From: Microbacterium suwonense
GTDB taxonomy: Bacteria; Actinomycetota; Actinomycetes; Actinomycetales; Microbacteriaceae
Reading direction: 5' to 3'
Assembly: GCF_030296555.1 (NCBI RefSeq)
Contig: NZ_AP027728.1
Span: 620,001-684,000 of the forward strand
Length of the DNA stretch: 64,000 bases
Every line of letters begins with the position of its first letter. The stretch's first letter is position 1. Below are positions 1 to 64,000 of the stretch, piece after piece. The translations under genes were made by a program, and so were the position numbers. The notes below the pieces were generated by a model. The model ran no database searches, had not been told where the DNA came from, and saw only the letters and a program-made list of their open reading frames with translations.

Positions 1-738
1 GGCATGGTCATCATGGACGGCGCGAAGATGTCCAAGAGCAAGGGCAACCTGGTCGAGCTCTCCGAGCTGCTGGGCCAGTACGGCGCCGACGCGCTGCGTC
101 TGGGGCTCGCCTTCGCCGGGCCTGTCGAGGATGACAAGGAGTGGAACGGCGTGTCGCTGGCCGGCGCGCAGAAGTTCCTCTCGCGCGCGCTGCGGGCGGG
201 GGATGAGACCTCCAGCCCGGTCGGCGCGGATGCGGCCACGGGCGATGCCGCGCTGCGGCGGATCACGCACCGCCTGCTGGCGGACGCCCCGGGACTGGTC
301 GAGCAGACCAAGTTCAACGTGCTGGTCGCGCGTCTGATGGAGCTGGTCAACGGCATCCGTAAGACGATCGACTCCGGTCCGGGCGCCGCCGACCCAGCGG
401 TGCGGGAGGCCGCCGAGACGGTCGCCATGCTGCTGGAGCCGATCGCGCCGCACACCGCCGAGGAGCTGTGGGCCCGTCTGGGTCACGAGCCGTCGGTGAG
501 TGCCGCGCAGTGGCCGGATGCCGACCCGAAGCTGCTCGTGGAGGACACCGTCACCACAGCCGTGCAGATCGGTGGCAAGGTGCGCGCGACGATCGACGTG
601 CCCGCCGACATCTCGGATGCCGACCTGGAGGCCGCCGCCCGTGCCGATGACCGCGTGCAGCGAGCCCTGGAGGGCAAGGAGATCGTGCGCGTGATCGTGC
701 GTGCCCCGAAGATCGTGAACTTCGCCGTCAAGGGCTGA
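1..738 (+). CDS. leuS: Leucine--tRNA ligase, C-terminal part (5' truncated)
   Basis: This is the end of a class I aminoacyl-tRNA synthetase that charges tRNA-Leu. The reading frame is open from the first base of the window, so the start lies upstream. The KMSKSKGN signature sits near the beginning (codons 10-17), followed by the helical anticodon-binding domain (about residues 60-180) and the small C-terminal domain with the motif VQIGGKVRATI. Only about the last quarter of a normal LeuRS (roughly 830-860 residues) is present. It is followed by comEA after a 110-base gap with no clear terminator, an order common in actinobacteria. Confidence 0.97.
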   Translation, partial: GMVIMDGAKMSKSKGNLVELSELLGQYGADALRLGLAFAGPVEDDKEWNGVSLAGAQKFLSRALRAGDETSSPVGADAATGDAALRRITHRLLADAPGLVEQTKFNVLVARLMELVNGIRKTIDSGPGAADPAVREAAETVAMLLEPIAPHTAEELWARLGHEPSVSAAQWPDADPKLLVEDTVTTAVQIGGKVRATIDVPADISDADLEAAARADDRVQRALEGKEIVRVIVRAPKIVNFAVKG

Positions 739-849
739 TCCGGTACGACCTCAGGCACAGGTCCTGCACATCCCGGCGGTCTGCAGGAGTTCTCCACACC
801 CACCGGGATCCGGGCCTTCGGGCGGATGACGGATGCGTAGCGTGACACA

Positions 850-1473
850 GTGCCCGCTTCGGATCCGACAGACCAGGATGCCCCACCGCGCGCGCGGCTG
901 AGGCTGGGGATCGGCGCCGCCGTCACGCTGGGCCTGGTGGTGCTGTCGGCTGCGGTCGGCTGGGGGATTCTGCGCGGGCAGAGCGCGCCGACGGAGGTCA
1001 TCGCCGTGGATGGCAGCGACAGCACCGGGATGAGTGTCGAAGCCGACACCGGTCTCTACGTGCACGTGCTGGGCGAGGTCAGCCGTCCCGGCCTGTACAT
1101 CCTGGACGCCGACGCGCGGCTCGTGGATGCGTTGGCGGCGGCCGGCGGCACACTCGACACCGCGGATCTGAGGGCGGTGAACCTGGCGCGCACGCTCAGC
1201 GACGGCGAGCAGATCATCGTCCCCGCAGAGGGCGAGACGGAGGCCGCGGAAGGATCGGCGGCCTCAGCGGTGGGAGCCGACGGCAAGATCGACCTGAACG
1301 CCGCTACCCAGGCCGACCTGGAGACGCTGCCGCGGATCGGTCCCGCCCTCGCGCAGCGCATCCTGGACTGGCGGGAGCAGAACGGCCGGTTCCGCGCCGT
1401 CGAGGATCTGCTGGCGGTGCCCGGAATCGGAGACAAGCTGCTGGCCGGCATCCGCGACAGGGCGCGGGTATGA
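850..1473 (+). CDS. comEA: ComEA-type DNA-binding competence protein
   Basis: This is a membrane-anchored DNA receptor of the ComEA family, thought to bind double-stranded DNA outside the cell and pass it to ComEC. A GTG start gives 207 residues: a short cytoplasmic N-terminus, one transmembrane segment (about residues 20-40), a SLBB/soluble ligand-binding region (YVHVLGEVSRPGLY, about 70-135), and two helix-hairpin-helix motifs at the C-terminus (LNAATQADLETLPRIGP and DLLAVPGIGDKLL). The stop codon overlaps the comEC start by 4 bases (ATGA), implying coupled translation. Family assignment is firm; whether this organism is naturally competent is not shown. Confidence 0.93.
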   Translation: MPASDPTDQDAPPRARLRLGIGAAVTLGLVVLSAAVGWGILRGQSAPTEVIAVDGSDSTGMSVEADTGLYVHVLGEVSRPGLYILDADARLVDALAAAGGTLDTADLRAVNLARTLSDGEQIIVPAEGETEAAEGSAASAVGADGKIDLNAATQADLETLPRIGPALAQRILDWREQNGRFRAVEDLLAVPGIGDKLLAGIRDRARV

Positions 1474-3751
1474 AGGATCTGCGCACCAGCCTGCTGGCGG
1501 TGATCCTGTGGGCTGTGGCACTGCTGTGCATCGGTCTGCCCTGGCTCGCCGTTCCAGTGGCGGGTTCGTGTGCGGTCGCTGCTGTGGGAGTGCTCCTGCT
1601 CTCACGGCTGACGAGCAAGCGGTTCAACGGGTTCATCGTGCTCCTGCTGCTGTGCGCCAGCGCACTCGGGACGACCGTGGCGGGGGCGTTGCCGCAGCGG
1701 GCGGTGCTCGCGGAGTCGGACGGACGCGCGGTGGAGGCGCTCGTGCAGGTCTCGTCCTCGGCATCCGTGGGGTCGGACGGACGACTGTGGTTCGACGCGC
1801 AGACGCAGCAGGTGGGCCCGCCGGGACGGATGTCGCCGCTGCGGGCTCCCGTGCGCGTGGGCGTCGATCCCGTCGATGGTGCGGACATGGGAGCGCTGCT
1901 GCGCGTGAGCGGGCAGGCGAAGCAGACCGAGCCCTCGGAGCAGGCCGGGCTCGTGATCTTCGGTACCGAGACGGAGGTCGTGACACCGGCATCCGGGATC
2001 TTCGCGATCGCCGCCACGACGCGCGCCGACTTCGTCGCGCGCGCCACACGTCTGCCCGAGCCCGGTGCCGGGCTGCTGCCGGGGCTCGCCGTGGGGGACA
2101 CCCGGGCCGTCTCCGAGAGCCTGAACGCCGCGATGATCGCCTCGGGGCTGAGTCATCTGACGGCGGTGAGCGGGGCGAACTGCATGATCATCGTCGCCGC
2201 GGTCTTCTGGCTGGTCTCGCTCGCGGGTGGCGGACGCACCCTGCGCGTGGTGCTGGCGATGCTGTCACTGGCGGCGTTCGTCGTGCTCGTCACCCCCGAG
2301 CCCAGCGTCGTGCGGGCGGCGGTGATGGCGGCGCTGGCGATGCTCAGCATCCTGCTGGGGCGCCCGAGTGCAGGGCTGGCGATGCTCTCGCTCGCGGTGT
2401 GCGGGCTGCTGATCGCCGATCCGTGGTTCGCCGCGTCGCCGGGTTTCGCCCTGTCGGCGGCTGCGACTGCCGCACTGCTGGTGCTCTCGCGTCCGCTGCT
2501 GCGCGGACTGGGGCGTTGGATGCCGGCACCCCTCGCGCTGGCGCTGTCGGTGCCGCTGGCGGCGCAGGTGGTGTGCGGGCCGATCATCGCGCTGTTCTCC
2601 GACCAGCAGTCTCTCGTCGCCGTCGCCGCGAACCTCATCGCCGATCCTGCCGCCCCCATCGCGACGGTGATCGGGTTGCTGGCCTGCCTGACTGCGGCGA
2701 TCCCGCCGCTCGCCGATCTGCTCGCGGCGGCCGCCTGGCTGCCGGCCGCGTGGATCGAGATGACCGCCACCGTCAGTGCGGGCCTGCCCGGTGCGACGGT
2801 GGCCGTTGTCGCCGGGCCTGTCGCAGCGCTCGTCGTCGGCGTGCTCAGCGTCGCGGCGACGGTCATGCTGGTGCGTGGTGGGCCGCGATGGCTGCGTGCG
2901 GCATCCGCCCTCGTCCTCATCGTCGCGCTCGGCGCGACCGGGGCGCGGATGCTGCTGAGCGGGCCCCTTGCGACGCTGACGACCCCGGGGGAGTGGTCGA
3001 TCGCGGCGTGTGACATCGGCCAGGGGGATGCGGTGCTGATCAGATCGGCGGGGAGGACGGCCCTGGTCGACACCGGCCCCGATCCCGACGCACTGCGGGA
3101 CTGCCTGGCGCAGACCGGCACCTCGCACATCGACCTGTTGGTGCTCACGCACTTCGATCTGGATCACGTCGGCGGCACGGGCGCCGTGACCGGGCGCGTG
3201 GGCACCGTGCTCCACGGCCCGGTCGCCGACCGCGGCGATCGGCGACTGCTCGACGATCTCGCCAACTCCGGAGCGACGCTGCGGGAGGCGAGCACGGGCC
3301 TTTCCGGCACGCTCGGCGGCGCCCGCTGGCGGGTGCTCTGGCCGAATCCGGACCCGATCGCGTTCCCCTCCGGCAATGACGCGAGCGTGGTGGTGGAGAT
3401 CGCCGGGGAGGCGTGCCCCGCACCATCCTGCTCGGAGACCTGGGCGCCGGATCGCAGCGTATGCTGCTGGCCACGGGTCGGGTGCGGGGATCGTACGCTG
3501 TCGTCAAGGTCGCGCATCACGGCAGCCGCGATCAGGAATCGGCGCTGTACGCTGCGCTGCACGCGCCGGTCGCAGTGATCAGCGTGGGGGAGGGCAACGA
3601 TTACGGGCACCCGCGGGCCGAGACCCTCACCCTGCTGGAGAGCGTCGGATCGCGGACGCTGCGCACCGATCAGCGCGGCCTGATCCTGCTCGGCCTGCGC
3701 GACGACGAGCTGCGGGTCTGGTCGATGCGCTCGCCACCCGAGGGCGGCTGA
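1470..3751 (+). CDS. comEC: ComEC/Rec2 DNA-uptake channel (frameshifted)
   Basis: This is the polytopic membrane channel that takes single-stranded DNA into the cell. The first frame covers the N-terminal membrane region, the Competence domain with many hydrophobic helices (about residues 200-480) and the metallo-beta-lactamase-like domain (LTHFDLDHVGG). The frame is lost at about 3405-3408: residues after VVVEIAGE become nonsense, while the next frame continues RTILLGDLGAG, VKVAHHGSRDQ and VGEGNDYGHP to 3751. Adding one G to the GGGG run at 3405-3408 restores a 760-residue protein reading EIAGGGVPRTILLGD. A sequencing error is more likely than a true pseudogene, because other genes here break the same way. 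Confidence 0.9.
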
Positions 3752-3844
3752 TCGGTGGAACCAGATCGGCGAGGGTCGAACCGTGGGCGCTGATTCGAGC
3801 CGGCTGGGGACGATCGCTGTCGGCCCCCGCCGGTAGGCTGGGGC

Positions 3845-4908
3845 ATGGCCGCCCCTCGCTCCTCAGCCCGTGGATCCGGTGCGCGCGGCTCAGCTGCGGC
3901 GAAGGGGGCGAAGATCCCCCAGGTGGCGTGGCGCGAGCCGCGTCCCGCACCGATCGTGCTGGTCTCCGGGCCCGAGGAGGTGCTCGCCGAGCGTGCGATC
4001 GCCGGCGTGCGCGACTACCTGCGTGCCGAGGACCCGGCGCTCGAGGTCAGCGACATCCGCGCCGACGACTACGAGGCCGGCACCCTGTTCGGTCTCACCT
4101 CGCCCTCGCTGTTCGGAGAGCCGCGACTGGTGCGCGTCTCGGGCGTCGAGAAGTGCTCCGACGCCTTCCTGCAGGAGGCCGTGAAGTACGTCGAGAACCC
4201 GCAGGAGGGCGCCACCGTCATCCTGCGGCACACCGGAGCCAGCGTCCGCGGCAAGAAGCTCCTGGACGCCGTGCGTTCGGGCACAGGCGGCGGCATCGAG
4301 ATCCCCTGCGCCGCCGTCAAGCGCGATGGCGACCGTGTCGACTTCGCGGCGGGGAGTTCAAGGCTGCGCACAAGCGCATCGCCCCGACGGCGCTGCGGTC
4401 CCTGGCATCCGCGTTCGCCGACGATCTCACCGAGCTCGCCGCCGCCTGTCAGCAGCTGATCGGAGACGTCGAGGGCGACATCACCGACGAGATCATCACC
4501 AAGTACTACGGCGGCCGCGTCGAGGTGTCGGCGTTCGTCGTCGCCGACACCGCCATCGCCGGCCGCTACGGCGAGGCGCTGATCGCACTGCGTCACGCCC
4601 TGGCATCCGGCGCCGACCCGGTACCGATGGTCGCGGCCTTCGCGATGAAGCTGCGCACCATGGCGCGCGTGGCCGGCAATCGCGAGCCGAGCCGCCAGCT
4701 CGCGCAGCGACTGGGCATGAAGGACTGGCAGGTCGATCGCGCCCGACGCGACCTCGCCGGCTGGAACGAGCGCTCACTGGGCATGGCGATCCAGGCCACA
4801 GCCCGAGCGGATGCCGAGGTCAAGGGCGCCGCGCGCGACCCGATCTTCGCCCTCGAGCGCATGGTCGCCGTCATCGCGACCCGTGAGCCCTTCACGTCGA
4901 CTCCCTGA
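3845..4908 (+). CDS. holA: DNA polymerase III subunit delta (frameshifted)
   Basis: This is the delta subunit of the clamp loader, which opens the beta sliding clamp. The ATG start at 3845 gives an N-terminal AAA-like domain (IVLVSGPEEVLAERA, then SLFGEPRLVRV). The frame is lost at the GGGG run at 4351-4354; the other frame continues EFKAAHKRIAPTALRSL and the C-terminal collar domain (ARDPIFALERMV). One extra G restores VDFAAGEFKAAHK and a 354-residue protein of normal length. The gene is essential, so a real inactivating mutation is unlikely. It sits between comEC and rpsT, the standard order. Confidence 0.93.
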
Positions 4909-4984
4909 CGCCCGCTCAGCACGAGACGGAACTGGTCGGTAACCGGCAACCCGAGACGAGCCGGGGCCGATCGGAGACGAAGAA

Positions 4985-5010
4985 GGCCCGCCCCGCGAAC
5001 GGGACGGGCC
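4985..5010 (-). terminator. Rho-independent terminator between convergent holA and rpsT
   Basis: GGCCCG (4985-4990) pairs with CGGGCC (5005-5010). After one mismatch CCCG continues with CGGG around a CGAA loop. On the minus strand the stem is followed by TTCTTCGTCTC, a T-rich tail, so it fits the end of the rpsT transcript, and it may also stop holA transcripts. Confidence 0.75.
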
Positions 5011-5026
5011 TCTCACGAAAGTCGGC

Positions 5027-5287
5027 TCAGAGAGCGGCGACCTGCTTGGCGATCGCCGACTTGCGGTTCTTCGCCTGGTTCTTGTGCACGACGCCCTTGC
5101 TGACGGCCTTGTCGAGCTTGACCGACGCGACCTTGAGGGCGGCCTCAGCGGCCTCCTTGTCGCCGGCGAGGACGGCCTCACGGGTCTTGCGGACGAGCGT
5201 CCGCAGCTCGCTCTTGACGGCCTTGTTGCGCTCCTGAGCCTTCAGGTTGGTCTTGTTGCGCTTGATCTGCGACTTGATGTTTGCCAC
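5027..5287 (-). CDS. rpsT: 30S ribosomal protein S20
   Basis: This is a small-subunit ribosomal protein that binds 16S rRNA during early assembly. The 86-residue product begins [14 protein letters not shown] and has the lysine/arginine/alanine-rich helical bundle typical of S20, ending [16 protein letters not shown] start at 5287 is chosen because the family begins with this motif and AGAAAG lies upstream as a possible ribosome-binding site; a longer in-frame extension upstream is not conserved in character. It is monocistronic and convergent to holA. Confidence 0.97.
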
Positions 5288-5580
5288 GTGTGGACACGCT
5301 TTCTGTCTGGATGATGATCGGATGCTGCAGACGAGAGAGGGCGTCGGCAGCGGTCGTGAAGGACGAACCAACACGCAAGCCAAGAGTCAATGTTACCAGC
5401 ACCGGACCCCTGCTCGCGAAACGACGAGGGATGGCGCGCCATGCGCGGGATCCAGTCGCGTGAAAGGCGGAACTGGGTGCAGAATCGACGGTACCCGATC
5501 GACGATGACGTCAGGAGTCCCATGTCTCATTCACCGGCCGTAGAGCCCGCCGACCTCCTGGATCATCGGGTGAGTGGCCG

Positions 5581-6815
5581 ATGACCGACACAGCGAAGGT
5601 CGGCGCACGCTGGATGACGCTGTTCAGTCTCGCCTGGCTCGTCATCTGGACCGTGCAGCTCACCCCCGTGCGCTGCTGCTGCCCCTGCAGCTGGACACTC
5701 CCGAAGACGACTGGATCCGCGGAGTGGTCTCCTCGGGTCTCGTTCTGGGCATCGGCGGACTCGTCGGAATCGTCGCCGGCCCGCTGGTCGGCTCGATCTC
5801 GGACCGGTCGCGCTCCACCCGCGGACGTCGTCGTCCGTGGGCTCTGGTCGGTGTATGGGTGGCGGCGATCTTCCTCGTGCTCACCGGGCTCTCCGAAGGC
5901 CCGTGGCTGGTCGGCGCCAGCTGGGTGGGGGTCTCGGTCGGCATCTCCGTGGCATCCGCTGCCTTCACCGCCCTCATCGCCGATCAGCTGCCGTCCTCGC
6001 AGCGCGGTGCGGCCTCGTCGGCGGTCGGTTCCAGCCAGGCGGCCGGCATCGTACTGGGTGTGGGGCTGGTCGTGCTGCTCGGACTCGGCGTCTTCTCGGG
6101 CTATCTGCTGCTGGCCGCCATCATCGCCGTCGTCGGCACCCTGAGCGCGCTGCTGCTGCCCGATCCGCCCGCGACGGCATCCGATCTGCCCCCGCGATCG
6201 GTGACGCGTCCCCGGCTCGGCTCGCTGCGCGACCGCGACTTCGCCTGGATGCTCGGAGGTCGCCTGGTCGCGAATGTCGGCAATGCGCTGGGCACCGCGC
6301 TGTTCCTGTTCTTTCTGCTGCACGGCCTCGGCCAGCCCACAGCCGAGGCCCAGGACAACCTGCTGCTGCTGATCGTCGTCTACACGGTCTTCGTCGTCAT
6401 CGCCTCGGTCGTCACCGGCATCCTCTCCGACCGCACCGGCAAGCGGCGAGGGCTGACGGTCGCAGCGACCTTCGTGCAGGCGGCGTCGGGAGTGGCGATC
6501 GTGATCGTGCCCACCTTCGAGATGACGATGGTGGCAGCCGCACTCATGGGGCTGGGCTACGGCTCCTTCTCGACGGTCGGCCTCGCCTTCGCCACCGACC
6601 TGCTGCCCGATGAGCAGGATCATGGTCGGGATCTGGGCATCGTGAACGTCACCGCGGCCCTCGGTCAGCTGATCGGCCCCGTGCTGGGCGCCGCCTTCGT
6701 GGCGCTGGTCGGCGGCTTCTGGCTGGTGTTCCTGATGGCGGCAGTGCTGTCGGTGATCGGCGGCCTCATGACCGCTCTCGCACGACAGCCAGCGCCAGTC
6801 CCAGCACCGCATTGA
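5581..6815 (+). CDS. MFS transporter (frameshifted near N-terminus)
   Basis: This is a major facilitator superfamily permease, probably a proton-coupled exporter or sugar/drug transporter; the substrate is not evident. The ATG at 5581 gives MTDTAKVGARWMTLF and the first membrane helix. The frame is lost in the CCCCC run at 5663-5667, after which another frame continues ALLLPLQLDTPEDDW to 6815 with the remaining helices and an MFS-like loop motif (GSISDRSRSTRGRRRPW). Adding one C gives about 411 residues. An upstream ATG at 5522 starts MSHSPAVEPADLLDHRVSG and stops at 5584; one further missing base near 5578 would fuse it in frame, so the true start may be 5522. The 3' end overlaps the convergent hydrolase gene by 50 bases. 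Confidence 0.8.
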
Positions 6816-7488
6816 ACGCCCGCGGTCGCATCGCCGTCACCAGGTGCGTGCTGCGCGGCACGACGATCAGCTCCGCATGCGGGGCAAGCCGGCGGAACAG
6901 GCTCTCCTGGATGCGCAGCTGATCGAACTGGCCGTTCACGAACCACAGCGGCACCCGGATGCGCGAGACCGCGGACGTGAGATCCAGCGTCGACAGACTG
7001 CGCAGCGCGGGATCCTGTGCGTCGAACGCGTAGCCGCCGGCACCGAAATCGGCCCTGGTGTCCTCCGGGATCGTCGCGGTCAGCAGGCGTTCGGCCAGCC
7101 ACGTCCCGCGGTCGGGGAGCGCATCGAGCGCACCGGCGAGCAGTCGATAGGTGCGCAGGGCGGCACCCTGGGGGAGCGTCGTGCACGACGCCGCGACCAG
7201 CGCCGACACCGGCGGCGGATCCTCTCCGCCGGCGTAAGCCAGCGACAGCAGGCCGCCCATCGAATGCCCCACCAGCAGCACCGGTCCGCGCTCTGCCGCC
7301 CCGCGGACGGCGGCATCGATGGTGTGCAGCGCCTCGTGCAGAGTGAAGTCCTCATCCATGCGGGTCCCGTGCCCAGGAAGATCCACAGCCACGGCGGGGA
7401 CACCCGCCTCCTCGAGGTAGGCGAGTTGCGCGCGCCACATCGTGGCGGAGGTGCGGATGCCGTGCACCAGGACGACCTGTTCAGTCAC
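6766..7488 (-). CDS. Alpha/beta-fold hydrolase
   Basis: This is a serine hydrolase of the alpha/beta fold; the substrate cannot be read from sequence. A GTG start at 7488 (VTEQVVLVHGIRTSA) gives 240 residues and places the HG oxyanion motif at about residue 9. The nucleophile elbow GHSMGG is at about residue 80, a probable acid in NGQFDQL at about 195, and a catalytic histidine in RSTHLV near the C-terminus. The gene has no obvious partner: it is convergent with the MFS gene, overlapping its last 50 bases, and lies downstream of the dppA terminator. Confidence 0.85.
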   Translation of the reverse strand: MTEQVVLVHGIRTSATMWRAQLAYLEEAGVPAVAVDLPGHGTRMDEDFTLHEALHTIDAAVRGAAERGPVLLVGHSMGGLLSLAYAGGEDPPPVSALVAASCTTLPQGAALRTYRLLAGALDALPDRGTWLAERLLTATIPEDTRADFGAGGYAFDAQDPALRSLSTLDLTSAVSRIRVPLWFVNGQFDQLRIQESLFRRLAPHAELIVVPRSTHLVTAMRPRAFNAVLGLALAVVRERS

Positions 7489-7505
7489 GCTCCCAGCATA
7501 GAAAG

Positions 7506-7540
7506 AAGCGGGGCCGGTGGATGACCCACCGACCCCGCTT
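7506..7540 (-). terminator. Rho-independent terminator of dppA
   Basis: AAGCGGGG (7506-7513) pairs with CCCCGCTT (7533-7540), and CGGTGG (7515-7520) pairs with CCACCG (7526-7531) around an ATGAC loop, with one mismatch between the two helices. On the minus strand it is followed by TTCTTTC. It ends the peptide transporter operon 15 bases after the dppA stop. Confidence 0.85.
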
Positions 7541-7555
7541 CGCGAGCGGAAGTGC

Positions 7556-9274
7556 TTACTTCTCCCAGCCCACGTTCTCCACCGGCTGCACGCCGAAGAG
7601 GTCCAGGCCCACATAGGGCTCGGGGGTCAGGTTGGCCAGACCCTTCTTGGTCGCAGAGATCGACGGACCGTTGTACAGCGGGATCAGGCCCCACTCCTTG
7701 AAGATCTCGACCTCGAGGTCCATCGCGGCTGCGGTCTGCTTGACCGGGTCGCTGATCGACTCCACCTGGTCGTGGATCTTCTGGTCGGTCTCGGCGTTCT
7801 GCACGCCCGAGAGGTTCAGGCCCTGGTCCTGACCGTACAGCTGGAAGAACCAGGCGGCGCCGAACGGGTCGGACGAGGTGAAGCGCAGACCGGCGACATC
7901 CCAGTTCTTGGAGTTGTAGTCCTCGGCGAACTTGTTCGACGGGCGGACATCGATCTTCAGATCGAAGCCGATCTCCTTCTCGGACTTCTGCATCGACTGC
8001 GCGAGCGCTGCCTGCGTCGGGTCGTCGCTGAAGATCGGGTAGGTGACGGACAGCTTCACACCGTCCTTCTCGCGGATGCCGTCGGCACCCTTCTCCCATC
8101 CGGCCTCATCGAGGATCTTGTTCGCCTCGTCCGGGTCGTACTTCCAACCCGCCTTCTCGAGCGAGTTGCTGTAACCGGGCTGGAACGAGAACAGCGTGAA
8201 GGAACCGGCCGGCTCCTCGTCGTAGTCCAGGCCGTTCCAGGCGATCTTCTTCTGCTGCTCGATGTTGATCGCCATGAAGAACGCCTTGCGCACCTCGACG
8301 TCCTGGAACTGCGGCTTCTCGGCGTCGACCTCCAGCAGCGTGTTCGCGGTCTGCTGAGCGCGGTGGATCGTGATGTCCTTCATGTCGGCGACCTGCGCGA
8401 GGCGGTCCTTCGTGCCGACGCCGACCTGGTCGATCTGGCCGTTCTTGAAGGCGTTGATCGAAGCCTGGGAGTCCATGCCCTGGAAGGTGACCCTGTCGAG
8501 CAGCGGCTTGTCGCCCCACCACTTGTCGTTCGGCTTGAACGAGATGAAGTCGGTGTTCGCGTCGAACTCATCGACGGTGTACGGGCCGGCGCCCCACTCC
8601 GCGTGCGGATCGTCGATCATGGCGTTGTTGAAGGTGTCCGGATCGGCCAGCTTCGGGTGGATCACACCAGTGAGGAACGGCATCTGCGGCCAGGCGAACT
8701 CGCCCTTGAAGGTGACGATCGCGGTCTTGGGGGTGTCGCCCTGCTCGACCTTCTCGATCTCCTTGTAGCCGTCGATCGCGTTCGGATGGAAGCCCTCGTC
8801 GTTCGAGCGGTTGGCCTTCCAGGTGGCGTCGATGGCCGTCCAGTCCATCGGCGTGCCGTCGTTCCAGGTGGCCTTGTCGGTGAAGGTGAAGGTCAGAACC
8901 GTCTTGCCGTCCTTGACCTCATACTTCCACTCATCGAGGTAGTTGTCGTTCTTGTACGGCGTGCCGTCCGGCTTCATCAGCATGACCTGCGGCGTGTACC
9001 ACGCGGCGAGTGTGGCGGTGCTTGCGCTCGCGTCAGTGTTGAAGGCGTTCAGCTGCTCCGGGATCTCCGCGATGGGGAAGTTGACCGTGCCACCCTGCTT
9101 CAGGTTCTCACGGGGCTGCGGGTTGTAGTCCGCTGCCTGGGTCTCGGGGGCCTTGTCGCCACCGTTGTCGCCGCCGCCGTTACCGGTGTTGCCGGTGTCG
9201 GTTGCGCACCCGCTCAGTGCGAGTGCGAAAGCGCCGGTGAGTGCCAGCGCTCCCATCAGCTTGTGCTGCTTCAT
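7556..9274 (-). CDS. dppA: ABC transporter family 5 substrate-binding lipoprotein
   Basis: This is the extracellular solute-binding protein (SBP_bac_5 family) of a dipeptide/oligopeptide importer. The ATG at 9274 follows an excellent ribosome-binding site (GAAAGGAGCACC). The 572-residue product starts with a lipoprotein signal peptide and lipobox LSGC (Cys at about residue 18), then a low-complexity Gly/Asn linker and the two-lobed binding fold. It is the last gene of the dppB-dppC-dppDF-dppA cluster, separated from dppDF by 154 bases, so it may also have its own promoter. Peptide is the likely ligand, but the family also binds nickel, sugars and other solutes, so the symbol is by analogy. 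Confidence 0.88.
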   Translation of the reverse strand: MKQHKLMGALALTGAFALALSGCATDTGNTGNGGGDNGGDKAPETQAADYNPQPRENLKQGGTVNFPIAEIPEQLNAFNTDASASTATLAAWYTPQVMLMKPDGTPYKNDNYLDEWKYEVKDGKTVLTFTFTDKATWNDGTPMDWTAIDATWKANRSNDEGFHPNAIDGYKEIEKVEQGDTPKTAIVTFKGEFAWPQMPFLTGVIHPKLADPDTFNNAMIDDPHAEWGAGPYTVDEFDANTDFISFKPNDKWWGDKPLLDRVTFQGMDSQASINAFKNGQIDQVGVGTKDRLAQVADMKDITIHRAQQTANTLLEVDAEKPQFQDVEVRKAFFMAINIEQQKKIAWNGLDYDEEPAGSFTLFSFQPGYSNSLEKAGWKYDPDEANKILDEAGWEKGADGIREKDGVKLSVTYPIFSDDPTQAALAQSMQKSEKEIGFDLKIDVRPSNKFAEDYNSKNWDVAGLRFTSSDPFGAAWFFQLYGQDQGLNLSGVQNAETDQKIHDQVESISDPVKQTAAAMDLEVEIFKEWGLIPLYNGPSISATKKGLANLTPEPYVGLDLFGVQPVENVGWEK

Positions 9275-9428
9275 GGTGCTCCTTTCGCCTTTCGGCGTGT
9301 CATAAGGGGAGGTTAGTTCGCATCGCGTCGCATGCAAGGCGTGTGTGAGTGAATCGTGACTAACCGTTATCGGACGGTGACCCGATGGTGACCCGATGGT
9401 GATGTTCCGCCGGGTCAGGACGGGCCAC

Positions 9429-11372
9429 TCACACGGTCGCGGGCCGCGTGCTCATCGTCTCGGGGTCGAACACGACACGTTGGCGGGTGCGCTCGATGTC
9501 GGGGTCCGGCACCGGGATCGCCGAGAGCAGCGCCTGCGTGTACGGATGCTGAGGGTTGTCGAACACCTCATCCACGTCGCCGTACTCGACGAACTCGCCG
9601 AGATACATCACGGCGACCCGATCGGCGATGTGGCGGATGACCGAGAGGTCGTGTGCCACGAACAGGTACGACAGGCCCAGCTTGGCCTTCAGCTCGTCGA
9701 GGAGGTTGATCACGCCCGCCTGGATCGACACGTCCAGTGCCGAGACCGGCTCGTCGAGCACGACGATCTTCGGGTTGGTCGACAGTGCACGGGCGATGCC
9801 GATGCGCTGCCGCTGTCCACCCGAGAACGCGCCGGGGAAGCGGTCGCGATGCGCGGGGTTCAGGCCGACCAGGTCCATCAGCTCCTGCACGCGGGAGTGG
9901 ATCTCGTCGCGGTGCATGCCGATCGCGTGCATCGGCTCGGCGATGATGTCGGTCACCGTCATGCGCGGATCCAGGGCGCCCATCGGATCCTGGAAGACGA
10001 TCTGGATGTCGTGACGCAGCTTGCGCTCCACGCTCCTGCTGGTGAGGCCGTTCACGCTGGTGCCGGCGATGACGATGTCGCCGTCCTGCTGCTTCTCGAA
10101 GTTCATGATCTCGAGGAGCGTGGTGGTCTTGCCGGAACCCGACTCGCCCACGATCGCCATCGTCTCGCCTTCGCGGACATCGAAACTGATGCCCTTGACG
10201 GCCCGCACCTCGCCGACCTTGCGCTTGAAGAGCGCGCCCTTCAACAGCGGGAAGGTCTTGACCATGTTGCGCACCTCGAGGGTGACCGGCCGCTCCTCGC
10301 GCGGCTTGCGGGTCAGCTCGCTTTCGTGCAGCTCGGGTGCCGGGTACACCGGCAGTCCGCCGATGAGTCCGTCGCGATCGATCTGATCGGCGCGGATGCA
10401 GGCGGCCAGATGCTGCTCGCCGCCGTCGGATCCCACCGGCATCAGATCGGGCTCGCGCTTGAGGCACGCGTCGACGACGATCGGGCAGCGGGAGGCGAAG
10501 GGGCACGCATCCGGCAGATCGATCAGCAGCGGCGGGTTGCCCTTGATCGGGATCAGCGGCTCCTTCTCTGCCTTGTCGATGCGCGGGATGGCGCCGAGCA
10601 GGCCGATCGAGTACGGCATCCGCGTGTTGTGGAACAGCTCGTGGGCCGGAGCCTGCTCCACGGGTTTGCCTGCGTACATCACCATGACTTCGTCGGCCGT
10701 GCGGGCGACCACACCCATGTCGTGCGTGATCATGATCACGGCGGCGCCGGTCTCGGACTGAGCCTTCTCGATCAGATCGAGGATCTGGGCCTGGATCGTC
10801 ACGTCCAGCGCCGTGGTCGGCTCGTCGCAGATGATCAGGCGCGGGTTGTTGGCCATTGCGATCGCGATGACAACCCGCTGGCGCATCCCGCCCGAGAACT
10901 CGTGCGGGAACGACTTCATCCGCTTCTCGGGCTCGGAGATGCCCACGACGGTCAGCAGCTCGAGCGAGCGCTCCCAGGCGTCCTTCTTCGAGAGCCCGCG
11001 GTGCACGGTGAGCGCCTCGACGAGCTGGTCGCCGATGGTGAAGACCGGGGTCAGCGAGGTCAGCGGATCCTGGAAGACCATGGCCATGCCGTTGCCGCGG
11101 ATCAGCGACATCTGCTTGTCGGTCTTGCCCAGCAGCTCTTGTCCCTCGAACTGCACGGAGCCGGTGACCTTCGCGTTCTCGTCGAGCAGTCCCATGATCG
11201 CGAGGGACGTGACGGACTTGCCGGAGCCGGACTCTCCGACGATGCCGAGCGTCTTGCCGGCCTCGAGATCGAAGGAGACCCCGCGCACGGCATCGACGCG
11301 CCCGGCCTCGGAGGCGAAGCTGACCTTGAGATCGCGGACGGAGAGGACGGTCTGTGACGTGGGAGTGTTCAT
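9429..11372 (-). CDS. dppD: Dipeptide ABC transporter ATP-binding protein, fused DppD-DppF
   Basis: This is a single 647-residue protein holding both ATPase domains of a peptide importer. Domain 1 (about residues 8-260) has Walker A GESGSGKS, signature FSGGMRQR and Walker B LIICDEP, followed by the oligopeptide-type C-terminal extension with clustered cysteines (CPFASRCPIVVDACLK). Domain 2 (about 345-640) repeats the set with GESGSGKT, FSGGQRQR and IVVLDEP. Such fusions supply a complete ATPase pair from one gene. The start overlaps the dppC stop by 4 bases (ATGA). The fusion is a known arrangement in actinobacteria, not an assembly artefact. Confidence 0.93.
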   Translation of the reverse strand: MNTPTSQTVLSVRDLKVSFASEAGRVDAVRGVSFDLEAGKTLGIVGESGSGKSVTSLAIMGLLDENAKVTGSVQFEGQELLGKTDKQMSLIRGNGMAMVFQDPLTSLTPVFTIGDQLVEALTVHRGLSKKDAWERSLELLTVVGISEPEKRMKSFPHEFSGGMRQRVVIAIAMANNPRLIICDEPTTALDVTIQAQILDLIEKAQSETGAAVIMITHDMGVVARTADEVMVMYAGKPVEQAPAHELFHNTRMPYSIGLLGAIPRIDKAEKEPLIPIKGNPPLLIDLPDACPFASRCPIVVDACLKREPDLMPVGSDGGEQHLAACIRADQIDRDGLIGGLPVYPAPELHESELTRKPREERPVTLEVRNMVKTFPLLKGALFKRKVGEVRAVKGISFDVREGETMAIVGESGSGKTTTLLEIMNFEKQQDGDIVIAGTSVNGLTSRSVERKLRHDIQIVFQDPMGALDPRMTVTDIIAEPMHAIGMHRDEIHSRVQELMDLVGLNPAHRDRFPGAFSGGQRQRIGIARALSTNPKIVVLDEPVSALDVSIQAGVINLLDELKAKLGLSYLFVAHDLSVIRHIADRVAVMYLGEFVEYGDVDEVFDNPQHPYTQALLSAIPVPDPDIERTRQRVVFDPETMSTRPATV

Positions 11373-12261
11373 GCCTGGCCTCCTGCCGCCGAGGTGGGAT
11401 CGAGGGCATCGCGCAGACCGTCGGCGACCAGCGCCATCGACACGGTCAGCAGCGTCAGCGCCAGCGCGGGGAAGTAGAACTGCCAGGGGGCGCTGGTGAC
11501 GGTGGCCGCTCCGTAGCCGATCAGCGAGCCCAGCGACACATCGGGGATCTTGACGCCGAAGCCGATGAACGACAGGCCGGTCTCGGTCATCACGGCGCTG
11601 ACGACGCCGAGCGTGAAGTTGATCACCAGGAGCGAGCCGATGTTGGGCACCAGGTGGCGCAGCACGATCTTCATGCCGGGCACGCCCATGTACCGCGCCG
11701 CATCGACGTACTCGCGCTCGCGCAGCGACAGCGCCAGTGTCCAGATCACACGGGCCGGGAAGAACCAGCTCACGAAGATCATCGCCAGCGAGATCACTCG
11801 CCAGTCGCCGCCGGCGTCGTTGGACACCAGAGCGAGGATGAGGAACGTGGGCACCACCATCAGGAAGTGGATGATCAGCAGCGTGATCTGCTCGATGCGA
11901 CCGCGGAAGAAGGCCGCCGCGGTGCCGACGATGGCCGACAGTGCGGTTACGCCGACGGAGACCGTCACGGCGATCATCAGCGAGCGCTGCAGGCCCACCG
12001 CAGTCTGCGTCCAGGTGTCGTTCCCCCGGCAGTGGTGCCGAACCAGTGCTCGGCGGAGGGGCCGGTGGCGAGGTTCAGGAAGTCCTGGTCCTCGATCGAG
12101 TAGGGCGAGGTGAGTGGGACGACGATCGAGTAGATCACCATCAGGATGAAGATCACAATGCCGGCGACAGCGGGCTTGTTGCGCGCGAAGCGGCGGGTGT
12201 ACAACGTCCACTTGCTCAGCTGCTTGCCGGGGATGCGCTCAGCCGTGGTGTCGGGGCCCAC
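11369..12261 (-). CDS. dppC: Peptide ABC transporter permease, DppC type (frameshifted)
   Basis: This is the inner-membrane permease of the peptide importer, BPD_transp_1 family. The N-terminal part (PGKQLSKWTLYTRRFARN, first membrane helix, HWFGTTAGG) and the C-terminal part (NDTWTQTAVGLQRSLMIA onward, with the EAA-like loop) lie in different frames. They join if one base is added to the CCCCC run at 12023-12027 (plus strand). The corrected product has 297 residues from the GTG at 12261. An ATG at 12299, directly after the dppB stop, starts MSTDMIDPAVQP and would join in frame if one more base were missing near 12262, so 12299 may be the true start. Confidence 0.88.
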
Positions 12262-12300
12262 AGGGGCTGCACAGCAGGGTCGATCATATCGGTGCTCATA

Positions 12301-13283
12301 TCAGCTCACCCTCACTCGCGGATCGAGGACCACGACGGTGATGTCGGCGAGCAGAGCGCCGATGGCGGTCAGCAGAGCGCCGAATGCAGCCACGGCCACG
12401 ACGCCGTGCACATCGTTGCCGTTGATCGTGGTCAGGAAGTAGCGGCCCATGCCCTGCCAGGCGAAGATCGTCTCGGTCAGGATTCCGCCGGTGAAGATCG
12501 CCGGGATCGAGAAAGCGACCTGTGTGGCCACTGGGATCAGCGAGGTGCGCAGGGCGTGGCGACGGATGGCCTGCGGCTTGGTGAGGCCCTTGGCGCGTGC
12601 GGTGCGCACGTAGTCGGCGCTGATGTTGTCCAGCAGCAGCGAGCGCTGCAGGAAGTGCGTTCCCGCATAGCCGGTCACGACCAAGGCGATGGTGGGCAGT
12701 GCCAGATGCTGCAGCGCATCGATGATCACCGGGAAGAACCCGGTCACCCCCTCGGTGGACGACCCGGTCACGTAGAAGACGCGGACGCCGACCCAGTTGT
12801 TGAAGTTGATCGCGAGGATGACCACTGCCAGGCCCGCCACGATGATGTTGATGTTCAGCGTGACGATCGAGATGCCCTGCCAGATGCGGTCACCCAGCTT
12901 GTACTGCCGTGATGCCGTGTACACGCCGATCCAGATGCCCAGCAGAGTCATGATGATCGTGGCGCCGAGCACCAGCTCCGCGCTGACCCACATCCGGAAG
13001 CCCACCTGATCGTTGACCGAGCCTCCCGTGGGGCTCACCCCCAATCCCAGCGGAGCAGGATCCCGGTGAACCAGGCCCACCATCGATCGAGCAGCGGCAC
13101 GCTCGCGTCGAGGTTGCGGGGGCGAAGCAGATTCTCGATCTGCTCGGGAGTGACTGGTGGCTTGCGCCCGACGTAGTTGCTGCGCGGATCGAGGAACGAC
13201 CACGCCAGGAAATAGGTGACGTTGGTCGCGACCACGATCATCAGCAGCCAGCCGAGTGTCCGGCGCACGAGATACTTGATCAA
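12301..13283 (-). CDS. dppB: Peptide ABC transporter permease, DppB type (frameshifted)
   Basis: This is the first permease of the importer. The N-terminal part LIKYLVRRTLGWLLM to LLRWDWG and the rest (VSPTGGSVNDQVGFRMW onward, with the permease core and EAA loop) are in different frames. Adding one base to the CCCCC run at 13038-13042 (plus strand) joins them into a 327-residue protein. The start is a TTG at 13283, placed by homology-like N-terminal shape, with AGAAAG upstream. It is first in the minus-strand operon; its promoter must lie in the 256-base divergent gap shared with lepA. Confidence 0.88.
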
Positions 13284-13539
13284 GGTGGTGATTCTTTCTC
13301 TTTTACAGCACGCGCGGGATCTTCCGACGCAACGCTGGGTCGGGATGACATTCAAGCACCATCCCGCAGATAACGCACGCCGACAGGCTGGTCGCTGCGA
13401 CGGAGTCCTCTGCCCTATGACACCCGATCTCAGGGTGTCCAGGCAACTTCGCGAGACTATCACCGGTGCGCAGGAATGGGGGATTAGGGTCGCCTGAACG
13501 TAGACTCGTCACGACCCCATCGGCCGCTCCAAGGACCCT
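13284..13539. other. Divergent intergenic region between dppB and lepA
   Basis: This stretch holds no convincing gene. It should contain back-to-back promoters for the peptide transporter operon and for lepA. I could not assign -10/-35 boxes or an operator with confidence. Confidence 0.5.
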
Positions 13540-15384
<1,845 letters not shown>

Positions 15385-15465
15385 GACGAGGATGCACCGT
15401 GCGGATCGAGCGGGATGTCGTGCGTCGTGAGTGCTCTCCCAGTAACGATCAGTAGGCTTGAGGTC

Positions 15466-16116
15466 ATGCGTCGCGGGACATTCCGAGAAGGCACGGTGGA
15501 CTATGCCGCGGTCGGGGCGACGCACGCCCCCGATCTGATGCAGTACCCGCCGGAGAACAGCACTCCCGCCGAGGACTCCTGGCGCATCGGAAGCGGCGAG
15601 GAACGGTTCCGCACGGCCGCCGACGCGCTGCTGTCGTGGACGGCGCAGCGCGCGGCGGGGCTGGAGCTGAGCGATGTTCGACCGGCATCCGGCGACACCT
15701 ACACCGGCATCAGCTTCGATTCCGAGGGCGCACCGATCGCCCCGAGCCGCAGCCAGGTGGAGCAGCGTTACGACGCCGAAGGAACGCCGTTCGTCGCGCC
15801 CGGGACGACACTGCGACTGCGCGGCAGGGCGGGCGGGATGCGAGCGGATGCCGAGCTGCGCGTCATCTCCGTGACCGAGGAGCGCCGTCGGGTGGGCTTC
15901 GTGCTCGGCACCGTCGGCGGATCCGTGGTCAGCGGCGAGGAGTGCTTCGACATCGACTGGCGTGAGGACACCGACGAGGTGTGGTTCACGGTGCGCGCAT
16001 TCGATGCACCGGTCTCGCTGCTCTACCACCTGCCGGGCATGGTGCGCCGCCGTCGCCGAGAGCTGTTCGCGCGCTACCTGCGGGCGATCTCTCCGCTGTA
16101 CGCGACGCCCGTCTGA
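15466..16116 (+). CDS. DUF1990 family protein
   Basis: This is a protein of unknown function that resembles the DUF1990 family. The ATG at 15466 gives 216 residues beginning MRRGTFREGTVDYAAVG. Characteristic features are a central beta-rich region with VGFVLGTVGGS and ECFDIDW, and a C-terminal basic helix (VRRRRRELFARYLRAI). No signal peptide or membrane segment is seen. The stop overlaps the hemW start (TGATG), so the two are probably co-translated. A longer in-frame start at 15415 exists but adds a segment without family character. Confidence 0.7.
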   Translation: MRRGTFREGTVDYAAVGATHAPDLMQYPPENSTPAEDSWRIGSGEERFRTAADALLSWTAQRAAGLELSDVRPASGDTYTGISFDSEGAPIAPSRSQVEQRYDAEGTPFVAPGTTLRLRGRAGGMRADAELRVISVTEERRRVGFVLGTVGGSVVSGEECFDIDWREDTDEVWFTVRAFDAPVSLLYHLPGMVRRRRRELFARYLRAISPLYATPV

Positions 16117-17345
16117 TGGCCGGTCCGCTGCCGCTGGGCGACCCCGCGCCGCCGGACGGACGGCTCCCGGCAGGGCTCGACATCGATCCGGACGTGCCGT
16201 TCTCCGTCTACCTGCACGTGCCCTTCTGCCGGGTGCGGTGCGGCTACTGCGATTTCAACACCTACACAGCCACCGAGCTGCGCGGCGCCAGGCAGGACCA
16301 GTACGCCGACACGCTGATCCGGGAGATCGACCTGGCGCGCACCGTGCTGGACGAGTCCGGCGCTGTGCGCCCGATGGACACGGTGTTCTTCGGCGGGGGC
16401 ACGCCGACGCTGCTTCCGCCCGGCGATCTCGCCCGAATGCTGTCGGCGGCATCCGATGCCTTCGGCATCCGCGACGGCGCGGAGGTGACCGTCGAGGCGA
16501 ACCCCGACACCGTCATGGCGCGGATCGCCGAGACGCTTCGCGACGCCGGGGTGACGCGTCTCTCGATCGGCATGCAGTCCGCTGTGCCAAAGGTGCTCGC
16601 AGCCCTCGACCGCACGCACCGACCGGAGAACGTGCGCACAGCGGTGCAGTCCGCACGCGATGCGGGTCTCGACGTGAGCGTCGATCTGATCTACGGCGCG
16701 CCGGGGGAGACCCTCGCCGACTGGGAGCGTTCGCTGGAGGCGGCGCTGGAGCTCGAACCCGACCACATCTCCGCGTATGCGCTGATCATCGAGGACGGCA
16801 CGAAGCTGGCCCGGCAGATCCGCCGCGGCGAGGTGCCCGCTCCGGATGACGATCTGCAGGCCGACATGTACGAGATGGCCGACCAGCGGCTCGCCGCGGC
16901 GGGCTTCGACTGGTACGAGGTGAGTAACTGGGCGCGTCGGGCGAGCACGGGTTCCCATGCGTCCCGGCACAACCTGGCGTACTGGCGCGGCTTCGACTGG
17001 TGGGGGTTCGGGCCTGGCGCGCACAGTCATGTGGCGGGGCTGCGCTGGTGGAATGTGAAGCATCCGGCCGCTTACGCGCAGCGACTGGCCCTGGGGGAGT
17101 CCCCTGCTGCGGGGCGCGAGCAGCCGGATGCGCGGGCGCGCACACTGGAGCGGGTGCTGCTGCAGAGCCGGCTCGCCGAGGGGCTGCCGATCGCCGACAT
17201 CGCCACCTCCCACCGCGGGCGCGTCGCGGAGCTCATCTCCGACGGCCTGGTGGATGCCGCATCGGCTCTGCGAGAGCGACGTGTGCGTCTGACGCTGCGG
17301 GGACGGCTGCTGGCGGATGCCGTCGTGCGCGCCCTGACCGAGTGA
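16116..17345 (+). CDS. hemW: Radical SAM heme chaperone HemW (coproporphyrinogen III oxidase-like)
   Basis: This is a radical S-adenosylmethionine protein of the HemW/HemN-like family, thought to handle heme rather than to oxidise coproporphyrinogen. The 409-residue product starts at ATG 16116. The iron-sulfur motif CRVRCGYC sits at about residues 36-43, followed by FFGGGTPT (SAM-binding), EANPDT, and the HemN C-terminal domain. It lies between lepA and hrcA, its usual actinobacterial position, and overlaps the DUF1990 gene. Confidence 0.92.
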   Translation: MAGPLPLGDPAPPDGRLPAGLDIDPDVPFSVYLHVPFCRVRCGYCDFNTYTATELRGARQDQYADTLIREIDLARTVLDESGAVRPMDTVFFGGGTPTLLPPGDLARMLSAASDAFGIRDGAEVTVEANPDTVMARIAETLRDAGVTRLSIGMQSAVPKVLAALDRTHRPENVRTAVQSARDAGLDVSVDLIYGAPGETLADWERSLEAALELEPDHISAYALIIEDGTKLARQIRRGEVPAPDDDLQADMYEMADQRLAAAGFDWYEVSNWARRASTGSHASRHNLAYWRGFDWWGFGPGAHSHVAGLRWWNVKHPAAYAQRLALGESPAAGREQPDARARTLERVLLQSRLAEGLPIADIATSHRGRVAELISDGLVDAASALRERRVRLTLRGRLLADAVVRALTE

Positions 17346-17377
17346 ACCGGGGACCCGGACAGGGCGGCAGGGTAGGA

Positions 17378-17404
17378 TTGGCACTCGGAAGATCGGAGTG
17401 CCAG
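17378..17404 (+). promoter_or_regulatory. CIRCE operator for HrcA
   Basis: TTGGCACTC (17378-17386), a 9-base spacer, then GAGTGCCAG (17396-17404). This matches the CIRCE consensus (TTAGCACTC-N9-GAGTGCTAA) at most positions. It ends 11 bases before the hrcA start, so HrcA should repress its own operon and release it on heat shock. Confidence 0.88.
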
Positions 17405-17415
17405 CGGGAGGGATG

Positions 17416-19612
<2,197 letters not shown>

Positions 19613-19687
19613 GAGCCGTCGCCCGAGCGCCTCAGGACCGCCCGCCCAGGACCATCGACCCAGGACCGCCCGCCCACAAGGAGCTCC

Positions 19688-20416
19688 ATGGCATTGCATT
19701 TCATCGTCGCTGACTGCACAGACGCCGCGATCGGCGACCTGATCTCGCTCGCGGGCACCGAGGCCAGACACGCCTCGGTGGTGCGCCGCGTGCGCGTGGG
19801 GGAGACCATCACGCTCGGAGACGGCGCAGGGACCTGGCTGGAGGGCACCGTCGAAGACGTGTCCGCGGCACGGGTGACGGTGCGGATCACCTCGCGGCGC
19901 GTGCAGGAGACTCCGCCCTCGAGGATCATCCTCGCGCAGGCGCTGGCCAAGGGCGACCGGGACGAGCTCGCCGTGCAGGCCGCATGCGAGCTGGGAGCGG
20001 ATGAGATCGTGCCCTGGCAGGCCGCGCGCAGCGTGTCGCGCTGGGAAGGCGTGAAGACGGCGAAGGGACGGGAGCGCTGGGCGAGCATCGTGCGCGAGGC
20101 GGCGAAGCAGGCGCATCGCGCCTGGGTCCCGGCCGTCGCCGAGGTGGAGTCCACCGTTCAGCTGGCCCGCCGCGCGGCGAGCGCGCGAATGCTGGTGCTC
20201 GATCCCCGGTCGGATGCGAGGATCTCTGCGGTCCGCCCGGACGGACGCGACATCGTGCTGGTGGTCGGGCCCGAAGGCGGGATCTCCCCGGAGGAGCTGA
20301 CGACGCTCGAGGCCGCGGGAGCGGAGCGGGTTCGACTCGGCGAGAGCGTGCTGCGCACCTCCACCGCGGGACCAGCGGCGATCGCCGTGCTCTCCGCTGC
20401 GCTCGGGCGCTGGTGA
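19688..20416 (+). CDS. rsmE: 16S rRNA (uracil1498-N3)-methyltransferase
   Basis: This is a SPOUT-class methyltransferase that modifies U1498 of 16S rRNA. The 242-residue product has an N-terminal PUA-like region (ARHASVVRRVRVGE) and the C-terminal knotted SAM-binding domain with LVVGPEGGIS and LRTSTAGPAA. ATG 19688 follows AAGGAG. It lies in the conserved dnaJ-rsmE-HIT-phoH order. Confidence 0.94.
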   Translation: MALHFIVADCTDAAIGDLISLAGTEARHASVVRRVRVGETITLGDGAGTWLEGTVEDVSAARVTVRITSRRVQETPPSRIILAQALAKGDRDELAVQAACELGADEIVPWQAARSVSRWEGVKTAKGRERWASIVREAAKQAHRAWVPAVAEVESTVQLARRAASARMLVLDPRSDARISAVRPDGRDIVLVVGPEGGISPEELTTLEAAGAERVRLGESVLRTSTAGPAAIAVLSAALGRW

Positions 20417-20464
20417 CCCGCACATCCATGCCCGGCCGTGCCAGCGCTCAGTAGACTGAACGTC

Positions 20465-20812
20465 ATGACAGAGCCCTCGATCTTCACGCGGATCCTGAAC
20501 GGAGAGATCCCCGGGGATCTCGTCGCGCAGACCGATCGCGTCTTCGCCATCCGCGACATCAACCCGCAGGCTCCCGTGCACGTGCTCGTGATCCCGAAGA
20601 CCGAGCAGTATCGCGACGTCACCGAGCTCGCCACGGGCGATCCCGCGCTGCTCGCAGAGATGGTCGCCCTCGCCAAGCAGATCGCCACAGACCACGCCAA
20701 CGGGGAGTTCCGCCTGATCTTCAACAACGGCGCCAGTGCCGGCCAGTCCGTCTTCCACGTGCACGCCCATGTGCTCGCCGACATCGAGGAGAGCAGACTC
20801 GTTGGCTTCTGA
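20465..20812 (+). CDS. HIT family nucleotide hydrolase/transferase
   Basis: This is a histidine-triad protein of the HINT branch, which hydrolyses nucleotide phosphoramidates. The 115-residue product ends with the triad HVHAHV at about residues 98-103, preceded by NNGASAGQSVFH. The start ATG 20465 gives the usual compact HINT length and MTEPSIFTRILNGEIPG, the typical N-terminus. The natural physiological substrate is unknown. It overlaps the phoH start by 11 bases. Confidence 0.92.
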   Translation: MTEPSIFTRILNGEIPGDLVAQTDRVFAIRDINPQAPVHVLVIPKTEQYRDVTELATGDPALLAEMVALAKQIATDHANGEFRLIFNNGASAGQSVFHVHAHVLADIEESRLVGF

Positions 20813-21923
20813 CGCGGCATCATCCTCTGACGGCGGCGCGCCGCAGTTCCCCGCCCAGCCCGAGCGCACCGAGCGCATCTATGCCGACGGCATCGCCATG
20901 GTGCAGCTGCTCGGCCCGCAGGACAGGCTGCTGCGGATGCTCGAGAAGCAGCATCCGCGGGTGCAGGTGCTCGTGCGGGGGAACGAGATCAGCCTCGGTG
21001 GAGCGGATGCCGATGTGCAGTCCGCGGTGGAGCTCGTCCAGGAGCTGCTCACCATGACACGATCCGGTCATGATCTCGCCCCCAGCGATGTGGAGAACTC
21101 CGCGCGCATCCTGCGCCAGGACGACGGCCCCCGCCCCAGCGAGGTGCTCGGAGAGGCGATCCTCTCCACCCGCGGCCGGGTGATCCGGCCCAAGACCCTC
21201 GGTCAGAAGGAGTACGTCGACGCGATCGAGGAGAACACGATCGTCTTCGGCATCGGTCCTGCCGGAACCGGCAAGACATACCTCGCGATGGCGAAAGCCG
21301 TGCAGGCGCTGCAGCGCAAGGAGGTGCAGCGGATCATCCTCACCCGTCCCGCCGTCGAGGCCGGAGAGCGGCTGGGGTTCCTGCCCGGGTCGCTCAACGA
21401 CAAGATCGACCCGTATCTGCGCCCGCTCTACGACGCGCTGAACGAGATGATGGATCCCGAGATCGTGCCCCGGCTGATGGCCACCGGAACCATCGAGGTC
21501 GCCCCGCTGGCGTACATGCGCGGACGCACCCTGAACGACTCCTTCGTCGTGCTCGACGAGGCGCAGAACACCACCCCCGAGCAGATGAAGATGTTCCTGA
21601 CCAGGCTCGGCTTCGGCACGAAGATGGTCGTCACCGGAGACATCACTCAGATCGACCTGCCCACGGGTGCTTCCGGTCTGCGCCTGGTCACCCAGGTGCT
21701 GAGTGAGATCGACGACATCCACTTCTCGCGACTGACCAGCGACGACGTCGTGCGGCACTCCCTGGTCGGGCGCATCGTCGACGCATACACCGAATACGAC
21801 GAGCAGCGCACGGCAGCGCGCGCCGAGCGTGATCGGGCGCGGGAGTTCGCCAATCGTGCCGATCGACGAGCAGGCATGCGTCCCGCTCCGAGAGACCGCA
21901 AGCCGAGACGAGGCCTGGAATGA
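20802..21923 (+). CDS. phoH: PhoH-like ATPase
   Basis: This is a cytoplasmic PhoH-family P-loop ATPase linked to RNA metabolism, commonly next to ybeY. The TTG start at 20802, 9 bases after GAGGAGA, gives 373 residues. The Walker A motif GPAGTGKTYLAMA is at about residue 150, and Walker B SFVVLDEAQN at about 250. A KH-like N-terminal region precedes them. The stop overlaps ybeY by 4 bases, and the pair is probably functionally coupled in ribosome quality control (inference from conserved context). Confidence 0.93.
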   Translation: MASDAASSSDGGAPQFPAQPERTERIYADGIAMVQLLGPQDRLLRMLEKQHPRVQVLVRGNEISLGGADADVQSAVELVQELLTMTRSGHDLAPSDVENSARILRQDDGPRPSEVLGEAILSTRGRVIRPKTLGQKEYVDAIEENTIVFGIGPAGTGKTYLAMAKAVQALQRKEVQRIILTRPAVEAGERLGFLPGSLNDKIDPYLRPLYDALNEMMDPEIVPRLMATGTIEVAPLAYMRGRTLNDSFVVLDEAQNTTPEQMKMFLTRLGFGTKMVVTGDITQIDLPTGASGLRLVTQVLSEIDDIHFSRLTSDDVVRHSLVGRIVDAYTEYDEQRTAARAERDRAREFANRADRRAGMRPAPRDRKPRRGLE

Positions 21924-22378
21924 TCGAGATCAACAACGAGTCGGCCATCGAGGTCGATGAGACCGTGCTGCAGCGGCTCACTGACTACAACCTCGCCCAG
22001 CTGCACGTCAGCCCGGATGCCGAGGTGGCGATCGTCCTCGTCGACGAGGGCGCCATGGAGGCGCTGCACGTGCAGTGGATGGATGAGCCCGGTCCCACCG
22101 ACGTCCTGAGCTTCCCGATGGACGAGCTGCGCCCGGGAACATCCGACCGTCCGACACCGGCCGGACTGCTGGGTGACATCGTGCTCTGCCCGCAGGTGGC
22201 CGAATCTCAGGCGCAGGCGGCCGGCCACAGCCTGATGGACGAGCTGATCCTGCTCACCACGCACGGGCTGCTGCACCTGCTGGGATTCGACCATGCCGAG
22301 CCCGATGAGGAGCGTGAGATGTTCGGGCTGCAGAAGACCCTGATCGCAGGGTTCGCGCACGCCGAACGACACCGATGA
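21920..22378 (+). CDS. ybeY: Endoribonuclease YbeY, 16S rRNA maturation
   Basis: This is a zinc-dependent endoribonuclease for 16S rRNA 3'-end processing and ribosome quality control. The 152-residue product carries the metal motif HGLLHLLGFDH at about residues 114-124, and GPTDVLSFPMDE upstream. It overlaps phoH at its start and the CNNM/CorC gene at its stop by 4 bases each, so it is in a tightly coupled operon. Confidence 0.95.
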   Translation: MIEINNESAIEVDETVLQRLTDYNLAQLHVSPDAEVAIVLVDEGAMEALHVQWMDEPGPTDVLSFPMDELRPGTSDRPTPAGLLGDIVLCPQVAESQAQAAGHSLMDELILLTTHGLLHLLGFDHAEPDEEREMFGLQKTLIAGFAHAERHR

Positions 22379-23670
22379 CACCGGTCATCCTGCTCGCGGC
22401 CGCTGTGCTGCTGGTGGCGTTCGGCGGCCTGATGGCCGCGGTCGACGCCGCGTTCTCGGTGACCTCGCGCAGCGACCTCGAGGAGCTGGCGACGATCGGC
22501 CGCAAGTCCTCCGCATTGCGCGCCATCGCCGCCGACCCCGACCCGCATGTCAACGCGGTCGCGTTCATGCGCGTGACCTCTGAGACGACCGCCGCCGTGC
22601 TCGTGACCGTCTCGCTGGACTCGCTGCTGCCGAGCATCTGGTGGGCGATGCTCGCGGCCGCCGTGCTGATGACCGGCATCACCTTCGTGCTCGTCGGCGC
22701 CAGCCCGCGCTCGTACGGCAGGCTGCACGCGGCCGGCATCCTGCGGATCTGGGCCCCGACGGTCCGTGCCGTGCGGGTGCTGCTGGGGCCTCTCGCCGAA
22801 GCCCTCGTGCGCGCCGGACGGCGGGTGACGCCCGGGGCGGGCAGAAGCAGCTTCGCCTCGGAGGAGCAGCTGAGCATGGTCGACGAGGCCGCGTCGAACT
22901 CTCTCATCGAGGAGGACGACAGGGATCTGATCCACTCGGTGTTCGACTTCACCGACCAGTTCGTGCGCGCCGTGATGGTGCCGCGCACCGAGATGCTGAC
23001 CGTCGACGCGGCCGCCACGACCACCGAGGCGATGGAGCTGTTCCTGCGACACGGCGTCTCACGCATGCCCGTCGTCGACGACGATGCCGACGATGTGGTC
23101 GGCGTGCTCTACCTGAAGGATCTCGTGCAGTTCGCCTACCGCGATGAGAGCGCCTGGCGCGGGGCGCCGGTGCGACCGATCGCCCGCGCGGCCGCGTTCG
23201 TGCCGGAATCGATGCGGGCCGAATCGCTGCTGCAGCAGATGAAGCGGGACGCGGTGCACGTGTGCATCGTCGTGGACGAGCACGGCGGCGTCTCGGGCCT
23301 GGTCTCTCTGGAGGATCTCATCGAGGAGCTGGTCGGCGAGATCTCCGACGAGTACGATCGCGGACCGGCGGAGGTGGTCGATCTCGGCGCAGGACGCTAC
23401 CGGGTGAACTCCCGGCTGCCGCTGGAGGACGTCGGCGACCTTTTCGGATTGGACCTGGAGGATGAGGATGTCGATTCGATCGGCGGCCTTCTCGGCAAGG
23501 CGCTGGGCCAGGTGCCTCAGCCCGGGGCGACCACCTCGGTGAAGGGGCTGGTGCTCACCGGCGGCGCCTCGCGCGGACGGGGACGCGGCATCGCCACCGT
23601 GTTCGTGGAGCGCGCTGCCGGTGATGATGACGAGGATGCGGATCGCGACGGAGGACAACGGGATGACTGA
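22375..23670 (+). CDS. CNNM/CorC-type hemolysin family membrane protein
   Basis: This is an integral membrane protein of the CNNM/HlyC-CorC family, associated with magnesium or cobalt transport. The 431-residue product has an N-terminal DUF21 membrane region with several hydrophobic helices (about 1-120), a tandem CBS pair (DFTDQFVRAVMVPRTEM and VCIVVDEHGGVSGLV, about 190-330), and a C-terminal CorC_HlyC domain (INSR-type VNSRLPLEDVGDLF). It is located between ybeY and era, as in many Gram-positive genomes. The hemolysin name is historical. Confidence 0.9.
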   Translation: MTPVILLAAAVLLVAFGGLMAAVDAAFSVTSRSDLEELATIGRKSSALRAIAADPDPHVNAVAFMRVTSETTAAVLVTVSLDSLLPSIWWAMLAAAVLMTGITFVLVGASPRSYGRLHAAGILRIWAPTVRAVRVLLGPLAEALVRAGRRVTPGAGRSSFASEEQLSMVDEAASNSLIEEDDRDLIHSVFDFTDQFVRAVMVPRTEMLTVDAAATTTEAMELFLRHGVSRMPVVDDDADDVVGVLYLKDLVQFAYRDESAWRGAPVRPIARAAAFVPESMRAESLLQQMKRDAVHVCIVVDEHGGVSGLVSLEDLIEELVGEISDEYDRGPAEVVDLGAGRYRVNSRLPLEDVGDLFGLDLEDEDVDSIGGLLGKALGQVPQPGATTSVKGLVLTGGASRGRGRGIATVFVERAAGDDDEDADRDGGQRDD

Positions 23671-24577
23671 ACGGGATGAGATGGGCGCACCGACGCGCAG
23701 CGGGTTCGTCACCTTCGTGGGGCGGCCGAACGTCGGCAAATCCACGCTGACGAACGCGCTGGTGGGTGAGAAGATCGCAATCACCAGTGAGAAGCCGCAG
23801 ACCACGCGGCGCGCGATCCGCGGCATCCTGAACCGTCCCGACGGCCAGCTTGTGATCGTCGACACCCCCGGCATCCACAAGCCGCGGACGCTGCTCGGCG
23901 AGCGGCTGAACGACCTGGTCGAGCAGGTGCTCGGCGATGTGGACGTGATCGGCTTCTGCGTGCCCGCCACCGAGAAGGTGGGCCCCGGCGATCGCCGGAT
24001 CGCGGCGTCGCTGGACGGCTATCCGCGGGCGAAGAAGGTGGCGATCGTCACGAAGACGGATGCTGCGGGCAGAGACGAGATCGTCGAGCGGCTCATGGAG
24101 GTCGACTCTCTGCGCGAGGATTGGGCAGCCGTCATTCCGCTCTCCGCTCTGGGACGCGAGCAGCTGGACGTGCTGGCCGACGAGATGCTGGCCCTCATGC
24201 CCGAGGGGCCGCGGCTCTACGAAGACGGAATCGTCACCGACGAGTCCACCGACGACAGGATCGCCGAGATCATCCGCGAGGCGGCGCTGGCGGGTGTGCG
24301 CGACGAGCTGCCGCACTCGATCGCTGTCGTGGTCGACGATGTCGCACCGCGTGAAGACGGCGATCTGACCGACGTGTACGCCTCGATCGTCGTCGAGCGC
24401 GACAGTCAGAAAGCGATCATCATCGGGCACAAGGGTTCACGCCTGCGCGATGTCGGCGCCGTGGCGCGCGGGGGCATCGAGGAGCTGCTGGGCACTCGGG
24501 TGTTCCTGAAGCTGCATGTGCGCGTCGCCAAGGAATGGCAGCGCGATCCCAAGCAGCTCGGACGATTGGGGTTCTGA
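23663..24577 (+). CDS. era: GTPase Era
   Basis: This is an essential GTPase that binds the 3' end of 16S rRNA during 30S assembly. ATG 23663 gives 304 residues. G1 is GRPNVGKST, the G2 region includes QTTRRAIRG, G3 is DTPGIHKP, and G4 is TKTD. The C-terminal KH domain carries GSRLRDVGAVARGGIEELLG. It overlaps the upstream CorC gene by 8 bases. Confidence 0.96.
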   Translation: MTERDEMGAPTRSGFVTFVGRPNVGKSTLTNALVGEKIAITSEKPQTTRRAIRGILNRPDGQLVIVDTPGIHKPRTLLGERLNDLVEQVLGDVDVIGFCVPATEKVGPGDRRIAASLDGYPRAKKVAIVTKTDAAGRDEIVERLMEVDSLREDWAAVIPLSALGREQLDVLADEMLALMPEGPRLYEDGIVTDESTDDRIAEIIREAALAGVRDELPHSIAVVVDDVAPREDGDLTDVYASIVVERDSQKAIIIGHKGSRLRDVGAVARGGIEELLGTRVFLKLHVRVAKEWQRDPKQLGRLGF

Positions 24578-24578
24578 C

Positions 24579-25526
24579 ATGGCCTGGCACTGGATCGCCG
24601 AGCAGTGGGGCACGCCGGACTCCTGGCGGTTCGCAGAAGACGACGTGCCGGGCCCTGGCGTCGGTGAGGTCACGATCCGCGTCCACGCAGCAGGGGTCAA
24701 CCCCGCAGACGCCAAGCACGTCGCACGGCCCCGGCCCGGGCTGGAGCTTCCGACGCCGATCGGCTACGAGGTCTCGGGAGTCATCACCGCTGTCGGCGAC
24801 GACACGACGATCGTCAGGGGTCCGGTGTCGGTGGGCGACGAGGTCATCGCCTTCCGCGTCAGGGGAGGGTACGCCACGGAGCTCACCGTCCCCGCGCAGA
24901 AGGTGCTGCGAAAGCCCGCGCCCCTGAGCCATCCGCAGGCGGCCAACCTGCTGCTCGCGGGGACGACCGCGGCCGAGATGCTCGAAGTCGTCGGCGCTGC
25001 CGCGGGGGAGACCGTGCTGCTGCACGGTGCCTCGGGCGCGGTGGGCGTGAGCGTGCTGCAGCAGGCGGCGCTGCAGGGCATCCGGGTGATCGGCACGGCC
25101 AGCAGGGCCCGATTCGACACGGTGAGCGACTTCGGTGGCATCCCGGTGGAGTACGGCGACGGGCTCGCCGAACGGGTGACGGCGGCACTGGTGGATGCCG
25201 GCGCCGAGCGGATCGACGCAGCCCTGGACGCGGTCGGCACCGATGAGGCGGTCGCCACCTCGCTCGCTCTCGTGCCCGATCGCACGCGCATCGTCACGAT
25301 CGCGGCAGCTGACGCCGCGGCGCAGCACGGCATCCGGGCCATCGCCGGCTCACTGCCCGACAGCGCCCGCTTCCGCGACGCTGTACGCGAGCATCTGGTC
25401 GAGCTCGCCGAGCAGGGCCTTCTGGACGTTCCGATGGCACGGGAGTACCCGCTGAATCAGGCGCCGCAGGCGCTGGAGCTGCTGGCATCCGGGCATCCGG
25501 GCGGCAAAGTCGCCCTCGTCCCCTGA
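24579..25526 (+). CDS. Zinc-independent MDR family NADPH:quinone reductase
   Basis: This is a medium-chain dehydrogenase/reductase of the quinone oxidoreductase branch. The 315-residue product has an N-terminal GroES-like domain (VHAAGVNPADAKH) and a Rossmann domain with the NADPH loop HGASGAVGVSVLQQAALQG at about residues 147-165. It lacks the catalytic zinc ligands of alcohol dehydrogenases. It starts immediately after era (one base between) and is the last gene before the leuA leader. The natural substrate is unknown. Confidence 0.88.
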   Translation: MAWHWIAEQWGTPDSWRFAEDDVPGPGVGEVTIRVHAAGVNPADAKHVARPRPGLELPTPIGYEVSGVITAVGDDTTIVRGPVSVGDEVIAFRVRGGYATELTVPAQKVLRKPAPLSHPQAANLLLAGTTAAEMLEVVGAAAGETVLLHGASGAVGVSVLQQAALQGIRVIGTASRARFDTVSDFGGIPVEYGDGLAERVTAALVDAGAERIDAALDAVGTDEAVATSLALVPDRTRIVTIAAADAAAQHGIRAIAGSLPDSARFRDAVREHLVELAEQGLLDVPMAREYPLNQAPQALELLASGHPGGKVALVP

Positions 25527-25591
25527 AAGCCTCCGCGCTCATCATTCTGACCGCCATCGTCATCACCGTGAGCAATCCGCCCAACGTGGTG

Positions 25592-25598
25592 CTAGCAT
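25592..25598 (+). promoter_or_regulatory. -10 box of the leuA leader promoter
   Basis: TAGCAT at 25593-25598 fits an actinobacterial -10 hexamer and lies 6 bases before the leader ATG at 25605. Transcription would start at or next to that ATG, giving a leaderless message. No convincing -35 box is seen. Confidence 0.5.
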
Positions 25599-25604
25599 CA
25601 GACC

Positions 25605-25652
25605 ATGCCTCTGGGCGGTCTGCTTCTCCTTAGCTGCCGTGACGAGTCCTGA
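25605..25652 (+). CDS. leuL: leuA leader peptide (leucine attenuator)
   Basis: This is a 15-residue peptide, MPLGGLLLLSCRDES, with five leucine codons, four of them consecutive (CTG CTT CTC CTT), 70 bases before leuA. Such peptides sense charged tRNA-Leu: ribosome stalling at the Leu codons changes folding of the downstream RNA and permits leuA transcription. The peptide end and a 10-bp stem (25637-25674) overlap, as expected for an attenuator. The function is inferred from position and codon content. Confidence 0.82.
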   Translation: MPLGGLLLLSCRDES

Positions 25653-25674
25653 TCTTCGGGCCTTCTCGTCGCGG
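25637..25674 (+). promoter_or_regulatory. Attenuator hairpin of leuA leader
   Basis: CCGTGACGAG (25637-25646) pairs fully, with one G-U, with CTCGTCGCGG (25665-25674) around an 18-base loop. The 5' arm lies in the last codons of the leader peptide, so a ribosome position would control it. No strong U-run follows, so the exact terminating helix is uncertain. Confidence 0.5.
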
Positions 25675-25704
25675 CGCTTGTGTTGGCCTGAGCACACTTT
25701 CTGA

Positions 25705-27475
<1,771 letters not shown>

Positions 27476-27484
27476 CCCCTTCAA

Positions 27485-27555
27485 AGCCCGTCTATTTGGC
27501 GCTCGTGCACGCGGATCCCGGCGTGTCGCGTGCACGAGCGCCATATAGACGGGCT
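27485..27555. terminator. Long inverted repeat, bidirectional terminator between leuA and the TRIC gene
   Basis: A 29-base arm (27485-27513) pairs with 27527-27555 with a single mismatch around a 13-base loop. The arms begin AGCCCGTCTAT and reach CACGCG at the loop. It fills the 84-base gap between convergent genes and starts 9 bases after the leuA stop. It is unusually long and perfect for a terminator. Confidence 0.7.
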
Positions 27556-27559
27556 GTGG

Positions 27560-28246
27560 TCAGGGCTTGATGATCGGGATCATTCCGGTCTCGGTCGCGA
27601 CCTTGCGGCGGTACAGGCGGCGCTGCTCGGGCAGTGACAGATCGTAGACGACGGCGAGCACGCGGATGATCGCGGTCAGGACGATGCCGATCACCGCCGC
27701 CAGCGTGATGCCCACGCCGAATGCGTGCATGATCATGATCGCCGTGCAGCCCACCCCCGCGGCGACCGCGTAGAGCGAGCCGACATGCATGATCGCGACC
27801 GGCAGGCCCATCAGGACATCGCGCAGCACCCCGCCGCCGACGGCCGCGCAGGCGCCGATGAAGACCGCGGGGATCGGCGGGATGCCGAAGGCGACGGCCT
27901 TACTGACCCCGAACGCTCCGAACATGCCGATCACGACCGCATCGAGCACCACGATGAGGATGTTGATGCGGTTGAAGACACCGGCCAGCAGCATCCCGAA
28001 CAGCGCCGCCCCGACGGCCGTGATGAGGTACCAGTCGCTCTGCAGCGTGGCCGGGGGCTGACCGATCAGCAGATCTCGAATGAGACCGCCGCCCATGCCG
28101 ATCATGATGCCGATGATCGCGACGCCGAGCCAGTCCAGCCGGCGTTCCCCCTGGAAGCCGGAGGCGAACATCGCACCCTGGATGCCACCGAGCGCGACGC
28201 CGAGCAGATCGGCCCACAGCGGGATGATGAAGAGCGGTTCGGTCAC
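27560..28246 (-). CDS. TRIC (UPF0126) family cation channel-like membrane protein
   Basis: This is an integral membrane protein of the prokaryotic TRIC/YicG group, trimeric monovalent cation channels. The GTG start at 28246 gives 228 residues with about seven hydrophobic helices and the two internal repeats with GGGLIRDLL and GGGVLRDVL, the hallmark of the family. A short basic C-terminus follows (RRLYRRK). It is divergent from recO and convergent to leuA. Confidence 0.88.
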   Translation of the reverse strand: MTEPLFIIPLWADLLGVALGGIQGAMFASGFQGERRLDWLGVAIIGIMIGMGGGLIRDLLIGQPPATLQSDWYLITAVGAALFGMLLAGVFNRINILIVVLDAVVIGMFGAFGVSKAVAFGIPPIPAVFIGACAAVGGGVLRDVLMGLPVAIMHVGSLYAVAAGVGCTAIMIMHAFGVGITLAAVIGIVLTAIIRVLAVVYDLSLPEQRRLYRRKVATETGMIPIIKP

Positions 28247-28281
28247 CCGTCCATTCTCCCCTGTGCAGGGGATAATCGAGG

Positions 28282-29025
28282 GTGCCCACCTATCGAGACG
28301 AAGCGGTGATCCTGCGCACCCACAAGCTGGGCGAGGCGGACCGGATCGTCACGATGCTCTCGCGGCGCAACGGCAAGATCCGCGCGGTGGCGAAAGGCGT
28401 GCGACGCACGTCATCGAAGTTCGGGTCGAGACTCGAGCCGTTCATGGTCGCCGACGTGCAGCTGTATCAGGGACGTTCGCTCGACATCGTGCAGCAGGCG
28501 GAGTCGCTGGGTGCGTACGGCGCTGAGATCGCCGTGGACTACGAGCGGTTCACTGCAGCCAGCGCCATGGTCGAGACCGCCGATCGGCTCAATGAGGCGG
28601 AGGCCACCTCCGATCAGTACCTGCTGCTCGTCGGAGGCCTGCGATCGCTGTCGCGCGGGGAGCATGCCGCGCGCAGCATCCTGGACTCGTATCTGCTGCG
28701 TGTGATGGCGCTTTCGGGCTGGGCGCCCGCACTGGAGGACTGCGCCCGCTGCGGTGCGCCGGGCCCGCACCGCCATTTCGGGCCGCAGCTGGGCGGGACG
28801 GTGTGCGAGGACTGTGCGCCCGCCGGCAGCCCGCGCATCTCGGCGTCCACGCTGACGCTGCTGCGTGCGCTGATGAGCGGTGACTGGGCCATGATCGACG
28901 CCTCGGCACCGGGAGACCTGAGCTCGGCATCCGGTGCTGTCGCCGCCTACGCGCAATGGCATCTCGAGCGCGGCATCCGCTCTCTCGAGCACGTGACAGG
29001 CCCGCAGTGGGAGGGAACCCGTTGA
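28282..29025 (+). CDS. recO: DNA repair protein RecO
   Basis: This is a recombination mediator that anneals ssDNA and loads RecA with RecF/RecR. The GTG start at 28282 gives 247 residues: an OB-fold N-terminus ([20 protein letters not shown]), a helical region, and a C4 zinc site (CARC ... CEDC at about residues 154-180). The stop overlaps the uppS start (TTGA). Confidence 0.95.
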
Positions 29026-29822
29026 GCCCGAAGCCGTACACGCACAAGGATGCCGTACCGTTCCGTCCACTGGACTGGACCGGCGTGCATCCGCCGCAGT
29101 TCCCGGCGGTGCCCGAGCACGTCGCGATCGTCATGGACGGCAACGGGCGCTGGGCGAACCGCCGCGGCCTGAGCCGCATCGAGGGACACAAGGCCGGTGA
29201 GGAGGTGCTGCTCGACGTCGTCGCCGGTGCCATCCAGGCCGGGGTCAAGCACCTTTCGGTGTATGCCTTCTCAACGGAGAACTGGGCGCGCTCGCCCGAC
29301 GAGGTGCGGTTCCTGATGGGCTACAACCGCGATGTGCTGCATCGACGGCGTGACCAGCTCAACGAGTGGGGCGTGCGGGTGCGCTGGGCAGGACGCAAGC
29401 CCCGGCTGTGGGGCTCGGTGATCAAAGAGCTGCAGTTCGCCGAGCAGCTCACCCGCGACAATGACGTGCTCACGCTCACGATGTGCGTGAACTACGGCGG
29501 ACGGGTCGAACTGGTGGATGCCGTGCGTGCGCTGGCCGAGGACGTGAAGGCCGGGCGGATCAAGCCGGGTGCGATCACCGAGAAGCAGATCCGCAGGCGC
29601 CTGTACGTGCCGGACATGCCCGACGTCGACCTGTTCCTGCGCAGCTCGGGGGAGCAGCGCACCTCCAACTTCCTGCTCTGGCAGTCGGCGTATGCCGAGA
29701 TGGTGTTCCTCGACACGCTGTGGCCGGACTTCTCCCGCGAAGAGCTGTGGCGGGCGATCGGCATCTACCTGTCGCGCGACCGTCGCTTCGGCGGTGCCGT
29801 GGATACGCCGGATCCCGCCTGA
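29022..29822 (+). CDS. uppS: Isoprenyl transferase (undecaprenyl diphosphate synthase family)
   Basis: This is a cis-prenyltransferase that makes the polyprenyl diphosphate carrier for cell-wall synthesis. The TTG start at 29022 overlaps the recO stop and gives 266 residues. Signature motifs are [14 protein letters not shown] (catalytic Asp), FSTENWARS, and [15 protein letters not shown]. The chain length of the product (decaprenyl or undecaprenyl) cannot be judged from sequence. Confidence 0.95.
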
Positions 29823-29883
29823 AAATCTCGGTCAACATTACCGGAAGGGAATACGACGGTCGGCACAGGAGTTGCACGGTGGT

Positions 29884-30561
29884 GTGAGCGAACCCATCTC
29901 GATCGACATCTGGTCCGACATCGCCTGCCCCTGGTGCTACATCGGCAAGCGCAACCTCGAAGCGGGCCTCGCGGCCACCGCGAGCGACGATGACGCACCG
30001 CAGGTGAACATCACGTTCCACTCCTTCGAGCTCTCGCCCGACACGCCGGTCGACTTCGACGGCGACGAGATCGACTTCCTCGCCGGTCACAAGGGCATGC
30101 CCCGCGACCAGGTCGAGCAGATGCTCGCGCGCGTCACCGACGTGGCCGCGGGCGCGGGCCTGCAGTACCGGTTCGATCTGCTGCAGCACACCAACACGGT
30201 CAAGGCCCACGAACTGCTGCACTTCGCCAAGGCGAACGGCAGGCAGCACGAGATGAAGGAGCGCCTGATGTCGGCCTACTTCATCGAGGGTCGGCATGTC
30301 GGTCGTATCGACGATCTCGTCGCTCTCGCCGACGAGATCGGGTTGGATGCCGGCGAAGCACGCTCCGCCCTCGAGGCCGCTGAGTACCTGGAGGCCGTGC
30401 GCGCCGATCAGGCACAGGCCCGTGCCTACGGCATCAACGGGGTGCCGTTCTTCGTCATCGACGGTCAGTACGGCGTCAGTGGAGCGCAGCCGCCGGAGGC
30501 GTTCGAGAACGTCATCCGCGATGTCTGGGCGAAGAAGCTCGTCGCCGCCCCTGCCGAGTAG
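29884..30561 (+). CDS. DsbA family oxidoreductase (FrnE-like)
   Basis: This is a thioredoxin-fold protein with the active site CPWC at about residues 15-18, in the FrnE/HCCA isomerase-like subgroup. The GTG start at 29884 gives 225 residues without a signal peptide, so it acts in the cytoplasm. The cis-proline motif GVPFFVID is near residue 182. Possible roles are disulfide exchange or polyketide-type isomerisation; the substrate is unknown. It is separated from uppS by 61 bases holding nothing recognisable. Confidence 0.88.
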   Translation: MSEPISIDIWSDIACPWCYIGKRNLEAGLAATASDDDAPQVNITFHSFELSPDTPVDFDGDEIDFLAGHKGMPRDQVEQMLARVTDVAAGAGLQYRFDLLQHTNTVKAHELLHFAKANGRQHEMKERLMSAYFIEGRHVGRIDDLVALADEIGLDAGEARSALEAAEYLEAVRADQAQARAYGINGVPFFVIDGQYGVSGAQPPEAFENVIRDVWAKKLVAAPAE

Positions 30562-30577
30562 GCGACATCGATGGCGG

Positions 30578-31090
30578 TCAGGCCGATGGACGCCACATCG
30601 TGGCGCCGGTCGGCCCGGTCTCTCCGCTGCGCACCAGTGGACGGGCCCCCTCGATGGCAGTGATCCCGCGCTCGGCGGCCGCTGCGACGATCTGCTGACG
30701 CAGCTTCGCCCACGGCTTCATGCCGTTGAGGGTTCCCGCGAACTCGATCGCACGGGAGACGGCGACGAGGGTCCCGTCGGGTACCGGTGCGAGTTCGTAG
30801 ACGACGTCGTCGTCGTTGTAGTGGGTGTGAGCCCAGGTGCCATCCGATACGCGTCGCACGCGCTTGGTGCTCTCGAAGATCGGTGCGACGAGCTCGCGCA
30901 CCGTGTCGACGTCCGCGTGCACCGTCACTGTGGCGCCGAGACCCTCGTCGGCAGCCTGACGGGCCTTGTTCGCCTCCGCTCGCCTGTTCCCCGCGTTCCG
31001 TGCCTTCTTCTTCAGCACCCGTCCCACGAAATACAGCACGACGATGACGACGAGAAGCGCGTAGAGCAGGATGACGATCGGCTGGTCCAT
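30578..31090 (-). CDS. Membrane-anchored hypothetical protein
   Basis: I do not recognise the family. The 170-residue product starts MDQPIVILLYALLVVIVVLYFVG, one transmembrane segment, then a basic stretch (RVLKKKARNAGNRRAEANK) and a soluble alpha/beta region (ATVTVHADVDTVRELVAPIFE ... VPDGTLVAVSRA) that resembles a START/SRPBCC-like or small regulatory domain, not decisively. It is convergent with the DsbA gene, 16 bases apart. Confidence 0.7.
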   Translation of the reverse strand: MDQPIVILLYALLVVIVVLYFVGRVLKKKARNAGNRRAEANKARQAADEGLGATVTVHADVDTVRELVAPIFESTKRVRRVSDGTWAHTHYNDDDVVYELAPVPDGTLVAVSRAIEFAGTLNGMKPWAKLRQQIVAAAAERGITAIEGARPLVRSGETGPTGATMWRPSA

Positions 31091-31127
31091 CGCGCCAGCC
31101 TATCGAGGCTCGGCGGAAGCGCTCGAA

Positions 31128-31630
31128 TCAGCGACCCGCCGCGTTCAGCGCATCCTCGATCGCCGTGACGACCTCGGGGAGTCCGGCAGCTGCTTCGGAC
31201 GGAACCGGCTCACGGATCCGTCGGCGCCCACCAGGAACTTCTCGAAGTTCCATTCCACGCGGCCCGCCTTGCCTGCGGCATCCGACGTCTCCGTGAGCGC
31301 CTTGAACAGGTCGTGCGCGTTGCGGCCGTTGACCTTGACCTTCTGGTTCACCGGGAAGGTGACGCCGTAGGTCGTGGAGCAGAACTCCAGGATCTGCTCC
31401 ATCGAACCCGGCTCCTGGCCCATGAACTGGTTGCACGGGAATCCGAGCACCGTGAACCCGCGATCGCCGTACTCGCGCTGCAGCTGCTCGAGCTGCTCAT
31501 ACTGCGGGGTGTTGCCGCACTTCGAGGCCACGTTGACGACGAGCACCACATCAGAGTCGTACTCGTCGAGAGTCTTCTGCGCGCCCGAGGCGTCGAGGAA
31601 CGGGATCTGCCGGATCGTCGAATCGGTCAT
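31128..31630 (-). CDS. Glutathione peroxidase family protein (frameshifted)
   Basis: This is a thiol peroxidase of the GPx family, probably using thioredoxin or mycothiol rather than glutathione. From ATG 31630 it reads MTDSTIRQIPFLDA, with the peroxidatic cysteine in NVASKCGNTPQY (about residue 37; Cys, not selenocysteine), FPCNQF and VEWNFEKFLV. The last residues are out of frame. Adding one base at the GGGG run 31176-31179 (plus strand) restores PDSPEVVTAIEDALNAAGR and a 167-residue protein ending at 31128. It is divergent from dus. Confidence 0.9.
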
Positions 31631-31690
31631 ATCCACAGCCTAAGTCTGCTGAGCCCATCGCGGGCCGCGGTCTGGGAGAATAGAGGGGAC

Positions 31691-32871
31691 ATGACTCTCG
31701 CCATCGACTCCACCGTCCGCACCGCGACGGCTCCCGCGCTCCGCATCGGACCGATCGACCTCGACGTGCCGGTCGTGCTCGCCCCCATGGCAGGCATCAC
31801 CAACACCGCGTTCCGCCGGCTGTGCCGTGAGTACGGTGCGGGGCTGTACGTCAGCGAGATGATCACCTCCCGGGCTCTCGTGGAGCGCAACGCGATCACC
31901 ATGCGGCTGATCCAGCACCACGAGAGTGAGACGACCCGCTCCATCCAGCTCTACGGGGTGGACCCCGCGACCATCGCCGAGGCGGTGCGCATCATCGTCG
32001 CCGAGGACCGCGCCGACCACATCGATCTGAACTTCGGCTGCCCGGTGCCCAAGGTCACCCGCAAGGGCGGGGAGCGGCCCTGCCCTGGAAGATTGGCCTG
32101 TTCGCCGACATCGTCGACCGTGCGGTCAGGGCAGCGGGCGACGTGCCGTTGACGGTCAAGATGCGCAAAGGCATCAACAAGGACCATCTGACCTTCCTCG
32201 ATGCGGGGCGGGCTGCGGAGGACGCCGGTGCCGCCGCCGTCGCCCTTCATGCGCGCACCGCGTCGGAGTACTACTCGGGGCACGCGGACTGGAACGCGAT
32301 CGGCGAGCTGAAGCAGGCCGTCACCAGCATCCCGGTGCTCGGCAACGGCGACATCTGGTCGGCGGACGACGCTGCGAGGATGATGGCGGAGACCGGCTGC
32401 GACGGTGTCGTGGTCGGCCGCGGATGCCTGGGGCGCCCGTGGCTGTTCGGCGAGCTCGCCGATGCTCTCGGCCCATCGACCGAGGAGCTGCGACCCCGGG
32501 TGGATGCGACTCTGCAGTTCGTCGCGCAGGCGTTCCGCCGGCATGCCGAGCTGCTCGTGGAGTTCTTCGAGGACGAGGACCGCGGATGCAAGGATGTGCG
32601 CAAGCACGTCGCCTGGTACTTCAAGGGCTACCCGGTCGGCGGCGAGCTGCGCTCCGCGTTGGCGCGGGCCTCCTCGCTGGCGGAGATCGACGAGCTGCTC
32701 GGCACCCTCGGCGATGCGCCGTATCCCGGGATCGGCGCCGAGGGGCAGCGCGGCCGCGCCGGGTCCCCGAAGCGCACAGCGCTCCCGGAGGGCTGGCTGG
32801 ATTCACGCGAGGTCGATGACGGCATCGGCGACATGATGCGCGGAGCGGAGATCGAGAACAGTGGCGGCTGA
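31691..32871 (+). CDS. dusB: tRNA-dihydrouridine synthase (frameshifted)
   Basis: This is a flavin-dependent enzyme reducing uridine in the tRNA D-loop. The ATG start at 31691 follows GAGGGG. FMN-barrel motifs are LAPMAGITNTAFRRL and NFGCPVPKV, with the catalytic Cys in the latter. The frame breaks at the GGGG run 32069-32072; adding one G restores RKGGGAALPWKIGLFADI and joins the second frame (VPLTVKMRKG, VVGRGCLGRPWLF) into 393 residues. It overlaps the dgt start by 11 bases. Confidence 0.93.
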
Positions 32872-34246
32872 TCCGGTGGAGGTCTCCGGTTCCCCGGGCT
32901 ATGGTCCGCATGACGCCGAGCGTTTCTTCGCCGAGACCCACCGCTCGGAGCGCAACGACTTCTCCCGCGACCGGGCGCGCGTGCTGCACTCCGCCGCGCT
33001 GCGCCGGCTGGCGGCGAAAACCCAGGTGCTCAGCCCCGCGAGCACAGCTGATTTCGCTCGCAACCGCCTGACGCACTCCCTGGAGGTCGCACAGGTGGGC
33101 CGAGAGCTGGCATCCGCTCTCGGCGTCTCCGCCGACGTCGTCGACACCGCCTGCCTGAGTCATGATCTGGGGCACCCGCCGTTCGGTCACAACGGCGAGC
33201 GAGCGCTGAACGACTGGGCTGCCGACATCGGCGGCTTCGAGGGGAACGCGCAGTCGCTGCGCATCCTCACCCGGCTCGAGGCCAAGGTGCTCGACGACGA
33301 GGAGCACTCCGTCGGGCTGAACCTCACCCGCGCCAGCCTGGACGCCACCTGCAAGTACCCGTGGACCGTCGAGAACCCGCTGCCCGATCCCGGAGGCCGC
33401 CTGAAGTTCGGCGTGTACCCCGAGGACGAGCCCGTGTTCCGCTGGATGCGCGATGGCGCTCCGGGGCGGCTGCGCTGCATCGAAGCGGAGATCATGGATC
33501 TCAGCGACGACATCGGCTACTCGGTGCACGACTTCGAGGATGCGATCGTCAACGGCTACCTGGAGGTCGCCCAGCTCTCGGATCCGGATGAGCACGATGC
33601 GCTCATCGGTCGTATCCAGCAGTGGGTTGGCTACGACTACACGCGCGAGGAGCTTGCCGACGCCCTGTACCGGCTGACCAGGCAGCCGATGTGGCTGAGC
33701 ACCTTCGATCGCTCGCGTCGCGACCTCGCGCGACTGAAGAACCTCACCAGCGACATGATCGGCCGCTTCGCCCGGGCCTCCGTCGCCGCCACGCGCGAGG
33801 CGCACCCGGGCCCGACCCTGGCCCGGTACAGCGGGCATGTGGTGGTGCCGCGGGTGGTCGAGACCGAGATCGCCGTGCTGAAGGGGATCATGGGGCAGGC
33901 GATCGTCACGATCGACGCACGCAAGGGCGTGTACAAGGAGCAGCGTCGCGTGCTCGGGCGCCTCGCCGACGCGCTGTGGTCGACGGACGCGCTGTGGTCG
34001 GCCGGCGCTGATGTCCTCGAGCCGGCCTTCGCCGCCGACTTCCTCGCGGCGGCGACGGATGCTGAGCGCGCCCGGGTGGTCGTCGACCAGGTGGCGAGCC
34101 TGACCGATCAGACCGCCGTGGACTGGCACAACCGCCTGGTCGGCGAGATCGACCCGGCCGAGGTGGGCATCTGGTCGCCCCGGCACCCGCGTCACGGGGC
34201 CCACAAGCGTCCGGCGCCGCGCGTGCCCGTCGAGGGGGCCGTCTGA
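32861..34246 (+). CDS. dgt: Deoxyguanosinetriphosphate triphosphohydrolase-like protein
   Basis: This is an HD-domain phosphohydrolase that removes triphosphate from dNTPs. The GTG start at 32861 gives 461 residues. The HD motif is in SHDLGHPPFGHNGE at about residues 103-116, preceded by RNRLTHSLEVAQVGR. It lies directly upstream of dnaG with overlapping stop/start (TGATG), a conserved actinobacterial pair. Confidence 0.93.
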   Translation: MAADPVEVSGSPGYGPHDAERFFAETHRSERNDFSRDRARVLHSAALRRLAAKTQVLSPASTADFARNRLTHSLEVAQVGRELASALGVSADVVDTACLSHDLGHPPFGHNGERALNDWAADIGGFEGNAQSLRILTRLEAKVLDDEEHSVGLNLTRASLDATCKYPWTVENPLPDPGGRLKFGVYPEDEPVFRWMRDGAPGRLRCIEAEIMDLSDDIGYSVHDFEDAIVNGYLEVAQLSDPDEHDALIGRIQQWVGYDYTREELADALYRLTRQPMWLSTFDRSRRDLARLKNLTSDMIGRFARASVAATREAHPGPTLARYSGHVVVPRVVETEIAVLKGIMGQAIVTIDARKGVYKEQRRVLGRLADALWSTDALWSAGADVLEPAFAADFLAAATDAERARVVVDQVASLTDQTAVDWHNRLVGEIDPAEVGIWSPRHPRHGAHKRPAPRVPVEGAV

Positions 34247-36105
34247 TGCCTCGCATCCTTCAGGCGGACGTCGAAGAGGTCAAGTCGCGCACCAACATCG
34301 CCGACATCGTCGGCGAGCGCGTGGCACTGAAATCCGCGGGAGTCGGCTCGATGAAGGGGCTCTGCCCGTTCCACGACGAGAAGAGTCCGAGCTTTCACGT
34401 GCGCCCGCAGGTGGGCTTCTACCACTGCTTCGGATGCGGGGCCTCCGGCGATGTGTACTCCTTTCTGCGCGAGATGGATCACGTCAGCTTCACCGAGGCC
34501 GTCGAGCGGCTCGCCGGAAGGCTGGGCTACCCGCTGCACTATGAGGACGGCGGCGCGGCGCCCGAGACCAGCGGCCGCAGCCGGCTGTATGCCGCGAACA
34601 CTGCGGCGGCGGAGTACTTCCGCAGTCAGCTGCTCAGTCCCGAGGCAGAGAGCGCCAGGCGCTTCCTGGGCGAGCGAGGCTTCGATGCGGGTGCGGCGGC
34701 GCACTTCGGGGTCGGGTACGCACCGCGCGGGTGGGACAATCTGCTGAAGGCGCTCGGCACACAGGGATTCACCCGCGAGGAGCTCAGCGCTGCGGGTCTC
34801 GTCTCCACCGGGCAGCGCGGCGTGTACGACAGGTTCCGCGGTCGGGTGATCTGGCCGATCCGGGACGTCTCCGGCCAGACGATCGGGTTCGGCGCACGCC
34901 GACTGTACGACGAGGACCAGGGCCCGAAATACCTGAACACCCCCGAGACACCGCTGTACAAGAAGACTCAGGTGCTCTATGGGCTGGATCTGGCCAAGCG
35001 CGACATCGCCCGCGGCGATCCGCGGCGTGTTGTCGTCGTCGAGGGATACACCGATGTGATGGCATGCCACCTGGCAGGGGTCACCACCGCCGTCGCAACC
35101 TGCGGCACCGCATTCGGCGCCGAGCACATCAAGATGCTCCGCCGGGTGATGGGCGATGACTCGGCGACGGGCGAGGTGGTGTTCACCTTCGACGGCGATG
35201 AGGCGGGGCAGAAGGCCGCACTGCGTGCGTTCTCGGAGGACTCGCGCTTCACCGCGCAGACCTTCGTCGCCGTGGCACCGGATGGGCTGGATCCCTGCGA
35301 TCTGCGCCTGCAGCGCGGCGATGCCGCCGTGCGCGGGCTGATGGATGCCAAGGTGCCCATGTTCGAGTTCGCCATCGACCGCAAGCTCGCCGGCTACGAC
35401 CTCGCCACCGTCGAGGGTCAGGTGGGTGCATTGCGCGCCGCCGCACCGATCGTCGGCGAGATCCGGGACGAGCTGCTGCGGCCCGGGTACGAGCGGGTGC
35501 TGGCCCGACGCCTCGGCATGGACCCCACCGCCGTGCACCAGGAGGTACGCCGTGCAGCCCGCGGCACGGCATCGGACGGGCGCGGATCGCAGCGTCCTCA
35601 GCAGGCGGCATCCAGCAGCGATTCCGAGGTCGTCACCCGGGTGCGCCTGGTCGACCTCCCGCGCACGGCGGATGTCGCCGTCGAGCGCGACGGGCTGATG
35701 GGCATCCTGCAGTACGGGCATCTGATCGACCAGGAACTGCTGTCCAGGGCGGTGTCGGAGCAGTTCCGCGATCCCGGCCTGGACGCGGTGCGCGAGTCCA
35801 TCGCATCCGTCGAGGACCGCACCAGGGTGGGGTGGGCGACGCGCGCGGCGGATGCCGTGCGCGAGCCGTACCGGAGTCTGGCGGGGGAGCTGCTGATGAT
35901 GCCGTTCCCCGCGAAGGATGAGGAGCGTGCGCTGGTGTCGGCGACGGCGCTGTGCCGCCGGCTGATCGTACGGACGATCGACCGGGAGAAGAACGAGCTG
36001 CTCGGCGCCGTGCAGCGGGTGCCGGCGGACTCCGACGGCGGCCGGGCGCTGCGCATGCGCCTGCGTGATCTCGACCTGGAGCGGATGCGATTCGTCGAGT
36101 CGTGA
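34246..36105 (+). CDS. dnaG: DNA primase DnaG
   Basis: This is the primase that makes RNA primers at replication forks. The 619-residue product has an N-terminal CHC2 zinc finger (CPFHDEKSPSF ... CFGCGASG at about residues 40-66), the catalytic core, a TOPRIM domain (VVVVEGYTDVMACH at about 263-276, then FTFDGDEAG) and a C-terminal DnaB-binding domain. Length is normal. Confidence 0.97.
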   Translation: MPRILQADVEEVKSRTNIADIVGERVALKSAGVGSMKGLCPFHDEKSPSFHVRPQVGFYHCFGCGASGDVYSFLREMDHVSFTEAVERLAGRLGYPLHYEDGGAAPETSGRSRLYAANTAAAEYFRSQLLSPEAESARRFLGERGFDAGAAAHFGVGYAPRGWDNLLKALGTQGFTREELSAAGLVSTGQRGVYDRFRGRVIWPIRDVSGQTIGFGARRLYDEDQGPKYLNTPETPLYKKTQVLYGLDLAKRDIARGDPRRVVVVEGYTDVMACHLAGVTTAVATCGTAFGAEHIKMLRRVMGDDSATGEVVFTFDGDEAGQKAALRAFSEDSRFTAQTFVAVAPDGLDPCDLRLQRGDAAVRGLMDAKVPMFEFAIDRKLAGYDLATVEGQVGALRAAAPIVGEIRDELLRPGYERVLARRLGMDPTAVHQEVRRAARGTASDGRGSQRPQQAASSSDSEVVTRVRLVDLPRTADVAVERDGLMGILQYGHLIDQELLSRAVSEQFRDPGLDAVRESIASVEDRTRVGWATRAADAVREPYRSLAGELLMMPFPAKDEERALVSATALCRRLIVRTIDREKNELLGAVQRVPADSDGGRALRMRLRDLDLERMRFVES

Positions 36106-36139
36106 GCACGTGACCTGATTCACGGGGCAGGATGGAAGC

Positions 36140-36907
36140 ATGCCTGCCGCCAGCGATGTCGCCATCGAATGCTCCGACCTCGTCATCGACAGGATCGGCC
36201 ATGGCGGCATCACGCGCGCCATCGACGGCGTGACGTTCACGTTGCGGCCGGGTGACTTGATCTGCGTCGGCGGCGCCACGGGGGCGGGGAAATCGACGCT
36301 TGTGTCAGCCCTCGCCGGCCACGGCGATGCCACGCTGAAGGTAGCCGGTGGGCGGGCACAGGTATGCGGGGTGAACATCCGCAGGCTGGGGCGCAAGCGC
36401 CGGATGCTGACCGCACTGAGTGGCTACATCCCTCAGGCCGCCGGCGCGAAGCTTCCGCCCCGGCTCACCGTCGGCGAGGCGATCGCGGAGCCGATCACGT
36501 CGCGGCAGAAGAAAGTGAACAGCAGGGCGCTGGAGATGCGGGTCGCCTCGCTGCTGGACGAGTTGCATCTGCCGCTGGGCGCTGCCGGCAAGTTCCCCTA
36601 CGAGCTCAGCGCAGGAATGCGCCAGCGCGCGGCGATCGCACGCGCGTTCATGCTCGAGCCGCGTGTGCTGATCGCCGACGAACCGCTCGCGAACCTCGAC
36701 CTGGAGGTGCGCCCGGTGGTGTTCGAGGCCATCACCCGCCGTCGCCGCGAACAGCAGATGGCGGCACTCCTGGTGACCAACGACGCCGCCTTCATCCGCG
36801 AGCTGGAGGCGGAGGCTCTGATCCTGCGCAGCGGCCACGTGGTGGCCCGGGGGATCGGACGCAACCTGGTCTGGTCGCCGAATGCCGAAGCCGATTCCGG
36901 CCGCTGA
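36140..36907 (+). CDS. Orphan ABC transporter ATP-binding protein
   Basis: This is an ABC ATPase of 255 residues without an adjacent permease. Walker A GGATGAGKST is at about residues 46-55, the signature is ELSAGMRQR (SAG instead of the usual SGG), and Walker B is VLIADEP. The protein most resembles ATPases of peptide or lipoprotein-release transporters. It stands between dnaG and the tRNA-Asn gene, and its partner must be encoded elsewhere, if any. Confidence 0.8.
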   Translation: MPAASDVAIECSDLVIDRIGHGGITRAIDGVTFTLRPGDLICVGGATGAGKSTLVSALAGHGDATLKVAGGRAQVCGVNIRRLGRKRRMLTALSGYIPQAAGAKLPPRLTVGEAIAEPITSRQKKVNSRALEMRVASLLDELHLPLGAAGKFPYELSAGMRQRAAIARAFMLEPRVLIADEPLANLDLEVRPVVFEAITRRRREQQMAALLVTNDAAFIRELEAEALILRSGHVVARGIGRNLVWSPNAEADSGR

Positions 36908-36954
36908 AGGCGCCACGCCCGGGGTGCCGGTCGAGTTCGGAGCACCGCTCGGAG

Positions 36955-36970
36955 TTTGCTACGCTAGACG
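36955..36970 (+). promoter_or_regulatory. Possible -10 region for the tRNA-Asn promoter
   Basis: TACGCT and the overlapping TAGACG at about 36959-36970 lie some 30 bases upstream of the tRNA. They resemble actinobacterial -10 boxes. No clear -35 box is seen. Confidence 0.35.
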
Positions 36971-36995
36971 AGTTGCCCGCTCGCGGGGAACGTGA

Positions 36996-37068
36996 TCCTC
37001 GGTAGCTCAATTGGCAGAGCAGCCGGCTGTTAACCGGCAGGTTCTTGGTTCGAGTCCAAGCCGGGGAG
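36996..37068 (+). tRNA. tRNA-Asn (GTT)
   Basis: This is a 73-base tRNA. The acceptor stem is TCCTCGG (36996-37002) with CCGGGGA (37061-37067), one T-G wobble, discriminator G. The anticodon stem GCCGG/CCGGC frames the loop CTGTTAA, anticodon GTT. The T arm is CTTGG-TTCGAGT-CCAAG. No CCA is encoded. The 3' 34 bases are part of the att core, so the 3' half was supplied by the integrated element; the gene remains intact. Confidence 0.97.
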
Positions 37069-37338
37069 CGCATGAAGCCCCGTCCCCGGGTCATCCTGGG
37101 GCGGGGCTTCTCCCGTCTCCAGCCAGCGCACCGGGTAGCCGGTCGCCATGGCGAACGCGACGAGATCGCGACGGCGCGGCTTGTGCCGGCCGTTGATCCA
37201 ACTGCTGACCGCATTTCGGGAGACCTGGAGCCGGTCGGCGATCTCCTGTACGCCTATGCCGGTGTGTCGCAGTGCCATGTACATGCGCAGCGGAAGATCG
37301 ACCTCGAAGCGCGGGTCGTGTGCTGTGTTCATGCTCAT
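37030..37338 (-). CDS. HTH repressor whose 3' end spans the att core
   Basis: This is a Cro/CI-type helix-turn-helix protein, likely the lysogeny repressor. The prophage form has 102 residues. The HTH covers about residues 18-75 (GVQEIADRLQVSRNAVSSWINGR), followed by GYPVRWLETGE. The C-terminus ALPGLDSNQEPAG is encoded antisense across the att core; the last Gly codon and the TAA stop come from the host tRNA. In the circular form, rebuilt from the right end (45210-45238), residue 102 onward would read VIRLMRSAA, giving 110 residues. Starts at 37338 or ATG 37332 are both possible. A perfect palindrome lies 10 bases upstream. Confidence 0.85.
   Translation of the reverse strand: MSMNTAHDPRFEVDLPLRMYMALRHTGIGVQEIADRLQVSRNAVSSWINGRHKPRRRDLVAFAMATGYPVRWLETGEAPPQDDPGTGLHALPGLDSNQEPAG
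37035..37069 (+). repeat. attL core
   Basis: This is the 35-bp exact direct repeat of 45239-45273, comprising the tRNA-Asn 3' part from the anticodon stem through the discriminator plus one base. It is the left junction of the prophage. The antisense strand also encodes the end of the repressor gene. Confidence 0.95.
37074..37110 (+). terminator. Element-supplied terminator hairpin downstream of tRNA-Asn
   Basis: GAAGCCCCG (37074-37082) pairs with CGGGGCTTC (37102-37110), and CCCC (37084-37087) pairs with GGGG (37098-37101), with one bulged T. It lies 5 bases after the tRNA and can end its transcript. It sits inside the antisense repressor coding region. Confidence 0.65.
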
Positions 37339-37347
37339 GGCTCAATT

Positions 37348-37361
37348 GTGACACTTGTCAC
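37348..37361. promoter_or_regulatory. Operator palindrome O1
   Basis: GTGACA (37348-37353), CT, TGTCAC (37356-37361): a perfect inverted repeat between the repressor and the rightward genes. It overlaps the -35 box of the rightward promoter. A near-copy is at 39323-39336. It is the likely binding site of the HTH repressor (inference). Confidence 0.75.
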
Positions 37362-37383
37362 TCGATAGTTCGACGGGTTAGAC
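37355..37383 (+). promoter_or_regulatory. Early rightward promoter of the element
   Basis: TTGTCA (37355-37360), a 17-base spacer, then TTAGAC (37378-37383). The -35 overlaps operator O1, so repressor binding would block it. It would drive the xis-to-rep genes. Confidence 0.6.
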
Positions 37384-37401
37384 ACGCCTTCGATTGAAGT
37401 G

Positions 37402-37443
37402 GTGCAATGTTGCGGGGTTACGAGAAATAGTGCAATGATGCAC
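37402..37443 (+). repeat. Two direct repeats upstream of the Xis-like gene
   Basis: GTGCAATGTTGC (37402-37413) and GTGCAATGATGC (37430-37441) differ at one base and begin 28 bases apart, just before the start at 37446. They may be binding sites for the Xis-like protein or another regulator. Confidence 0.55.
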
Positions 37444-37445
37444 AC

Positions 37446-37664
37446 GTGACGATGCTGAGTGCGGATGTGCCGGTTGCTGAGCTGCTGACGACTGCGGAAG
37501 TCGCGCGGCGTGTGGGGGTCGTGCGGTGGACGGTCTGTCGTGCTGTCGCGGACGGCGAGCTGCGGCCTGTGGCGAAGTTGCCTGGCGTGAATGGGGCGTA
37601 CCTGTTCACGGAGGCGGCTGTTGTTGCGTGGCGGTCGCCGGGTGAGCGGTTGGTGTCGCTGTGA
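37446..37664 (+). CDS. Xis-like MerR-type helix-turn-helix protein
   Basis: This is a 72-residue protein with a winged HTH of the excisionase/HTH_17 type (LLTTAEVARRVGVVRWTVCRAV ... GVNGAYLFTEAAVVAW). Proteins of this shape next to integrases act as recombination directionality factors or as transcription regulators. The start is GTG 37446 or ATG 37452. Its stop overlaps the next gene by 4 bases (GTGA). It is first in the early operon. Confidence 0.75.
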   Translation: MTMLSADVPVAELLTTAEVARRVGVVRWTVCRAVADGELRPVAKLPGVNGAYLFTEAAVVAWRSPGERLVSL

Positions 37665-37819
37665 GCGCGGGGGAGTGCGGGCCGGGCTGCCATGGCTGGT
37701 GCCTGCTCGATGGGCAGCCCTGTCACGCGGTCGGCGTGCGCTGTGTGGTCTGCGGGCTGGCCGCTCTGGCGCCTGACTGGGAGGGCCGCTCGGCTGTCCT
37801 GGATCGGCTGGACTCGTGA
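37661..37819 (+). CDS. Small cysteine-rich protein (52 aa)
   Basis: No family recognised. GTG 37661 overlaps the upstream stop and yields MSAGECGPGCHGWCLLDGQ with further cysteines (PCHAVGVRCVVCG), a likely zinc-binding microdomain. The stop overlaps the next start (GTGA). It lies in the early operon before Rep. Confidence 0.6.
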   Translation: MSAGECGPGCHGWCLLDGQPCHAVGVRCVVCGLAALAPDWEGRSAVLDRLDS

Positions 37820-38097
37820 GCGGGTTGGAGTGCCGGCATCTGAACGGGCTGGCGTATGGCGGGTACGCGCTGTGCTTTGACTGCGGGGCGGAGTCTGGGC
37901 CTGACCCGGCGCCGGCGCCTGCGCCGTCGATCGTTGCGCAGCGGCTGGAGGTGGTCGGTGTGATCGCGCGGGGCCGGCCCTCGGGGCCGTCTGGTGAGGC
38001 GGTGCTGTGTCCGGTGTGCACGCGTCCGGTATCGAGTCTGCACGCGTTGACGGCGCACGCTGTGGCCGCGCATCCGGTGCCTGAGGCGGTCGCCTGA
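37816..38097 (+). CDS. Small zinc-finger protein (93 aa)
   Basis: No family recognised. GTG 37816 gives 93 residues with an N-terminal CxxH/CxxC-like cluster (CRHLNGLAYGGYALCFDCG) and a C-terminal C2H2-like finger (CPVCTRPVSSLHALTAH). An Ala/Pro linker separates them. The stop overlaps the Rep start (TGATG), so translation is probably coupled. It may bind DNA and assist Rep or copy control (inference). Confidence 0.62.
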   Translation: MSGLECRHLNGLAYGGYALCFDCGAESGPDPAPAPAPSIVAQRLEVVGVIARGRPSGPSGEAVLCPVCTRPVSSLHALTAHAVAAHPVPEAVA

Positions 38098-39323
38098 TGG
38101 CGGTTCGTTTCGGTGGCGACGCGTCAGCGTCGGCCGGACTTGGTACACATGCGAAGTCGGTAACCCGCTCTCGGGACTTCCGGGCGTTGCGGCGGCTGCG
38201 CTTCGCGCGCCGCGCTCAGTCCTCGGCTTGGCTGCTGGCCGATAGCGCCGATCTGCATGGTGAGGGGCCGGCGTCGCGTGAGCTTGCGCCGCGTGTGGCT
38301 AAATGCGGGTGGGCGATCGCGGCCGGTGTTGGTGTGCATAAGCGCGAGGGTGGCGCGGCTCGGTTCTCGGGCGTGGCGCACTGCGGGAGCATCTGGGGGT
38401 GCCCGACGTGCTCGGCGGTGATCCGTAATCGGCGCGCGGAAGAGGTCACGGCTGCGTCGGAGTGGTGGCGGGGCGAGCGGGATGGGGCGTTCCTGTTCGT
38501 GACGTTCACGGCCAGGCACAAGATGGGCGACCCGCTGAAGGATTCGCTGTCGGCGTTGACGGGGGCATTTACGCGGCTGATTCGGGGTGCGCCGTGGAAG
38601 CGGTTTGCGGCGCGGATGGGCATCGCGCACATGATCAAAGCGGTCGAGGTCACGCTGTCCTGGCGTAATGGATGGCATGCGCATCTGCATGTGCTGTGGT
38701 TCACGGATCGGGAGGCGTCCAGGAGCGCCCTGGAGGACGCGCAGGGCTGGCTGGCGGCTCGGTGGGCGGACATGGTTGTCAAGGAGGGCGGACGGCGCCC
38801 AGACGACGTGCACGGGGTGAATGTGCGGCGGGTGCAGGACGGGCGGATCGTGTCGCAGTACCTGACGAAGCTGCAAGAGGCTGAGCCTGACCGGCCGCGT
38901 GGCTGGGACTTGGCTGCAGAGATGACGCGGATCGATTCGAAGAAGGGCCGGCTTGAGTCGCTGGTGCCGTTCGATCTGCTCGACGTCGACGGGATGAGCG
39001 AGGAAGAGCAGCAGCGTGCGCGTGAGCATTGGGCCGAGTTCGTCGCGGTCACGAAAGGCCGGCGCGCGATGACCTGGTCGCGGGGCCTGAAAGACGCTGC
39101 GGGTATCGACGAGCTCGACGATGACGAGATTGTCGCGGAGGCTGAGCCATCTGCTGAGGATGACGATTTGGTGGTCGTGATCCATCGCCGGGACTGGATG
39201 CGGATGCAGCACGATCCCGACAAGGTGGCGCGGGTGCTGGAGTTGGTCGAGCAGGGCCGTTTGGACGAGTTGCTGAGCGTGGTGGCGTTCATGTATCCGG
39301 CTGAGGCTCACGCGCGCGAATAG
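38097..39323 (+). CDS. rep: Rolling-circle replication initiator, Rep_1-like HUH endonuclease
   Basis: This is a HUH endonuclease that nicks the origin to start rolling-circle replication. The 408-residue product carries the upstream CGSIWGCPTCSAVIRNRR cysteine motif of Rep_1 proteins at about residue 95. Motif I is FVTFTARH, motif II (HUH) is GWHAHLHVLWF, and the catalytic tyrosine motif is VSQYLTK. It has an acidic C-terminal region (DELDDDEIVAEAEPSAEDDD). It occupies the pII position of filamentous phages and could equally serve a plasmid, but the genes following are phage-like. Its stop overlaps the operator O2. Confidence 0.88.
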   Translation: MAVRFGGDASASAGLGTHAKSVTRSRDFRALRRLRFARRAQSSAWLLADSADLHGEGPASRELAPRVAKCGWAIAAGVGVHKREGGAARFSGVAHCGSIWGCPTCSAVIRNRRAEEVTAASEWWRGERDGAFLFVTFTARHKMGDPLKDSLSALTGAFTRLIRGAPWKRFAARMGIAHMIKAVEVTLSWRNGWHAHLHVLWFTDREASRSALEDAQGWLAARWADMVVKEGGRRPDDVHGVNVRRVQDGRIVSQYLTKLQEAEPDRPRGWDLAAEMTRIDSKKGRLESLVPFDLLDVDGMSEEEQQRAREHWAEFVAVTKGRRAMTWSRGLKDAAGIDELDDDEIVAEAEPSAEDDDLVVVIHRRDWMRMQHDPDKVARVLELVEQGRLDELLSVVAFMYPAEAHARE

Positions 39324-39336
39324 TGACATTTATCAC
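39323..39336. promoter_or_regulatory. Operator palindrome O2
   Basis: GTGACA (39323-39328), TT, TATCAC (39331-39336): the same inverted repeat as O1 with one arm mismatch and a different central pair. It begins in the Rep stop codon and overlaps the -35 of the next promoter. Confidence 0.72.
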
Positions 39337-39358
39337 TCTGCCTGCTGCGGGTTAAGAC
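39330..39358 (+). promoter_or_regulatory. Promoter of the structural-gene operon
   Basis: TTATCA (39330-39335), 17 bases, TAAGAC (39353-39358). The sequence between resembles the O1 promoter (CGGGTTA before the -10 in both). It is 44 bases upstream of the putative ssDNA-binding gene. Confidence 0.58.
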
Positions 39359-39401
39359 TGGTCGCATCCCCGGTGCAGGGGTCACAGGGAACGGAGTGGA
39401 A

Positions 39402-39773
39402 ATGGCTATCGGAATCAAGGTCGATCCTCGGATCGTCGCGGCGGGCAAGGTCGTCGCGGTGCAGGAGCGCACGGAGCGTGTCTCGGACGCGGATCGTGCT
39501 GCGGGGCTGGTCGGGAAGGTGGAGCGGCACGACGTGCTGCTGTCTCAGCCGCATGGCGGGCAGCTCGTGGTCAGGTTCCGTGTTCGTGACAAGCTGCCGG
39601 TGCCCACGCCGGGCGAGTTCGTCGCCGTCGATGCGAGCGTGTCTGAGGGCTCGTTCCGTGGGGAGAACGGCGAGACGATCAGCTTCGTGTCTCTGGTCGC
39701 TGTCGGGCCGGCGTATGACGCGCTCGACGCGATCCAGTCGGCCCTGTCCGCTTCGGCTCCCTCGGGGAAGTAG
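39402..39773 (+). CDS. Putative ssDNA-binding protein (pV-like)
   Basis: This is a 123-residue protein with a beta-rich middle (HDVLLSQPHGGQLVVRFRVRDK) and no membrane segment. Position directly after Rep matches gene V of filamentous phages, which coats newly made ssDNA. ATG 39402 has GGAG 5 bases upstream; a GTG at 39396 is an alternative. The sequence does not itself prove ssDNA binding; the call depends on synteny. Confidence 0.58.
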   Translation: MAIGIKVDPRIVAAGKVVAVQERTERVSDADRAAGLVGKVERHDVLLSQPHGGQLVVRFRVRDKLPVPTPGEFVAVDASVSEGSFRGENGETISFVSLVAVGPAYDALDAIQSALSASAPSGK

Positions 39774-39779
39774 CCGGTC

Positions 39780-39866
39780 ATGATTCTCACGTTGCTGTCG
39801 GCGCTGCTGATCGTCCTTGGGCTGATCGGTCTGCCGGCCGTGGCGATCGGGACGGCGGTGGAGTGA
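39780..39866 (+). CDS. Tiny membrane protein 1 (28 aa)
   Basis: MILTLLSALLIVLGLIGLP... is almost entirely one transmembrane helix. It overlaps the next start by one base (TGATG). Position and size resemble minor coat proteins pVII/pIX of filamentous phages. Confidence 0.6.
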   Translation: MILTLLSALLIVLGLIGLPAVAIGTAVE

Positions 39867-39973
39867 TGGACGCGCTCGCCGTCGTGATTCCTGAGACGCA
39901 TCTCTGGGCGGTTCTCGTTGCTGGTGTCGGCTGCTACGCGGTCGGGCGCTGGATGGGCGGGGGCCTGCGGTGA
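39866..39973 (+). CDS. Tiny membrane protein 2 (35 aa)
   Basis: MDALAVVIPETHLWAVLVAG... has one transmembrane segment and ends in a basic GRWMGGGLR. Its start overlaps the preceding stop and its stop overlaps the next GTG. It is likely a minor coat protein by position. Confidence 0.6.
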   Translation: MDALAVVIPETHLWAVLVAGVGCYAVGRWMGGGLR

Positions 39974-40074
39974 GTGGTGTGTTTCTCGCACTGGCAGGGT
40001 CGCTGGTCGCTATCGAGGGGGTCGTGATCGGGGCTACGGCTCTGTTGCGACTGTTTTCGAGGGTGGCGCGATGA
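39970..40074 (+). CDS. Tiny membrane protein 3 (34 aa)
   Basis: The GTG start gives MSGVFLALAGSLVAIEGVVIG, one transmembrane helix, then a basic tail (LLRLFSRVAR). Overlapping starts and stops on both sides indicate coupled translation. It is a candidate minor coat protein. Confidence 0.6.
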   Translation: MSGVFLALAGSLVAIEGVVIGATALLRLFSRVAR

Positions 40075-40169
40075 CTGTTGGTGACGTCCTCCAGGGGCTG
40101 TTGTTGCTTCTGGGTACTGGCGCGCTGGTCGGGCTGTTCCGTTCGGTGCTGGGTATGGGGAGGGGGTGA
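40071..40169 (+). CDS. Tiny membrane protein 4 (32 aa)
   Basis: MTVGDVLQGLLLLLGTGALV then a short basic tail (FRSVLGMGRG), one helix. It is the last of four tandem tiny membrane genes and is immediately followed by the coat-like gene. Confidence 0.6.
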   Translation: MTVGDVLQGLLLLLGTGALVGLFRSVLGMGRG

Positions 40170-40174
40170 AAAGT

Positions 40175-40342
40175 ATGGATCCGATTTCGTTCGATTTCTC
40201 GGGTGTCACGGATGCGCTGGCGGCGCTCGGCCCGGCTGTCGTGGGTGCTGGCGCGGCTGTGATCGCTGCCGGTGTCGGCGTCGCTGCTGTGATGTGGGGC
40301 GCGCCGAAGCTCATCGGTCTGTTCAAGAAGACCGCGAAGTAG
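40175..40342 (+). CDS. Major coat protein-like (pVIII-like), 55 aa
   Basis: The 55-residue protein has an acidic N-terminus (MDPISFDFSGVTD), a hydrophobic middle rich in Ala/Gly/Val (AVVGAGAAVIAAGVGVAAV) and a basic C-terminus (LFKKTAK). This is the charge pattern of filamentous phage coat proteins, where the basic end contacts DNA and the acidic end faces outside. No signal peptide is seen, as in phage Pf3. ATG 40175 lies 6 bases after GGTGA; an in-frame GTG at 40166 is possible. A terminator hairpin follows, as after gene VIII of Ff phages. Confidence 0.72.
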   Translation: MDPISFDFSGVTDALAALGPAVVGAGAAVIAAGVGVAAVMWGAPKLIGLFKKTAK

Positions 40343-40351
40343 CGGCACGTC

Positions 40352-40388
40352 GATGCGCCCCGTGCTCCGTCTCGGTGCGGGGCGCATC
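40352..40388 (+). terminator. Central terminator after the coat-like gene
   Basis: GATGCGCCCCG (40352-40362) pairs perfectly with CGGGGCGCATC (40378-40388), a 15-base loop between, followed by TGTTTC. It is analogous in position to the central terminator of Ff phages, which raises coat expression over pIII. Confidence 0.75.
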
Positions 40389-40394
40389 TGTTTC

Positions 40395-40428
40395 CCGGGC
40401 CGCCTTGTGTGTATGCGAGGCGGCCCGG
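40395..40428 (+). repeat. Second hairpin upstream of the adsorption-like gene
   Basis: CCGGGCCGCC (40395-40404) pairs perfectly with GGCGGCCCGG (40419-40428) around a 14-base loop. It may be another terminator, an RNA element, or a DNA hairpin such as a packaging signal or origin. Confidence 0.6.
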
Positions 40429-40457
40429 ATTCGTTCATACATCTGAAAGGTTGCATT

Positions 40458-42299
40458 GTGCGCTGGTTGGGTAGGGCTCTCGCGGTTGTGGCAATTGCTG
40501 TTGCGGCCGGGGTGGCTGTGCCGAGCAGTGCGAGCGCGCTTGTGGCCGTCGATCCTGTTGCGCCGGTGCCTGAGTTGACGTCGCGGTATTTGTCGCTGGT
40601 GGGGAGCACCGGCGCGTTGTCCTATCCTGATCTGCTGCATGCTGAGCGTACGGCGCGGGTTGCCCCGAAGCCGATTACGCCGCCGGCTAAGTTCGTAAAG
40701 CCCCCGATTGATGGTGGTGCTGTCGGGGTTGCGTTGACGTCGTTCATGGCTGGGTGGGGTATCGGTCAGGGTGGGATTGCGTTGTATGCGGCCGCGCATG
40801 ATGACACGTACGAGGATGTGATGTGTCGGCAGCCGGGCTGGTGGCGGGGTGTGAATGATTTCATCACGTTCGGGTTGAGTGCGACGGATTGCACTGGCAC
40901 GGTGGTTGAGCCGAATGCTGATGCTCATACGGGGTTTACGCCTATTCGTGTGGGCGATTTCGAGCGCATCTATCTGGGGACGCACGTGGACACTGGCAGC
41001 GGGACTACGTATGCGTGCTGGCTTGCCACAGGGGCGGCGCCGCAGACGTTGACGCCGTTGGGGCTCAGGCCGGTGGTGATGGGGGAAGACGGGGTATGGG
41101 TGTATTCGACGGGCTTCGGTGTTCCGGTCGATGGGGGCCCGTACGCGGGTCGCTACTGTGGGCGGCCTGATTCGTCCATTGCCCGTGAACAGTTGTGGTC
41201 GACGGGGGCGGTGCCTCCGGTGCGGGTGATCAGGATCGATACTGGCGAGGTTGTGGCGGAGGCGCTGCCGCTTTCGGGTGACCCTGTGCGTACTCCTCGG
41301 TGTGAGATCACCTGGGAGGACGGCACGACGACGACGGGTACGGGAACGGATTATCAGGAGTCCGTGGGGCTGCCGTTGTCTGCTGCGGGGCTGGGGTGTG
41401 AACAGGCGTACGTGTCGAAGCCGGGCGCGGGCCCGGACTTGCTGCCGTCCAAGATTGATGTGGAGTCTGAGGACACGGAGAGTGGTGCGATTACCGAGAT
41501 TTCGTCGCAGGAAGTTCCCTCGTTCGGGCCGGATCAGCGTAAGGGTCTGACGCCGGGAAACGGGGCCGGCCTGGTGCTTGAGAAGGTCGTGAATAAGGTC
41601 ACGGATAGCTGCAACTCGTGGACGCCGGATTGCTCGGGCTGGTGGGAGCAGACGGGCCACGGGACGCAGGGCGAGACGGACACGGGCACGTATCGGTGCA
41701 CGTACGGCGGTGCGGTGGTCGATCTGGGTGAGTGCTCGCCGTACCGGGGCACGTTCGAGACGAAGACCAGCACTCCGACGATCACTGATCCGGCGACGGG
41801 CACGGAGGTGGACTGGAGTTCTAGTCCGATGAATTCCACCGATCCGACGGTGGGCCCGACCCCGGGCGAGGTCTGCATGTCGGAGTGGGGCTCGGCGGCG
41901 AACCCCATTGAGTGGGTGCTGCAGCCGGTCAAGTGCGCGATGGTCTGGGCATTCGTGCCGCGCACGGACGTGATGGTGGAGGCGCAGACTGCGATTGCTG
42001 AGGCGTGGGAGCCGACGATCGTCGGCCAGTTGCCTGGCGTCGTGGCTGCGGCCGTGTCTGTCCCGAACGGGGGCAGTGGGTGCCTTGGGCCGCATGTGGT
42101 CATTCCGATTCATCTGGGCGATCTCGATACCGGCTATGACGGTTATCCGTTGTCTGCGTGCGATGCGCCGTTCGATGTGCTGGCGACGTGGGCGCGGGTT
42201 ATCGGGTCGGCGGTGCTGATCTGGCTGACCGGGCTGGGTATCATTCGCCGTTCGTCGGCGATCGTGAACGCGCCTGGGCTGGGAGGGGGCTCCGCATGA
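40458..42299 (+). CDS. pIII-like adsorption/tail protein with signal peptide and C-terminal TM
   Basis: The GTG at 40458, preceded by GAAAGG with 7-base spacing, gives 613 residues. A signal peptide (RWLGRALAVVAIAVAAGVAV, cleavage near ASA-LV) is followed by a secreted domain with about a dozen cysteines and many Gly/Thr/Trp, probably disulfide-linked. A C-terminal transmembrane helix follows (VIGSAVLIWLTGLGII, about residues 580-596). This is the topology of filamentous phage pIII, which anchors in the membrane before assembly and binds the host receptor. There is no clear sequence homology to proteobacterial pIII. The stop overlaps the next start (ATGA). Confidence 0.7.
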   Translation: MRWLGRALAVVAIAVAAGVAVPSSASALVAVDPVAPVPELTSRYLSLVGSTGALSYPDLLHAERTARVAPKPITPPAKFVKPPIDGGAVGVALTSFMAGWGIGQGGIALYAAAHDDTYEDVMCRQPGWWRGVNDFITFGLSATDCTGTVVEPNADAHTGFTPIRVGDFERIYLGTHVDTGSGTTYACWLATGAAPQTLTPLGLRPVVMGEDGVWVYSTGFGVPVDGGPYAGRYCGRPDSSIAREQLWSTGAVPPVRVIRIDTGEVVAEALPLSGDPVRTPRCEITWEDGTTTTGTGTDYQESVGLPLSAAGLGCEQAYVSKPGAGPDLLPSKIDVESEDTESGAITEISSQEVPSFGPDQRKGLTPGNGAGLVLEKVVNKVTDSCNSWTPDCSGWWEQTGHGTQGETDTGTYRCTYGGAVVDLGECSPYRGTFETKTSTPTITDPATGTEVDWSSSPMNSTDPTVGPTPGEVCMSEWGSAANPIEWVLQPVKCAMVWAFVPRTDVMVEAQTAIAEAWEPTIVGQLPGVVAAAVSVPNGGSGCLGPHVVIPIHLGDLDTGYDGYPLSACDAPFDVLATWARVIGSAVLIWLTGLGIIRRSSAIVNAPGLGGGSA

Positions 42300-42571
42300 T
42301 TTCTGAGTTCTTCGTGAATCTTGCGGCTGGTTTCGTGGGGTGGTTGGCGGGGCTGTTCGGGGAGTGGACGCCACCGGATGCGCTGACAGATATGGCGAGC
42401 AGCGCGAACGATTTGGTGGTCGAGTTCGCGTCTCTTGGCGTCTGGGTCGATTGGGGTGTTCTGTCTGGGTGTGTGGCTGCGGCGTTGGCGTCGTGGGCTG
42501 TCGTGCTCGTTGTCAAAGTGGTGCGTGCTCTCGCGGCCCATGTACCTGTGATTGGGGGCGCTGGTGACTGA
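42296..42571 (+). CDS. Small membrane protein, pVI-like (91 aa)
   Basis: This is a 91-residue protein with an N-terminal hydrophobic helix (FFVNLAAGFVGWLAGLFG) and a second at about residues 55-80 (CVAAALASWAVVLVVKVVRAL). It follows the pIII-like gene and precedes Zot, the exact place of gene VI. It overlaps both neighbours. Confidence 0.65.
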   Translation: MISEFFVNLAAGFVGWLAGLFGEWTPPDALTDMASSANDLVVEFASLGVWVDWGVLSGCVAAALASWAVVLVVKVVRALAAHVPVIGGAGD

Positions 42572-43402
42572 CGTGCTGGCGGTGGATGATCTGTCGGTAT
42601 TCGATGATCTGGAAGAGACCGGGCTGGAGGAGGTAGAGGCTCCGCAGGAGACTCTGCCTCCTCGCCCGGTCTCCCTGGTCGGTGGAAGTCGAAAGGCAGC
42701 AGGGCGCGGCGCGGATTCACGATTCACGCGTATATCGGCGCGAATGGGCACGGTAAGAGCCTGGCGATGATGCACGACACGAAGCTGTCGATTGAGCTCG
42801 GTCGGCCGATCCTGTCCACGGTGCGGGTGGTTGACCCGCGTACGGGCGAGGACTATGCCGGCTATGTTCCGTTTCGTCGTTGGGATCAGTTGCTGTCCTT
42901 CGAGGGTGGTGATGTGCTGATGGATGAAGTGATCGGGATCGCGGCATCCGAGCAGGGCAAGAGCCTGCCGAAAGAGGTTCAGTTGTTCCTCAATCAGCTT
43001 CGTCGGCGTGACGTGCTGCTGCGGTGGACGGCGCCGGCGTGGTCGCGGGCGAACATCGTGCTTCGGGAGGTTACGCAGGCGGTGACTGTGTGCCGTGGGT
43101 ATCTTGCGAAGTATGAGAACTCGGGTGATGGGTCGCGGCTGTGGGGTAATCGTCGGTTGTTCCGATGGACGACGTATGACGCGATGGATTTCAGCACGTG
43201 GACGGACTCGAAAGAGGGCCAGCTCAAGGGGAAGGCGAATGCGTGGTTTTGGCGGCCTGGGTCGTGGGCTGAGCGCTCCTATGACACGTTCGATTCGGTC
43301 GATCACGTCGATACGGGGGAGGGCGTGTGTCTGCATTGTGGTGGCGAGCGTCCGAAGCTCAAGCGTCCGGTCTGTACGTGCCCGGTGGAGGGGCACGCGT
43401 GA
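42564..43402 (+). CDS. zot: Zot-type (pI-like) assembly ATPase (frameshifted)
   Basis: This is a P-loop ATPase of the Zot/pI group that drives filament extrusion. The C-terminal frame has Walker B (DVLMDEVIG) and RRRDVLLRWTAPAW. Walker A (GANGHGKS) lies upstream in this frame at about 42737-42757. The start GTG 42564 (VTDVLAVDDLSVFDDLEE) is in another frame and meets it near 42677-42680; one missing base (CTGGTC as CTGGGTC) would restore RWKSKGSRARRGFTIHAYIG. The corrected length is 279 residues. Unlike proteobacterial Zot, no C-terminal TM is visible, and the C-terminus holds CLHCGG ... CTCP, a zinc-ribbon-like cluster. Confidence 0.8.
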
Positions 43403-43482
43403 GCAAGCTCGGGATGGTTCTTCGTGCAGTCAGGAATGGTCTGAGTCTGCTGCGCAACGTGCTGTGGCTGCTGCGCCGGTAG
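43399..43482 (+). CDS. Tiny basic amphipathic protein (27 aa)
   Basis: The GTG start overlaps the zot stop (GTGA). MSKLGMVLRAVRNGLSLLRN then VLWLLRR: a basic, amphipathic or membrane-associated helix. Role unknown; it may be a partner of the assembly ATPase. Confidence 0.5.
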   Translation: MSKLGMVLRAVRNGLSLLRNVLWLLRR

Positions 43483-43498
43483 GCGCTATCGTGAGCGT

Positions 43499-43828
43499 GT
43501 GGACTGGGAACTGATCGTCAGCTCGTCGGAGTTTGAGTTCTTCTGTGTCGGGGCGTTCATGGGGGCTCTCGTTGCGGTTGTGGTCGACGTGATCGTGCGC
43601 GCGTTTTTTCGTGACACTGTGGGGCGTCGGATGCGGCGTGCGGCGCGGGCGCGGCGGAGGTTGGATCGTGCTGTTCGGCGTGCGGCGAAGCATGGTATCT
43701 CGCCTCGGCCTGGTGTGCCGTCGATGTCTCCGTTTGGGCGCGCGGTGGGTAAGGTCGGCCCGGTGGATACGTCGACTTTTGTCAGGCCGGCGCCGGGGCC
43801 GCGTGATTGGACGCCTGGTGGTTCGTAG
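43499..43828 (+). CDS. Single-TM basic protein (109 aa)
   Basis: The GTG start gives 109 residues with one transmembrane segment near the N-terminus (FFCVGAFMGALVAVVVDVIV, about residues 14-33) and an Arg-rich region (RRMRRAARARRRLDRAVRR), then a Pro-rich tail. It is the last gene of the structural operon. It could provide the membrane anchor missing from the Zot protein (inference). Confidence 0.6.
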   Translation: MDWELIVSSSEFEFFCVGAFMGALVAVVVDVIVRAFFRDTVGRRMRRAARARRRLDRAVRRAAKHGISPRPGVPSMSPFGRAVGKVGPVDTSTFVRPAPGPRDWTPGGS

Positions 43829-43987
43829 GGTTGTTCGATTGTTGGTTTAGCCGGCAGCTGCGTCGATGAGCCGTCGACGTAGCGTGAAAGATAACGGCTC
43901 CCGCGTGTTTTCGCGGGAGCCGTTGTTATATTTGCGATCGCTGTGGAGGGGTGTTCGAATGTCGCACCCGCGTGGCGATTTCGGCGG
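43829..43987 (+). other. Short non-coding stretch with terminator
   Basis: This contains the terminator at 43893-43924. I see no gene or other signal on either strand. Confidence 0.6.
43893..43924 (+). terminator. Terminator of the structural operon
   Basis: AACGGCTCCCGCG (43893-43905) pairs perfectly with CGCGGGAGCCGTT (43912-43924) around a 6-base loop, followed by GTTATATTTG. This is a strong Rho-independent terminator for the rightward genes. Confidence 0.88.
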
Positions 43988-44143
43988 TCATGCGTCGTTC
44001 TTGGAAGGGAAGAGCCAGTTGACTGCGTACAGCACGCCGGCGACGAATGTTTCGCGCTGGGTCTCGCACTCGTTGCAGTTGCATGTGCCGTATCGGCGTG
44101 TCCATTCCTCGCGTGCCTTGCTCTCATCCGTGTGGTCGCTCAT
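43988..44143 (-). CDS. Small CxC-rich protein (51 aa)
   Basis: ATG 44143 is preceded by AGAGGA. The product MSDHTDESKAREEWTRRYGTC... contains CNCNEC, a possible metal site, then FVAGVLYAVNWLFPSKNDA, a weakly hydrophobic tail. Family unknown. It is read opposite to the structural operon, in the same direction as int. Confidence 0.5.
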   Translation of the reverse strand: MSDHTDESKAREEWTRRYGTCNCNECETQRETFVAGVLYAVNWLFPSKNDA

Positions 44144-44375
44144 GTTGGTGAATCCTCTCGTTGTTGCTTCGTGTCGAAGGGGCTTGACCCTTCGGCACAC
44201 CTGCCGAGAAGTAAGCGGAGCGGTGCGGGTCAACCCCTGTGGCTGGGTCGGCCTGGCAAGGTGCGGAGCACCATCGTTGCGGGAGACTGTGGGCCGGTTC
44301 GTGGGTTGACGCGTGCCGTGGAGCGAACTACTTGCTCGGCGTGAGTCGCTGATGTGACGCTGCAGCGTGGTTTTC
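44144..44375. other. Non-coding region before int
   Basis: No gene is supported here. A minus-strand promoter for the 51-residue gene should lie near 44150-44200. The origin or an arm site of the element could also be in this stretch, but no diagnostic motif is visible. Confidence 0.4.
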
Positions 44376-45194
44376 TTATGCGGGGGTGAGGCTGAGCCGT
44401 GATGCGGCCGCGACGGTGGCGAGGTCGTCGCCGGTGATGTGCACGTAGCGCTGGGTGGTGACGAGGCTGGCGTGTCCGAGCATCGCTTGGATTGCGCGGA
44501 GGTCGTGGGTCTGTTTCCATGCGGCGGTGGCTCCGGCGTGGCGGAGGCTGTGGGGGTTCCAGCCGGTGACGCGGGTGATGATCTTGTTCACGCTGACGGG
44601 GTGTAGGTGGGGGAGGTTGCCTCGTTGGATGCGGCGGGGGAAGTAGTAGCCGGGGCCTTGCTCGTGTTCGAGGGTGTCGAGTGCGGTTGCGACTTCGGCG
44701 TTCATCGCGATGATGCGGGGCTTGCGGCCTTTGCCGATGATGTGCAGTTCTTGGCCGTGGCGGTTGTTGGTGTGCAGGGATGCGATTTCGGAAAGGCGCA
44801 TCCATCCGCCTCGGGCGAGCAGGATCAGGGCGCGCTGTTGCGGTGTGGCGCGGGTGAGGGCTTGGCGGATGTCGTCGTCTGGTGCGACGCGGGGTGAGGG
44901 TGCGGGGATGCGGATTTTCTGTAGTTGCGTGGTGGGGTTGTCGGGTCTGTGTCCGCGTCGGTGTGCCCAGGTGAAGAACAGCCTCCAGGAGCCGGTGAGG
45001 CTCTTGCGGGTCTCGGGCGCGTGGTGGCGGTGCGCGGCGAGGATTTCTGTGAGCTCGTCCTCGGTGATTGTGGTGAGCTCGTGCTGCTCGGCGAGCTTGC
45101 GGATGTCGCGGAGGCGGAGGCGGACTGTCGCGTCGCTGCGGTCGGAGGCGAGAAGCCAGATCTTGTACTGGTCGATGAGCTGAATGTTATTCAC
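44376..45194 (-). CDS. int: Tyrosine-type integrase
   Basis: This is a site-specific recombinase of 272 residues. It has an N-terminal SAM-like core-binding domain (about 1-95) and a catalytic domain with RLSEIASL (Arg I), the Lys in GKGRKPR, HSLRH (His-x-x-Arg), GHASL, and TTQRYVHI (Tyr nucleophile). It is of the small XerC-like type with no large arm-binding domain. GTG 45194 starts MNNIQLIDQYKIWLL. In the circular form it would lie 15 nt downstream of the repressor stop in the same direction. In the prophage it is cut off from that promoter. Confidence 0.92.
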   Translation of the reverse strand: MNNIQLIDQYKIWLLASDRSDATVRLRLRDIRKLAEQHELTTITEDELTEILAAHRHHAPETRKSLTGSWRLFFTWAHRRGHRPDNPTTQLQKIRIPAPSPRVAPDDDIRQALTRATPQQRALILLARGGWMRLSEIASLHTNNRHGQELHIIGKGRKPRIIAMNAEVATALDTLEHEQGPGYYFPRRIQRGNLPHLHPVSVNKIITRVTGWNPHSLRHAGATAAWKQTHDLRAIQAMLGHASLVTTQRYVHITGDDLATVAAASRLSLTPA

Positions 45195-45238
45195 TATTTC
45201 AGCGTGTCGTTACGCGGCAGAGCGCATTAACCTGATAA

Positions 45239-45273
45239 CGGCAGGTTCTTGGTTCGAGTCCAAGCCGGGGAGC
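45239..45273 (+). repeat. attR core
   Basis: This is the 35-bp copy of the tRNA-Asn 3' end at the right junction, identical to 37035-37069. Host sequence (CAACCCC...) follows. Upstream 45216-45223 shares GGCAGAGC with the tRNA at equivalent spacing, but the intervening anticodon arm has no pairing, so no functional tRNA is present. Confidence 0.93.
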
Positions 45274-45286
45274 CAACCCCTTCGAA

Positions 45287-45307
45287 ACCCCGTCCTCGTG
45301 ACGGGGT
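45287..45307 (+). terminator. Original host terminator of tRNA-Asn, displaced to the right end
   Basis: ACCCCGTC (45287-45294) pairs with GACGGGGT (45300-45307) around CTCGT. It lies just after attR, so it was the native tRNA terminator before integration. Confidence 0.7.
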
Positions 45308-45411
45308 CTCGTCGTTGCACGCCGTCCCGACCTCCGCTCCCGTATGAGTTCGTGCTGCGTGAATCGCGTCCCGGCGACATGACCTCATGCGGGAACGAGA
45401 AGCGGTTGCAC

Positions 45412-46398
45412 TCAGAGGAGCTCGGCGCGCAGCTGCTCGGGCGTCTTGGGGGAGAGCAGACCGGGTGCCACGTCGAAGGGCGTCTTCGCGCCGTGGTCGC
45501 CGGCCGCAGCGAGCCGTACGGCGGCGCGGGCGTAGGCGACCAGCACGCTCGCGGTGAACTCGGGATTCGATTCCAGCGCGAGCCGGAACTCGACGCTTTG
45601 GGACGCCTCGCTCGACGTCGAGCCACTGCGGATCACGAAACCGCCGTGCGGGACGCCGGCATGATCGCGGGCCAGCTCCTGTGCGCTGATGAAGTGCACG
45701 GTCGTGTCATAGGGCTCGAAGTAGTCCGGCATCGTCACGATCGCCTCGCGCACGGCATCCGCATCGGCGCCGTCTTCGAGCACGACGAAGCACTCGCGGG
45801 TGTGCTTCTCGCGAGTGGTCAATTCGGGCCGCTCTCCGGCGCGCACCCGCGAGACCGCGTCATCGGACGGGATCGTGTACTGCACGCCCGCAGCGACACC
45901 GGGGACGCGCCGGATGGCATCCGAGTGCCCCTGGCTGAGCCCGCGACCCCAGAAGGTGTACGTCTCACCCTGCGGCAGGATCGCCTCGCCGTACAGCCGC
46001 TGCAGCGAGAACAGGCCGGGATCCCAGCCGGTGGAGATGATGGCCGTCGTCCCGGCCGCGCGGGCGGCGGCATCCACGGCGGCGTAGTGCTGCGGGATAC
46101 GTGCGTGCGTGTCGAAGCTGTCGACGATGCTGAACACCGATGCCAGCTGCGGGCTCTGCACGGGCAGGTCGCTCTTGGAGCCGCCGCAGAGCACCAGAAC
46201 ATCGATCTCATCCGCCAGGGCCGGGAGTTCCTCGACGGCTCGCACCGCGGTGCCCTCCGACAGCGGAGCCACGGAGGCCGGGTCACGGCGCGTGAACACA
46301 CCGGCCACGTGCATGTCGGGGTTCAGACCGATCGAGCGCTCCACGCCGCGCCCCAGGTTGCCGTAGCCGACGATGCCGACCCTGATCACGTTCTCCAT
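45412..46398 (-). CDS. ddh: Meso-diaminopimelate D-dehydrogenase
   Basis: This is an NADPH-dependent enzyme that makes meso-diaminopimelate in one step from tetrahydrodipicolinate, a short route to lysine. The 328-residue product has the nucleotide-binding motif VGYGNLGRGVE near the N-terminus and STGWDPGLFSLQR, typical of Ddh. It overlaps def by one base (TGATG). It reads toward the prophage integrase. Confidence 0.93.
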   Translation of the reverse strand: MENVIRVGIVGYGNLGRGVERSIGLNPDMHVAGVFTRRDPASVAPLSEGTAVRAVEELPALADEIDVLVLCGGSKSDLPVQSPQLASVFSIVDSFDTHARIPQHYAAVDAAARAAGTTAIISTGWDPGLFSLQRLYGEAILPQGETYTFWGRGLSQGHSDAIRRVPGVAAGVQYTIPSDDAVSRVRAGERPELTTREKHTRECFVVLEDGADADAVREAIVTMPDYFEPYDTTVHFISAQELARDHAGVPHGGFVIRSGSTSSEASQSVEFRLALESNPEFTASVLVAYARAAVRLAAAGDHGAKTPFDVAPGLLSPKTPEQLRAELL

Positions 46399-46964
46399 CA
46401 GCCCTCCAGATCGTCGATGCCAGGCATCCAGCTGGCATCGCCCCGGGCCCAGCCGCGCTTGCGCGCGATCTTCTGCGCCGTCTTCCAGTCGCCTTCGGAC
46501 AGACGGTCGATGTACAGGATGCCGTCGAGGTGGTCGAACTCGTGCTGCATGATGCGCGCGCGCCAGCCGTCCACTTCGATGCGAACAGCGGCCCCCGACA
46601 GGTCGATGCCGGTGACCAGCACACGATCCGACCGGCGCAGAGGGAACCGCTCACCGGGGAACGACAGGCATCCCTCGGACTCCTCATCCGGATCCGGCGA
46701 GCCTGGCTCGGGCGGAGTCATCCACAGCACAGGGTTGATGAGCTCACCGCGCCACGGCCGCTCGTCGTCGTCGACGTACGAGTAGACGTAGATGCGCAGC
46801 GGCACGCCGACCTGCGGGGCTGCGAGCCCCACTCCCGGAGCGACGTCCATCGTCTCGTACATGTCGGCGACGAGCGTGCGGATCTCATCGGTGATCTCGT
46901 CGACGTCGGCAGCGGGGGAGTGCAGCACGGGATCGCCCATGATGCGGATCGGAAGAACAGCCAC
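46398..46964 (-). CDS. def: Peptide deformylase
   Basis: This is a metalloenzyme that removes the formyl group from new proteins. The 188-residue product has the three canonical motifs GVGLAAPQ, EGCLSFPG and QHEFDHLDG (metal Cys and two His). It ends with an extra C-terminal basic tail (KIARKRGWARGD). Co-directional with ddh. Confidence 0.96.
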   Translation of the reverse strand: MAVLPIRIMGDPVLHSPAADVDEITDEIRTLVADMYETMDVAPGVGLAAPQVGVPLRIYVYSYVDDDERPWRGELINPVLWMTPPEPGSPDPDEESEGCLSFPGERFPLRRSDRVLVTGIDLSGAAVRIEVDGWRARIMQHEFDHLDGILYIDRLSEGDWKTAQKIARKRGWARGDASWMPGIDDLEG

Positions 46965-47007
46965 GCCACAACACTACTGGCAGCGTCCGGGCAGATAAGG
47001 TGGGACG

Positions 47008-48054
47008 GTGCAACATGGGGTGGAGTTCGCTGCTGACATGAGTGATCAGCTGATCGGCGTCTTCCAGAACCCGGCTCTGCTGCTGGGCATCCCGCTCGCC
47101 CTCGCCGGCGCCGTGTTCATGTCGCTCGGGGCGCAGTATCAGCACCGCGGGGTCGAGAAGGTCGAGAAGATCACCGGCACCGAGGGTGCCACGGGCCTCA
47201 GCGGTGCGCAGATCAGAGGCCTGCTGACCCGCCCGTCGTGGATCATCGGCTCGATCATGCTCGGCTTCGCGATCCTGTGTCAGCTCAGCGCGATGGCTAT
47301 CGCACCGCTGATCGTCGTGCAGCCGCTCGGAGCCGTCGCGCTGGTGGTCACCACGCTGCTGAACGCCCGCGTCTCCGGGCATTCGCCGACCAGGAGATCG
47401 CTGATCGCGATCGGCAGCTGCCTGGGCGGGATCTTCCTGTTCGTCGCACTGGCCGCCTTCTACGCGGTCGAGCGCGAGATCAGCAATGAGGACCTGTTCA
47501 CGATCCTCACGGTGCTGCTGGTGGTCATCATTGCGCTCGGTGCGTGCTGGCTGGTGCTGCGACGGCGGATGCGGGCGCTGTTCTACGTCACCGGCGCCGG
47601 CATCCTCTACGGTTTCGTCGCAACTCTCGCGAAGGCCGTCATCAGTCGCATCCAGGCCGCGAACTTCGACTGGCTGACCGTCGTCTGCGTGATCGCACTG
47701 ATCGCCGCCGCCGCTGTCGGAGCGTATTTCGTGCAGACCGCGTACAGCTCCGGCCCACCCGACCTCGTCATCGCCGGTCTCACCGTCATCGACCCGATCG
47801 TGGCGGTGATCATCGGTGCTCTGGTGCTCGGTGAGGCCTCCGAGGCGCCACTGCTGGTCGTGATCCTGTTCGTCGTAGCGGGTGCGATTGCGGTGTTCGG
47901 TGTCTTCGGCCTTGCCCGTTATCACCCGCAGGTGGTCAGCGACAGCCAGGAGCTCGGCATCCAGCGCGGCAGCAGCTCTTCGATGGATTCCGGGAGCCAG
48001 GCAGGGCCTCAGAACGGCTCGGGCGCCGCGTCGGACGACGGAGCGGCTCAGTAG
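47008..48054 (+). CDS. DMT superfamily transporter (NIPA-like)
   Basis: This is an integral membrane protein with about nine to ten hydrophobic helices and two EamA-like halves. It resembles actinobacterial DMT transporters of the NIPA/magnesium branch (PLGAVALVVTTLLNA, TVIDPIVAVIIGALVLGE). The GTG start at 47008 has AAGGTGG upstream; ATG 47038 (MSDQLIG) is an alternative. A low-complexity Ser/Gly tail closes the 348 residues. It overlaps the convergent pgl by 7 bases. Substrate unknown. Confidence 0.82.
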   Translation: MQHGVEFAADMSDQLIGVFQNPALLLGIPLALAGAVFMSLGAQYQHRGVEKVEKITGTEGATGLSGAQIRGLLTRPSWIIGSIMLGFAILCQLSAMAIAPLIVVQPLGAVALVVTTLLNARVSGHSPTRRSLIAIGSCLGGIFLFVALAAFYAVEREISNEDLFTILTVLLVVIIALGACWLVLRRRMRALFYVTGAGILYGFVATLAKAVISRIQAANFDWLTVVCVIALIAAAAVGAYFVQTAYSSGPPDLVIAGLTVIDPIVAVIIGALVLGEASEAPLLVVILFVVAGAIAVFGVFGLARYHPQVVSDSQELGIQRGSSSSMDSGSQAGPQNGSGAASDDGAAQ

Positions 48055-48839
48055 TCGCGGTCGATGAGTTCCGGTGCGACCTGCGACGCAGCGGCCTCAT
48101 CGACGAAGAAGACCGTGCGGCGGCGGCCCTTCGCGCCGGCTGCAGGCACGCTCGCGTAGCTGGCACCCGCCAGCGCCAGGCCGAGGGCGGAGGCCTTGTC
48201 GGCGCCGGTCAGCACCAGCCATACCCGCTTCGCGGCGTTCAGCACCGGCCGTGTCAGCGTCACGCGCTCCGGCGGAGGCTTGGGGGAATTGCGCACGGGC
48301 AGTGCGGCGACATCGGTCGCTGTCACCTCGGGCCGGTCGGGGAAGAGCGACGCGATGTGACCATCCGGCCCCACACCCAGGAAGCACACGGCGAACGACG
48401 GCCACGGTTCACCTGACTTGGCGAACCGGGCGAGTTCCTCGGCATACGCCGTCGCAGCCTCATCCAGGCTGAGTCCTTCGGAGGGTGCCGCCACCTCGTG
48501 GATGTTCTGCTCCGGGATCTCGAGCCGGTCCAGCAGCGCCTGCCGGGACTGCAGTGAGTTGCGATCGGGGTCGTCCCGCTCGACGAAGCGCTCGTCGCCC
48601 CACCAGAAGTGCACGAGCGACCAGTCGATCTCTCCGATCCGCTCGTCCTTGGCGGCAGCCGACAGCACCGCACCACCCATCGAGCCACCGGTCAGGCAGA
48701 TATGCGCGAGCCGCCCGTTGCGCGTGCGCGCCACCACGCGGGTGAGGAACCGATCGGCGACGTGAACGGCGAGCTCCGCCGGGGTCGGCTCCACGACGAC
48801 CGTCTTGACAGATCCCTGCGCCGTCGCCATCTGACTCAC
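48048..48839 (-). CDS. pgl: 6-phosphogluconolactonase
   Basis: This enzyme hydrolyses 6-phosphogluconolactone in the oxidative pentose phosphate pathway. Motifs are ICLTGGSMGG, VHFWWGDERFV and FLGVGPDGHIASLFP. GTG 48839 overlaps the opcA stop (GTGA), so I prefer it; ATG 48830 is an alternative three codons on. It is last in the tkt-tal-pgi-zwf-opcA-pgl operon. Confidence 0.93.
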   Translation of the reverse strand: MSQMATAQGSVKTVVVEPTPAELAVHVADRFLTRVVARTRNGRLAHICLTGGSMGGAVLSAAAKDERIGEIDWSLVHFWWGDERFVERDDPDRNSLQSRQALLDRLEIPEQNIHEVAAPSEGLSLDEAATAYAEELARFAKSGEPWPSFAVCFLGVGPDGHIASLFPDRPEVTATDVAALPVRNSPKPPPERVTLTRPVLNAAKRVWLVLTGADKASALGLALAGASYASVPAAGAKGRRRTVFFVDEAAASQVAPELIDRDY

Positions 48840-49771
48840 TCTCCCTGCTTTGCCGGACCCAGTCGGTTCCAGCCTTCCGTGATGACCCGACCGTACAGCA
48901 CATCGGCGTCCAGGCGCCGCAGCTCCTCGGCCAGGCACTCTCGCAGCGTACGACGCGGGAGGTGCAGCTCATGGTCGGGCTGGCCCGGCTGGGTCAGGAT
49001 GGCCACGCCGGGTTCCGGTCGCTCCAGCAGGATGTCGCCGCTGGCGCGTGTGAGGCGCACGGACTTGATACCCTCCTGCCAGTCCTCGGGATCCTCGTAC
49101 GACCAGCTGACGGGAACATCGAGCGCCATCCGCAGCCAGGCGGCCAGCAGTGCCGTGGACGGAGACGCGGCCGCGCCCCGCACCTCCACGGCGGTGACCC
49201 GCTCGTACGGCGGCTGGTCCAGCACCGCGGCCAGCTGCTCGCGCCAGCGCGTCAGACGCGTCCAGGCGAGATCGGTGTCACCGGGCGCATGCGTCTTGCC
49301 GAGCAGGGCGAGGCGGTCGCGCACGTCCGGGGAGGTGGCGGCGTCGGTGATGCGCCGCTGAGCGATGCGTCCCAGCGGTGATGCCGCGGCATCCGTCGGC
49401 GCATCCTCTGGCCACCAGGCTACGACGGGGGCGTCGGGAAGCAGGATGCCGGTGACCAGGCTCTCGGTGTTGCTCGCAGCGTCGCCGAAGGCGCGCAGCA
49501 CGACCACCTCGCTGGCGCCTGCGTCGCCGCCGACGCGGATCTGCGCATCCAGGTGCGCTTCGCCCTCGCCGGTGATCAGCACGATCACGCGCATCGGATG
49601 CTCGCGGGAGGCGTCGTTGGCGGCGTCGATCGCCGCCTCGGCGACGCCGTTGCGGGCGACGATGATGAGGGTCAGCACGCGTCCCAGGGCGACGGCGCCG
49701 CCCTCCTCGCGCACCTTCACCAGCTGCTTGGCGACCTGGCTGACGGTTGCGTCGGGAAGGTCGATGATCAT
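48836..49771 (-). CDS. opcA: Glucose-6-phosphate dehydrogenase assembly protein OpcA
   Basis: This is the actinobacterial/cyanobacterial accessory factor for glucose-6-phosphate dehydrogenase. ATG 49771 ([12 protein letters not shown]) gives 311 residues with [10 protein letters not shown] and the C-terminal [16 protein letters not shown]. Its start overlaps zwf by 4 bases, its stop overlaps pgl. It probably adjusts or assembles the active enzyme. Confidence 0.93.
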
Positions 49772-51318
49772 GGGCGTCTCCAGACTCGTCCATCGCGGGC
49801 CAGCAGGTCGTCGGCGGATGCCGGTCCCCACGACCCGGGTGCGTACTGCTCCAGCGGGGCGTGCAGCGAGGCCCAGTACTCCTCGACAGGGTCGAGGATC
49901 TTCCAGGACAGCTCGACCTCCTCGTGGCGGGGGAACAGCGGCGGATCGCCGAGCAGCACGTCCAGGATCAGACGCTCGTACGCCTCCGGGCTCGCTTCGG
50001 TGAAGGCGTGGCCGTAGCCGAAGTCCATCGTCACGTCACGAACGTTCGCACCGCTGCCCGGAACCTTCGAGCCGAACCGGATGGTCACACCCTCGTCGGG
50101 CTGCACACGGATGACGAGCGCGTTCTGCCCGAGCTCGGAGGTCTGCGCGCGGCCGAACAGGTGCTCGGGCGCCCGCTTGAACACCACTGCGATCTCGGTG
50201 ACGCGCCGGCCCAGGCGCTTTCCGGTGCGCAGGTAGAACGGCACTCCCGCCCAGCGGCGCGTGTCGATCTCCAGCTTGATCGCGGCGAAGGTCTCGGTGG
50301 CCGACTGCGGGTCCATGCCGTCCTCTTCGAGGAAGCCACGAACCTTCTCGCCGCCCTGCCAGCCGCCGGCGTACTGGCCGCGCGCCGTGGCCAGGGAGAT
50401 ATCGTCGGGCAGCCGGACCGCCTCGAGAACCTTCTCCTTCTCGGCGCGCAGATGATCCGCCGACATGCTGATCGGCTCCTCCATCGCGGTGAGCGCGAGC
50501 AGTTGCAGCAGGTGGTTCTGGATGACGTCGCGCGCGGCGCCGATGCCGTCGTAGTAACCTGCACGACCTCCGACGCCGATGTCCTCGGCCATGGTGATCT
50601 GCACATGGTCGACGTAGTTGCGGTTCCACAGCGGCTCGTACAGCTCGTTGGCGAAGCGCAGCGCCAGGATGTTCTGCACCGTCTCCTTGCCGAGGTAGTG
50701 ATCGATGCGGAAGATCGAGTCCGCCGGGAAGGCGGCCTCGAGTGCTGCGTTCAGTGCGCGCGCCGACTCCAGATCGCTGCCGAACGGCTTCTCGATCACC
50801 ACGCGACGCCAATGGGTGTCGTCGTCGTTCTGCTCGCCCACCAGTCCCGATTCGCGCAGCTGCTTGGCCACGTCCGGGAACGCCTTGGGCGGGATGGACA
50901 GATAGTACGCGTGGTTGCCCATCGTGCCGCGCTCGATGTCGAGCTTCTCGACGGTCTCGCGCAGGCGTCGGAAGGCATCCGGATCGTCGAAAGTGCCCTG
51001 TACGAAGCGGATGCCCTGCAGCAGCTGCTGCCAGGTCTCCTCGCGGAACTCCGTGCGTGCGTGCTGCTTGACGGCGTCGTAGACGACCTGGGCGAAGTCC
51101 TGGTCCTCCCAATCGCGGCGGGCGAACCCGACCAGGGCGAAGCCGGGAGGTAGCAGACCCCGGTTGGCGAGGTCGTACACGGCCGGCATCAGCTTCTTGC
51201 GCGAGAGATCGCCGGTCACGCCGAAGATCACCAGGGCACTGGGACCTGCGATGCGATTGAGACGACGATCATCGGGATCGCGGAGCGGGTTGCGTCCGCG
51301 TGAGATGGGTGCGGTCAT
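49768..51318 (-). CDS. zwf: Glucose-6-phosphate 1-dehydrogenase
   Basis: This is the first enzyme of the oxidative pentose phosphate pathway, producing NADPH. The 516-residue product has the coenzyme motif [15 protein letters not shown] at about residues 32-46 and the active-site [13 protein letters not shown]. Normal length. It is in an operon with opcA and pgl. Confidence 0.97.
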
Positions 51319-51345
51319 CGGTGGGGGATATCTCCAGGTCCGGGG

Positions 51346-52950
51346 TCACTGAGCAGCGGTGAAAAGAGTGAGGACGTCGTCGACGGCATCCGTGACGGTG
51401 AGCGACACGACGGGGCGACCGTGTGAGGCGAGCACAGCGGCGTCGCCGGCAGCCTGCGCCCGGATCAGCTCGCCGAAGGTGAACGGGCGACCGGGGATCT
51501 CCAGGTCCACGTCGGTGCGCTCGAGGATCTGCAGGAACACGCCCTGTGCGGGGCCGCCCTTGTGGTACTGGCCGGTGGAGTGCAGGAACCGCGGTCCCCA
51601 GCCGAAGGTCGTGGGACGGCCGGAATCCGCTGCGGCCAGTTCGCGCATTCCCTTCAGCTGGCCCAGGTCGAGGCGGTTCACGTACGCCTGAATCGACACG
51701 TAGCCGTCGGTGGGCAGCTGCGCCCACAGGGCGTCGAGGACACCCTCGAGGGTGCCGGATGCGGCAAGCGCCGGGTCGCTGACGCACACCTCCACACCGT
51801 CCTGCACGAATGCCGGTGCGGAAGGGGCAGGTCGCTCATCGAGCAGTCCCCGGGCGGCGGCCTTCGCGGCCTCGACATCGGGCTGGTCGAAGGGGTTGAT
51901 GCCGAGCAGGTGACCGGCAATCGCCGTGGCATGCTCCCAGAGCAGGAACATCGCACCCAGGCTCCCGCTGACGAGGATCTCGCCCGGGTGCCGATCGCGC
52001 AGATGGAACTGATCGGCATCCTCCACGAGACGCACGATCTGAAGATCCTGCGGGCGGCTCTCCAACTCGGGAGAGACCGGCAGCAGCACGACGGGGAGGA
52101 TGCCGGTGCCCTTCTTGCCGGTGGACTCCGCGATGAGCTGCTCGATCCAGTCGGGCAGGCCGTCGATGTGCGAACCGTCCGCGACCAGACCGAGCTTGTC
52201 GCGGCGGGGATCGGATGCTGTGATGGCGGCAGCCAGGCGCAGCGCCGGATTGTCGGGGGAGTCGATCGCGAACTCGAGCAGCGAGGCCTCGGCCTCGTCC
52301 AGCAGCTCCGTGATGTCGACCCCGGCGAGCCCGGTGGGCACGAGGCCGAACGCGGTGAGAGCCGAGTAGCGTCCGCCGACGGCCGGGTCGGCGTGGAAGA
52401 CCCGGTACCCCGCCTCGGCCGCGAGGGCATCCAACTCGGATCCCGGGTCGGTGACGACGACGATGTGCTCGGCGGCGTCGATGCCCAGGTCCGCGAACGC
52501 GGCCTCGAACGCACGACGGTGCGAGTCGGTCTCGATGGTGGTACCGGACTTGGACGACACCACCAGGACGGTGCGCGCGAGATCCCCGTCCAGCGCGGCG
52601 AGCACCTGCGCAGGCGCGGTCGAGTCGAGCACGGTCAGGTCGACGCCGGCCGTGTTCGCGATCACCTCGGGAGCAAGCGACGATCCGCCCATTCCCGAGA
52701 GCACGACGCGATCGATGCCGCGCGTCGCGAGATCGTCGCGCAGGGCGACGATCTCGTCGACGAGCGGGCGCGACGCGGAGACCGCCTGCACCCAGCCGAG
52801 TCGCTCGGCAGCGTCGGCTTCGGCCTCCGCGCCCCACAGCGTGGGATCCTCTGCGGTGACACGCGACGCGACGAGGTCGGCGACCAGGCGGAGGACGATA
52901 TCGTCCACCGCCGCGGTCGCAGACGGCGACACGTGCACCGAGACGGTCAT
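51346..52950 (-). CDS. pgi: Glucose-6-phosphate isomerase
   Basis: This enzyme interconverts glucose-6-phosphate and fructose-6-phosphate. The 534-residue product has [12 protein letters not shown] and [10 protein letters not shown], the sugar-phosphate binding loops of the SIS domain. It is located between tal and zwf, linking the two halves of the pathway. Its start overlaps tal by 4 bases. Confidence 0.93.
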
Positions 52951-54055
52951 CGCGCCTCGTCCAGCCCCTTGGTGACCTGCTCGAGCAGCCCGTGCCAGGA
53001 GTCGATGAACTTGGCGACGCCCTCATCCTCGAGCACCTGCGTGACATCGTCGAAGTCGATCCCGACCGACTTCAGGGCCTCGAACACCCCACGGGACTCG
53101 TCATAGGTGCCGGTGACCGTGTCGCCGGTGACCTCACCGTGATCGAACGTGGCCTCCAGGGTCTTCTCGGGCATCGTGTTCACAACACCCGGCGCGACCA
53201 GCTCGGTCACGTACAGCGTGTCGGGCAGCGCCGGGTCCTTCACCCCGGTCGATGCCCACAGCGGCCGCTGCAGCGTCGCGCCGGCGTCGAGGAGCGCCTT
53301 GGCACGGTCACCCGCGAAGGACTTCTCGAACAGCTCGTATGCCAGGCGCGCATTGGCCAGGCCGGCCTTGCTCTTCAGCGCGAGCGCCTCGTCCGTGCCG
53401 ATGGCCGCGAGACGCTTGTCGGTCTCGGTGTCCACGCGGGAGACGAAGAACGAGGCGACCGAGTGGATCGTCGACAGGTCGATCCCGGCGGCCTTCGCGG
53501 TCTCCAGACCGGTCAGATACGCGTCGATGACCTCGGCGTAGCGCTCCAGGCTGAAGATCAGCGTGACGTTGACGCTGATGCCGGCGCCGATGGCCTGCGC
53601 GATGGCCGGCAGGCCGGCCTTGGTCGCGGGGATCTTGACGAGCAGGTTCTCCCGGTCGATGCGCTTCCACAGATCCTTGGCCTGCGCGACGGTGCCGTCG
53701 GTGTCGTGCGCGAGATCGGGGGCGACCTCGATCGACACGCGGCCGTCGACATGGTTCGACGACTCCCACACGGGGCGGAACAGGTCCAGCGCGTCGCGCA
53801 CGTCCTGGGTGGTCGCGGCGAAGACCGCGTCGACGGCGGAGGTGCCGGATGCTGCCAGCTCCGCGACCTGCGCGTCGTAGGAGGTGTCGTCGGGGTTCGT
53901 GATCGCGTTGGCGAAGATCGTCGGGTTGGTGGTCACGCCGACGACGTTGCGGGTGTCGATGAGCTGCTGCAGGTTGCCCGACTGGATGCGGGTGCGGGAC
54001 AGGTCGTCCAGCCAGATGCTGACGCCGGCGGCCGAGAGGTCTTCGGTGGGGGTGC

Positions 54056-54059
<4 letters not shown>
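52947..54059 (-). CDS. tal: Transaldolase
   Basis: This enzyme transfers dihydroxyacetone units in the non-oxidative pentose phosphate pathway. ATG 54059 ([19 protein letters not shown]) gives 370 residues. Catalytic lysine is in [14 protein letters not shown], with [13 protein letters not shown] upstream and [10 protein letters not shown] downstream. It overlaps tkt by 4 bases. Confidence 0.96.
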
Positions 54060-56158
<2,099 letters not shown>

Positions 56159-56332
56159 ACTCCTTCTGACACATCCGGAGGCGCCCGTATTCCTGCGCGC
56201 TCCGCGTCGTCACGGAGATGCGCAACGGGCGCGCGAGTGGTTTTCAGCATACCTGCGCTCTATCACGTGCCGAAGGTGCATTTCGGACGGTGTCAGCCCT
56301 TTCCGTCGCGCTCGTGCAACAGGCCGCACGCA

Positions 56333-56338
56333 CTAGAC
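56333..56338 (+). promoter_or_regulatory. -10 box for ctaB
   Basis: TAGACT at 56333-56338 is a good actinobacterial -10. The GTG at 56347 is 8 bases downstream, so the transcript could be leaderless from that GTG. A strong AAGGAGGGG sits further down at about 56365-56373. Confidence 0.5.
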
Positions 56339-56346
56339 TCGAAGGA

Positions 56347-57294
56347 GTGTCCGCTTGCGCTCAGAAGGAGGGGATCGCGATCTCTTCGACATCGCAGACC
56401 GCCACGACGGAATACTCGTTCGGTCAGAAGCTGCGCGGCTACTTCGCACTCACCAAGCCGCGTGTCATGGAGCTGCTGCTCGTCTCGACCGTGCCGGTCA
56501 TGTTCCTCGCGGAGGGCGGACTGCCCGACCTGTGGCTCGTGTTCGCGACGGTCTTCGGCGGAGCGATGAGTGCGGCGTCCGCAGCATCCTTCAACATGTA
56601 TCTCGATCGAGACATCGACGTGCACATGAAGCGCACCGAGAACCGTCCGCTGGTCACGGGGGAGGTGTCTCCGCGCGGGGCGCTGGCGTTCTCCTGGGTC
56701 CTCGCGGTCGTCTCCACGATCTGGCTGCTGGCGTTCACCAACTGGCTGGCGGCGACCCTGTCGGCGGTCGCCATCTTCTTCTACGTCGTGATCTACACGA
56801 TGATCCTCAAGCGTCGCACCGAGCAGAACATCATCTGGGGCGGGATCGCGGGCTGCTTCCCCGTCGTGATCGGCTGGAGCGCGGTCACCGGGTCGCTGGA
56901 CTGGCCGCCGCTCGTGCTGTTCGTGCTGGTGTTCCTCTGGACGCCGCCGCACTACTGGCCGCTGTCGATGAAGTACAAGCACGACTACGACGACGTCGAC
57001 GTGCCGATGCTCGGGGTCACTCGCTCGGCCTGGCAGGTGGGGTTGCAGGTCATCCTCTACGCATGGGCGACCGTCGCATGCTCACTGCTGCTGGTGCCGG
57101 TCGCGCAGATGGGCATCGTCTACACGGCATCCGCTCTGGTGTTCGGCGGCTGGTTCATCTACGAATCGCACCGGCTGTACAACCGTGCGCTGCGGGGCAC
57201 GGAGCCGCGCCCGATGCGCGTGTTCCACGCATCGATCACGTACCTGACCCTGATCTTCCTCGCGGTCGCGGTCGACCCGCTGCTGCCGTTCTGA
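56347..57294 (+). CDS. ctaB: Protoheme IX farnesyltransferase (heme O synthase)
   Basis: This is a polytopic membrane enzyme that farnesylates heme B. The product has [16 protein letters not shown], the Asp motif [20 protein letters not shown], and about eight hydrophobic helices. The start is unclear. GTG 56347 follows a -10 box and may be leaderless. Alternatively, the strong AAGGAGGGG points to the ATC at 56374, giving [15 protein letters not shown], a non-standard start. It lies opposite ctaA. Confidence 0.92.
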
Positions 57295-57346
57295 TGACCG
57301 TGGGGTTCTGACGCCCGCGCGATTCTGACGCCCGCGTCCGGGCGGT

Positions 57347-58450
57347 TCAGGCGGCGACAGGACGCTTGAGCCTGGTGACCAGCACGGTGTACGCGGCTGC
57401 CGACAGCGAAGCCAGGATCATGTGGATGCCGACGAACACCGGCGGTAGCCCCGTACGGGCCTGAATCACGCCGACGACGACCTGCACCAGGATCGCGAGG
57501 ACGAGCACGAGCGTCCACCTGTGCGGCGGCAGCTTCAGCATCCAGGCCGAGACCGCGAGCACCAGGACGAGGGCCGCCAGGATATAGCCGGGCCAGGAGT
57601 GCACGTGCGCGAACCAGGTGGCGTCGAAGCCGGTGCGCTGGATGTTGATGTCGGCATCGCCGGAGTGCGGGCCCGACCCCGTGGTGAGCACGCCGAAGAC
57701 GATCGTCGCGGCCAGGGCCAGCCCGGTCGCATGCGAGAGCGCGCTGAACCAGGCGGGGACCACGAGCTCACGCGGTCCGGGAGCGGAGTCCAGACGCACG
57801 AGGAACAGGGCGGTGATGCACACCAGGAGCAGGGACACCGTGTAATGGAACCCGACGATAAAGGGGTTCAGATCGCTGATCACGGCGAAGCCTCCGACCA
57901 CGGCCTGCGCCATCACGCCGATCAGCACGATCCAGGCGAGCACGGCGAGGTCCTGGCGCTGCGCGTTCTGACGGAGCGAGTCGACGGCGCCGATCAGTAC
58001 AGCCAGGAGCAGCGCGGTGGACATGAGCGCGGCGGCGGGGAGGCCGAGAGCGGATGCCGCGGCGTACACGCCGATGGCCACCACGATCCCGCCGAGCGCG
58101 AACCAGACGGCGCGCACCACCAGGCGACGGCCGCTGAGGGCATGCAGCGTGAACATCAGCACGGCGAGCGCGAGCAGGCCCACCACGCCGGTCATGGTGC
58201 GGTTGCCGAACTCGATGGCACCGTGGATGCCCTGAACCTCAAGGATCGGCACGAGGGACTCGGGAGTGCACAGCGGCCATTCCGAGCACCCGAGTCCCGA
58301 TCCGGTCAGGCGCACGGCGCCACCGGTGCCGATGATCAGGATCTCCGCGATGAAGGACAGCCAGGCGAGCACCCGGAGAGGACGGCCGAAAGTCAGCCCG
58401 GGGGAGGCGTCGGGCGTGACGGAAGCGGTCAGGGCAGTGCTACCGGGCAT
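57347..58450 (-). CDS. ctaA: Heme A synthase (COX15/CtaA family)
   Basis: This enzyme oxidises the C8 methyl group of heme O to make heme A. The 367-residue product has eight hydrophobic helices and the histidine-bearing motifs GIHGAIEFGNR (about residue 75), FHYTVSLLL, HVHSWPG and IHMIL. Cysteines in GLGCSEWPLC lie in the first loop. It is convergent with ctaB and divergent from suf. Confidence 0.93.
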   Translation of the reverse strand: MPGSTALTASVTPDASPGLTFGRPLRVLAWLSFIAEILIIGTGGAVRLTGSGLGCSEWPLCTPESLVPILEVQGIHGAIEFGNRTMTGVVGLLALAVLMFTLHALSGRRLVVRAVWFALGGIVVAIGVYAAASALGLPAAALMSTALLLAVLIGAVDSLRQNAQRQDLAVLAWIVLIGVMAQAVVGGFAVISDLNPFIVGFHYTVSLLLVCITALFLVRLDSAPGPRELVVPAWFSALSHATGLALAATIVFGVLTTGSGPHSGDADINIQRTGFDATWFAHVHSWPGYILAALVLVLAVSAWMLKLPPHRWTLVLVLAILVQVVVGVIQARTGLPPVFVGIHMILASLSAAAYTVLVTRLKRPVAA

Positions 58451-58683
58451 GTGTCCTCCGGTTCGGTCTCGGCAGCGGGTACGGCCCGGATGTCAGAGCG
58501 AACCTGTAGAATCGGGATGGTTGTGATGGACGCGCAGTGCGCTACGTCCCTCACAGACAGTTTAGGCGCGACGTGAGCGCCGAATGATGGGGCCCACCAG
58601 CGGCACCCGATCTCCGCAGACTCGACGGAGATCAGGTGTGTCGGGGCGGATGACACCGTTGAGGCCCGTTAGAGGAGAGTGTG

Positions 58684-60102
58684 ATGTCGGATGTGCTGAT
58701 CGACCGCCCGGAGCTGGACAGTCTGGGGGTGTACGAATTCGGCTGGCACGATCGCGACGCCGCCGGATCGAGCGCGAAACGTGGGCTCACCGAAGCCGTG
58801 GTGCGCGACATCTCGGCGCTGAAAGCCGAACCCGAGTGGATGCTCAAATCGCGTCTCAAGGGACTCGCCCTCTTCGATCGCAAGCCGATGCCGACCTGGG
58901 GCGCCGACCTCAGCGAGATCGACTTCGAGAACATCAAGTACTTCGTGCGCTCCACAGAGAAGCAGGCCACCTCCTGGGAGGACCTCCCGGACGAGATCAA
59001 GGAGACCTACGAGCGCATCGGCATCCCCGAGGCCGAGCGTCAGCGCCTGGTCGCCGGCGTGACCGCGCAGTACGAGTCGGAGGTCGTCTACCGGCAGATC
59101 CGTGCGGATCTCGAAGAGCAAGGCGTCATCTTCATGGACACCGACACGGCGCTGCGCGAGCACCCGGAGTTCTTCGAGGAGTACTACGGCACTGTGATCC
59201 CTGCCGGCGACAACAAGTTCGCCGCGCTGAACACCGCGGTGTGGTCGGGTGGCTCCTTCGTGTACGTCCCCAAGGGCGTGCACGTCGAGATCCCGCTGCA
59301 GGCGTACTTCCGGATCAACACCGAGAACATGGGCCAGTTCGAGCGCACGCTGATCATCGCCGATGAGGACAGCTACGTCCACTACATCGAGGGCTGCACC
59401 GCGCCGATCTACAAGTCGGACTCGCTGCACTCGGCCGTGGTCGAGATCATCGTGAAGAAGAACGCACGCGTGCGCTACACGACCATCCAGAACTGGTCCA
59501 ACAACGTCTACAACCTCGTCACCAAGCGTGCCGTGGCGCATGAGGGCGCGACGATGGAGTGGGTCGACGGCAACATCGGCTCGAAGGTCACCATGAAGTA
59601 CCCGTCGATCTACCTGGTCGGCGAGCACGCCAAGGGCGAGACACTGTCGGTGGCCTTCGCCGGCCCCGGTCAGCATCAGGACGCCGGCGCCAAGATGGTG
59701 CACCAGGCGCCGTACACGCAGTCTTCGATCGTCTCCAAGTCGATCGCGCGCGGCGGCGGACGCTCCGGCTACCGTGGAGAGGTGCGCGTCGACCCGGCGG
59801 CGCACCACTCCTCCAACTCGGTGGTCTGCGATGCTCTGCTCGTCGACACGCAGTCGCGCTCGGACACCTATCCGTCGATCGACATCCGTGTCGACGACGT
59901 GCAGCTCGGCCATGAGGCCACAGTCTCGAAGGTCAGCGCGGAGCAGCTGTTCTATCTGCAGTCGCGCGGCATCGAAGAGACCGAGGCCATGGCGATGATC
60001 GTGCGCGGCTTCATCGAGCCGATCGCGCGCGAGCTGCCCATGGAGTACGCGATGGAATTGAACAAGCTCATCGAGATGGGCATGGAAGGATCGGTCGGCT
60101 GA
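58684..60102 (+). CDS. sufB: Fe-S cluster assembly protein SufB
   Basis: This is the scaffold subunit of the SUF iron-sulfur assembly complex with SufC and SufD. ATG 58684 is 6 bases after AGAGGAG. The 472-residue product has the conserved [28 protein letters not shown] and the C-terminal [16 protein letters not shown]. No intein is present. It starts the suf operon; no SufR-type regulator gene is in the window. Confidence 0.96.
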
Positions 60103-60103
60103 T

Positions 60104-61300
60104 ATGGCGGCCCCCACACAGGCGCCTGCACTGGCGCCGCAGACGAACGCGCACATCGACCCTGCCGCTCAGCTCGCGAATGCCGGTTTCGTCCCGGTTC
60201 AGACGCGCTCCGAGCGACCGCGGTCCTTCGAACCCGCTGACTTCGGCATCCCCACTGGACGCGAGGTCAACTGGAAGCACACGCCGGTCGCGCAGCTGAA
60301 ATCGCTGTTCGAGCCGGTGCCCGGCGGCGACGGAGTGACGTACACGATCAGCCACGAACAGTACGTCCTGCCCGCGCTCGCTCGCGGGACGGCGCCTCGC
60401 GGCGAGTTCTTCACACCCGAGGACCTCATCTCGGCGGTGGCCTGGCAGGGGTCGACGGATGCCCTGCATCTGAGCATCCCGAGTGAGGAGGAGGTCGACG
60501 AGCCGATCATCGTGCAGATCGACGGCACGGGTGGCCGTGCGGACGCTCACCTGGTGGTCGAGGCGCAGCCGAACAGCAAGGCCACGGTCGTCTTGCGCCA
60601 CTCCGGCACCGCGCAGTACGCGCAGAACGTCGAGATCATCGTGCGCGACGGTGCCCAGCTCACGCTCGTGACCGTGCAGCAGTGGAAGGATGATGCCATC
60701 CACTCCGCCGCACATCAGGCACGGGTTGATCGCGACGCGCAGTTCACGCACTTCGTGGTCAGCTTCGGCGGCGGTGTGGTGCGCGTCAACCCGAACGTGG
60801 AGCTCTCCGGCACCGGGGCACAGGGAAACCTCTACGGTCTCTCGTTCGCTGATGCCGGTCAGCACTTGGAGAGTCAGGTGTACCTGCATCACAAGGGTGC
60901 GCACACGGTTGGCGATGTGCTCTACAAGGGTGCGCTGAACGGTGCGAGCGCGCACAGCGTGTGGATCGGCGACGTGCTGATCGGCCCGGATGCCACCGGC
61001 ACCGACTCCTATGAGGCGAACCGCAACCTCGTGCTCAGCGAGGGCGCGCGCGCCGATTCCATCCCGAATCTCGAGATCGAGACCGGGGACATCGTCGGCG
61101 CCGGTCATGCCAGCGCGACCGGTCGTTTCGATGACGAGCAGCTGTTCTACCTGCAGACCCGTGGCATCTCCGAGGAGGAGGCACGTCGTCTGGTGGTGCT
61201 CGGCTTCCTCACCGAGATCGTGCAACGCATCCGCATCCCCTCCCTCCAGGAGGAGCTGCTGGCCGCCATCGACGCCGAGCTCGTGGGGGTGACCGCGTGA
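60104..61300 (+). CDS. sufD: Fe-S cluster assembly protein SufD
   Basis: This is the paralogue of SufB that forms the SufBC2D complex. The 398-residue product has the C-terminal core with DEQLFYLQTRGISEEEA. It starts one base after the sufB stop and overlaps the Rieske gene at the end (GTGA). Confidence 0.95.
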   Translation: MAAPTQAPALAPQTNAHIDPAAQLANAGFVPVQTRSERPRSFEPADFGIPTGREVNWKHTPVAQLKSLFEPVPGGDGVTYTISHEQYVLPALARGTAPRGEFFTPEDLISAVAWQGSTDALHLSIPSEEEVDEPIIVQIDGTGGRADAHLVVEAQPNSKATVVLRHSGTAQYAQNVEIIVRDGAQLTLVTVQQWKDDAIHSAAHQARVDRDAQFTHFVVSFGGGVVRVNPNVELSGTGAQGNLYGLSFADAGQHLESQVYLHHKGAHTVGDVLYKGALNGASAHSVWIGDVLIGPDATGTDSYEANRNLVLSEGARADSIPNLEIETGDIVGAGHASATGRFDDEQLFYLQTRGISEEEARRLVVLGFLTEIVQRIRIPSLQEELLAAIDAELVGVTA

Positions 61301-61623
61301 GCGCACAGCGCGCCTGCAGTGCCAGCGAGCTGGAGATGGATACCCCGCTGCGCGTCGAACTCGACGGTGTGGCCATCGCGATCGTTCGGGACTCGAACGA
61401 CGAGATCCACGCGATCGGCGACCGCTGCACGCATGGCGACATCTCGCTGTCCGAGGGCTTCGTCGAAGGAGAGACGCTGGAGTGCTGGGCTCATGGCTCA
61501 CGCTTCTCGCTGATCACCGGCCAGCCCCTCAACCTCCCCGCTTACGAGCCCGTCCCGGTCTATGTCGTCCAGATCGACGGCGACGACGTGCTCATCGACC
61601 CCACTGTCCTTAAGGAAGTCTGA
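61297..61623 (+). CDS. Rieske-type non-heme iron oxygenase ferredoxin
   Basis: This is a 108-residue protein with the Rieske [2Fe-2S] motifs CTHGD (about residues 45-49) and CWAHG (about 63-67). In actinobacterial suf operons it is placed between sufD and sufC and may supply electrons or act as an assembly target. The GTG start overlaps sufD. Confidence 0.9.
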
Positions 61624-62393
61624 ATGTCTGTTCTCGAGATCCGCGACCTGCACGTGACGGTCGAGACCGATCAGGGCGCGACGCCGATCCTCAACGGCAT
61701 CGACCTGACCATCAACACCGGCGAGACACACGCCATCATGGGGCCCAACGGCTCCGGCAAGTCGACCCTCGCCTACACGATCGCCGGTCACCCGAAGTAC
61801 ACCGTCACCCAGGGCACCATCACCTTCGATGGGGAGGACGTGCTGTCGATGACTGTCGACGAGCGCGCCCGTGCCGGGCTGTTCCTGGCGATGCAGTACC
61901 CGGTGGAGATCCCCGGCGTCACGGTGACGAACTTCCTGCGCACCGCGAAGACCGCGCTCGACGGCGAGGCTCCGTCGATCCGGCAGTGGACCAAGGACGT
62001 CAAGACGTCGATGACCAATCTGCGCATGGATCCGGGTTCGCGCAGCGCAACGTCAACGAGGGCTTCTCGGGTGGCGAGAAGAAGCGTCATGAGATCCTTC
62101 AGCTCGAGGTGCTCAAGCCGAAGTTCGCGGTGCTCGACGAGACCGACTCCGGTCTCGACGTCGACGCGCTGAAGATCGTCTCCGAGGGGGTCAACCGCGC
62201 CAAGGAGGCCACCAACCTCGGCGTGCTGCTGATCACGCACTACACCCGCATCCTGCGGTATATCCGTCCGCAGTTCGTGCACGTCGTCGTCAAGGGGAAG
62301 ATCGTCGAGGAGGGTGGGCCCGAGCTGGCCGACCGTCTCGAGGAGGAAGGCTACGACCGCTTCCTCGACCCCTCTGCGCCCATTGAAGCGTAG
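61624..62393 (+). CDS. sufC: Fe-S cluster assembly ATPase SufC (frameshifted)
   Basis: This is the ABC-type ATPase of the SUF complex. The N-terminal frame has GPNGSGKST (Walker A) and [15 protein letters not shown]. The frame breaks at the GGG run 62034-62036; adding one G restores [26 protein letters not shown], joining Walker B ([12 protein letters not shown]) and [13 protein letters not shown] to give 256 residues. The gene is essential, so a sequence error is likely. Confidence 0.95.
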
Positions 62394-62402
62394 GCTGAGG
62401 TC

Positions 62403-62732
62403 ATGACCGCAACGCTGACCGACGAGAAGTACGAGGACGTCACCGAAGCGCTCAAGGACGTCATGGACCCCGAGCTCGGGATCAACATCGTCGACCTGGG
62501 GCTGATCTACGATCTCGCTTGGGATGACGAGAACGATGCCCTCGTCATCCACATGACGCTCACGAGCGCCGGGTGTCCGCTGACGGATGTGATCGAGGAG
62601 CAGACCGCCCAGGCGCTGGATTCCGTGGTGGATCGCTTCCGCATCAACTGGGTGTGGATGCCGCCGTGGGGTCCGGAGAAGATCACCGACGACGGGCGCG
62701 ACATGATGCGCGCGCTCGGCTTCGCCATCTGA
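62403..62732 (+). CDS. MIP18/SufT-like Fe-S assembly factor
   Basis: This is a 109-residue protein of the MIP18/PaaD-like family (VMDPELGINIVDLGLIY, then MTLTSAGCPLTDVI). It supports iron-sulfur cluster maturation and is often at the end of actinobacterial suf operons. It starts 9 bases after sufC. Confidence 0.92.
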   Translation: MTATLTDEKYEDVTEALKDVMDPELGINIVDLGLIYDLAWDDENDALVIHMTLTSAGCPLTDVIEEQTAQALDSVVDRFRINWVWMPPWGPEKITDDGRDMMRALGFAI

Positions 62733-62749
62733 GAGGCGAGCTCTGAAGC

Positions 62750-63925
62750 ATGGTGACGCCGGTGCGGGCGCTGCCACTCGCGCAGTTGCGCGAACGCAGC
62801 AGTGAGAAATGGCGGGAGTATCCCGACGACGTGCTGCCGTTGTTCGTCGCGGAGACCGACTTCCCGCTCGCACCGGCTGTCACCGAGGCGCTGGAGCGCG
62901 CCGTCCGCGACGGCGACACCGGCTACGTGGCGTCGCGCACTCCACTGGCCGCCGCGTATGCCGGATTCGCACAGCGCCGATTCGGCTGGACCGTCGATCC
63001 CGCCCGCATCCGCTCCACCGCCGATGTGAGCATGGGGATCGTCGAGATCCTGCGCCGAGTCATCGAGCCGGGAGAACGAGTGATCGTCAACCCGCCGATC
63101 TACCCGCCGTTCTTCGACCTGATCGAAGAAGCCGGTGGCATCGTCCAGCGCGTGCCGCTGCGCGACACCGGCGAGAGCTGGGAGCTCGATCTCGAGGGCA
63201 TCGAGCGGGCTCTCGCTGACGGCGCCCGTGCCGTGCTGCTCTGCAACCCGCACAACCCCACCGGCTCCGTGCCCTCCGCCCAGAGTCTGGACGCCGTCGC
63301 CCGCCTCGCGGAACAGCATGGCGCGGCCGTGATCTCGGATGAGATCCATGCCCCGCTCACTCAGCCCGGGGTGCCGTTCACGCCGTTCCTGGCCAGCGGC
63401 GATGCCGCGCAGCGCATCGGCTACGTCGTGACCAGCGCCAGCAAGGCGTTCAACCTCGCCGGCCTCAAGTGCGCGCTGATGATCTCGGCATCCGATGAGA
63501 CGACGGCGGTGCTGCGCTCGCTGCCCATCGAGGTGGAATGGCGCACCGGGCAGTTCGGGATGCTCGCGGCCGTGGCGGCGTTCACACCCGAGAGCGACGA
63601 CTGGCTCGACGGGCTGCTGGTGACGCTGGATGAGAACCGCAGGCTGCTCGGCGCGTTGCTCGCCACGCACCTGCCCGAGGCGCGCTACCGGATGCCGGAT
63701 GCCGGCTATCTGGCCTGGATGGACCTCACCGGGCTGGGTTGGGGGCCGAACCCCTCCAAGCAGATCCTGCGGCAGGCGAGGGTCGCACTGCACTTCGGGC
63801 CCGCATTCGGTGCTGAGGGTGCGGGGCATGTGCGGCTGAACTTCGGCACGAGCCCGGAGATCCTCACCGAGGCCGTCGAGCGCATCGCGCGTGCGCGTGC
63901 GACGATCTCCGCGGCACGGGGGTGA
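62750..63925 (+). CDS. MalY/PatB-type PLP aminotransferase (cystathionine beta-lyase-like)
   Basis: This is a fold-type I PLP enzyme of the MalY/PatB group, often a cystathionine beta-lyase. The 391-residue product has the N-terminal WREYPDDVLPLFVAETDFPL, NPPIYPPFF, LLCNPHNPTGSV and the PLP lysine in TSASKAFNLAGLKC. A link to cysteine and sulfur metabolism fits its place after suf (inference). No sufS or sufU gene is present here. Confidence 0.88.
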   Translation: MVTPVRALPLAQLRERSSEKWREYPDDVLPLFVAETDFPLAPAVTEALERAVRDGDTGYVASRTPLAAAYAGFAQRRFGWTVDPARIRSTADVSMGIVEILRRVIEPGERVIVNPPIYPPFFDLIEEAGGIVQRVPLRDTGESWELDLEGIERALADGARAVLLCNPHNPTGSVPSAQSLDAVARLAEQHGAAVISDEIHAPLTQPGVPFTPFLASGDAAQRIGYVVTSASKAFNLAGLKCALMISASDETTAVLRSLPIEVEWRTGQFGMLAAVAAFTPESDDWLDGLLVTLDENRRLLGALLATHLPEARYRMPDAGYLAWMDLTGLGWGPNPSKQILRQARVALHFGPAFGAEGAGHVRLNFGTSPEILTEAVERIARARATISAARG

Positions 63926-64000
63926 GCACCGCCGCCCCGACGATCTGGGACCGCGGTCGTCTCGGGATCACCATCGGCACCGTGGTGCTGATCTTCCTGG
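63922..64000 (+). CDS. Membrane protein start (3' truncated)
   Basis: GTG 63922 overlaps the preceding stop (GTGA). The 26 visible residues include WDRGRLGITIGTVVLIFL, the beginning of a transmembrane helix. It runs off the window end. It could be an MFS or similar transporter; too short to say. Confidence 0.55.
   Translation, partial: MSTAAPTIWDRGRLGITIGTVVLIFL

What the first reader, a model, noticed from the sequence alone, without database searches (positions are those of the whole stretch)
37030..37338. Repressor gene contains the att core: integration changes its C-terminus
On the minus strand the repressor frame runs through the att core. In the prophage the last codons give ...SNQEPAG, with the stop in the host tRNA. 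Joining the core to the right arm (45238 down to 45210) gives ...SNQEPAVIRLMRSAA, nine other residues ending in Ala-Ala. Mycobacteriophages such as BPs, Brujita and Giles use this plan: attP lies in the repressor gene, the phage form carries a degradation tag, and integration removes it. The Ala-Ala end is compatible with a ClpXP-type degron. A switch of this type on a filamentous-phage-like element appears undescribed.
Basis: partly seen in the sequence, partly recalled or inferred. Interest (0 to 1): 0.95.

Follow-up and report, generated by a model that had tools for sequence, protein, structure and literature searches.

The report
Filamentous prophage's integration-dependent repressor switch
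A filamentous-phage-like element in a Microbacterium chromosome sits in a tRNA gene so that its repressor gene runs through the attachment site and ends inside the tRNA; the circular virus form would instead give the repressor a longer tail ending in two alanines, predicted to mark it for destruction, so the virus is likely silenced only once it has integrated, a plan that our literature searches found described only for tailed phages.

Summary
The 102-residue HTH repressor (37030-37338, minus) reads through a 35-bp att core and stops inside the host tRNA-Asn, antisense to the anticodon. Joining core to right arm predicts a 110-residue form ending VIRLMRSAA. Relatives make this a pattern: in 20 elements whose attL and attR could be rejoined, 13 predicted circular-form repressors end in Ala and 4 in Ala-Ser, against 0 of 20 integrated forms and 3 of 37 readings of the same arms in other frames. 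Of 19 isolated tailed phages, 16 repressors end in Ala and 2 in Ala-Ser. The repressor belongs to the family (phrog_2328) of phages described as using integration-dependent immunity. What differs is the carrier: an 8.2-kb element with Rep and Zot related to filamentous phage B5. Three further filamentous elements carry this repressor; the two whose second end was found also give Ala-Ala tails. So: a known tailed-phage switch on filamentous phages, probably gained more than once. Degradation, immunity and the attP junction are untested, and this copy's Zot frame is interrupted.

The parts
36996..37069 (+). host tRNA-Asn(gtt), whole at attL
   Evidence: ARAGORN
37035..37069 (.). attL common core, 35 bp
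   Evidence: exact direct repeat
37030..37338 (-). repressor, integrated form, 102 aa; HTH domain then a tail predicted disordered
   Evidence: HTH_3/HTH_31, phrog_2328 E 1.5e-22 over residues 8-101, AlphaFold2 helices 15-75, pLDDT under 50 at 82-89 and 92-102
37030..37032 (-). stop codon of the integrated form, antisense to tRNA positions 35-37
37348..37361 (.). candidate operator GTGACACTTGTCAC between repressor and HTH gene
   Evidence: perfect 6-2-6 palindrome (one of 4 in the element); same GACA..TGTC core as the BPs 12-bp palindrome CGACATATGTCG quoted in PMC4557955
37446..37664 (+). divergent small HTH protein (excisionase/Cro-like)
   Evidence: HTH_17 above cut-off, phrog_66 excisionase E 3.5e-6, TIGR01764 just below cut-off
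38097..39323 (+). rolling-circle-type Rep
   Evidence: PF01446 Rep_1 E 4.3e-12; tblastn to B5 Orf9 E 8e-18
39323..39336 (.). second candidate operator GTGACATTTATCAC before the 125-aa ORF and structural genes
   Evidence: one mismatch to the first site
39396..39773 (+). 125-aa ORF; no database family; place suggests ssDNA-binding protein (inference)
   Evidence: no hit
40166..40342 (+). 58-aa major-coat-like protein
   Evidence: PF05356 Inovirus coat B E 4.7e-4, below curated cut-off
40353..42299 (+). long ORF, minor-coat-like by place and by homologues in other zot-bearing loci
42296..42571 (+). 91-aa hydrophobic ORF between minor coat and Zot
   Evidence: frame open in ORF 42158-42571; start codon read
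42767..43402 (+). Zot-like morphogenesis protein, C-terminal part; N-terminal part lies in another frame
   Evidence: tblastn to B5 Orf8 39.5%, E 2e-38; frames
44376..45194 (-). short tyrosine integrase (272 aa), ends ...SLTPA
   Evidence: PF00589 E 4.5e-19
45210..45238 (-). right-arm DNA that would encode the circular-form tail VIRLMRSAA and stop, 15 bp before the int start
45239..45273 (.). attR common core, 35 bp

Best explanation
This is a filamentous-phage-like prophage whose repressor gene contains the att core, so that integration would replace a predicted 110-residue repressor, likely degraded because it would end in Ala-Ala, by a 102-residue form that ends inside the host tRNA and is likely stable. 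Shown: the att cores, the tRNA, both reading frames in the DNA, the repressor's family, the filamentous-type genes, and the same end pattern across relatives. Inferred: in the circular (replicative) form the repressor and int genes would stand 15 bp apart on one strand and be co-transcribed from the repressor promoter; the long repressor would be removed by a host protease (ClpXP is the likeliest; clpX, two clpP-like genes and a tmRNA tag ending FALAA are present), leaving the Rep and structural genes on. Integration would remove the tail, give a lasting repressor that binds the palindromes at 37348 and 39323, shut the element down, and cut int off from its promoter. The host's Asn anticodon supplies the new stop codon.
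For: Geometry. Family: phrog_2328 E 1.5e-22 over 8-101; the annotated repressors of BigNuz and Emperor score 6.9e-46 and 2.7e-36 in the same PHROG; 245 phage records match, 153 Mycobacterium and 64 Gordonia. Tail pattern: of 20 rejoined elements 13 circular-form repressors end in A (10 in AA), 4 in AS, 3 otherwise; 0 of 20 integrated forms end in A or AS; the same arms in the other two frames give 3 of 37 A-ends, 0 AA (Fisher P 1.1e-5). Background on 18 of the 20 elements: 12.1% A and 2.1% AA in 24,395 random-frame readings; 55 of 267 A and 19 AA among other ORFs, integrases included. Ten natural long forms, picked by eye: 9 A, 1 AS. Nineteen isolated phages: 16 A, 2 AS, 1 other; of the two AS, Rabbs has a 136-residue repressor like BPs gp33, for which PMC4557955 reports that A135E stabilises the long form. 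Filamentous kin: G028 (8.0 kb) ...RYLYAA, G497 (8.2 kb, tRNA-Thr) ...RYGAAA. Host: tmRNA tag ANTKRNDFALAA, ClpX, two ClpP-like (under the curated cut-off). Tail predicted disordered. Empty site.
Against: The circular form was never seen for this element; its tail is a join of attL and attR. No stability, immunity or transcription data exist. Three of 20 rejoined tails end otherwise (G453 PRRC, G565 KLLV, G461 TVSV), and one natural long form, P0015 (RATG), was left out of the counts; with it the A/AS total is 27 of 31. The integrases of this element (LTPA) and G028 (SLLR) lack the Ala-Ala end that many relatives have. The candidate operator was not found in 15 other loci searched, among them G028, G497 and G427. 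The Zot frame of this copy is interrupted, so it may no longer make virions. Ten of 14 zot-bearing loci in the sampled genomes show neither the repressor nor a tRNA in the fetched stretch.
Confidence: 0.83

Rival explanations
1. Incidental read-through: the repressor frame merely lacks a stop before the tRNA, and the two tails have no function; int insertion at tRNA 3' ends forces antisense-tRNA peptides on any gene that points at them.
For: Antisense-tRNA peptides such as LDSNQEP are common where genes run into tRNAs (recalled); three of 20 rejoined tails and P0015 do not fit; the tail is predicted disordered and outside the HTH fold.
Against: A-ends are 13 of 20 in frame against 3 of 37 in the other frames of the same arms, while the tail sequences are otherwise diverse; isolates show the same end; for BPs the tail is reported to cause degradation (PMC4557955, abstract and introduction).
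Confidence: 0.1
2. Uncoupling only: the att position matters because integration separates int from the repressor promoter, and the change of tail is a by-product.
For: The long form's stop and the int start would be 15 bp apart here, and lie within 60 bp or overlap in 11 of the 20 rejoined elements.
Against: Does not explain the recurring Ala ends; in the other 9 elements int starts 119-472 bp away, yet 8 of these 9 tails end in Ala or Ala-Ser.
Confidence: 0.04
3. Dead remnant: the element has decayed (interrupted Zot frame), so the switch, once real, no longer works here.
For: Zot N- and C-parts lie in different frames, while the Zot matches of G028 and G497 lie in stop-to-stop frames of 310 and 320 aa, against 264 here.
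Against: att cores are identical over 35 bp, and the repressor, int, Rep and tRNA frames are open; a shift in one gene could also be recoding or a sequencing error.
Confidence: 0.2
4. The 102-aa protein is a Cro- or excisionase-like regulator, not the immunity repressor.
For: Only an HTH domain is present; no experiment on this protein.
Against: Best family is a repressor PHROG that also holds annotated phage immunity repressors; the divergent gene 37446-37664 is the excisionase-like one.
Confidence: 0.05

Closest known systems
Integration-dependent immunity of mycobacteriophage BPs and clusters G, I, N, P (Caudoviricetes)
   Same: attP inside the repressor ORF, attB in a tRNA gene, repressor next to int on the same strand, longer virus form with an ssrA-like end, 35-bp core, repressor family shared with matching phages
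   Different: carrier is an 8.2-kb element with filamentous-phage Rep and Zot instead of a tailed phage; integrase here lacks an Ala-Ala end; virus release would be non-lytic (inference)
Tailed Actinobacteria phages of about 16 kb (Gordonia phages Emperor, SallySpecial, Coeur); Bifidobacterium Bb423phi2 in PMC6109161
   Same: same kind of repressor in a small genome, native long form ends in Ala; for Bb423phi2 the paper reports a rejoined long form with an ssrA-like tag (passages)
   Different: tail and head genes; G159 and G033 of my set carry terminase genes, while no terminase-like gene was found among the ten window-element ORFs scanned
Propionibacterium filamentous phage B5 (Bifilivirus, Tubulavirales)
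   Same: Zot (39.5%) and Rep (27.6%) homologues; order coat-size ORF, long ORF, about 90-aa ORF, Zot
   Different: the B5 record lists 10 ORFs, all on the plus strand, and so nothing like the window's minus-strand repressor and int
Known filamentous-phage repressors (RstR of CTXphi, Pf4 repressor C)
   Same: small HTH repressors that keep a filamentous prophage quiet (recalled, no call)
   Different: no att site inside the gene is known to me (recalled); not compared by a call

Membership tests
Integration-dependent immunity system (BPs type) | attP core lies within the repressor reading frame | tested here: met
   35-bp core 37035-37069 lies within the repressor ORF 37030-37338
Integration-dependent immunity system (BPs type) | attB overlaps a host tRNA gene that stays whole | tested here: met
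   tRNA-Asn 36996-37069; empty site in G040 and G094
Integration-dependent immunity system (BPs type) | host sequence ends the integrated form early | tested here: met
   TAA antisense to tRNA 35-37; 102 versus 110 aa
Integration-dependent immunity system (BPs type) | virus form ends in an ssrA-like tag | tested here: met
   predicted end ...MRSAA by joining attL and attR; pattern in relatives. By sequence only
Integration-dependent immunity system (BPs type) | the tag causes proteolysis; integrated form is stable | not testable with these tools
   needs half-life measurement
Integration-dependent immunity system (BPs type) | repressor and int in one operon in the virus form | tested here: met
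   same strand, 15 bp apart after joining; by arrangement only, transcription not measured
Integration-dependent immunity system (BPs type) | integrase also carries a C-terminal tag | tested here: inconclusive
   window int ends LTPA, G028 SLLR, G497 TLAA; the isolates Kareem and Rabbs end VAGF and Typha RYQT, so an Ala-Ala end is not universal by sequence
Integration-dependent immunity system (BPs type) | repressor of the same protein family | tested here: met
   phrog_2328 shared with BigNuz and Emperor repressors; tblastn to Kareem and Rabbs gp33 at E 3e-5 to 5e-5. BPs gp33 itself was not fetched
Integration-dependent immunity system (BPs type) | superinfection immunity by the integrated form | not testable with these tools
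   needs a plating test
Filamentous phage (Tubulavirales, B5-like) | Zot-type morphogenesis ATPase | tested here: met
   39.5% to B5 Orf8, E 2e-38; frame interrupted in this copy
Filamentous phage (Tubulavirales, B5-like) | rolling-circle Rep | tested here: met
   PF01446 and B5 Orf9
Filamentous phage (Tubulavirales, B5-like) | small hydrophobic major coat protein | tested here: inconclusive
   58-aa ORF, PF05356 E 4.7e-4 below cut-off; homologue in filamentous contig L063
Filamentous phage (Tubulavirales, B5-like) | filamentous virions | not testable with these tools
   needs microscopy

The most novel reading that the evidence does not exclude
A genetic switch of tailed double-stranded-DNA phages has crossed into filamentous single-stranded-DNA phages, more than once, so that a virus which leaves its host alive reads its own DNA state: circular DNA makes a short-lived repressor and a running virus factory, integrated DNA makes a lasting repressor whose stop codon is written by the host tRNA's anticodon.
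Probability: 0.6. Interest if true: 0.82.

Novelty: new variant of a known kind. Interest (0 to 1): 0.72.

Why it matters
Integration-dependent immunity has been described for tailed actinobacterial phages, where the unintegrated state ends in lysis. On a filamentous element the unintegrated state would be chronic, non-lytic virus production, so the same protein-stability switch would govern a quite different life cycle. It suggests that the repressor-attP-int cassette moves as a unit between unrelated viruses, and it gives a simple, testable reporter (two short tails) for protease control of a filamentous phage in Gram-positive bacteria. The tail pattern also offers a way to find such elements in genomes: a repressor whose frame ends in an antisense tRNA, and a partner arm that ends in Ala.

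Tried and rejected
Viral-contig scans with the window's Rep (none confirmed) and the Rep alignment A3 (16 contigs, 6 of them with a Zot match) gave no tRNA and no repressor of this family (L172 and L173 have a weak HTH match, E 6e-5 to 9e-5); the Zot scan gave three contigs L063-L065, likewise without them. The window's palindrome was sought in 15 other loci and not found; in the first 220 bp upstream of the repressor, G427 has a different palindrome, G028 and G497 none with 6-bp arms. A natural circular form of a filamentous element with this repressor was not found; P0005 (natural long form...EQHAA, linker like the window's) sits on a 1,266-base contig whose element type cannot be told. A hydrophobic motif ([IVL][IVL]x[LI]) in the tails (10 of 20; shuffled mean 2.7, 0 of 5000 shuffles as high) was defined after looking at the tails, so the figure is not a test; 9 of 19 isolates carry it near the end, without a control. 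Plain antisense-tRNA read-through was rejected on the frame control.

Rows dropped: of 40 loci oriented (L002 looks like the same element as G159) 20 gave no usable repeat and are not in the rejoined counts; some end at contig edges, and several (for example G007, G065, G875, G885) show no recognised tRNA at the repressor stop. G328 and G632 rest on 15-bp repeats; G565 on a repeat 35 kb away. The ten natural long forms were picked by eye after their tails had been seen, and P0015 was left out. Two of the 19 isolates, Berka and BlueFeather, list no integrase in the fetched stretch; several isolates are near relatives of one another. The tree used 59 rows; G417, G565, L002 and four isolates were left out, and 7 of 16 homologues were put in.

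Full report
What is there. The window is part of a 3.16-Mb chromosome of the genus Microbacterium: G028, placed in the same genus, has the contig length of Microbacterium sp. ASV81 (529,486 bases). A tRNA-Asn gene lies at 36996-37069. Its last 35 bases recur exactly at 45239-45273 and bound an element of about 8.2 kb. Left to right it holds a repressor (minus), a small divergent HTH protein, a 93-aa ORF, a rolling-circle Rep, a 125-aa ORF, a 58-aa coat-like ORF, a long minor-coat-like ORF, a 91-aa ORF, a Zot-like gene, small ORFs, and a 272-aa tyrosine integrase (minus). Rep and Zot match Orf9 and Orf8 of the filamentous Propionibacterium phage B5 (27.6% and 39.5%), whose coat-size ORF, long ORF, 90-aa ORF and Zot follow one another in the same order.

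The observation. The repressor frame passes through the att core on the minus strand. In the integrated state it ends ...LDSNQEPAG and stops at 37032-37030, antisense to tRNA positions 35-37, which include two anticodon bases. Joined to the right arm it would end ...LDSNQEPAVIRLMRSAA, 110 residues. The stop of the long form (45210) would lie 15 bp before the int start (45194) on the same strand. Related genomes show the empty site (G040, G094).

Is the tail more than chance? I collected relatives by repressor homology, without regard to tails: 40 loci in all (the window; 12 from Microbacterium with E up to 4.1e-17; 15 from the family sample; 6 from the class sample; 5 viral contigs; one Mycobacterium MAG). 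In 25 of 40 the repressor stop lies inside a recognised tRNA (Asn, Val, Lys, Thr, Arg or Ala; my count). In 20 of 40 a direct repeat of 15 bp or more (30 bp or more in 18) allowed the circular form to be rejoined. Of these 20 long forms 13 end in Ala (10 in Ala-Ala), 4 in Ala-Ser and 3 otherwise, while 0 of the 20 integrated forms end in Ala or Ala-Ser. The same right arms read in the other two frames give 3 Ala ends of 37 and no Ala-Ala (Fisher P 1.1e-5). On 18 of the 20 elements, random frames give 12.1% Ala and 2.1% Ala-Ala (24,395 readings) and other ORFs, integrases included, 55 Ala and 19 Ala-Ala of 267. Ten natural long forms, picked by eye (P0005, P0009, P0011, P0012, P0016, L003-L006, G613), give 9 Ala and 1 Ala-Ser; an eleventh, P0015, ends ATG and was not counted there. 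Some tails are related (G159 and G189 nearly share theirs), so the probabilities are approximate.

A yardstick from isolated phages. I used 19 tailed phages that match the repressor (a twentieth, prophiT36-2a has its repressor cut by the record end and was not used). In these records 16 of 19 repressors end in Ala, 2 in Ala-Ser, 1 (Berka) otherwise. The two Ala-Ser ends are of Kareem and Rabbs (Liefievirus); Rabbs' repressor has 136 residues, like BPs gp33, which was not fetched itself. PMC4557955 (outline, introduction and passages read) reports that BPs gp33-136 is degraded through an ssrA-like tag and stabilised by A135E, so an end of this type probably works there. PMC9262239, PMC6109161 and PMC9934374 (passages read) describe the same plan in further tailed phages.

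Filamentous kin. A Zot-profile search found matches in 5 of 366 Microbacterium genomes and 8 of 398 sampled family genomes, the window's genome being in both counts; 14 loci in all. Four of 14 (window, G028, G427, G497) carry the repressor running into a tRNA (Asn, Asn, Ala, Thr). In the other 10 neither the repressor nor a tRNA was found in the fetched stretch. G427's second end was not found; its Zot match lies at a contig edge. The two others, G028 (8,009 bp) and G497 (8,155 bp), give long forms ending RYLYAA and RYGAAA. So the three filamentous elements that could be rejoined all end in Ala-Ala.

Descent. In a repressor-domain tree (59 rows, 75 columns, bootstrap not settled) the four filamentous repressors do not form one clade, and well-supported branches force at least three changes (gains or losses) of the filamentous label. 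The repressors of the window and of G028 sit, apart from each other, in a 16-row group with G159 and G033, which carry terminase genes. I read this as repeated transfer of the cassette between tailed and filamentous phages, with the caution that such a short protein resolves little and that the nearest rows (P0004, P0006) are of unknown element type.

Mechanism. The repressor is predicted to fold as five helices (15-75) followed by a tail of low confidence (mean pLDDT 73), so a tail change should alter stability more than DNA binding; for BPs both forms are reported to bind alike (PMC4557955 abstract). The host has a tmRNA tag ANTKRNDFALAA, ClpX and two ClpP matches (E 5e-72 and 9e-71, under the curated cut-off). 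A perfect palindrome GTGACACTTGTCAC lies 9 bp upstream of the repressor start, and a copy with one mismatch precedes the 125-aa ORF and the structural genes; its GACA..TGTC core is that of the BPs palindrome. I did not find it in 15 other loci searched, the filamentous ones among them, so the operator assignment is weak. Int here ends LTPA and in G028 SLLR, while G497's ends TLAA.

Against. No circular form of this element was seen; no stability or immunity data exist; three rejoined tails and P0015 do not fit; the Zot gene of this copy is split between two frames, so the element may be damaged or may use recoding.

Literature. Searches for inovirus with integration-dependent immunity (one review, which mentions filamentous phages in passing), filamentous phage with integration-dependent (two papers; the same review, and a Roseobacter phage paper of which I saw only the listing), inovirus with repressor and ClpXP (none), inovirus with Microbacterium and integrase (three; in the actinobacterial genome survey PMC9903846 the passages on inoviruses concern prophage detection; PMC3094311 seen only in the listing), and wider searches (18 papers; two; 40 papers, 20 listed; listings only, apart from the review) showed no filamentous case. 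The library holds open-access papers only, and the original 2013 Mol Cell paper was not read.

Verdict. It works like BPs-type integration-dependent immunity and shares every sequence feature tested, the integrase end being inconclusive; the new part is the filamentous carrier.

Noticed in passing
window 42552-43402 (+): The Zot-like gene is split: the N-terminal ORF (42552-42770) and the Walker-A and C-terminal part (open from 42611, first ATG 42767) lie in different frames, while G028 and G497 have longer single frames. Mutation, sequencing error or recoding.
   Followed up: partly
rejoined tails: Ten of 20 circular-form tails hold a hydrophobic motif such as VIRL, IVVL or VIAL before the Ala end; it may be a second part of the degron or a DNA-level constraint of the attP arm. 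Motif defined after seeing the data.
   Followed up: partly
window 37030-37032: The stop codon of the integrated repressor is antisense to the tRNA-Asn anticodon region (positions 35-37), so a normal tRNA-Asn(gtt) would supply it.
   Followed up: yes
L148 (G270 contig C484), also L183 and L184: Rep-bearing contigs of 7.9, 11.1 and 5.8 kb (L148 also with Zot) with 99- to 127-base terminal repeats, probably circular; no tRNA and no match to the window's integrase or repressor.
   Followed up: no
G374, contig C1 near 90 kb and 3538 kb (L149, L150): Two zot-bearing loci with the same match score in one chromosome.
   Followed up: no
G234 contig C1, 247007-247137 and 250773-250819: A second copy of the tRNA-Asn 3' end 3.8 kb downstream, suggesting another small element at the same site.
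   Followed up: no
window 43988-44233 (-): Small ORF with a CNCNEC motif between Zot and int, function unknown.
   Followed up: no
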